From Granulicella sp. (GTDB lineage: Bacteria; Acidobacteriota; Terriglobia; Terriglobales; Acidobacteriaceae): a stretch of 37,134 nucleotides of DNA. The notes under the pieces were generated by a model. That model did not search any database and was not told the DNA's origin. It saw only the letters and a program-made list of their open reading frames with translations. Positions 1 through 37,134 of this stretch are shown in pieces. Position numbers and translations under genes: made by a program. The stretch lies in the NCBI GenBank assembly GCA_003142235.1, contig PLOU01000140.1:1-37134 (forward strand). The letters run 5' to 3'. The stretch's first letter is position 1. Every line of letters starts with the position of its first letter.

Positions 1-1
1 C

Positions 2-616
2 AAGCTGCTGCTTGGGTCGTTCTCGCTGGACCTGTTTGCCGTGCTGCTGGGCGGCGCCACGGCGCTGCTGCCCATCTTTGCCGATGACATTCTGCACGCC
101 GGGCCGCGCGCCCTCGGGTTGCTGCGCGCCATGCCCGCCCTCGGCGCCATGTTGGTCTTGCTGACCTTGAGGGTATGGCCCATCCGGCGCAACTCCGGCA
201 AGATCATGCTCTTCTGCGTGGGGATATACGGTGCAGCAACAATCGTCTTCGGCCTCTCGCGCACGATGTGGCTTAGCCTGCTGGCGTTGGTGATTGTGGG
301 CGCAAGCGACACGGTCAGTGTCGTGATCCGCGCCAGCATGCTGCAACTGGCGACGCCGCCCGGGTTGCGCGGACGCGTCAGCGCCGTCAACGGCCTCTTT
401 GTCGGAGCCTCCAATGAGATTGGCGGATTCGAGAGCGGACTCACCGCGCTGTGGTGGGGAGCCGTCCGTGCCGTGGTCATCGGGGGCATTGGATGCCTGG
501 TTGTCACCGGGCTGGCCGGTGCACTCTTCCCCGCGATGCGCAACGCCGATGAGCTCTCGTCGGAATCGCTGATGCAGACCAATCTGCAACAGAGCTCCGC
601 CGAGCCGCCGGATTAA
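2..616 (+). CDS. MFS transporter, C-terminal part (5' end outside window)
   Basis: Frame is open from base 2 (KLLLGSFSLDLFAVLLGGATALLPIFADDIL...). Hydrophobic TM-rich protein with the MFS-like 'ATPPGLRGRVSAVNGLFVGASNEIG' segment. Confidence 0.8.
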   Translation, partial: KLLLGSFSLDLFAVLLGGATALLPIFADDILHAGPRALGLLRAMPALGAMLVLLTLRVWPIRRNSGKIMLFCVGIYGAATIVFGLSRTMWLSLLALVIVGASDTVSVVIRASMLQLATPPGLRGRVSAVNGLFVGASNEIGGFESGLTALWWGAVRAVVIGGIGCLVVTGLAGALFPAMRNADELSSESLMQTNLQQSSAEPPD

Positions 617-820
617 AGAAGGTTGCTGGTTGTTGGTCGTCAGTTGGTCGTTGCAGCCTGTAGCCATAAGAAAATATCTGGATCAGTCCACGTTTTGATA
701 GGACGTGACTTCAGTCCCGCCGCAACTGCCGTATCATCAATTGGGCTTTAGCCCCCGAGGGAATATCAAACGATTGCTCAGACGTCCCTTGGTTATTGAA
801 GCGAAAAAGCGAGAGGGACC

Positions 821-1564
821 GTGATGACAATAGGCAAGAAAACGGCAATCGGCATAACTCTGGCTCTGCTGTTGGCGCTGGCAATCCGCATCGCGATCAT
901 CCACCACGAGCGTAATGCTCCGGGGCCCGAGGCTCCCGCCACAACCGCCGCGGTGGACCCCGACGAGCTGGTATTCCTCAAGCAGCAGCGACCCTCGTCG
1001 CTGGCCGACGTGAAGCAGTTGATCGGCACAACGGTCTGGGTCTCCGCCGGCGGCCAGCTCGACTACTACTCCTGCGCGGGGCGCCGTGCGGACTACGCGC
1101 ACTCCGCCGGCACGCTGCTCGGCGCTGAGCCGCTGGCGATCAAAGACGCCTTCGAGCAAGTCGCGCCCAAATCCGCCACCTTCCGCATTCGTGGCGGAGA
1201 CAAGCAGGTCCTCCTCGCCTTCACCATGCCCAAATCCGCCGACCCGACGAAGCTCTACGCCGTCCCCGTGGGCTTCAAGGAGGCCGGAGACTACACCTTC
1301 GCCAACGACGAGATCTTCTTCTACGGCGACCCGCACCAACTCTTCCAGCACTGGGGGCCGAAGGTCTGGCAGGCCATCGATGCCCACCAGGTCATCCTGG
1401 GCATGAACGAGCGCCAGGTCAACCTCTCGCTTGGCCAGGTCTCCAAGAGCCTGAGCAAGGACTACGGCAACCGCTTGGTGGTCTTCGACAACCTCGGCAA
1501 GCCCATGGCCGTCACCTTCGTCGGCAACCACGTCACCGCCTTCCGCCCCGACCAGGGCTTCTGA
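821..1564 (+). CDS. Conserved hypothetical protein with N-terminal TM/signal anchor
   Basis: 247-aa ORF with N-terminal hydrophobic helix (TAIGITLALLLALAIRIAII); no recognised domain. Confidence 0.75.
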   Translation: MMTIGKKTAIGITLALLLALAIRIAIIHHERNAPGPEAPATTAAVDPDELVFLKQQRPSSLADVKQLIGTTVWVSAGGQLDYYSCAGRRADYAHSAGTLLGAEPLAIKDAFEQVAPKSATFRIRGGDKQVLLAFTMPKSADPTKLYAVPVGFKEAGDYTFANDEIFFYGDPHQLFQHWGPKVWQAIDAHQVILGMNERQVNLSLGQVSKSLSKDYGNRLVVFDNLGKPMAVTFVGNHVTAFRPDQGF

Positions 1565-1648
1565 AGACCTCAGGGCGAGGCCATGAATTACACTTGCCAC
1601 AGCCGGCCCACTCGCCGGCGCTGAGATGCGATCCTGCTTCTTCGAGGG

Positions 1649-2347
1649 GTGGTCCGGTCTGTGAATCCATGGCTTGTCAAGGTTCGTTCGCTCGCCCGTA
1701 AGACGGGCTTGATTGGCCTCATCCATCGCCTGCGTCCGGCCGGCTCCTACGAGAGCCGTGTCCGCCAGGCCTTGACCGGTGCGGTCAGGCCGGGCGACGC
1801 GGTCTGGGATGTGGGTGCCAACGTCGGCCTGTACAGCGAGCTGTTCTGCCGCTGGGTAGGCAACAGCGGCTCCGTGGTTGCATTTGAGCCCTGCCTGGAA
1901 TCCTGCGAACGCCTGCGCCAGAGGCTGCCGGACTGCGCCTGGCTTCAGGTAGTGAACGTGGCGCTGGGAGACAACGACACCACGGGCCGCCTGGTCACCG
2001 GGGAAGCCTCCGTGGAGAACCACATCGCTACCGGCAGCGACCAGCAGAACGCCAGCGTGCAGACCGTTCCCGTCACCATCTGCCGCGGCGATTCGCTGTG
2101 CAACCGCCTGGGCCGCGTCCCCAATGTGGTCAAGGTCGATGTGGAAGGCTTTGAAGAAGAAGTGCTGCTGGGGATGGGCGAGTTGCTGGCCTCGCCCCTG
2201 CTGCGCTGCCTCCTGGTCGAGGTCCACTTCAAAACCCTGGAGAAGCGTGGACGCGCCATGGCCCCGGTGCGCATTGAAAAGCTGCTCGCCGGCAACGGCT
2301 TCCGCACCAGATGGGTGGACGCGTCGCACATCTTCGCCACGCGATGA
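1649..2347 (+). CDS. FkbM family SAM-dependent methyltransferase
   Basis: 'GDAVWDVGANVGLYSELFCRWVG...VVAFEPCLESCERLRQRL' and 'VVKVDVEGFEEEVLLGM' are FkbM motifs. Probable GTG start at or near the listed ORF start. Confidence 0.85.
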   Translation: MVRSVNPWLVKVRSLARKTGLIGLIHRLRPAGSYESRVRQALTGAVRPGDAVWDVGANVGLYSELFCRWVGNSGSVVAFEPCLESCERLRQRLPDCAWLQVVNVALGDNDTTGRLVTGEASVENHIATGSDQQNASVQTVPVTICRGDSLCNRLGRVPNVVKVDVEGFEEEVLLGMGELLASPLLRCLLVEVHFKTLEKRGRAMAPVRIEKLLAGNGFRTRWVDASHIFATR

Positions 2348-2487
2348 CACTGCAAGGCCGACGACTCATCCACATCAAGTAATTTAATTTTTCCCGTATC
2401 ATCTGCACCCAGCGATTGCCCACCCGCCAGCAGCAGAGGGCCAGCAGCAGCAACAGTAGGAGGTAAATCGCAGCAGAAACAGATCAA

Positions 2488-3282
2488 CTACAGGTTCAGC
2501 TTTTTGAAGATGCGCTCGGGAATGTGGCGGACGATGAACATGATGGGCAGAAAAATGATCGGAACATAGAGAGTGTCCACGCGCTTGTCGATAGCTTTCA
2601 CAATCGTCGCGGCCACCTTCTTCACGTCGGCCTTTCTGATGTTAATGTGCGCCGTCATCGAGGTATTCACTGGCCCCGGCTTGATCGTCATCACGGTCAC
2701 GCCCTCGCGGTCGATGCGGTTGCGCAGCCCGCTCAGGAACGCGGTCAGTCCGGCCTTCGACGAGGCATAGATGTAGTTTGACTTGCGCCCGCGCTCGCCC
2801 GCGACGGATGAGAGAACGGCCAGCGTGCCCGCGTGGCGCTGCACGCAGTAGTTGGCCAGCCACGTCAGCAGCGAGACCGGCGCCAGAAAGTTGGTGTAAA
2901 TGATCTGCGCCGCGTGCTCGAACTCCTGCTCGCCGCGCGCCTGGTCGCCCAGGATGCCGTGCGCCAGATACGCAATGTCCATGCCGGTCAGCGAGTTCAC
3001 CGCGTGCGTCAGCAGCTCGGCGTGTTTCTCCGTGTCGTCCAGGTCGGCCACCGCGGTGCCCACGTACGACGCGCCGCGCAGCTTCAGGTCCGCCGCCACC
3101 GCGGCCAGCTTCTCCGCGTTGCGCGCTACCAGAAACAGTTGCGCGCCCTCGGCCGCCCAGATGCGGCAGGTCGCCTCGGCGATGCCCGAGGTTGCGCCCA
3201 GCACCAGGATCTTTTTCGCAATCACTGCTTCGGAGCTTGCGGCAAGCGCTGCATCCAAAGGCCGCGTAACAAGTGTGCTCAT
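2488..3282 (-). CDS. SDR family oxidoreductase, DprE2-like (decaprenylphosphoryl-2-keto-ribose reductase family)
   Basis: 'ILVLGATSGIAEATCRIWAAEGAQLFLVARN' Rossmann motif; YxxxK as 'YIYASSKAGL'; immediately downstream of a DprE1-like gene. Confidence 0.8.
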   Translation of the reverse strand: MSTLVTRPLDAALAASSEAVIAKKILVLGATSGIAEATCRIWAAEGAQLFLVARNAEKLAAVAADLKLRGASYVGTAVADLDDTEKHAELLTHAVNSLTGMDIAYLAHGILGDQARGEQEFEHAAQIIYTNFLAPVSLLTWLANYCVQRHAGTLAVLSSVAGERGRKSNYIYASSKAGLTAFLSGLRNRIDREGVTVMTIKPGPVNTSMTAHINIRKADVKKVAATIVKAIDKRVDTLYVPIIFLPIMFIVRHIPERIFKKLNL

Positions 3283-3286
3283 AGGG

Positions 3287-4639
3287 TCATTCTCCTCCCG
3301 TGACGCGCTCCCAGAAGCTGGAGTTCAACCTTGGGTCGCGGAACTGCGCAAACCGTTGCCACTGCGGGTAGAAGGCCTGGAACTGCGCCGGTGTCATGGC
3401 TGCGTCCTTGGCGGAGTAGAGCCGTCCGCCGAACTCCAGCGTCATGTCGCCCAGCCGCTGGAGCAGCGGAAAGGTCAGATCGGGTTTGATGGGAAAGTCC
3501 AGCGCCAGCATGATGCCGGCCTGGGGAAAGCTCATCATCCCCAGCGAAGGAATCTCGCCGAAGGCCTTCAGCACGGCGAGGAAGCTGGCCAAGCCGGACT
3601 TGGCGATCTCGCGTAGAATCTCGATCGTCCCCTCCTTCGCGTGCTGCCACGGGATCGCGTACTGGAACTGCACCAGCCCGCGCTTGCCGTATCCGCGGTT
3701 CCAGTGAAGCACCGCGTCCAGCGGATAGAAGAACGGCTCGTAGTCCTGCACCGTCTTCACGTGCGCCTTCATCTGCTTGTGGAAGAAGACCGAGTTGAAG
3801 AGGCTCACCGTGGTATGGTTCAGCGCGAAGCCGGGAAAGTCGAACGGGACGCTCAGCTTCGGCTCGGGCGATGGCTTCAACTCGCCGGGTGCCTTCGAGT
3901 GTTCGCCCAGCATGAAGACGCCGCGCGCAAAGTTCCTGCCCGTCGAGGCGCAATCCACCCAGCTCACGGTGTATTCCACATGCTGGTACTGCCGCTTCAG
4001 GTCGAGGAACTCGTCGATGCCGTGGAACTGGATTCCCTCGTAGTCGATCTTGCGCGATACGATCGGCCGCAGCTTCAACTGAGCCCAGGTGATGACGCCG
4101 GTCAGCCCCACCCCGCCGATCGTCGCGGCGTACCAGTCTGGATTCTGGGTGGGCGAGCAGACCCTTCGGCTGCCGTCCGAGCGCACCAGCTCGAAGCTGG
4201 GGACGTGGTTGCCAAACGAGCCCGCAGCCTCGTGGTTCTTGCCGTGGATGTCGTTGGCGATTGCGCCGCCGAGGGTTACATACTTCGTTCCCGGAGTGAC
4301 CGGCAGAAAGAAGCCGCGCGGCACCGCGAAGTCAAGAATTTTTGCCAGCGACACTCCCGCCTCGGCGGTCAGGATTCCTGTCTCGGGGTCGAAGTTGAGC
4401 AGGCGGTCCATTCCCGTCGTCTGCAGCAGATTGCCGTCCTTCAGCAGGCAAACGTCGCCGTAACTGCGGCCCAATCCCACCGGCAATGCGCCGCCGTGCA
4501 GCCCGGCCATCACACCGGGAAAATCACCCTGCCAGTTCAGGGGAACGATCGTTGCGTCATACCTGGGATACCGGCCCCACGACTCGAACGCGGGAGGCGC
4601 GGTCTTTGCTGGTTGCGGATCCGTTACAGGGTGAGGCAT
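3287..4639 (-). CDS. FAD-binding oxidoreductase, DprE1-like
   Basis: 'LPVGLGRSYGDVCLLKDGNLL' and 'GGAIANDIHGKNHEAAGSFGNHV' (FAD_binding_4 / D-arabinono-lactone oxidase family). ATG at 4639 preferred over the TTG start of the listed ORF. Confidence 0.82.
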   Translation of the reverse strand: MPHPVTDPQPAKTAPPAFESWGRYPRYDATIVPLNWQGDFPGVMAGLHGGALPVGLGRSYGDVCLLKDGNLLQTTGMDRLLNFDPETGILTAEAGVSLAKILDFAVPRGFFLPVTPGTKYVTLGGAIANDIHGKNHEAAGSFGNHVPSFELVRSDGSRRVCSPTQNPDWYAATIGGVGLTGVITWAQLKLRPIVSRKIDYEGIQFHGIDEFLDLKRQYQHVEYTVSWVDCASTGRNFARGVFMLGEHSKAPGELKPSPEPKLSVPFDFPGFALNHTTVSLFNSVFFHKQMKAHVKTVQDYEPFFYPLDAVLHWNRGYGKRGLVQFQYAIPWQHAKEGTIEILREIAKSGLASFLAVLKAFGEIPSLGMMSFPQAGIMLALDFPIKPDLTFPLLQRLGDMTLEFGGRLYSAKDAAMTPAQFQAFYPQWQRFAQFRDPRLNSSFWERVTGGE

Positions 4640-4805
4640 GACTGTAGGATACAACCTGCTTGGAGGAAGCAGCCCGGAAGCTCATCGGGAATCAATAACA
4701 AAAGGAGGAACGCTGTGTCAAACGGACACGCCCAGATGGCCGTGTCCGTTTGCCATTCTCCGAACGAAACGTCAGACCGTGTATTCAATGCCGTTCAACC
4801 AGTTC

Positions 4806-6734
4806 TCAATAGTGCGTGTGGTTGGCGATGAGTTTGCGGCACTCGGCATCGCATTTCTTTGGATGCGGGACGACGTTGGCGTTGCCGTAAACGCGCAGCG
4901 TCTGGCTGCCGCCCCCGCCAGGGCCGCCGCCACCGCCCTCCAGCGTGATCACCTGGTCCGCTCCGGTGTGGTCGAAGTCGAACATGTGGTAGACCTCGCC
5001 CTTGAAGAACAGCGTGCCGTTGCCGTCGGGTTCGAGCTTGAAGCGGAACCAGAAGAAGGTGCGCTTTCCGTTGCCGTACCAGTTGCCGCGCACGAAGTTG
5101 GGGTTGCCGTTCAGCGGGTTCGATGGCCAGCGCTCCAGCAGTCGGCCACGATTGTCGAACCAGTAGAGCTGCGCGGCCAGCCCGCCGCTAATGGCGATTT
5201 GGTCGGCGGGGCCCTGTTGCCGCCCGAAGCCCGGCTGCGGGGCTGCGCCTGCACCTGCCGCCGCGCCGGCGAGCCGCGCGCCGGGTTGGAGTGCGGCGGG
5301 GCGCGGGGTCGGCGCGCCATACGTCCGTCCGTTGGCTACAGCCTGCGGTGTGGGCGAGTTGGCCAGAATGTAGCCGGCGGTGATCTGCTGCGTGTGGTCC
5401 GATTGGTTCTGCCACAGGATGGCGCCGGTCTGCGCGTTGTACTCCATCGTTCCCGCGTCGCTCTGCCCGACGACCAGCTCCGGCTTGCCGTCGCCGTTCA
5501 TGTCGAAGAACTCCATCGCGTCCATGTGGTCGTGGTTGTCTTCAAAGTACTTGGCGTCGTTCCATATCTCCTTGCCGTTCGCGTCCAGGCAAAGATGGCT
5601 GATCATCACCTCGTCAATGCCGTCGCCGTTGATGTCGTACGGATAGATGTAGTGACCGAAGTAGTCCTTCAAGCGGTGTTCGGCGTGCTGCCATAGCTGG
5701 TTGAGGTCCTTATCGTACGCCGTCAGTCCGATCCAGCCGCCGGTGTCCGCAAACACCAGCAGAGTGTCCGGCCCATCCGAGTCCTTGTGGAACTTTGCCA
5801 CCGCCATCCGATAATTGTTATCGACATGGGGCAAGGGCGGTGCCGGCCATGGCACCTGCTTGATGACGTTGCCGGTACGCCCGTCCGCCAGCACCAGCCA
5901 CTCCTTGCCATCACTGCTCTCGCGCCATTGCGCCAGTTCGTCGCGGCCGGTGTGGTGGAAGTCCCACAGAATTCCCGCCGCTTCGTTGCCCCGCGGGTCG
6001 TCGCGCGAGGTAGGCGGCGCATCCCAGCGCCACAGCTCGTGCCCGTCGTTGGCATACATGATGGTCGAGTAGTCGTTGGTAATGTCGAGGATCGCGTACT
6101 TGCCGCTGCCGTCCACGTCGCCAAACTTCACAATGTTCGACGGCGCAATCGTGTACTCGTGCAGCAGCTTGACCTCGGGCGGCAGCTCCAGCGCCTTCAG
6201 GTCGTCTTCCTTGAAGGCTGCGTTCCTGGTCAGCACCAGCACGTTGAGCGAGGGCCGCGGGTGAATCGATGTAAGCCGCACCTCAACCTCGCCTCCGCCC
6301 TTCAGCGCAAAGTCGCCGCCGCGCTGCCACGCCAGCTTGCCTTGGCCGTAGGTGCCGGAGTCTTCCTTGCCGCCGATCTTGACGTGGAAGGAACTGGTGG
6401 GCGTGCCGATGCTGCGCACAAACAGGTGATACACGCCGGATTCCTTCACTGGAATCTTCGTCGCAACATCGTCGACAACTCCCAGGTTGATGGTGTTGTT
6501 GTTGAAGAACCACGTGCCGGCGGGAAAGCGCCCATCGTTCGAATCGCCTTCGGGGATGTTGAGGTAGAAGTCTGACGCAGGAATAACGATGGTGCCGGGA
6601 GGCTGGTGCGCAGCGTTGTGGTGGTGCAGCACAAGCGGCTTCTGCGCAAGAGTCATCGAGCCAGACAGAGCGAGAACCATCGAAGCGGGCAACGCGAAGA
6701 GCAGTGCCACAGAGGGAAGCGAAAGATTTTTCAT
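4806..6734 (-). CDS. Secreted FG-GAP/VCBS-like beta-propeller protein with N-terminal CBM-like domain (polysaccharide-lyase-like, function unknown)
   Basis: Signal peptide MKNLSLPSVALLFALPASMVLALSGSMTLAQ; repeated D-x-[DN]-G-D-G calcium-loop-like motifs (GDVDGSGKYAI, DINGDGIDEVMI, DMNGDGKPELVV). ATG at 6734 rather than the longer listed ORF. Confidence 0.7.
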   Translation of the reverse strand: MKNLSLPSVALLFALPASMVLALSGSMTLAQKPLVLHHHNAAHQPPGTIVIPASDFYLNIPEGDSNDGRFPAGTWFFNNNTINLGVVDDVATKIPVKESGVYHLFVRSIGTPTSSFHVKIGGKEDSGTYGQGKLAWQRGGDFALKGGGEVEVRLTSIHPRPSLNVLVLTRNAAFKEDDLKALELPPEVKLLHEYTIAPSNIVKFGDVDGSGKYAILDITNDYSTIMYANDGHELWRWDAPPTSRDDPRGNEAAGILWDFHHTGRDELAQWRESSDGKEWLVLADGRTGNVIKQVPWPAPPLPHVDNNYRMAVAKFHKDSDGPDTLLVFADTGGWIGLTAYDKDLNQLWQHAEHRLKDYFGHYIYPYDINGDGIDEVMISHLCLDANGKEIWNDAKYFEDNHDHMDAMEFFDMNGDGKPELVVGQSDAGTMEYNAQTGAILWQNQSDHTQQITAGYILANSPTPQAVANGRTYGAPTPRPAALQPGARLAGAAAGAGAAPQPGFGRQQGPADQIAISGGLAAQLYWFDNRGRLLERWPSNPLNGNPNFVRGNWYGNGKRTFFWFRFKLEPDGNGTLFFKGEVYHMFDFDHTGADQVITLEGGGGGPGGGGSQTLRVYGNANVVPHPKKCDAECRKLIANHTHY

Positions 6735-8575
6735 GGGCGGGCCTCGCTGGAGAGCGCAAACACTGGAGAAATGTCGATGGGAATGTCGCGAGTGGATTCG
6801 AGCGCCTGGGACAGAGACTGCGGCATCACATCGTATTTGGCGAACCACGCCTCGACGCCGGCGCGATCTCCCTTCGCTTCGAAGAGCAGAAGTTGCTTGT
6901 CCAGCGCCGCAATCGCCGCGGGCATCGCCGCGTAGCCGATAGTGAACCTGCCGTCGGCCCCCGGCGAGATCGCCTTCTGCTCCAGCAGGACGTTGAACTC
7001 CATCAGCTCCGCGCGACCGTGCGCCTCTGCCGTGCCGAAGCGCAGCGTGCGAAAGATTCCCGCCACGTACGACGCGTAGATGCCGTTCAACTCGGCGGCA
7101 GGAAGCAGCTTTTGCTCGACCAGCCACTTGGCCAGAAAGATTCCTGTCACGTCGGCCTTGGCCTCTTCCAGCCCGCTGTACGCCGGCCCGATCGCCTCGT
7201 TGATTGCGACCTGCTTGCTGTCGATCTGCGCGTAGGCGGGACCGAGGCCGTGCGAGATCTCGTGCAGAATTACAGCGGTCAGATAGCCCTCGCCGCTCAC
7301 GTCCTTGGTCTGCTCCGCCGACAGCATCTTGCCCGCGATGGGCAGAACCACGTTGTTCACGCGCGCGTCCATGAAGTTCTTGAAGAAGATCTTCTTCGAT
7401 CCCTTCTCCGCGTGGATGCGCGGATCGTTGGGCAGATTGTCCGCCACGGCTTGGTAGCCGTAGTGCAGATCGCCCGCGCGCAGCGGCGCATCGACCACCT
7501 CCATCGGCGTCGCCTGACCCTCCTTCGACGGCCTGTCATCCGCTGGAATCGGCAACGCCTGCTGCATTGCCGCCTCCTGCTTGCGATACAGGTAGAGCTT
7601 GCGGCTCTCCGCCTCGTTGCGGACCAGAATTGCTCCGCCGTACGAGGTCTTCACGCCCAGCACACCGTCGAGGTACGTCTCATATGGCGCGAAGATCAGG
7701 TCGACCTTTGGATTTTTCAGGTCGAGCCACGCCACATCGCTCGCGTAGTAATCGTCGGTCAGCAGTGCCTGGGCGCGCAGGTTCAGATAGTGAGCAAAGG
7801 CCGCGTCATCGCTTAGCTTCGCTGCCGCGCGCAGGTCAGCCGCCATGGGCCGCAGCCACCGGGCGTACGCCTCGTGATAAGGGTAGGTATAAAGATGCTC
7901 GGCAACGCTTGCCACCGGCTGGCTCAAAGCAGGCGCAAGGTCAATCGGCGCCGATCGGACCACCGTCCACGGATTGTATAGAGCAGCCTTCAGCTCCGGA
8001 TGTGACGCGGCGTATTTCTCAATCACAGCGCTGGTGGTCCCGAAGGGATACAGCTCGTGCCCGGGAACCAGCGGCTCTTCGCCGAGGATGGGCGAGTTCC
8101 GGTCGGCCAGGTCCCAGCGGCTTCCATTGATTGCGAAGAGCTGCTCCATCAGCGGATTCGCCGTGACGTGATAGACGGCCCATCCGCCCAGATCGCTCTG
8201 GTGCCAGTAGAGCGTGTCCATCAGATGACAGGCATCGGCGAGCTTGGCGATCATCTGCTGCTGGCGCGCGGTAAGCCCGGCCCGCATGTAGGGCATCGCG
8301 ACAGCCTTCCAGCGGGCCACGCGCTCAGCCTCATTGTGTACCGGACGACCGCCGCTGTTTCGTCCAGTCGCAGGCTGGCCTACAGGCCGCGCCGCCCCCT
8401 GAGCAGAACCCGCAATAGAGCCAGCGGCAGAACGCTGAGCAGATCGAGCAGCCGAGCTTGGAGCGGCGGCTGGAGCAGGGCTTGCAACGGCAGACCCAGA
8501 GGCCTGTGCCAGCGCTCCCGTCGGAAGCAGAAGCGCGAAAGAGAGGAATAGACCAAACGAACCGGATCGCACCAC
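6731..8575 (-). CDS. M49-like (dipeptidyl-peptidase III / NUDT3-type) metallopeptidase, secreted
   Basis: Signal peptide; zinc motif 'ILHEISHGLGPA' and second motif 'SGLEEAKADVTGIF'; 4-nt overlap (ATGA) with the next gene on the minus strand. Confidence 0.75.
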   Translation of the reverse strand: MVRSGSFGLFLSFALLLPTGALAQASGSAVASPAPAAAPSSAARSAQRSAAGSIAGSAQGAARPVGQPATGRNSGGRPVHNEAERVARWKAVAMPYMRAGLTARQQQMIAKLADACHLMDTLYWHQSDLGGWAVYHVTANPLMEQLFAINGSRWDLADRNSPILGEEPLVPGHELYPFGTTSAVIEKYAASHPELKAALYNPWTVVRSAPIDLAPALSQPVASVAEHLYTYPYHEAYARWLRPMAADLRAAAKLSDDAAFAHYLNLRAQALLTDDYYASDVAWLDLKNPKVDLIFAPYETYLDGVLGVKTSYGGAILVRNEAESRKLYLYRKQEAAMQQALPIPADDRPSKEGQATPMEVVDAPLRAGDLHYGYQAVADNLPNDPRIHAEKGSKKIFFKNFMDARVNNVVLPIAGKMLSAEQTKDVSGEGYLTAVILHEISHGLGPAYAQIDSKQVAINEAIGPAYSGLEEAKADVTGIFLAKWLVEQKLLPAAELNGIYASYVAGIFRTLRFGTAEAHGRAELMEFNVLLEQKAISPGADGRFTIGYAAMPAAIAALDKQLLLFEAKGDRAGVEAWFAKYDVMPQSLSQALESTRDIPIDISPVFALSSEARP

Positions 8576-8709
8576 AGAGTGACCTCGCTAGGACGCACAC
8601 TACTATCTCACCGCAAAACCACTCCGCACAAGCGGCCCCGCCAACGCGCCCGCGCGCTTCCTCCCCGACAATCCAACCCCAGCGCGCCTGTCCATTTACA
8701 ATCGGCTCT

Positions 8710-10281
8710 GTGGACACCTCAACCATCGTCATCCTGGACTTCGGCTCGCAGTACACCCAACTGATCGCTCGCCGCATCCGCGAGTTCAACGTCTTCTCCG
8801 TGGTCCTCCCCTGCATGGCGCCCATCGACCAGATTCGCGCGCTCAAGCCGCTGGGGTTGATCCTCTCCGGCGGCCCCAGTTCGGTCTACGATGCGGACGC
8901 GCCCGCCGCCGATCCCGCGCTGCTTGCGATGGGCGTGCCCGTGCTCGGCATCTGCTACGGGCTGCACTTCATCGTGCATCACCTGGGCGGGCGGATCGAG
9001 CCTGCTCCCGCGCGCGAGTACGGCCACGCACAGGTGGAGGTGATCGCCGAAACGCAACTCTTTCGCGGCCTTCCCTCCACGCTCGACGTCTGGATGAGCC
9101 ACGGCGACGAGGCGAAGGCGCTGCCCGCGGGCTTCATTCAGACCGCGAAGACCGCGAACGCGCTGGCCGGAATCGCCGACGAGGTGCGGCGCATCTGGGC
9201 TGTGCAGTTCCATCCCGAGGTGGTGCACACCCGTCAGGGAATGGAGCTGCTGCGCAACTTCGTGCTCGGCATCTGCGGTGCCAAAGCTGACTGGACGCCG
9301 GAGCACTTCATCCACACCACCGTGGAGCGCGTGCGCGCGCAGGTGGGCGAAGGGCACGCGATCTGCGGACTGAGCGGCGGCGTGGATTCGTCGGTCGCGG
9401 CGGTGCTGGTGGCGCGGGCGATTGGCGACCGGCTGACCTGCATCTTCGTCAACAACGGCGTGCTGCGCAAGGATGAGTTCGCCAAGGTGCAGAAGACGAT
9501 GCGCGAGCAGCTTGGCCTGCGTGTGGTCGCAGTCGATGCCAGTGAGCGATTTCTCGCCCGGCTTGCCGGCGTCACCGAGCCGGAGAAGAAACGCAAGGCG
9601 ATTGGCGGCGAGTTCATCGCCGTCTTCGACGACGAGGCGAAAAAAATCTTCGCGTCGGAGAAGGGCGCGACCCGCTCCGGCGGCGAGGAGATCGCATGGC
9701 TGGTGCAGGGCACGCTCTACCCTGACGTGATCGAGTCGTCCAGTGTCAAAGGGCCGTCGCAGACCATCAAGAGCCACCACAACGTCGGTGGCCTGCCGGC
9801 GAATATGAAGCTCAAGCTGATCGAACCGCTGCGCGACCTCTTCAAGGACGAGGTACGGCGCATCGGCCGCGACCTCGGAATGCCCGAAGAGATCATCGAA
9901 CGCCAGCCCTTCCCCGGGCCGGGACTCGCCGTGCGCATCCTGGGTGAGGTGACGGCGGAGCGCGTTGCGTTGTTACAAGAGGCCGACGCAATCGTGGTCG
10001 ACGAGATCAAAGCCGCGGGACTGTATCGCAAGATATGGCAGTCGTTCGCCGTGCTGCTACCGGTCAAGACCGTCGGCGTGATGGGCGACCAGCGGACCTA
10101 CGCCTATACCTGCTGCGTGCGCGCGGTGCACTCCGAGGACGGCATGACCGCCGACTGGGCGCCGCTGCCGTACGAGGTGCTGCGCGCCATCTCCGGCCGG
10201 ATCGTCAGCGAAGTGCGCGGGATCAACCGCGTGGTGTACGACATCACCTCCAAGCCGCCCGGCACCATCGAGTGGGAGTAG
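8710..10281 (+). CDS. guaA: GMP synthase (glutamine-hydrolyzing)
   Basis: 'TIVILDFGSQYTQLIARRIRE', 'GICYGLHF', 'GLSGGVDSSVAAVLVARAIG', 'QPFPGPGLAVRILGEVT', C-terminal 'KPPGTIEWE'. GTG start at 8710; the listed ORF extends spuriously upstream. Confidence 0.97.
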   Translation: MDTSTIVILDFGSQYTQLIARRIREFNVFSVVLPCMAPIDQIRALKPLGLILSGGPSSVYDADAPAADPALLAMGVPVLGICYGLHFIVHHLGGRIEPAPAREYGHAQVEVIAETQLFRGLPSTLDVWMSHGDEAKALPAGFIQTAKTANALAGIADEVRRIWAVQFHPEVVHTRQGMELLRNFVLGICGAKADWTPEHFIHTTVERVRAQVGEGHAICGLSGGVDSSVAAVLVARAIGDRLTCIFVNNGVLRKDEFAKVQKTMREQLGLRVVAVDASERFLARLAGVTEPEKKRKAIGGEFIAVFDDEAKKIFASEKGATRSGGEEIAWLVQGTLYPDVIESSSVKGPSQTIKSHHNVGGLPANMKLKLIEPLRDLFKDEVRRIGRDLGMPEEIIERQPFPGPGLAVRILGEVTAERVALLQEADAIVVDEIKAAGLYRKIWQSFAVLLPVKTVGVMGDQRTYAYTCCVRAVHSEDGMTADWAPLPYEVLRAISGRIVSEVRGINRVVYDITSKPPGTIEWE

Positions 10282-10513
10282 GGTTCTGGGCACCAAACCT
10301 GCTGGCGATGGAGCGTCCATTGCCCGGTCCGCATTCCTCCGAAATATTTCCCCTTGACACGCGTCATGGCTGGCATTGCAACATTCCACAATCAGCGTCG
10401 CACGAGCCGGCGGTGTAGCGGGCGTCAAAGTCGTGACATCAGTCTCAATATCGATTTGAAACAGATTTTGATCGTCGAAGCGCTGCACACGATCCGGTAG
10501 GATGCGCCTCCAG

Positions 10514-11251
10514 CTAGGGAATGTAGTAGAAGGGATTCGGCAGCTTAACCGAGAACTCGGCTTGTGGATTTCCGTTCAGGTCGCTCATCTGGTCTCCCAT
10601 ATTGAGAATGATGCGATAGCCGGCCGCCACGATCTTTGCGCGCTCCCCGGACTTATACTCAGCAACCTTTTGCGTCAGAGGATGCGGCCCGCGAAGAGCG
10701 AGCCCGGCCCAGTCGTGATAGCCTGCCGCCTTTAGGTTCTCGGCTGTCGCAGCTTCTTGCGACTGCGGCCGCCCAGTGATAAAGAAGACCGAGACCCCGT
10801 GTTTTACCGCATCGTTATAGAGACGCAGCGTTCCCTCGATCGCCGGTGCCTGCTTCTTATCCACCCAGTCATTCCAGTCCTTCGCGATGTAGCCAAAGTC
10901 GTCCTGGATCTCCTCACCCCAATTGGAAAGTGAGGTCTCATCGATATCGAGAACCAGTGCCAGCTTCTCCCCATGTTTGGCCTTCGCCACCCTTCGTTGC
11001 AGGTAAGCGATTGCCAAACTGCTTTGGCGATTCACTTCCGGCGTGTAACACCCGTGGATGCGCTGGCAGTCGTGGTACGCGATCAGACGCGTTTTGAGCT
11101 GCCCAAGATTGGGTGTTGGCTCTTGAGGAATAAGCGGGCTAGTGCGCGGCGCTGGCTGTGCGGTCAGCAACACCGAAGACAAAACGACCGCGGTTAGAGT
11201 CAACAGCCGTGGGCAACGTCGCATAGTATCCTCCAGGCAGTAGATGGCCAA
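10514..11251 (-). CDS. HAD-superfamily class B/e(P4)-like acid phosphatase, secreted
   Basis: Signal peptide; 'LALVLDIDETSLSNWGEE' HAD motif I; 'VSVFFITGRPQSQE' motif II; 'NMGDQMSDLNG' motif IV. Confidence 0.87.
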   Translation of the reverse strand: MAIYCLEDTMRRCPRLLTLTAVVLSSVLLTAQPAPRTSPLIPQEPTPNLGQLKTRLIAYHDCQRIHGCYTPEVNRQSSLAIAYLQRRVAKAKHGEKLALVLDIDETSLSNWGEEIQDDFGYIAKDWNDWVDKKQAPAIEGTLRLYNDAVKHGVSVFFITGRPQSQEAATAENLKAAGYHDWAGLALRGPHPLTQKVAEYKSGERAKIVAAGYRIILNMGDQMSDLNGNPQAEFSVKLPNPFYYIP

Positions 11252-11451
11252 GTTTACCGCAGCCAGGCCCGCATCGCATCGTCAATAACGACAGGCCATT
11301 CCTTGACAATCGATGCTGCACGGTATCAACTGTTGTTATTGGTTGTGGTGAGGGAGTTCACCCTTAACCGCTGTCCTGCCGCACAGGCTGGATGGATGAT
11401 GACTCCTGACAGGGAACCCTGTCGCGGAGTTATGTCCCGACCGTTCTCTGA

Positions 11452-12687
11452 ATGACAAATTGGGAGTTAATGTTCATGGGGAACACTTGGGCTTTGTCTG
11501 CGCTATGGGTGGGATTGGCGCTGGCTGCAACGCTGCTGGCGATCTGGTTCAGAATCTCAACCGCACTCTCTGAGATTGTGGTGGGCACGGTGGCCCAACT
11601 GGTCCTCGTCGCGTTTCTGGCCCATGGCGGACTGCTCGGCAACACCCAGTGGATCACGTTTCTGGCCGGCACCGGGGCCATCGTCCTCACCTTTCTCGCT
11701 GGCGCGGAACTCGATCCCGCGATCTTCAGAATGAAGTGGCGCGAAGCTCTGGTGATTGGGCTGGCTGGGTTCTTCGGCCCCTTTCTCGGATGCACGGCGA
11801 TCGCGCATTATGTGCTGCACTGGGCTATTATGCCCAGTTGGCTGTGCGGCGTCGCACTCTCGACAACCTCGGTCGCCGTGGTCTATGCGGTGATGCTGGA
11901 GCTGGGCTTCAACGTCACGGAATACGGCAAAGCGATCCTCGCCTCCTGCTTTATCAACGACCTCGGAACCGTGATTGCACTGGGAATGATCTTCTCTCCG
12001 TTCACCGTCAAAACGCTGATCTTCGTCGCGGTCTCGGTCGCGGTCTTCGTCTTGCTGCCTTTTGTTACGCCGCGGTTCTTCCGCAAATACGGCGGGCGCG
12101 TCTCCGAACTTGAAGCCAAGTACGTCCTCTTTCTCCTCTTCGCCATGGGAGGACTGGCTGTCTGGTCTGGAAGCGAGGCCGTGCTTCCGGCATACATGAT
12201 CGGCATGGTTTTGGCGGGAACGGTAGGCAAGGACCACTCGCTCATCCGCCGTTTGCGAACGCTCACCTTTGGCCTGCTCACGCCGTTCTACTTCATTCGT
12301 GCCGGATCGTTTGTGCTGGTGCCCGTGCTGATTGCTGCTCCCGTCACGATGCTGGTCCTCTTTTCCGCGAAGATGCTTACCAAGGCGGTTGCGGTGTTTC
12401 CCGCCGTGCGGGCGCACCGCTACGAAGGCAACTCCGGTACCTACTACACGCTGATGATGTCGACCGGCCTGACCTTCGGCACCATCAGCGCGCTCTTCGG
12501 CCTCAACCACCAGATCATCACGCAGACGCAGTACTCTTACATCGTGGGCACGGTCATCGCGAGCGCCGTGATTCCAACCATGATTGCGAACAGGTTCTTT
12601 CTGCCTAGGCATCTTCTTCCGCACGCCTCGGCGGGCAGAAAATCAGAGCAGGCAATTCAGCGGCCCGCAACCGCGGAACAGGCATAG
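11452..12687 (+). CDS. CPA2-type cation:proton antiporter
   Basis: 12-TM-like protein; 'FLAGAELDPAIFRMKWREALVIGLAGFFGPFLG', 'ALSTTSVAVVYAVMLELG' Na/H exchanger family motifs. Confidence 0.87.
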   Translation: MTNWELMFMGNTWALSALWVGLALAATLLAIWFRISTALSEIVVGTVAQLVLVAFLAHGGLLGNTQWITFLAGTGAIVLTFLAGAELDPAIFRMKWREALVIGLAGFFGPFLGCTAIAHYVLHWAIMPSWLCGVALSTTSVAVVYAVMLELGFNVTEYGKAILASCFINDLGTVIALGMIFSPFTVKTLIFVAVSVAVFVLLPFVTPRFFRKYGGRVSELEAKYVLFLLFAMGGLAVWSGSEAVLPAYMIGMVLAGTVGKDHSLIRRLRTLTFGLLTPFYFIRAGSFVLVPVLIAAPVTMLVLFSAKMLTKAVAVFPAVRAHRYEGNSGTYYTLMMSTGLTFGTISALFGLNHQIITQTQYSYIVGTVIASAVIPTMIANRFFLPRHLLPHASAGRKSEQAIQRPATAEQA

Positions 12688-12695
12688 GTCATCCC

Positions 12696-13136
12696 ATGGG
12701 AAGCCCAGTCTTTATCGGATTTCAAACCATCCTGGTTGCATACGACGCGTCTCCGCACTCGGAGCACGCCGTGGATGTTGCTCTGTCGATGGCGGAGGAC
12801 CGCAAGGCCAAGGTCTGCATCCTGTCCGTGATTGTGCCGCCGGAGCCGGCCGCCTCGCGCGCCGAACTCAACGCGGTCCTGGAAGATACCACGGAGCGCT
12901 ATGAGCGCAGCTTTGCCTCCATCCGCGAGCGGGCCGGGCAAAAAGGGATTGAACTGGAGACGGAGATCGCCGTGGGCCATCCGGCGGAACAGATCATCCA
13001 CCGGGCGGAGACGCTCCAGGCCAGCCTGATCGTAATGGGCAAGCGCAGCCACACCATCCTTCATCGCTGGATGCTGGGCTCCAACACGGAGCGCGTGCTG
13101 AAGTATGCACACTGCCCGGTGATGATCGTGCATTGA
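12696..13136 (+). CDS. Universal stress protein (UspA family)
   Basis: 'FQTILVAYDASPHSEHAVDVALSMA' and 'LIVMGKRSHTILHRWMLGSNTERVLKYAHCPVMIVH' (GxxGS-type ATP-binding tail). Confidence 0.93.
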   Translation: MGSPVFIGFQTILVAYDASPHSEHAVDVALSMAEDRKAKVCILSVIVPPEPAASRAELNAVLEDTTERYERSFASIRERAGQKGIELETEIAVGHPAEQIIHRAETLQASLIVMGKRSHTILHRWMLGSNTERVLKYAHCPVMIVH

Positions 13137-13155
13137 TGGGAGATTTCGAGGGGCC

Positions 13156-13647
13156 ATGAGCGAGCCGGAACCGGAGATGAAAGCAACGCGACAGCCTGGA
13201 GAGCTGAACGAGACGCAGCAGCGGCGGCTCCTGGTTACCTGCCAGTACATCGACAAGCTGCTCAGCGATATTGAACATGCTCTCCACTCCGCAACATCGC
13301 AGTCTCCGTTTCCGCGTTATGTCATGGACATCACACCCACGCAGGCCGCATCGCTGGAAGACCACATCCGCGTCCTTCGCGCTCAACTGCTGCGCACACT
13401 GGCATGGCAACACATGGAGCCAAACCAGCCGGAGATTCCGGTGACGCGATTGGTGATGACAAACCTGGCATTTGTGAATATCGCGATTGAGGAACTCAGG
13501 CCCCGCTATATGCGAGGCTCCGGGGCTGTCCCGGAGGATGCGATCGACGAACTCGATGGGGCGCTGCACAAACTCAAATCACTGGTTGACAGCATGGAAC
13601 GCTATGTTCACCAGGAGCTAGGCGCAGATCGGCAAGATCGTCCGTGA
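13156..13647 (+). CDS. Hypothetical protein
   Basis: 163-aa ORF, starts 20 nt after uspA, same strand; no recognised domain. Confidence 0.65.
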   Translation: MSEPEPEMKATRQPGELNETQQRRLLVTCQYIDKLLSDIEHALHSATSQSPFPRYVMDITPTQAASLEDHIRVLRAQLLRTLAWQHMEPNQPEIPVTRLVMTNLAFVNIAIEELRPRYMRGSGAVPEDAIDELDGALHKLKSLVDSMERYVHQELGADRQDRP

Positions 13648-13661
13648 GCATTCCAAAGAGT

Positions 13662-13705
13662 GGACCGGCAGAACTCAGCTCAATCGAGTTCCGGCCCTTT
13701 TGAGA
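13662..13705 (+). terminator. Possible Rho-independent terminator after 13156..13647
   Basis: Imperfect hairpin GGaCCGGcagAACTC-agctcaatc-GAGTTCCGGCC followed by CTTTT. Confidence 0.35.
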
Positions 13706-13875
13706 GACCAGGATGAAAAGCTCTTTACATCGCGAGCGCGGCGCCCTCCCGGAAGATCGCCAGGTTGTTATTTCATCTGGACGCCATGGTCGAAGAGGGA
13801 CTGATCGCCATGTCGGATGTCGAGGTTATCCGATACGTTCATCAGGAAGGTGTTCGGTCGCAAGGGTGATAACAG

Positions 13876-15645
13876 ATGCAGGAATATAACAGCAGTTCGA
13901 CAGTGCAGGATTGCGGCAGCCTTCCGACTGAGACATCCGTGTCTATGGACGGCGCCTCCCGTCTGTTGCGACTCGGCAGACTGGCTCAGGAACTTGAGTC
14001 TGGGTCTGTCGCCGAGGAAGCACGTGAGCTCGCGGCGCGGGTCTCCGAAGGACGTTTCTATGTAGCTTGTGTCGGTCAGTTTAAGCGGGGCAAATCCACC
14101 CTGCTCAACGCTCTGGTCGGCCACGCAGTTGTTCCGACCGGGTTTGTTCCGGTAACGGCGGTGCCTACCGTGATTCGGTTTGGCGACGAACTTCATGCAT
14201 TCGTTCGCATGCGAGACGGGGCCTGGCGGGACATTGCCATGTCCGACTTGAAGGAATACGTGACCGAGGAACTAAATCCCGAAAACAAAAAGGCCGTGGA
14301 GGGCGCGGAAGTATTCGTGCCCAGCCCGTTGTTGTCCTCCGGCATGTGTTTTGTGGACACACCGGGTTTGGGCTCGGTCTTCACCGGAAATACGGCAACC
14401 ACGCAGGCGTTCATTCCTCACATTGATGCAGCATTGGTTGTGGTCGGGGCCGATCCGCCCATTGCGGGCGAGGAGTTGGCACTGGTGGAATCAATCGGCA
14501 AGCAGGTTCAGGATTTAATCCTGGTGATCAACAAAGCCGACCGCACCAGCGATCCGGAGCGAGAGGCGGCGACTAAGTTCACGCGCGAGGTTCTGGAAAA
14601 GCGGCTGCATCGCCCGATGGGAGAGGTCTTTGAGGTGAGTGCCGCCGAACGGATGGAAAACCGCGGCCCGCTGCGGGATTGGGAAAAACTGCTGGCGAGT
14701 TTGCATCGCCTCGTTGCAGACTCGGGTAGAAATCTCGTTCGCGCCGCTGGCGACCGAGGTCTCCAGCGCTTAAGTGAACAACTGCTGGCTATTATCAGTG
14801 AGGACCGTGACGCGCTTCAGCGGCCAATCGAAGAATCCGAACGGCGCATCGAGCTAATGAAGGAAACCATCAACGAGGCTGAGCGCTCCATGCGCGAGCT
14901 GAATTTTCTGTTTATGGCGGAGCAGCAGCGGATTTCGGACCTCTTTGTCGAAAGGCACAAGCGGTTTTTCCATTTCGCGTGGACGGAATCTGAAGCCGAA
15001 TTTGGTGAGGAGCTACCGTCCGTACCCCTCGGCTTTGGCCCGCACTATCGGCGTCGGCTGATGCGCCTCGCCCAGGAGATCTCGTGCCGCAAGGTTATGC
15101 CTTGGCTCAAACCCGAGCAGGAAGAGGGCGAGCGCCAATATAGCGCCGTGGCCCTTCGATTTGTGGAGATGGGAAACAGCTTTCTGAAAAAGCTCGCCGG
15201 TGCGGGCCTTAGCGAACTGACGCGGATGCCCCATGCGCTCAATCCTGAGAAAGGCTTGCGCGTGCGTTCCAGGTTCACTTTCGAAGACTTCATCGGAACT
15301 GCGCAACCCCCATCGCCGCTGCGCTGGCTCGCCGACATCTTTTTGCCATTTGTTGGTGGGCGCAAATTAATAACGAACGATGCTCGAGAATTTCTGCGGC
15401 ATCTTTTGGAAGTGAACAGCTCGCGCGTACAAAACGATGTTCTCAATCGCATTCAGGAAAGCCGGGACCGCCTACAGGTCGAGATCCGCAAATTGCTGCA
15501 CCAAGTCAGCCGCATTGCCGAACAGGCACTTGACCGGGCGCGGAAAGTCAAAGAAGAGGGAACTCCCGCCGTACAGTCGGCAATTGATCGGCTCGACCGA
15601 TTAGAGCGGAATGTTTCGGCGCTCGTCCAACCCGTTCAGCGCTGA
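13876..15645 (+). CDS. Dynamin-like GTPase (bacterial dynamin family)
   Basis: P-loop 'GQFKRGKSTLLNALVG', switch 'VPVTAVPTVI', G3 'FVDTPGLGSV', G4 'VINKADRT'; long helical C-terminal region. Confidence 0.88.
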   Translation: MQEYNSSSTVQDCGSLPTETSVSMDGASRLLRLGRLAQELESGSVAEEARELAARVSEGRFYVACVGQFKRGKSTLLNALVGHAVVPTGFVPVTAVPTVIRFGDELHAFVRMRDGAWRDIAMSDLKEYVTEELNPENKKAVEGAEVFVPSPLLSSGMCFVDTPGLGSVFTGNTATTQAFIPHIDAALVVVGADPPIAGEELALVESIGKQVQDLILVINKADRTSDPEREAATKFTREVLEKRLHRPMGEVFEVSAAERMENRGPLRDWEKLLASLHRLVADSGRNLVRAAGDRGLQRLSEQLLAIISEDRDALQRPIEESERRIELMKETINEAERSMRELNFLFMAEQQRISDLFVERHKRFFHFAWTESEAEFGEELPSVPLGFGPHYRRRLMRLAQEISCRKVMPWLKPEQEEGERQYSAVALRFVEMGNSFLKKLAGAGLSELTRMPHALNPEKGLRVRSRFTFEDFIGTAQPPSPLRWLADIFLPFVGGRKLITNDAREFLRHLLEVNSSRVQNDVLNRIQESRDRLQVEIRKLLHQVSRIAEQALDRARKVKEEGTPAVQSAIDRLDRLERNVSALVQPVQR

Positions 15646-15859
15646 TCGCCCTTCCCAATCGTGCGCATCCCCTTGAAAATTGACGAAAACGGGACCTGGT
15701 GCGGTGTACTGGCGTACCCGCCGGGTAACCAAATCCTGAGATTAGCCATCCTATTGGTATGAGCGCTCTTTCAGCCGGATGGCTGAGACGAGCGAAGACG
15801 GGACACCGCAGGTCCAACGCATCTACCAGGAGCCGCAGCCACCGTAAATGAGGTTCCAA

Positions 15860-16453
15860 ATGCGTGGATCGAGAGTTCTACTTTGTGCAGCGGCTTTGCT
15901 TACTACCCTGGCTCTGGCTTCAGCGCCGGCGGCAAACGCACAGATTGCGATTGGCGTCCGTCTTCCATCGGTTGGCATTGGCATCGGGGTTCAGCCGGTC
16001 TGTTCCTACGGCTACTACGGCTATGCTCCCTATGCCTGCGCGCCCTACGGTTATTATGGGTCGGGCTACTTCTATAATGGCATTTTCCTGGGCATGGGCC
16101 CATGGGCCAACTGGGGCTATGGCCACGGCTGGGGTGACCATCGCTTCGTCGGCTACGGTGGAGGACGCTATTTCGGCGGTGACGGTAGAGGACGCTATTC
16201 AGGCGGCGGCGGTCGTGGATATGGCGGCGGCGCAGCAGTGCGCGGTGGCCGTGGGTATGGTGGCGGCGGTGCAGCACGCGGTGGCGGCGGTGCAGCACGA
16301 GGCGGCGGTGGTGGAGCACGAGGCGGCGCAGCAGTACGTGGCGGTGGCGCAGCACGCGGCGGTGGTGGTGGTGGAGCACGTGGCGGCGGTGGTGGAGCGC
16401 GAGGCGGCGGCGGTGGTGGAGCGCGAGGCGGCGGCGGTGGTGGACATCGCTAG
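15860..16453 (+). CDS. Secreted Gly/Arg/Ala-rich low-complexity protein
   Basis: Signal peptide MRGSRVLLCAAALLTTLALASAPAANA; Tyr/Gly-rich segment, then tandem (A)RGGGGG(G)A repeats. Start could also be 15848. Confidence 0.65.
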   Translation: MRGSRVLLCAAALLTTLALASAPAANAQIAIGVRLPSVGIGIGVQPVCSYGYYGYAPYACAPYGYYGSGYFYNGIFLGMGPWANWGYGHGWGDHRFVGYGGGRYFGGDGRGRYSGGGGRGYGGGAAVRGGRGYGGGGAARGGGGAARGGGGGARGGAAVRGGGAARGGGGGGARGGGGGARGGGGGGARGGGGGGHR

Positions 16454-16742
16454 CCGATTGGACGTTGCTTGAAGCAGCGCCTGGAATCAACTTTGCAATC
16501 AACTGCGGCGGAGCAAACCAGTTCCGCCGTTTTTGCACTCGAATCGCCGGTCGACAATCCCGGTCGAACAAACAGAGTCAACTCAGTCGTGGGATTCAAA
16601 TTCCCTCGTCCATGCAACTTATTCCTTCGGGAGAATGTTGCACCGGGAACTTGAGCGCGCCCATCCTTCGCTGGTGTACGATGAGTTTGAATCCGGTTGA
16701 GTGGCCCCCTCGAAGTCTGCTCGGTTCTTCGTTCTTTCATGC

Positions 16743-16818
16743 GTCCCTATCGTCTAGTGGCCCAGGACTCCGCCTGTTCCCGGCGGCGACACAGGTTCGA
16801 ATCCCGTTGGGGACGCCA
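16743..16818 (+). tRNA. tRNA-Glu (anticodon TTC), CCA encoded
   Basis: GTCCCTA...GTCTAGTGGCCCAGGAC...CCGCC-TGTTCCC-GGCGG...GGTTCGAATCC...TGGGGAC-G-CCA. Acceptor pairs GTCCCTA/TGGGGAC (one G-U). T-stem has an A-C mismatch. Confidence 0.92.
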
Positions 16819-17512
16819 ATTTTACTTTTGCATCACTTAACATCTCCAAGGTGCTGAATAGGCATGTCTTAGAGCGGTTCAAAATTCCGTGTTCGGGTGA
16901 GTATGCCAACCCGCCGTCGAACAGCAGAGTTTGAATCCGGTGTCTCTGCTCCGGTGCAGCGAGCTTCCATGCACCCTCAATATCCATCAGGTGAATCTTC
17001 GTGAAGCGCAGGCATGTCTCCTGCGCTGACCGCTGGGACGATATTTCTAGCAGCTCTTCCTCCGTTCGGGCGATCTCCGAAGAGAACTCTATGTTGGCCT
17101 CGCTATACATCTCCTGCGAGATAGTCCCGTCCAACATGGATTCGAGCAACTTGCGCTTGCGCCTCTTCTGCTCTTCGAGTCGAGCCTTCAGCCGCTTAAC
17201 CTCTTTCTCCGAATTGCCCTCCTGGGCGGCCCACTCTTCCGCCACAGTATTCTGGAACGACGCGAGGTCCTGTGTTCCCGGACGCAGACCTCGGACCAAA
17301 GCCAAGAATTCCGCTTCCATCTGCTCACCCCTCAGCTTTACGGCGCGACAATTCCGGTTTCTACACCAGTAATAGGCATAGCTCTTCGTTCTCCCTGAGC
17401 AAAAGCCTCCGGTGAGTGGAAGGCCGCACGAGTCGCACTTGATGAAGCACTTCAGCGGGAAAGCGGGGTTAGTCACGATCAATGTCAAGCGATGCAGGTC
17501 CTTCTTGACCAA
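16754..17512 (-). pseudogene. Truncated large serine recombinase (zinc-ribbon + coiled-coil C-terminal part only)
   Basis: 'FIKCDSCGLPLTGGFCSGRTKSYAYYWCRNRNCRAVKL' recombinase zinc ribbon, then coiled coil (EEQKRRKRKLLESMLDGTISQEMYSEAN). In-frame TAG just upstream of the TTG ORF start, no catalytic Ser domain; C-terminus (SPTGFEPVSPPGT) lies on the antisense strand of the tRNA. Confidence 0.85.
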
Positions 17513-17573
17513 AGGAGGAAGCTACGGATTGATCCGCTAAGTACATGATGATTGCCCTACTGTCACCGAAAAC

Positions 17574-17739
17574 GTGATGAACAACAGCAAGACAGTTGAG
17601 GATTGGAAGCAGGCGAGTGTCAAACAAAGCGCAGCTTTCATTGGGATACGGTCCGGACGAGCGGAAACACCAGGGGATCGGCTACAAGTTCGCTCATACA
17701 GTCTCGCAGGGCGATGTCATTCTGATCGCGCGACGGTAG
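17574..17739 (+). pseudogene. Short frameshifted coding remnant
   Basis: MNNSKTVEDWKQASVKQSAAFIG in one frame continues as LGYGPDERKHQGIGYKFAHTVSQGDVILIARR* in another (from 17641). Confidence 0.3.
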
Positions 17740-17765
17740 GCAGGAGTGCTGGGAACGCTCGATCT

Positions 17766-18713
17766 CTATTCTGCTTCTACAGGGACCAGCGTCAGCCGTG
17801 CAGTCAGGACCACCAGCGCAACCCAGAGCGAGTCGGCGGCCAGCAGATGCGCTACCTGGGCCCACACCGGAGCCAGCAGGGTTACATCCAGCACGCCGAG
17901 TAGATAGACGGCAGCGAGCAGCGCCAGCACCAAAGCGGAGAGGCCGCGATGGCTGTTCTGCGCCGCCCGCATCAGGATCCAGATCAGAAAAACGCCGGCG
18001 GCGAGGGCGGCCATCGGATGGATCCAGCGCCAGCGCACCAGCCAGCCGCTGGTCGTGGAAAAATCCTGATGCAGGGCCCCGGCCAGCGAAGTCACAGGAA
18101 AAAGCGTGTCGCCCAGCGCCGCCAGCGAACCGGTTACAGCCACCGCCAGAGCCACGAAAATACCAGCCACTGCGGCCAGCGGATTTACCAGGCGAATGCT
18201 CTCCCAGCGATACCCTGTGCGGCGGCACAGCAAGTGCGCGGTCACGGTCAGCGCCGCCAGCAGCAGCAGCGTATTGGTCAGATGCAGTGCCAGAAAGAGG
18301 GGACGCAGCGGCGACTGGCTCTGCGCGGTCAGCCCCAGGGCAACCAGCAAAGCTCCCAGAATCGCCTCCATCACCGTCAGCGCCACCGCGGCCACGGCGG
18401 CTCCCCTGGCCAGATCTCCCCGCACGGTGGAGCGGAAGGTCCACAGCAGCAGCCCCAGAACCGCAACCAGCGAGAGCCCGCTGGTGATGCGGTGGGTGAA
18501 CTCGATGAGGGTATTCAGGCTGGCGGAGTGCTGCAAGACGGTCCCGTTGCACAGCGGCCAGTGGTTCCCGCAGCCGGCTCCAGCCCCGGCGGCGCGGACC
18601 AGTGTTCCCCACAGGATTACGGCAACAAAGTACGCCAAAACGGCCCAGGCAAAGCGCCGCAAGGCAGCAGAAGGCGCCTTATGCGCATTCTTTGAAGCAG
18701 CCGAGATCGTCAT
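17766..18713 (-). CDS. ctaA: Heme A synthase (COX15/CtaA family)
   Basis: 'LVRAAGAGAGCGNHWPLCNG', 'EFTHRITSGLSLVAVLGLLLW', 'LHLTNTLLLLAALT'; next to cytochrome oxidase operon. Confidence 0.92.
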   Translation of the reverse strand: MTISAASKNAHKAPSAALRRFAWAVLAYFVAVILWGTLVRAAGAGAGCGNHWPLCNGTVLQHSASLNTLIEFTHRITSGLSLVAVLGLLLWTFRSTVRGDLARGAAVAAVALTVMEAILGALLVALGLTAQSQSPLRPLFLALHLTNTLLLLAALTVTAHLLCRRTGYRWESIRLVNPLAAVAGIFVALAVAVTGSLAALGDTLFPVTSLAGALHQDFSTTSGWLVRWRWIHPMAALAAGVFLIWILMRAAQNSHRGLSALVLALLAAVYLLGVLDVTLLAPVWAQVAHLLAADSLWVALVVLTARLTLVPVEAE

Positions 18714-18863
18714 GGAAGCTTCCAGACCCCCCCCCAGTGTAAATCAGAGAATCCACCGCCAACTGCCGCGCATCACAAACAATACAAGCCCCTTATTATT
18801 GTCCAGACGCGCAAAGGACAAACGGCAGGTGCGGCAGCCCACGGCAGGTGATTGGAGAGTAGG

Positions 18864-19940
18864 ATGAGTTTGGCCTTGTTTCTGGCGTTGCACGACATGG
18901 ACGACATGCCTGCCGGACACGCAATGACTGCAATGCAAACGCACGAGTCCTGGTGGCGTCGGGCCATCCAATGGGTTACGGGCCTGTTCAGCACCCCCAC
19001 CAGCATCTTCTCTCCGCAGGCTACGCCGGCACACACGATCTTCAGCCTGTCCATGCTGGTTCTGGCCATTACGCTGGCCATCTTTCTGGCCGTGGCGGGG
19101 TTGATGCTCTACGCCATCATCCGCTTCCGCCATCGCGCCGGCGACTCCAATGCCGATCCAACGCAGGTCTACGGCAGCAATCAGATCGAAGTGCTGTGGA
19201 CGGTGATTCCGATTCTGATTCTGGTGGTGCTTTTTCTGTCCACCGCTCGCGTCATCTCCGTAAACGAGCAGGCGCGCAAGCCTGCCAACGCGCTGGACGT
19301 GGTGGTGATTGGCCATCAGTATTGGTGGGAATATCGCTATCCGGCCTCGGGCGTGGTTACGGCCAATGAACTGCATCTTCCCGCCAGCGACCCGAAGGCC
19401 CCCACGCCCACCTACATGACCATGTCCTCGGCCGACGTCGATCACAGCTTCTGGGTGCCGAATCTGGCCGGCAAGATGGATCTGATTCCCAACAAGGTCA
19501 ATGTCATGTGGATCGATCCGCACAAACCGGGCCTCTATCTGGGCCAGTGCGCGCAGTATTGCGGCACGGCACACGCCAAGATGCTGATCCGCGTTTACGT
19601 GGACTCGCCGGCGGATTTCGCCAAGTGGATTGCCCATCAGAAAATGGCGGCGGAAGACGATCCGGCGGCAGCCGAGGGCAGGCTGGCCTTTGAACACACC
19701 GCCTGCGTCAACTGCCACACCGTGAACGGCACTTCGGCCAAAGGCAAATTCGGTCCCGATCTGACGCACTTGGCCAGCCGCGACACCATCGCTTCCGGCG
19801 CGATCAGGAACACGCCGCAAAACCTGCGCCAATGGATCGACGATCCCAACTCGATGAAGCCCGGATCGCTGATGCCGAAGATGAATCTGAGCAGCCACGA
19901 ACTGGACGCGATCACGGCCTACATGGTCTCGTTGCGCTAA
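18864..19940 (+). CDS. ctaC: Cytochrome c oxidase subunit II with fused C-terminal cytochrome c domain (caa3-type)
   Basis: CuA site 'GQCAQYCGTAHAKM'; 'QIEVLWTVIPILILV'; heme c motif 'CVNCHTVNG' with distal 'SLMPKM'. Confidence 0.95.
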   Translation: MSLALFLALHDMDDMPAGHAMTAMQTHESWWRRAIQWVTGLFSTPTSIFSPQATPAHTIFSLSMLVLAITLAIFLAVAGLMLYAIIRFRHRAGDSNADPTQVYGSNQIEVLWTVIPILILVVLFLSTARVISVNEQARKPANALDVVVIGHQYWWEYRYPASGVVTANELHLPASDPKAPTPTYMTMSSADVDHSFWVPNLAGKMDLIPNKVNVMWIDPHKPGLYLGQCAQYCGTAHAKMLIRVYVDSPADFAKWIAHQKMAAEDDPAAAEGRLAFEHTACVNCHTVNGTSAKGKFGPDLTHLASRDTIASGAIRNTPQNLRQWIDDPNSMKPGSLMPKMNLSSHELDAITAYMVSLR

Positions 19941-19971
19941 AGCACGCGTTGAACGCAAGAAGGAGAACCGG

Positions 19972-21657
19972 ATGATGCCCCCGCAGACGGCCGGTGCGAT
20001 GACCTTTGATTCCCCGCCCTCTCATCCGAAGCTGTGGCTCGACGCGGTGAATGAATGGTTCACCACCGTAGACCACAAGCGCATCGGGATGCTGTATATC
20101 GGCTACGCGCTGGTCTTCCTGCTCATCGCCGGGCTGGAAGCCGCCGTGATGCGCATCCAGTTGGCCGTGCCCAACAATCACTTCGTCTCGCCCCAGGTCT
20201 TCAATCGCATGTTTACCATGCACGGCACGACGATGGTCTTCTTCGTGGGCATGCCGATTCTCTTCGGCTTTGGCAACTACCTTATCCCGCTGATGATCGG
20301 CGCGCGCGACATGGCCTTTCCCCGCCTCAACGCCTTCAGCTTCTGGATCTCCGCCTTCGGTGGACTGCTGCTTTACTTCAGCTTCATTGGCGGCGATGGT
20401 TTGTATGGCGCGGGCACGGCGCCGGATGTGGGCTGGTTTGCTTATGCGCCGCTCACAGCCAAGCTCTTCTCGCCCGGTCACAGCACCGACTACTGGATTC
20501 TCGGCGTCTTCCTGAGCGGCATCGGCAGCGTGGGCACGGCGCTGAATATCGTGACCACCATTGTCTGCATGCGCTGCAAGGGCATGACCATGGCCAGAAT
20601 GCCGTTGCTGCCCTGGCTCTATCTGGTCACCTCGGCGATGGTCTTCATCGCCATCGGCCCGCTCACCGCGGCGCAGATGATGCTGGGCTTCGACCGTTTT
20701 CTGGGCGCGCACTTCTTCGATGTGCAGGCCGGCGGGTCGGCTGTCTTGTGGATGCACTTCTTCTGGATCTTCGGCCATCCCGAGGTCTACATCCTGGTGC
20801 TCCCCGCCTTTGCCTTCGCCAACGAGATCATCCCCGTCTTCTCGCGCAAGCCCATCTTCGGCTACTCGGCGATGGTCGGCGCGACGGTGCTGATCGGCTT
20901 CATCAGCCTGGGCGTCTGGGCGCATCACATGTTCACCGTGGGCCTGGGTCCGGCGGGCAACACCTTCTTCACGCTGGCCACCATGATTATCTCCGTGCCC
21001 ACCGGCATCAAGATCTTCAACTGGCTGGCCACGCTGTGGGGCGGCAAGATTCGCTTCGCCACGCCCATGATCTTCTCCATCGCCTTCCTCTTTCAATTTC
21101 TGATCGCGGGCCTGACCGGCATCATGCTCTCCGCCGCGCCCTTCGACTGGCAGTTGGGCAACTCCTACTTCGTGGTGGCGCACTTCCACTTCGTATTGGT
21201 CGGCGCGATTCTCTACATGATCTTCGCCGCCTTCTACTACTGGTTCCCCAAAATGTCTGGCAAAATGCTGAGCGAGACGCTGGGCAAGTGGCACTTCTGG
21301 CTCTTCACCATCGGCTTCCATCTCACCTTCGACTTCATGCATATCCCCGGCTTGATGGGAATGCCGCGCAGAATCTACACCTACGAGGCCGACCGCGGCT
21401 GGGCCGTGTGGAACATGATCGAGAGCATCGGCATGATCTTCCAGGCAGCGGCCATCCTCATCTTCGTATGGAATGTGGTTCGCTCCTATCGTCACGGCGA
21501 AGAAGCCGGCCCCGATCCGTGGGATGCGTGGACGCTGGAGTGGTCCACCGCATCGCCTCCGCCGCACTACAACTTTGCCGAGGAGCCGGTGGTGCATAGC
21601 CGCCGTCCCCTGTGGGACCTCAAACATCCCCAAGCACCCGACTCCGACTACGAGTAG
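19972..21657 (+). CDS. ctaD: Cytochrome c oxidase subunit I
   Basis: 'FTTVDHKRIGMLYI', 'FTMHGTTMVFFVGMP', 'FFWIFGHPEVYILVLPAF', 'VWAHHMFTVGL', 'HFHFVLVG'. Confidence 0.97.
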   Translation: MMPPQTAGAMTFDSPPSHPKLWLDAVNEWFTTVDHKRIGMLYIGYALVFLLIAGLEAAVMRIQLAVPNNHFVSPQVFNRMFTMHGTTMVFFVGMPILFGFGNYLIPLMIGARDMAFPRLNAFSFWISAFGGLLLYFSFIGGDGLYGAGTAPDVGWFAYAPLTAKLFSPGHSTDYWILGVFLSGIGSVGTALNIVTTIVCMRCKGMTMARMPLLPWLYLVTSAMVFIAIGPLTAAQMMLGFDRFLGAHFFDVQAGGSAVLWMHFFWIFGHPEVYILVLPAFAFANEIIPVFSRKPIFGYSAMVGATVLIGFISLGVWAHHMFTVGLGPAGNTFFTLATMIISVPTGIKIFNWLATLWGGKIRFATPMIFSIAFLFQFLIAGLTGIMLSAAPFDWQLGNSYFVVAHFHFVLVGAILYMIFAAFYYWFPKMSGKMLSETLGKWHFWLFTIGFHLTFDFMHIPGLMGMPRRIYTYEADRGWAVWNMIESIGMIFQAAAILIFVWNVVRSYRHGEEAGPDPWDAWTLEWSTASPPPHYNFAEEPVVHSRRPLWDLKHPQAPDSDYE

Positions 21658-21665
21658 ACAGGCTT

Positions 21666-22262
21666 ATGAGCGCACATACCGCGGTATTGACGCAATCCAC
21701 CGGCGAATGGCAGTTGCCCGACAAAGGCAAGGTGGGAATGATTTGCCTCATCGTGGCCGAGGCGGCAATCTTCATCATCTTTGTCCTTGCCTACATCTTT
21801 TACCTCGGCAAAAGCCTCAGCGGCCCCACACCCGCCGAAGTGCTCAAGCTGCCGGTCCTGGGAACCGTGTGTTTGTTGTCCAGCAGTCTCACCGTACACT
21901 TCGCGGTGACTGCTTTAGAGAGAAACGCGGCGCGGTTGAGTGCCCTGTGGCTGGCGCTGACGGTGTTGCTGGGCGGCATCTTTCTCGCCGGCACCGCGGT
22001 GGAGTGGCATGAGCTGATCTACAAATACGGCTTGACCATTCGCACCAATCTCTTTGGCACAACCTTCTATTCGCTGGTTGGCCTGCATGCTTCGCACGTT
22101 ATCGTGGGCCTGGGCATGTTGGGCCTGGCGCTGCTCTTCGCAGTGGCGGGCAAGCTGAACGGCAGCCACGCGCATCGACTGAACGTCCTCTCGTATTATT
22201 GGCATTTCGTGGACGCGGTGTGGGTGGTGGTCTTCATCGTCGTCTATGGACTGGGAAGGTAA
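21666..22262 (+). CDS. ctaE: Cytochrome c oxidase subunit III
   Basis: 'KVGMICLIVAEAAIFIIFVLAYIFYL', 'GTTFYSLVGLHASHVIVGLGML', 'YYWHFVDAVWVVVFIVVY'. Start corrected from 21612 to ATG 21666. Confidence 0.94.
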   Translation: MSAHTAVLTQSTGEWQLPDKGKVGMICLIVAEAAIFIIFVLAYIFYLGKSLSGPTPAEVLKLPVLGTVCLLSSSLTVHFAVTALERNAARLSALWLALTVLLGGIFLAGTAVEWHELIYKYGLTIRTNLFGTTFYSLVGLHASHVIVGLGMLGLALLFAVAGKLNGSHAHRLNVLSYYWHFVDAVWVVVFIVVYGLGR

Positions 22263-22263
22263 G

Positions 22264-23115
22264 GTGAACGCAGTGCAAGAGCCGGGAAAAGGAATGCACG
22301 CAGAACACACCGCATCGCTGCATCTGCCCGCGCCCACGGTATGGCCCATGGTGCTGGGCCTGGGCATCACGCTGATTGCAGCCGGCCTCGTCACAAACGA
22401 GACCATCAGCGTGCTGGGCCTGGTCCTCTCTTCGATGGCCGCGGTCGGTTGGTTCCGCAACGTGCTGCCGCGCGAGAAGCAAGAGCAGATCACGGTGCCG
22501 GTCTCCGCCGAGGCCGCGGCCCAGGCGTCAGCGCAACCATTCCGTTCGCCGCACACGCCCGTCCTCGTGCGCCCCGCCTACAGCTTCGTCTCCGGCATCG
22601 AAGCCGGACTGGCGGGCGGCGCAGCCATGGCCATCATCGCAATCGTCTTCAGTTGGATCAAGTTTCACAGCCTCTGGTACGGCATCAATCTGCTGGCCGC
22701 GGGCAGCTTCATCGGATGGACAGATGCGCCCGACAGCTTCCTCAGCCAGTTCCATCCGCAGGGACTTTTGGCCGCGCTGGCCATTCACGCCCTGGTCTCC
22801 GTGCTGGTGGGCCTGCTCTATGGCGCGATGTTGCCAATCTTCCCGCGCAAGTCGCTGCTGACTGCCGGATTGATTGCTCCGCTGCTGTGGTCTGCCCTGG
22901 CCTGCTCCATGATGAAGGTCGTCAGCCCCATCCTCAGCGAACGCATGAATTGGTGGTGGTTTGTGCTCTCCCAGGTCGCCTATGGACTGGTTGCGGGAGC
23001 AGTGATCAATCTTCGCGTCAAGGTGCGCTCAGCCGAGTTTCAGGCGCTTCCTTTCGCCACGCGCGCGGGCTTGCATACCGATGCAAAGATCGGCAAAGAC
23101 GAGGGCCGGCGATGA
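22264..23115 (+). CDS. Membrane protein: CoxIV-like two-TM N-terminus joined to a further ~4-TM domain of unknown function
   Basis: 'PTVWPMVLGLGITLIAAGLVTNETISVLGLVLSSMAAVGWFRNVLP' resembles small caa3 subunit IV. Then 'AYSFVSGIEAGLAGGAAMAIIAIVFSWIKFHSLWYGINLLAAGS...'. Start could be ATG 22246 or GTG 22264. Confidence 0.7.
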   Translation: MNAVQEPGKGMHAEHTASLHLPAPTVWPMVLGLGITLIAAGLVTNETISVLGLVLSSMAAVGWFRNVLPREKQEQITVPVSAEAAAQASAQPFRSPHTPVLVRPAYSFVSGIEAGLAGGAAMAIIAIVFSWIKFHSLWYGINLLAAGSFIGWTDAPDSFLSQFHPQGLLAALAIHALVSVLVGLLYGAMLPIFPRKSLLTAGLIAPLLWSALACSMMKVVSPILSERMNWWWFVLSQVAYGLVAGAVINLRVKVRSAEFQALPFATRAGLHTDAKIGKDEGRR

Positions 23116-23849
23116 GCGGAACCACGCCAACAACTCCTCGCATCGCTCTCGTTCTAGCGGGCTGCATGATGCTCGTCCTCGCCGGATGCCGCGCTCCAGG
23201 CAAGCCCGGCCCTGCCGAACCAAGGCCCGATCGGGTGATGGAGTTTGCCAAACTCTACAAACAGAATTGCGCCGCCTGTCACGGAGAGGAGGGCAAGCGC
23301 GGCCTGGCTGTATCGCTTTCCAACCCCGTCTACATCGCCATCGCCGGTAAGGAGGCGGTCCTCAATGCAACGGCCAAAGGCGGACCCGGCAAGCTGATGC
23401 CGGCTTTCGCCAAAAGTTATGGTGGGACGCTGACCGATGCGCAGATTGAAGTGCTGGCCGACGGCATCGTGCGGCACTGGGGACAACCCCAACTGCTGGC
23501 CGGAAAAAACCCGCCTTCGTATGCAGCCACGCTGGCGGGCGATGCCGCGGCAGGCAACGCGGCTTACACGGCCTATTGCACGCGCTGCCACGCAGAGGAG
23601 GCAATCGACAAGACGCACATTGCAGGCCCCATTACCGATGCGAATTATCTGGCGCTGATCAGCGATCAGGGACTGCGCACCGCAATTCTTTCCGGCCGTC
23701 CCGAAGAAGGCATGCCGGACTGGCGCGGCATTGCACCCAGGCCCTTGACCGATCGGCAGGTCACCGACATCGTTGCGTGGCTGGCCTCGTTGCGCAAGAC
23801 ACCCGCTTCACCGAACACCGCCTCAAGCAAGGAGAAGAGCCATGAGTAA
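23112..23849 (+). CDS. Diheme c-type cytochrome lipoprotein
   Basis: Lipobox-like 'LVLAGCRAPG'; two CXXCH: 'CAACHGEEG' and 'CTRCHAEEA'. ATGA overlap with preceding gene; listed ORF start 22341 is spurious. Confidence 0.9.
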   Translation: MSGTTPTTPRIALVLAGCMMLVLAGCRAPGKPGPAEPRPDRVMEFAKLYKQNCAACHGEEGKRGLAVSLSNPVYIAIAGKEAVLNATAKGGPGKLMPAFAKSYGGTLTDAQIEVLADGIVRHWGQPQLLAGKNPPSYAATLAGDAAAGNAAYTAYCTRCHAEEAIDKTHIAGPITDANYLALISDQGLRTAILSGRPEEGMPDWRGIAPRPLTDRQVTDIVAWLASLRKTPASPNTASSKEKSHE

Positions 23850-24522
23850 ACCGACTGAAGAAACTCCGTTGCCTGCACCCTCGGAGTGGCTCGGCACGAC
23901 CAAAGAGATCGAGGACGCGCACACCAGCGCAACCTCGCGGCGCAGATTTCTCTTCAAGATGGCGATTGGTCTGAACGCTGTGGTGGGCGCGATTCTGGCT
24001 GTGCCGATTGTCGGCTTTCTGCTGGGTCCAGCGATGAAGAAAGAAGGCGCGGAGGACAAATGGATTGCGCTCGGCGCGGTCGATTCCTTTCCGATTGGCG
24101 AGACGCGGCTGGCCGAGTACGTGAATCCCATCACCAGCCCCAGCGATGGCGACACCGCGAAGACGGTCGCGTGGGTTCGTCACGCCGACGATGGAACCTT
24201 TCAGGTATTCGCCATCAATTGCGCCCATCTGGGTTGCCCGGTGCGCTGGTTCGAGCAATCCAAGCTCTTCCTCTGCCCCTGCCACGGCGGCGCGTATTAT
24301 GCCGACGGTTCGCGCGCATCGGGCCCACCGGAGCGTGGGCTCTTCGAGTACCTGCACCGCATCGAAGGCGGCAACTTGATGGTTCGCGCCGGGCAATTGC
24401 CCACGCTATCCACCCAGGCCTGCGCGGGCAAGGCTCCGCTGGTCGGGATTGCAGCGCAGCCGTCCACGCCGGGCTTGCTTGCCATTCAGGCGCCGGCCGC
24501 CGCGCCGCCAGAGAGGTCCTAG
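23842..24522 (+). CDS. Rieske 2Fe-2S protein of a cytochrome bc complex
   Basis: 'CAHLGCPVRWFEQSKLFLCPCHGGAYYADGSRASGPPERGLFEY'; N-terminal 'SRRRFLFKMAIGLNAVVGAIL' TM/Tat-like segment. ATG at 23842. Confidence 0.95.
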   Translation: MSKPTEETPLPAPSEWLGTTKEIEDAHTSATSRRRFLFKMAIGLNAVVGAILAVPIVGFLLGPAMKKEGAEDKWIALGAVDSFPIGETRLAEYVNPITSPSDGDTAKTVAWVRHADDGTFQVFAINCAHLGCPVRWFEQSKLFLCPCHGGAYYADGSRASGPPERGLFEYLHRIEGGNLMVRAGQLPTLSTQACAGKAPLVGIAAQPSTPGLLAIQAPAAAPPERS

Positions 24523-26037
24523 ATGAAAGACCTGAAGCAGCGCGGGCTGCGCATCTTCCAGTGGTTCGAGAAACGCACCGGCCTGCTGAAGCCGCTTGAA
24601 GAGATGGCCCGGCATCCTACGCCGTCTTCTGCCGCCAGTTGGTGGTACGTCTTTGGCAGCGCGGCCATGGTGCTGTTGATCATGCAGGTGATGACCGGCA
24701 TTCTGCTGGCCCTGGTCTATTCGCCCAGCGCGAGCAATGCCTACGCCAGCCTGCAATTCATCAATCACAACCTGCGGCTGGGCTGGTTTTTGCGCGCCAT
24801 GCACGGATGGGGATCGGACTTCATGATCGCCATCGTGCTCATTCACATGATGCAGGTTTTTCTCTTTGGCGCATACAAATATCCGCGCGAGCTGACCTGG
24901 ATCGCGGGCGTCTTTCTGCTCTTGCTCACCCTGGGCATGGCCTTCACCGGACAGGTGTTGCGCTTCGATCAGGACGCCTACTGGGGCCTGGGCATTGGCG
25001 CTTCCGTCACCAGCCGCATTCCGTTCATCGGCGCTCCCATGGTGCATCTCTTGCTGGGCGGACCGATCATCGGCGGCGCCACGCTTTCGCGCTTCTTTGC
25101 GCTGCACGTCTTCCTGATTCCCGCTCTGCTGCTGGCCTTCGTGGGACTGCACCTGCTGATGGTTCTGCGCCTGGGAATCAATGAATGGCCGATGCCGGGG
25201 CGTCTGGTGCGCAAGTCGGATTATGACCGCAATTACGTGGCTTTGACCAAATCCACCGGCGTTCCTTTCGTGCCGGATGCCGCGTGGAAAGACGCTGTCT
25301 TTGCGGCAGTCATCCTGCTTGCCGTGATGGCCTGCGCTTTCTTCTTCGGTCCCTTTGGCCCGGGCGGCCAGCCGGATCCGACCATCATTCAAACCGTGCC
25401 GCGTCCCGACTTCTTCTTCCTCTGGCTCTATGCCGTGCTGGCCTTCCTGCCGCCGGAGATGGAGACTCCAGCCCTGCTGATTGCTCCCGTGGCGATCGTC
25501 GGCGGACTGCTCTTGTTGCCGCTGATTGCAGGCGAGGGAGAGAAGCATTGGTCGCGCCGGCCGGTTGCGGTCCTCATGGTCACGCTGATCGCTGTCACGC
25601 TGGGCACATTCACTCACCTTGGCCTTCATACGCCGTGGAGTCCGGCGATGGATTCGTGGTCCAGCGATCCCGTGCCGGCGTCTTTTGTCGAGCATAGAAC
25701 CCCGCTGGAACGGCGCGGCGCCTTGCTGCTGCAACAGAAGCAGTGCCGCAACTGCCATTCCATTGGAGGCGTGGGAGGAAGGCGCGGCCCCGCTCTGGAT
25801 GCGGTTGCAACCGAGATGACCGGGGACCAGATCGTTCGCCAGATTCTGCAAGGCGGCGGCAATATGCCGGCCTACGGCAAGGCGCTCAGCCCGGAAGAAA
25901 CCACCGCCATCACGCAGTACCTGCGAACGCTGCGCGGACCAGGATTGCGTCCGGCGGCCGATGCTTCGCAGGGCTTGCAGCCACAGAACGCCTCGCATCC
26001 GGTTGACTCAACCAAGGGTGCATCGGGTGCGCCATGA
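24523..26037 (+). CDS. Cytochrome b (b6/subunit-IV-like) with C-terminal cytochrome c domain
   Basis: 'SWWYVFGSAAMVLLIMQVMTGILLALVYSPS', 'LRAMHGWGSDFMIAIVLIHMMQVFLFGAYKYPRE'; C-terminal 'KQCRNCHSIGG' and 'GGNMPAYGKAL'. Confidence 0.94.
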   Translation: MKDLKQRGLRIFQWFEKRTGLLKPLEEMARHPTPSSAASWWYVFGSAAMVLLIMQVMTGILLALVYSPSASNAYASLQFINHNLRLGWFLRAMHGWGSDFMIAIVLIHMMQVFLFGAYKYPRELTWIAGVFLLLLTLGMAFTGQVLRFDQDAYWGLGIGASVTSRIPFIGAPMVHLLLGGPIIGGATLSRFFALHVFLIPALLLAFVGLHLLMVLRLGINEWPMPGRLVRKSDYDRNYVALTKSTGVPFVPDAAWKDAVFAAVILLAVMACAFFFGPFGPGGQPDPTIIQTVPRPDFFFLWLYAVLAFLPPEMETPALLIAPVAIVGGLLLLPLIAGEGEKHWSRRPVAVLMVTLIAVTLGTFTHLGLHTPWSPAMDSWSSDPVPASFVEHRTPLERRGALLLQQKQCRNCHSIGGVGGRRGPALDAVATEMTGDQIVRQILQGGGNMPAYGKALSPEETTAITQYLRTLRGPGLRPAADASQGLQPQNASHPVDSTKGASGAP

Positions 26038-26867
26038 ACGATGCCAATGCCTGGCAGGACCTCATGCGCGATTGGACCCTGCCGCTGCCTTTGACGTGCA
26101 GCATCGCGCTCTCGGCCGTTGTCTATTTCGTCGGATGGATGCGTATCCGGCGCACGCGGCCCAGGCAGTTTCCCGTGTGGCGGCTCTGCTGCTTTGAACT
26201 GGGCATGGCAGTCTTGTGGGGCGCGATTGCTTCGCCCATGGACGAGTTGGCCGACGCTCTGCTCAGCGCGCACATGATCGAGCATCTGCTGCTGATGTCG
26301 GTTGTTCCTCCGCTGGTTCTGTTGGCAGCGCCGGTAGTCCCCATGCTGCGCGGGCTGCCGCGGTGGGCTTTGTTTGTGCTGCGTCCGCTGCTCCGGGCGG
26401 CATGGTTGCGGCGCGCATTCGGTTTTTTATTGAAGCCCCTTCCAGCATGGCTGATGATGAACCTGACCTTCCTCGCCTGGCACGTGCCGGCGGCTTACGA
26501 CTTTGCCTTGGAAAATGAGGCTTGGCACGACATCGAGCACCTGTGCTTTCTGCTCACGTCGCTGCTCTTCTGGAATTGCCTGATTCGTCCCTGGCCATCG
26601 CGCAAGCGGCACTTCGGATGGATGCTGTTGCCCTATCTGGTGGGCGCGGACCTGGTCAACACCATGCTCTCGGCTTCGCTGGCCTTCTGCGGACGCCCGG
26701 TGTATCTCTACTACGTCAAGAACCCGAATCCATTTGGCGTTTCGCTGCTCGACGATCAAGTGCTGGGCGCGATGCTGATGTGGGTCTTTGGTTCGATCGC
26801 CTTTCTGGGACCGGCCATGTGGATTACGGTACGGCTGCTCGATCAACGCAAGGAGCGTCTCGCATGA
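26034..26867 (+). CDS. ctaG: CtaG/caa3-type cytochrome c oxidase assembly factor
   Basis: 'SAHMIEHLLLMSVVPPLVLLAAP', 'WHDIEHLCFLLTSLLFWNCLIRPWP', 'DQVLGAMLMWVFGSIAFLGPAMWI'. Confidence 0.88.
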   Translation: MNDANAWQDLMRDWTLPLPLTCSIALSAVVYFVGWMRIRRTRPRQFPVWRLCCFELGMAVLWGAIASPMDELADALLSAHMIEHLLLMSVVPPLVLLAAPVVPMLRGLPRWALFVLRPLLRAAWLRRAFGFLLKPLPAWLMMNLTFLAWHVPAAYDFALENEAWHDIEHLCFLLTSLLFWNCLIRPWPSRKRHFGWMLLPYLVGADLVNTMLSASLAFCGRPVYLYYVKNPNPFGVSLLDDQVLGAMLMWVFGSIAFLGPAMWITVRLLDQRKERLA

Positions 26868-27886
26868 ATCCTTCCTTACAAATAGCCGAAGAGCCGCTGG
26901 TTTCCATCGGCAGCCTGCCGCCATCGTCCCCCGCGCGCAACCAGCCGGTCCCGCATCCGATTCACATTCATGCGCCCAGTCCCGGGGCCACGGCAACGCT
27001 GCTGCACGACTGCTTTGTACTCTTCAAAGTGCGAGTTGTGACGCTTGTGCTGGTCACCGCGTGGGGCGGCTACTATCTGGGCGCGATGGACTCCGGCGTA
27101 TCCAGCGTGCAGCGCGGCTTGCTCGGTGCATTGTTGGGCATCGGGCTGGTCTCCGCCGGCGCCGGAGCGCTCAATGAAGCCCTGGAACGCAAGACCGACG
27201 CGCGGATGAAACGCACCGCCGATCGCCCCCTCGCCGCTGGACGCTTCTCGCTTGCGCAGGGTGTGATGGCCGGCATGGGCGCGCTGTCCCTGGGCGCGTT
27301 GGACCTGCATTTCTTCGCCAATCCACTCACCACGCTGCTGGCGCTGCTGACCGCGTTTGCCTACGTTGCGGTGTACACGCCGCTCAAGCGCGTTACCCCT
27401 CTGGCCACTTTCATCGGTGCATTTCCCGGCGCCATGGGGCCGATGCTGGGATGGACAGCGGCGCGTGGACGCATCGAGTGGCCCGGCGTTGCGCTCTTCG
27501 CCATTCTCCTGGTCTGGCAATTTCCCCACTTCATGTCCATCGCCTGGCTCTATCGCGAAGACTATGCGCGCGCGGGCATTCGTATGCTTCCGGTTGTGCA
27601 TCCGGATGGATGGTCCACCGTGGTTCAGGCCCTGGTCTTTGCCGTCCTGATGATTCCTGTAAGCCTCGCGCCGTGGCGGCTGGGCATGGCGAGCGGAACC
27701 TATGCGGTTCTGGCTGTCCTGCTCGGCTTGATCTATCTGGCATATACTCTTCGCTTCATGCGTATCCTGCTCCCTATCCCCGAGGCAGAAAGCCGCATGG
27801 TGGCCCGCGATCTCCTCAAGGTGAGCGTGCTCTATCTGCCGCTGCTCTTCACCATATTGATGCTGTGCGCTACGCGCAGTTTATGA
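26864..27886 (+). CDS. ctaB: Protoheme IX farnesyltransferase (heme O synthase)
   Basis: 'LFKVRVVTLVLVTAWGGYYLG', 'NEALERKTDARMKRTADRPLAAGRF', 'YTPLKRVTPLATFIGAFPGAMGPMLGW'. Start corrected to ATG 26864 (4-nt overlap with ctaG). Confidence 0.94.
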   Translation: MNPSLQIAEEPLVSIGSLPPSSPARNQPVPHPIHIHAPSPGATATLLHDCFVLFKVRVVTLVLVTAWGGYYLGAMDSGVSSVQRGLLGALLGIGLVSAGAGALNEALERKTDARMKRTADRPLAAGRFSLAQGVMAGMGALSLGALDLHFFANPLTTLLALLTAFAYVAVYTPLKRVTPLATFIGAFPGAMGPMLGWTAARGRIEWPGVALFAILLVWQFPHFMSIAWLYREDYARAGIRMLPVVHPDGWSTVVQALVFAVLMIPVSLAPWRLGMASGTYAVLAVLLGLIYLAYTLRFMRILLPIPEAESRMVARDLLKVSVLYLPLLFTILMLCATRSL

Positions 27887-28847
27887 GAAAGCGATGAAGA
27901 CTGCTTCGTCCGGTCCAAGGATTCGTCCGCAAACTCCCCGCAACGTCCTCGCTGCCATTCTGGTGGTCAGCGGGGTTTTCGTCAGAATTGAAAACATTCA
28001 GACGGATTTTACGGTACTCGATGGCCGTCGCACCCAGCCCAGCATCAATTTTGTATTCGAAGCCACAGCGGCCTAGGATGCGCCGAGGAGGCATCCGATC
28101 GAGCCCGGCCAACGCTATGCCAGGTTCTTGTTGAGACCGCAGGAGATGTTCATCGAGACGGCGGTCGATCCGGCGAACTTGAAATCCTCGCGCAGTTGCC
28201 CATTCCTCGGCAAGACGTGTTTTTAGCAAGTTGTACCGGCCACGCTGCACGAGCACAAACGTACCCCAATTCTCACGCCCGACAATTTGATCGTCCTGAA
28301 GGAAGAGCATGACATCTTCAGGTCTGGAGTATGGCTGAAGTGCGAGGGACCAGAGGTAAGCCTGCCCCAAATTGCCTAGCCCAACCAACCAGAGACCGCC
28401 GGGCAGAAGAACTTGGTCGAAGCTTGGAGCATCCTGAATGTCATTGACGTCGCTTGCTTGGCCCGACCAGAGCGATAAATCTTGGGTGTTTCTGCCAGCT
28501 CGAAGGTCTCCTTGTTTGAACAAAAACGCCTGCCCGACGGCAAGCGCTCCTGCGGCAACACCAGCAAGGGGACAATCGCTGCGGCCTATGGCGCGTGGAT
28601 TGTCGGCGGGAGTGGTTCCGGCGATCCAGCCATCCCAAACGGCCTGTACAGAAAGACCTTGATATCGTGTAGCACCATTCGAATTTGTGGACACCGATTC
28701 GACCCAAGCAACATGGTCGTGAGCAGGGTCTACATACACGCTATGCGGCGTTGGATTGTGGTCTTCGTAGATAGTGGGATCAATCTTGTTCAAGTCATCG
28801 GCATGTTGGGGCCAATTTGAGGCGTCACATTTCGCCTCCCTAAGCAA
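27870..28847 (-). pseudogene. E1/ThiF-like Rossmann protein, apparently 5'-disrupted
   Basis: 'LPGGLWLVGLGNLGQAYLWSLAL...DVMLFLQDDQIVGRENWGTFVLVQRGRYNLLKTRLAEEW' resembles an E1/ThiF nucleotide-binding core (GxGxxG, D-D, N, R...K). No good ATG start, TAG closely upstream; 3' end overlaps the ctaB 3' end by 17 nt. Confidence 0.5.
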
Positions 28848-29272
28848 CAGATCGAAACCTTGTGAAGGACTCTATGCTCACCAATGAGGCCTCCACACCA
28901 CTTGACATACGCGGTATGCGATTACGAGGAGCGAGAGCGATAGCCAAGACCGCTCACACATCTATCACGACAACAGTCGCCGCAACGGGCCGCCGCGATC
29001 TAAGGCATTGGTCCTGAGTTCGAGCCCAACCCTCTCGCCTGTACCGCTCGTCGGAAGACTCCGCGACTTACTTCTTTTTGAGATGTTGGCCAGACCGCCC
29101 GTGAGGAGCGCGGCTCAGAATCTGAGGCCCATCCTCACCCCCCGGTCCCATCCGATGGCTCCACACGTTTCGCAGAATCAATTACATGGGAGCTCCTGCT
29201 CGAAATTAGAATAGAAGAAATCTCGGTGCTCAGGGCCTCAGCTTTGGAGACGTTCTCCGCAAATTGGTTCAA

Positions 29273-30302
29273 GTGGGGTAGCTGCCTTAGTACAGTAGCC
29301 ACTACAGGTTGTGTTTTGAGGTCGTATGGGTGGCTCTTGATGGCCGATACCGCATCGGCTGTGTTGCCACAGCATTTTCCAGCAAGCGATAGAAGAGCAT
29401 TCCCCGACGGCGTGATTTCCTGCGATTGAAGCGAAAGGCGAACTCATCCAGGTATGCATCCAGATGCGCGGCGGTGACCGAACCTTGATGCGTTCCCAGC
29501 AGCCAACGTTTCAGCAGCGATGCGATCTTATGGACCCCCGGCATGACCACATGCGCTGGATCGCCGCTACTGGAGATACTGACAGCATGATGCTGGTAGC
29601 CTTCCTTTGCCAACCCCGCATAGCCCTTCCAGCCATCGGTGCGCACCTGTGATCCCGGCTCAATTGCGAACTGCACAAAGGGAATCAGACTGCGTGAGGA
29701 AGCATCCACTACCCGCTTGAGCCGCACCCGCCCGAAGCCTATCGGTGAAAGCACTTCGATCGCGATGGCCACGATGAACTTACGTTCCGTGCCGCGTCCG
29801 CCTTGCTCGATGCCGCCCACATAGGTTTCGTCTACCTCAACTGAGCCTTGGAGTCGCTCGCGGCCAGGACGCACCATGGCGGCCCGCAACTTGCGCAGCA
29901 TCGTCCAGGCCGTCTGATAGCTGCCCAGGCCGAGAAGTCGCTGTAGGCCCAACGCGCTGACGCCATACTTCTGGTTGGTCATGAACCAGATGGTGGTAAA
30001 CCAGTCGGCCAGCGGTACGCGGCTGCGGTCGAAGATCGTTCCTGCCGTCACAGACACTTTGCGAGCACAGCCAGCACAGGTCCATCGCCCGTTGGGCAAG
30101 CGCCAACCCTTTTCACTGGAGCATTTTGGACATGTAAAACCATTCGGCCAGCGCAAGCGCTCCAAGTAGGCAATGCAGGCTTGTTCATCCGGGAACCAAG
30201 CTCGGAACTGCTGCCAAGTGGCCGGATAATCAAGCCCCAAATCGAGTTTTGCCTCGGAAACCACTACATATAGATCTTACTGTACTAAGGCAGCTACCCC
30301 AC
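29273..30302 (-). mobile_element. IS1595-family (ISXO2-like) insertion sequence
   Basis: 25-bp perfect terminal inverted repeats GTGGGGTAGCTGCCTTAGTACAGTA (29273-29297) / TACTGTACTAAGGCAGCTACCCCAC (30278-30302), flanked by direct repeats TTGGTTCAA (29264-29272 and 30303-30311). Confidence 0.93.
29302..30264 (-). CDS. IS1595 family transposase (ISXO2-like)
   Basis: N-terminal zinc ribbon 'CPKCSSEKGWRLPNGRWTCAGC'; DDE-like 'VEVDETYVGG', 'VRTDGWKGY', 'HLDAYLDEFAFRFNRR'. Confidence 0.93.
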   Translation of the reverse strand: MVSEAKLDLGLDYPATWQQFRAWFPDEQACIAYLERLRWPNGFTCPKCSSEKGWRLPNGRWTCAGCARKVSVTAGTIFDRSRVPLADWFTTIWFMTNQKYGVSALGLQRLLGLGSYQTAWTMLRKLRAAMVRPGRERLQGSVEVDETYVGGIEQGGRGTERKFIVAIAIEVLSPIGFGRVRLKRVVDASSRSLIPFVQFAIEPGSQVRTDGWKGYAGLAKEGYQHHAVSISSSGDPAHVVMPGVHKIASLLKRWLLGTHQGSVTAAHLDAYLDEFAFRFNRRKSRRRGMLFYRLLENAVATQPMRYRPSRATHTTSKHNL

Positions 30303-30323
30303 TTGGTTCAAACTCAGAGTGCC

Positions 30324-30336
30324 TGGGGACGCCAAT
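30324..30336 (+). repeat. 13-bp copy of the tRNA-Glu 3' end (att-like): TGGGGACGCCAAT
   Basis: Identical to 16808-16820 (acceptor 3' strand + discriminator + CCA + AT of tRNA-Glu), same orientation. Confidence 0.6.
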
Positions 30337-30561
30337 CCAATCCATCCGCAAGAGACACCGTATGGAGCTGCTCGCAGGGGAATGCATCTGTCCGCCTCGC
30401 ACGCCGTTGCGCTGATCGGCCCACAGGGGTGTGACTGGGGTCACCGACCACGCGGCGATCCGCCGATACTCTGGGATTGGGTTCCCGGAAATGAGGGAGC
30501 GGGCCGGCAGCAAATCGCCCGCGGAGATCAATCGGCCCATCCCTTGAAAGTGAGCGAGACC

Positions 30562-30813
30562 ATGGCGTATGTAATTACCGATGCATGTGTGAAGGATTTT
30601 CTGTGCGCGACGGAGTGTCCCACTAACGCGGTTCATCCCACGAGCGATGAGGCCGGCGCAGACTCTGTGACGCAGTTGTTCATCAATCCCGACGAGTGCA
30701 TCGACTGCGGCAACTGCATCTCGGTGTGCCCCTCGAATGCGATCTTCCCCATCGACGAACTCCCCGCCGACAAAGCGGCATTCACGGAGAAGAACGCCGC
30801 GCACTTCCAATAA
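30562..30813 (+). CDS. Ferredoxin (4Fe-4S / 7Fe-type)
   Basis: MAYVITDACVKDFLCATECPTNAV...INPDECIDCGNCISVCPSNAIFPIDELP; CxxCxxxCP cluster motif. ATG at 30562. Confidence 0.9.
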   Translation: MAYVITDACVKDFLCATECPTNAVHPTSDEAGADSVTQLFINPDECIDCGNCISVCPSNAIFPIDELPADKAAFTEKNAAHFQ

Positions 30814-30868
30814 ATCCGGGAGTGCCTCGGGCTGCCCAGGCAGCCATAGACCGCGCCACTCTCCCAGG

Positions 30869-30909
30869 AAACGCCTGGGCCTCGTCGGTTCACGGGGTCC
30901 AGGCGTTTT
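30869..30909 (+). terminator. Rho-independent terminator of ferredoxin gene
   Basis: AAACGCCTGGgcc...ggtCCAGGCGTTTT hairpin followed by T-rich TTTTGTCT. Confidence 0.8.
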
Positions 30910-30913
30910 GTCT

Positions 30914-31021
30914 CTAAGAACCTGTTTAAAAACTAGCAGAGGAACCAGGTAAGGAATATGCTTCTGGGCTTGTTTTTCATAGTTTGGAAGCATGTATGCT
31001 TAGTTTTAAACAGGTTCTAAG
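30914..31021. mobile_element. MITE-like palindromic element
   Basis: Terminal inverted repeats AACCTGTTTAAAA(ACTAGC) / (GCTTAG)TTTTAAACAGGTT, ~98 bp, flanked by CTAAG direct repeats (30914-30918, 31017-31021). Confidence 0.65.
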
Positions 31022-31092
31022 ATATTCAGGCAAAATATTTCGACGCACCAATAGCTGTGCAAAACTCGGCACCTATGATGTATGCGCTGATC

Positions 31093-31324
31093 TTAGACTA
31101 ACTCCGAGTCCAACCCGATAGCCTTCAATGCAGCCTGCATCCGTGCAGCCTTGGCCTCCACAAACAGATTCGCAGCGCGTTTTTTTGTGGAGACTGTAGG
31201 GAAGACCAGAAATTGTGGTCTCAGGATCAACGAATAAGTCTGCATTTGTTGTGGGCCCACCACCAATGTTTGGACCAACGAATCGACCTGCATAATCGCC
31301 GGATGTAATCTTGATTTTCTTCAT
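31093..31324 (-). pseudogene. Small gene split by a frame change at an A7 tract
   Basis: MKKIKITSGDYAGRFVGPNIGGGPTTNADLFVDPETTISGLPYSLHKK in frame 1 continues as KKRAANLFVEAKAARMQAALKAIGLDSELV* in the overlapping frame (ORF 31093..31293). The switch coincides with a run of 7 A (minus strand). Confidence 0.5.
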
Positions 31325-31371
31325 AGATTATCCTGGCGCGCAAGGGCAGCACAGCACGATGGGATCTGCTA

Positions 31372-32505
31372 TCACTGGTTCACATGCACGACCTTGGCCG
31401 GCGGAAAGCCGTTGAAGTATGTGCTGCTGGCGCTGGAATAGGCGCCTATGTTTTCGGAGTAGACCAGTTCGCCCATGTCCATGACCGGAAGCTGTTCGAC
31501 CAGGCCGATGGTATCGAGCGCGTCGCAGGTGGGGCCGAAGACGGCGCAGAACTGAGTGGGACCGTCCTTGAAACTATTCAGGTGGTACTGGGCGTGATCA
31601 AAGATCTGGCCGCTATAGGTTTGATAGACGCCATCGTTGAGATAGTAACAAAGCTTGCCGCCGCGGACAGACTTGCCTATGATCTGGGCGACGGCGGTGA
31701 CGGCGCTGGCGACCAGGAAACGCCCCGGCTCGGCAAGGATTTCGATTGGTTCGGGGAAAAGGCGGTCCAACTCGGAGTTCAACATTTTGGCGAGTTTCTT
31801 GAAGGAGGGGACCGTGTCGTCGTAGTGGGCGGGAAAACCACCGCCGATGTCGAGCAGCTTGAGATCGAAACCGCGCGCCCTGGCCTCTGCAAAGACGTCC
31901 ACGGCCAGTTGCAGCGCCTGGCTGTAGTTCTTCAGGTTGGTGCACTGGCTGCCGACGTGGAAGCTCAGCCCCTCGACCTCGAGCTTGTTATTGTGGGCGA
32001 AGGAGATCAGGTCCACGGCCTCGCCGGGCATGGCGCCAAACTTGCTTGAGAGCTCCACCATCGATCCGGTGTTGGGAACGAGCAACCGCAGCACAAGGCC
32101 CGAGTGCGGCGCATGGCGGGCGATCTTGATCACCTCTTCGTAGTTATCGTAGGTGACCAGCGGCTTGTAGGGATCCAACCGCTGTAGCGTTTCGATCGCT
32201 TTGATCGGGTTCGCGTAAATGATGCGGTCCCAGATGAAAGCCTGCCTCTGTTCCGGCGGAAGATGCTCGATCTTTTCGTGAACGATCAAGAACTCGGCCA
32301 TGCTGGCTACGTCGAAACTGGCTCCGGCATCGTAGAACGTCTGCACAATCGCGGGGTCGCTGTTGGCCTTGACCGCATAGTAGGCCTGCACGCGCGGCAG
32401 CAGCGTTCGGAATTGCTGGTAGTTTTCTCGCAGCACCTTATGGTCCACGACAACCAGCGGTGTGCCGTGCTGCTCAGCCAGTTGAAGCAGTGTCTTGGGA
32501 TCCAT
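31372..32505 (-). CDS. Ornithine/lysine-type PLP decarboxylase (fold III, eukaryotic-like ODC family)
   Basis: 'QAYYAVKANSDPAIVQTFYDAGASFDVASMAEF', 'GLSFHVGSQCTN', 'LLDIGGGFPAHY', 'AEPGRFLVASA', 'FGPTCDALD'. Confidence 0.92.
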   Translation of the reverse strand: MDPKTLLQLAEQHGTPLVVVDHKVLRENYQQFRTLLPRVQAYYAVKANSDPAIVQTFYDAGASFDVASMAEFLIVHEKIEHLPPEQRQAFIWDRIIYANPIKAIETLQRLDPYKPLVTYDNYEEVIKIARHAPHSGLVLRLLVPNTGSMVELSSKFGAMPGEAVDLISFAHNNKLEVEGLSFHVGSQCTNLKNYSQALQLAVDVFAEARARGFDLKLLDIGGGFPAHYDDTVPSFKKLAKMLNSELDRLFPEPIEILAEPGRFLVASAVTAVAQIIGKSVRGGKLCYYLNDGVYQTYSGQIFDHAQYHLNSFKDGPTQFCAVFGPTCDALDTIGLVEQLPVMDMGELVYSENIGAYSSASSTYFNGFPPAKVVHVNQ

Positions 32506-32607
32506 AGCTCATGCTCCATCGCTTCCATGTTCTTGTCCATTGGAATCTTGCGGCGCGCGGGATGGGTCATGCGAGTCCCGCGGATTCCTATCGCGCCGCG
32601 CTGGAGT

Positions 32608-34074
32608 TCAAATGCCGTCTTCATCGGTGATGAGAAAATTCTTGAACTGCCACGGATCGGACCTGTCTAGCTGCGGCTGGTTATATCCGCTGAAGAAGTT
32701 GGAGTAGTGCTTCAACGGGTTCCAATCCGAGGCCACGGAGACAAACTTGCCCAGGTAGGGCTTGCTGATGTCCAGCACAAAGTCGTGGGGCAAGTCGTCC
32801 GGCACGCACAGCCCCCGGCGCGGGTTCTCCAGCATCCACATGCAGGCGGCGACAACCGAGATCGCTACCTGCATCGTGGTCGCGTTCTGATGCGGCACCA
32901 TGCGGCGCGACTCCTCGATATCGAGGTCGGACCCGCACCACCACGATTGGTAAGGGTGCCCCATGACCAGCGCGCCCAGAATATCGGCCCCGCCGATGAT
33001 TTCGTCGGTCATGATGCGGATGTTGGGTTGCAACCGGTAGTCGTAGCCGCGCAGCTCGTAGAGCGACGCAATGGCGGCGTCGCACGGACAATACGCGTAG
33101 TGCACCGTGGGGCGGTAGATCGCCTTGCCGTCTTCCCAAACGGTGAGCTTCTCGGTGATGGTGAACGCCTCGCCGTGGCGCACGATCATGCCGACGATGT
33201 CGTGATTGGGTGGCACCCAGGACGCGACCAGCGTGTTGATGCCCATCCGCGCCAGACAGATCTGGCTCTGGGGGCCGTCCGCATGTTTGAAGGCGAGGGC
33301 GGGCAACTCTTTTTCATGGGTGCCCCAGCCCATCTCGGTCGTGGTCGTCCCCTCCTCCCGGAATCCCTCAACGCTCCAGGTATTGACGAACTCGTTCACC
33401 TGTTTGGGCTGATCTGTGATCTGCGTGTCGCGCTCGCTGCAATGAATGACCTTGACGCCGAGTTGATGGGCAAGGTGGTTGAAGTTCCGCGCCTTGGCGT
33501 GGTGAGCGATCTTCTCCCGCTGGGCCCCACTGAATTTATCTTCCGCCAGCGCGCGCTGCGCGATGTCCAGCAGCGCCTGCTTGGTGAAATGGCTGATCAG
33601 TCCGGGGTTGGCTCCGTGTTCGATCACCGCCGTTGGCCCGGGCTCGCTCCACGCGGAGGTCATCCGCCGCAGGTTCATGTGGCGCCAGTAGAGGGTCCGC
33701 TCGGTGGGGTGCTTCTGGCCGGCTCCAGCGTAGGGGTCCCACAGCTCGACCGACGTGTTCACATAGAGGATGCCGTGGTCGTGGCACCACTGCACGAGTT
33801 CGCAGCAATCGATATTCCACGCCAGGTCGATGAGCAGGTCTCCGGCCGAAAGGTGCTGTCCCAGCAAGCTCCCCATGTTCTCCGCTGTCACGCGGTCCTT
33901 GACGAAGGTCATGCCCTGCTCGATCCAGGGCTTCAGGGCAGCATCGTTTGGCTCAAAGTCCATGATGGTGACCTGTTTGGGATCGATGCTGAGGTGTTTG
34001 ACCAAAATGGGCAGCGTACAACGCGCCACCGCTCCAAAACCGACGAGCAAGACTCGTTTCGGAAATGCAACCAT
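32608..34074 (-). CDS. hss: Homospermidine synthase (saccharopine-dehydrogenase-like)
   Basis: 'RVLLVGFGAVARCTLPILVKHL', 'LLIDLAWNIDCCELVQWCHDHGILYVNTSVELWDPY', 'AVIEHGANPGLISHFTKQALLDIA'. ATG at 34074 chosen over the longer listed ORF. Confidence 0.9.
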   Translation of the reverse strand: MVAFPKRVLLVGFGAVARCTLPILVKHLSIDPKQVTIMDFEPNDAALKPWIEQGMTFVKDRVTAENMGSLLGQHLSAGDLLIDLAWNIDCCELVQWCHDHGILYVNTSVELWDPYAGAGQKHPTERTLYWRHMNLRRMTSAWSEPGPTAVIEHGANPGLISHFTKQALLDIAQRALAEDKFSGAQREKIAHHAKARNFNHLAHQLGVKVIHCSERDTQITDQPKQVNEFVNTWSVEGFREEGTTTTEMGWGTHEKELPALAFKHADGPQSQICLARMGINTLVASWVPPNHDIVGMIVRHGEAFTITEKLTVWEDGKAIYRPTVHYAYCPCDAAIASLYELRGYDYRLQPNIRIMTDEIIGGADILGALVMGHPYQSWWCGSDLDIEESRRMVPHQNATTMQVAISVVAACMWMLENPRRGLCVPDDLPHDFVLDISKPYLGKFVSVASDWNPLKHYSNFFSGYNQPQLDRSDPWQFKNFLITDEDGI

Positions 34075-34260
34075 CGTTATGATTCCCCCCGCTGTGGTGC
34101 TGGAGCTAGGCAGGCCAACAGCCGGAAGAACCATACGACGGCCCTGGCAAACCAATCCGCTCCGCTTCGGCAAACAAAAGCAACTCATCTTATCATCCCA
34201 TTCGGGTCGCCCGGCGGCGGAAAACAGTTTTGGCACTGGGAGATGCCCAATGCCAGGAGG

Positions 34261-34307
34261 GCCTCTCGTTTGACGACAAGTCGCCGAGGTTCAAATCGAA
34301 GAGAGGC
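34261..34307. other. Inverted-repeat structure in the hss/mtgA intergenic region
   Basis: GCCTCTC...GAGAGGC outer arms with inner TTTGA/TCAAA; function unknown. Confidence 0.3.
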
Positions 34308-34620
34308 ACAGCGAGACAGAGCGAGCGGGTGACCGCGGACTCGTCGCCCAGGATCGGTCCCCTGAAACGACGATTTGTTCAGTAATCCAGCTCATGGTCT
34401 GCGCGATGGACCACCGGGCACGGCCTCAGCTACACCCCTCCCCAACCACCCCGTCACCGTCGAACTCGACCGCGTCATCACCGCCGCCACCAACGGCATC
34501 TCCGCCGGCCTCCGCAACACCGGCTGATACCCCATTCATCGCGCTTTTGCGATGAGTGGGTTCGCACCGCGCGCAGGTTCTCCGCAAGCGGTACCCAGCC
34601 CAGGCGATTATTCTGAATCT

Positions 34621-35328
34621 GTGACTACAAGACCAACCACACGCCGCAAGACCCCGCGCCGCAAAGGTCGTCTGCGGTCCTTCATCCGATGGCTTGTCAT
34701 CGCCGCAGTGCTTCTTTGGTCGCTTGCCGCGCTGCTCCTTGTGGCCGCTCGGTGGATCGACCCGCCCACAACCGCGGTACACATCCAGCGCCGCTTGCAG
34801 GCCTGGATTCATAACAAGCCCTATCAGGAACGCTACAATTTCATTCCACTCAGCCAGATCTCGCCCGATCTCCAGCACGCTGTCATCGCCGCCGAGGACG
34901 CGCGCTTCTACCATCACCATGGCTTCGATTGGCAAGCAATCCAGCTCGCTGCCCAGGAGGACATGGAAGGCGACCGCATGCGCGGAGGCTCCACCCTCAC
35001 GCAGCAACTCGTCAAAAACCTCTTCTTTGGCACCGGCCGCTCGTTCCTGCGCAAGGGCGCGGAGTCCGCACTGGTGCCGGTGGCCGAACTCGTCCTCGGC
35101 AAGCGGCGCATTCTCGAGCTCTACCTCAACGTCGTCGAATGGGGCCCCGGCATCTATGGCGCGGACGCGGCGTGCCGCACCGACTACCGCACCCCGGCCC
35201 GCAGTATCGGACGGCAATCGTCGGCCCGCCTTGCCGCCATTCTTCCAGCCCCCCTCAAGCGACGCCCCGAGCGCATGGACAGGTACAGCGCCATCATCCA
35301 GGAGCGCATGCGCCAGATGGGGTGGTAA
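34621..35328 (+). CDS. mtgA: Monofunctional biosynthetic peptidoglycan transglycosylase (GT51)
   Basis: 'VIAAEDARFYHHHGFDWQAI', 'RGGSTLTQQLVKNLFFGTGRSFLRK', 'RRILELYLNVVEWGPGIYG'. Start GTG 34621 or ATG 34552. Confidence 0.9.
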   Translation: MTTRPTTRRKTPRRKGRLRSFIRWLVIAAVLLWSLAALLLVAARWIDPPTTAVHIQRRLQAWIHNKPYQERYNFIPLSQISPDLQHAVIAAEDARFYHHHGFDWQAIQLAAQEDMEGDRMRGGSTLTQQLVKNLFFGTGRSFLRKGAESALVPVAELVLGKRRILELYLNVVEWGPGIYGADAACRTDYRTPARSIGRQSSARLAAILPAPLKRRPERMDRYSAIIQERMRQMGW

Positions 35329-35402
35329 TCGCAAGCCAGGTGCCACATCCATCGCGCAAAGGCGTAAACGCTTCAAGGACAATCGCCTCTTGCAGTATTG
35401 CA

Positions 35403-35431
35403 ATATTAGCTATATTATCTATATTAGCTAT
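35403..35431 (+). promoter_or_regulatory. Putative antitoxin operator/promoter with two direct repeats
   Basis: ATATTAGCTAT at 35403-35413 and 35421-35431 (18-bp period) in a strongly AT-rich patch 22 nt upstream of the antitoxin ATG. Confidence 0.55.
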
Positions 35432-35452
35432 TCTCTCAAGCGAGGTGAAACC

Positions 35453-35737
35453 ATGGTCTCCATGACCTCCGCGGCGGCACAAAACAGCTTCGGGAAGCTG
35501 CTCGATACGGTGCAGCGCGAGGCGGTCACCATCACCCGTCATGGGCGTCCCACGGCCTTCGTCGTCTCTCCGCAAGACATGGAGGAACTCCTTGATTCGC
35601 GGCGCAAACGCAGCCGGGCGGTAGCCGATCTGGAAGCATGGCGTGTGCAGTCCGCAAAGCGCACCACCGCGCCACAGTCCGCCGCCGCCGCGTTGACCGA
35701 TCAGGACGTCAACCGCATGGTGCATCAGGCTCGATGA
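35453..35737 (+). CDS. Phd/YefM-family antitoxin
   Basis: MVSMTSAAAQNSFGKLLDTVQREAVTITRHGRPTAFVVSPQDMEELLDSRR; ATGA overlap with downstream toxin. Confidence 0.88.
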   Translation: MVSMTSAAAQNSFGKLLDTVQREAVTITRHGRPTAFVVSPQDMEELLDSRRKRSRAVADLEAWRVQSAKRTTAPQSAAAALTDQDVNRMVHQAR

Positions 35738-36171
35738 GCCGCATTCGGCGGGTCATTCTGGATACCAGCACACTGGTCAGTGCTGCGCTCCGCACCGGCT
35801 CCGTCCCCGCGCAAGTCCTGTTGCAGGCCTTGCGCACCTGCGAGGTCTGCGCCAGCGTGAAGACGTTGGACGAACTGGCACAGGTGATGGACCGCAAAAA
35901 GTTCGACCGCTATCTGGATCGTCAGTCGCGCCGCGCCTTTGTCTCGCTCATGCGCCGCCATGTACATCTCTTCACCGTGCAGCCAGCCGATCTAACGGCT
36001 GTCGATCCGCCCTGCCGCGATCACGGGGACGACAAATTCCTCGCACTGGCGCTCGCATCCGAAGCCGATGCCCTGGTCAGCAGCGATGATGATTTGTTGG
36101 TACTCCATCCCTGGCGCGGGATTCCGATCATGACGCCAGCAGATTTCCTCGACTCAAGAATGACCCCGTAA
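35734..36171 (+). CDS. PIN-domain toxin (putative toxin-antitoxin PIN family)
   Basis: 'RRVILDTSTLVSAALRTGSVPAQVLLQAL', 'CRDHGDDKFLALALASEADALVSSDDDLL' PIN acidic residues. Confidence 0.9.
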   Translation: MSRIRRVILDTSTLVSAALRTGSVPAQVLLQALRTCEVCASVKTLDELAQVMDRKKFDRYLDRQSRRAFVSLMRRHVHLFTVQPADLTAVDPPCRDHGDDKFLALALASEADALVSSDDDLLVLHPWRGIPIMTPADFLDSRMTP

Positions 36172-36241
36172 AGTCTCATTCAGCACCGATTTACCACCCT
36201 CCCGGAACCCCCCAAAAACGCCTATAATAGAGCCATAAACC

Positions 36242-37134
<893 letters not shown>

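Follow-up and report, generated by a model that had tools for sequence, protein, structure and literature searches.

Introduction

Subunit III of the M. smegmatis oxidase is divided between two polypeptides, CtaE and CtaF, the second of which supplies the equivalents of helices 1 and 2, and together the two mediate the contacts between III2 and IV (reviewed in PMC8361435); the same review describes an F. johnsoniae subunit III that has no helices 1 and 2. For the Acidobacteria, the passages of Trojan et al. (2021; PMC8407424) drawn on here describe a superoperon of bc1 and A1-type caa3 oxidase genes and report its expression, state that acidobacterial low-affinity oxidases work at nanomolar oxygen, and include among the strains Edaphobacter sp. 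TAA 166, with a single A1 caa3 oxidase. Both the superoperon (described in 2021) and the principle of a split subunit III are therefore established, and what a literature search of open-licence papers did not bring up is any account of a fusion between a subunit III hairpin and the four-helix domain considered here. The fusion is encoded in a contig of Granulicella sp. (PLOU01000140.1, assembly GCA_003142235.1), analysed as a stretch of 37,134 nucleotides referred to below as the window. We put at about 0.7 the probability of the reading developed here, that the gene encodes a structural caa3 subunit which completes a split subunit III and whose C-terminal bundle of four transmembrane (TM) helices stabilises, through its contacts, either the oxidase or the link between oxidase and bc complex.

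The operon and the gene

The gene belongs to a superoperon of an acidobacterial metagenome-assembled genome (MAG) with the order coxB-coxA-coxC-[gene]-diheme cytochrome c-Rieske-cytochrome b-ctaG-ctaB, all on the plus strand and recognised by family matches. Ahead of the gene lie coxB (18852-19940), for a subunit II with the C-terminal cytochrome c of the caa3 type, coxA (19972-21657), for a subunit I without extra C-terminal helices, and coxC (21666-22262), a PF00510 match for a subunit III without TM1-TM2. Beyond it the bc module begins with a diheme cytochrome c lipoprotein (23112-23849), the translation of which shows two CxxCH motifs and a lipobox-like cysteine, and there follow the Rieske iron-sulfur protein (23836-24522), a cytochrome b that ends in a cytochrome c domain (24523-26037), the caa3 assembly factor CtaG (26034-26867) and a ctaB-like UbiA prenyltransferase gene of approximate start (26804-27886), and a divergent ctaA/COX15 neighbour occupies the minus strand at 17766-18713. 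The genome of Edaphobacter sp. TAA 166 carries the gene as well (locus L092), and the gene goes unmentioned in the main-text passages of Trojan et al. (2021; PMC8407424). Flanking the respiratory region on either side are, by eye, a transposase-like ORF (29302-30264, minus strand) and a recombinase-fragment-like one (16754-17512, minus strand), and a short ORF with a long repetitive tail rich in Gly, Arg and Ala is found at 15848-16453 (plus strand).

The first-pass annotation had placed an ORF of 283 aa, with the layout of a hairpin plus a multi-TM domain and no family assignment, between coxC and the diheme cytochrome c gene. The ORF is indeed there, and only its 5' end needs revision: of the three in-frame starts (ATG 22246, GTG 22264 and ATG 22294), the 283-aa form uses GTG 22264, and alignments of homologues favour ATG 22294 instead because many of them start at a similar distance ahead of a conserved LPAPT motif. 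The resulting gene spans 22294-23115 (plus strand) and encodes 273 aa. Its reading frame stays open across the full length in more than 100 homologous loci of roughly 35-60% identity, which at the level of sequence rules out a chance ORF. The product also remains unassigned, since no Pfam or NCBIfam family scores above its curated cut-off for the 273-aa protein; the homologue scores read contain no Pfam family above cut-off either, an NCBIfam search of 26 members returned nothing useful, and a plasmid collection held no match to the gene.

Six TM helices are predicted, and the AlphaFold2 model (273-aa numbering throughout) reproduces the proposed layout, with TM1 (17-33) and TM2 (36-57) followed by a low-confidence linker and four long helices (98-124, 155-182, 187-210 and 220-242). 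On the DNA, the hairpin module delimited by profile and HMM comparisons (residues 8-66 or thereabouts) corresponds to 22315-22491, the linker (58-97), part of which is the low-confidence region of the full-length model, to 22465-22584, the C-terminal 4-TM domain (98-242), with a distant resemblance to DUF6789 considered below, to 22585-23019, and the tail (243-273) to 23020-23112. From the model and loop charges the linker is predicted to be cytoplasmic. Basic residues occur at the start of TM3 and in the TM4-TM5 loop, and the topology is compatible with cytoplasmic location of both termini, if weakly so, because the linker and the C-terminal tail are about neutral.

The N-terminal hairpin and subunit III

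When a profile built from 26 homologues was compared with all PDB sequences, the matches at E<=1 were N-termini of subunit III only, namely yeast Cox3 (E=0.0011 and 0.002), the R. sphaeroides protein (0.064) and two more Cox3 chains, with alignments that begin at the very N-terminus and extend through TM2 (Cox3 residues ~2-72). The CtaF family, PF12270, matched 23 of the 26 homologues, with a best E of 6e-6. In the alignments read, the part of the 132-position profile that falls on the hairpin is 83-125, and the scores read lie below the gathering cut-off of 26.9 bits (14.0 for the window protein and 25.9 for the best member). Foldseek comparison of the full-length model with the PDB likewise ranked CoxIII chains first, and these matches were set aside as structural proof because of their values (E about 0.05, TM about 0.19).

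The neighbouring oxidase genes leave room for such a hairpin. CoxC has five TM helices by hydropathy, and the last hydrophobic segment of CoxA covers residues 485-503 of 561, with no extra hairpin, so that the piece absent from both is the one that the gene supplies. Homology of the hairpin, this complementarity with CoxC and CoxA, and the published CtaE/CtaF split together make the N-terminal module best read as the missing TM1-TM2 of a split subunit III. The label "CoxIV-like" given to the hairpin earlier holds in the sense of actinobacterial CtaF and PF12270, and is better restated in these terms. In the assembled complex, by analogy with CtaE and CtaF, the hairpin would sit beside CoxC.

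Other placements of the hairpin turned up within the same phylum. In a neighbouring family, f2, the hairpin HMM recognises the N-terminal end of CoxIII, there a 7-TM protein (best E=6.5e-5). In genome G249 it recognises an extension at the C-terminus of a CoxA that is 691 aa long (E=5.3e-5; L212, G249:C6, 6492-8564, minus strand); this extra hairpin resembles CoxIII TM1-TM2, and the CoxA is followed by a 5-TM CoxC. In a third setting it stands by itself: a search of the family with the profile of 26 homologues yielded, as a single example (n=1), a gene directly before that for the Rieske protein (L217, G565:C187, 8438-8713), the product of which ends soon after the hairpin. This gene is part of a second, diverged bc-caa3 operon in G565, of the order coxB-coxA-coxC-ctaG-hairpin-Rieske-cytb, with 54% (coxA), 37% (coxC), 37% (Rieske) and 40% (cytochrome b) identity to the operon in the window. 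Single-sequence searches of the family and the phylum gave no second clear hairpin-only gene, and a PDB search with the hairpin-only protein gave nothing useful. As the G565 sister operon indicates, a hairpin lacking the C-terminal domain can exist; the domain has been either gained in operons of the window type or lost in those of the G565 type.

The C-terminal 4-TM domain

Modelled separately with AlphaFold2 on 81 sequences, the C-terminal domain again forms four long helices (mean pLDDT 92.6, pTM 0.86). Foldseek found no match to this separate domain in the PDB (best E=1.0, TM about 0.2), nor did its sequence profile match any PDB sequence, and across Pfam, PDB sequences and Foldseek searches of the PDB neither a characterised transporter family nor a solved fold was matched. 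The one family seen with a near full-length alignment was DUF6789 (PF20587), in 8 of the 81 members (best E=1e-5), and a search of genomes with the DUF6789 model independently matched the gene. The bit scores read, 13.7 for the window protein and 20.4 and 21.9 for others (L162/G195), all lie below the gathering cut-off of 27.1, and profile-profile comparison (hhalign) with five acidobacterial DUF6789-type proteins returned probabilities of 2-5%; the relation is kept as a distant one because this comparison gave it no support. Pfam matches to TIC20, DUF3742, DUF697, VIT1, EhaA and Rce1-like families were sporadic and sub-threshold, and were rejected as chance matches between TM segments.

Conservation within the domain is of a structural kind. 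Across the 81 sequences 20 columns are invariant, mostly Gly, Pro, Trp, Tyr, Phe and Asn, and the conserved patterns include GxxxGxxG and LLYGAxLPxxP. Apart from two basic positions close to the ends of TM3 and a TM4 His that is almost invariant, the helices in the 26-sequence alignment show no conserved charge, acidic residues included, and the alignments contain no conserved Cys or Met-rich motif and no redox or transporter-like residues in the domain. This pattern speaks for a putative packing or scaffold role rather than for catalysis or transport. A multi-TM domain without an above-threshold family invites the thought of a small transporter or channel that has nothing to do with respiration and is simply fused to the hairpin or co-transcribed with the operon; a match to a well-characterised unrelated transporter family was also an outcome that, in the first-pass annotation, would refute its own proposal. 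With no such match in these searches, no conserved acidic residue in the helices and, among the loci examined, occurrence only within this operon, we regard a transporter or channel as very improbable.

An assembly or cofactor-delivery module, for copper or heme, fused to a structural hairpin would suit an operon that contains ctaG and ctaB homologues and is adjoined by ctaA on the other strand. The presence of these CtaG, CtaB and CtaA homologues also speaks against it, as does the residue conservation, which centres on Gly, Pro, Trp, Tyr, Phe and Asn plus the near-invariant TM4 His and includes no Cys or Met-rich motif. Such a module is improbable, less so than a transporter, and a scaffold within a structural oxidase subunit remains the reading we prefer.

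Linkage to bc-caa3 operons

Searches of 61 relatives' genomes recovered full-length homologues in 25 of the 37 genomes that make up the genus group of the window, its own genome among them, and matches over the hairpin only in four genomes of the neighbouring family. The context coxA/coxC-[gene]-cytc2 is kept in all loci examined, 25 among these relatives and then 105 in a set drawn partly from the same genomes, as far as the contigs reach, and within these loci the gene never occurs outside oxidase operons linked to bc genes. In the 12 genomes of the genus group that do not carry the gene there is also no comparable match to the diheme cytochrome c of the operon (best E about 1e-10, vs 1e-45 to 1e-71 in gene-bearing operons), and in a sample of 150 genomes of the family the 52 that carry the gene are the same 52 that carry a cognate coxC (threshold E<=1e-40). 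Absence of the gene from otherwise identical operons, the other refuting outcome named in advance, was not encountered in the loci and samples examined; the diverged sister operon of G565 does lack the C-terminal domain. In a sample of 396 genomes of the phylum the full-length gene is confined to this family, the single match outside it being to the hairpin only. By contig name, the carriers belong to Granulicella, Edaphobacter, Acidicapsa, Acidipila, Terriglobus and to related acidobacterial MAGs; the gene is present three times in genome G034 and twice in G014, with matching copies of the cytochrome c gene alongside.

A few loci depart from the rule in detail. In G035 (L021, L108) the gap between coxC and the gene is about 670 bp, vs the usual 0-90 bp. 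A homologue in G524 (L215, G524:C5, about 1334863 in the contig), broken in TM3 with its second part in another frame, was considered as a natural fission and rejected, an assembly error being possible, and a partial copy in G450 stops where its contig ends. In another acidobacterial family, a Rieske search located a window-like cytochrome c-Rieske-cytochrome b cluster (L262, G241:C789), on a contig that starts inside the cytochrome c gene, ahead of the slot of interest.

In conservation the C-terminal domain equals the Rieske protein of the operon, with a mean pairwise identity of 0.65 vs 0.64, and it has pairwise distances that track those of CoxA, CoxC and cytochrome b (r=0.86-0.89). Such correlations are expected for a subunit, and likewise for any gene that travels in the operon, through shared descent.

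The strict association with bc genes bears on a more specific proposal, in which the hairpin is a working oxidase subunit and the 4-TM domain serves specifically to dock the bc complex and keep it against the oxidase. Restriction of the gene to bc-linked oxidase operons speaks for it, the III-IV contacts of M. smegmatis are made by CtaE and CtaF (PMC8361435), and in genome G086 Rieske and cytochrome b genes are directly followed by the gene of a 4-TM protein that stands alone and matches DUF6789 below threshold (L210, G086:C199, 203-694, minus strand). Set against this, the sister bc-caa3 operon in G565 encodes the hairpin but not the domain, and among the stand-alone DUF6789-type loci inspected only the one in G086 adjoins bc genes. 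Dedicated docking is a tentative proposal, with the odds against it. Its evolutionary extension, a lineage-specific supercomplex factor through which the Acidobacteriaceae would have reached III-IV supercomplexes by a route independent of the Actinobacteria, the 4-TM domain fused to the hairpin docking the bc complex on the oxidase, we consider unlikely, if still worth entertaining. The first-pass suggestion of a structural bridge between oxidase and bc modules is, in its general form and by analogy with M. smegmatis, plausible.

Proposed role

In the favoured reading the protein would be a structural subunit of an A1-type caa3 oxidase whose genes share an operon with those of its bc complex. 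The hairpin would stand in for TM1-TM2 of subunit III alongside the 5-TM CoxC and the CoxA that has no additional helices, and would complete the split subunit as CtaF does for CtaE in mycobacteria. Through the linker, predicted to be cytoplasmic, it would be joined to the C-terminal 4-TM bundle, which probably lies at the edge of the oxidase, where its contacts with proteins or lipids may lend stability to the oxidase or to the pairing of oxidase and bc complex; that the bundle itself touches the bc complex is speculative.

Two consequences follow for the wider field. Subunit III of heme-copper oxidases is modular, in that a single phylum has the TM1-TM2 hairpin fused to CoxIII, fused to CoxI, alone, or fused to a new 4-TM domain. 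The hairpin plus 4-TM form, found in an oxidase co-encoded with a bc complex, can moreover be tested as a candidate supercomplex-specific subunit of soil bacteria that are abundant.

Comparison with known systems

The operon in the window is of the same kind as the acidobacterial bc1-A1 caa3 superoperon described in the passages cited above (Trojan et al., 2021; PMC8407424). For the C-terminal domain the nearest family is DUF6789 (PF20587), a 4-TM family of unknown function, nearly the whole profile of which is covered in the alignments read, although the scores read for the window family lie under the cut-off and the hhalign probability is 2-5%. The N-terminal module has several counterparts. 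It aligns to residues ~2-72 of canonical 7-TM subunit III (COX3, PF00510), and in f2 the hairpin physically is the N-terminus of CoxIII, whereas in the window two genes share subunit III, and the one for the hairpin encodes an extra domain as well. The CoxA with a C-terminal hairpin in G249 (L212) has the same hairpin sequence pattern and a 5-TM CoxC partner, but there the hairpin is fused to subunit I, of which it is free in the window operon. A further parallel is CtaF, subunit IV of the actinobacterial aa3 oxidase (PF12270), which is likewise a separate subunit that gives a TM1-TM2 equivalent beside a 5-TM CtaE, and which in the III2IV2 supercomplex of M. smegmatis belongs to an oxidase tied to its bc complex. 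In PF12270 the hairpin lies at the C-terminal end (83-125 of 132), whereas the Acidobacteriaceae protein has it at the N-terminus, followed by a different, 4-TM domain.
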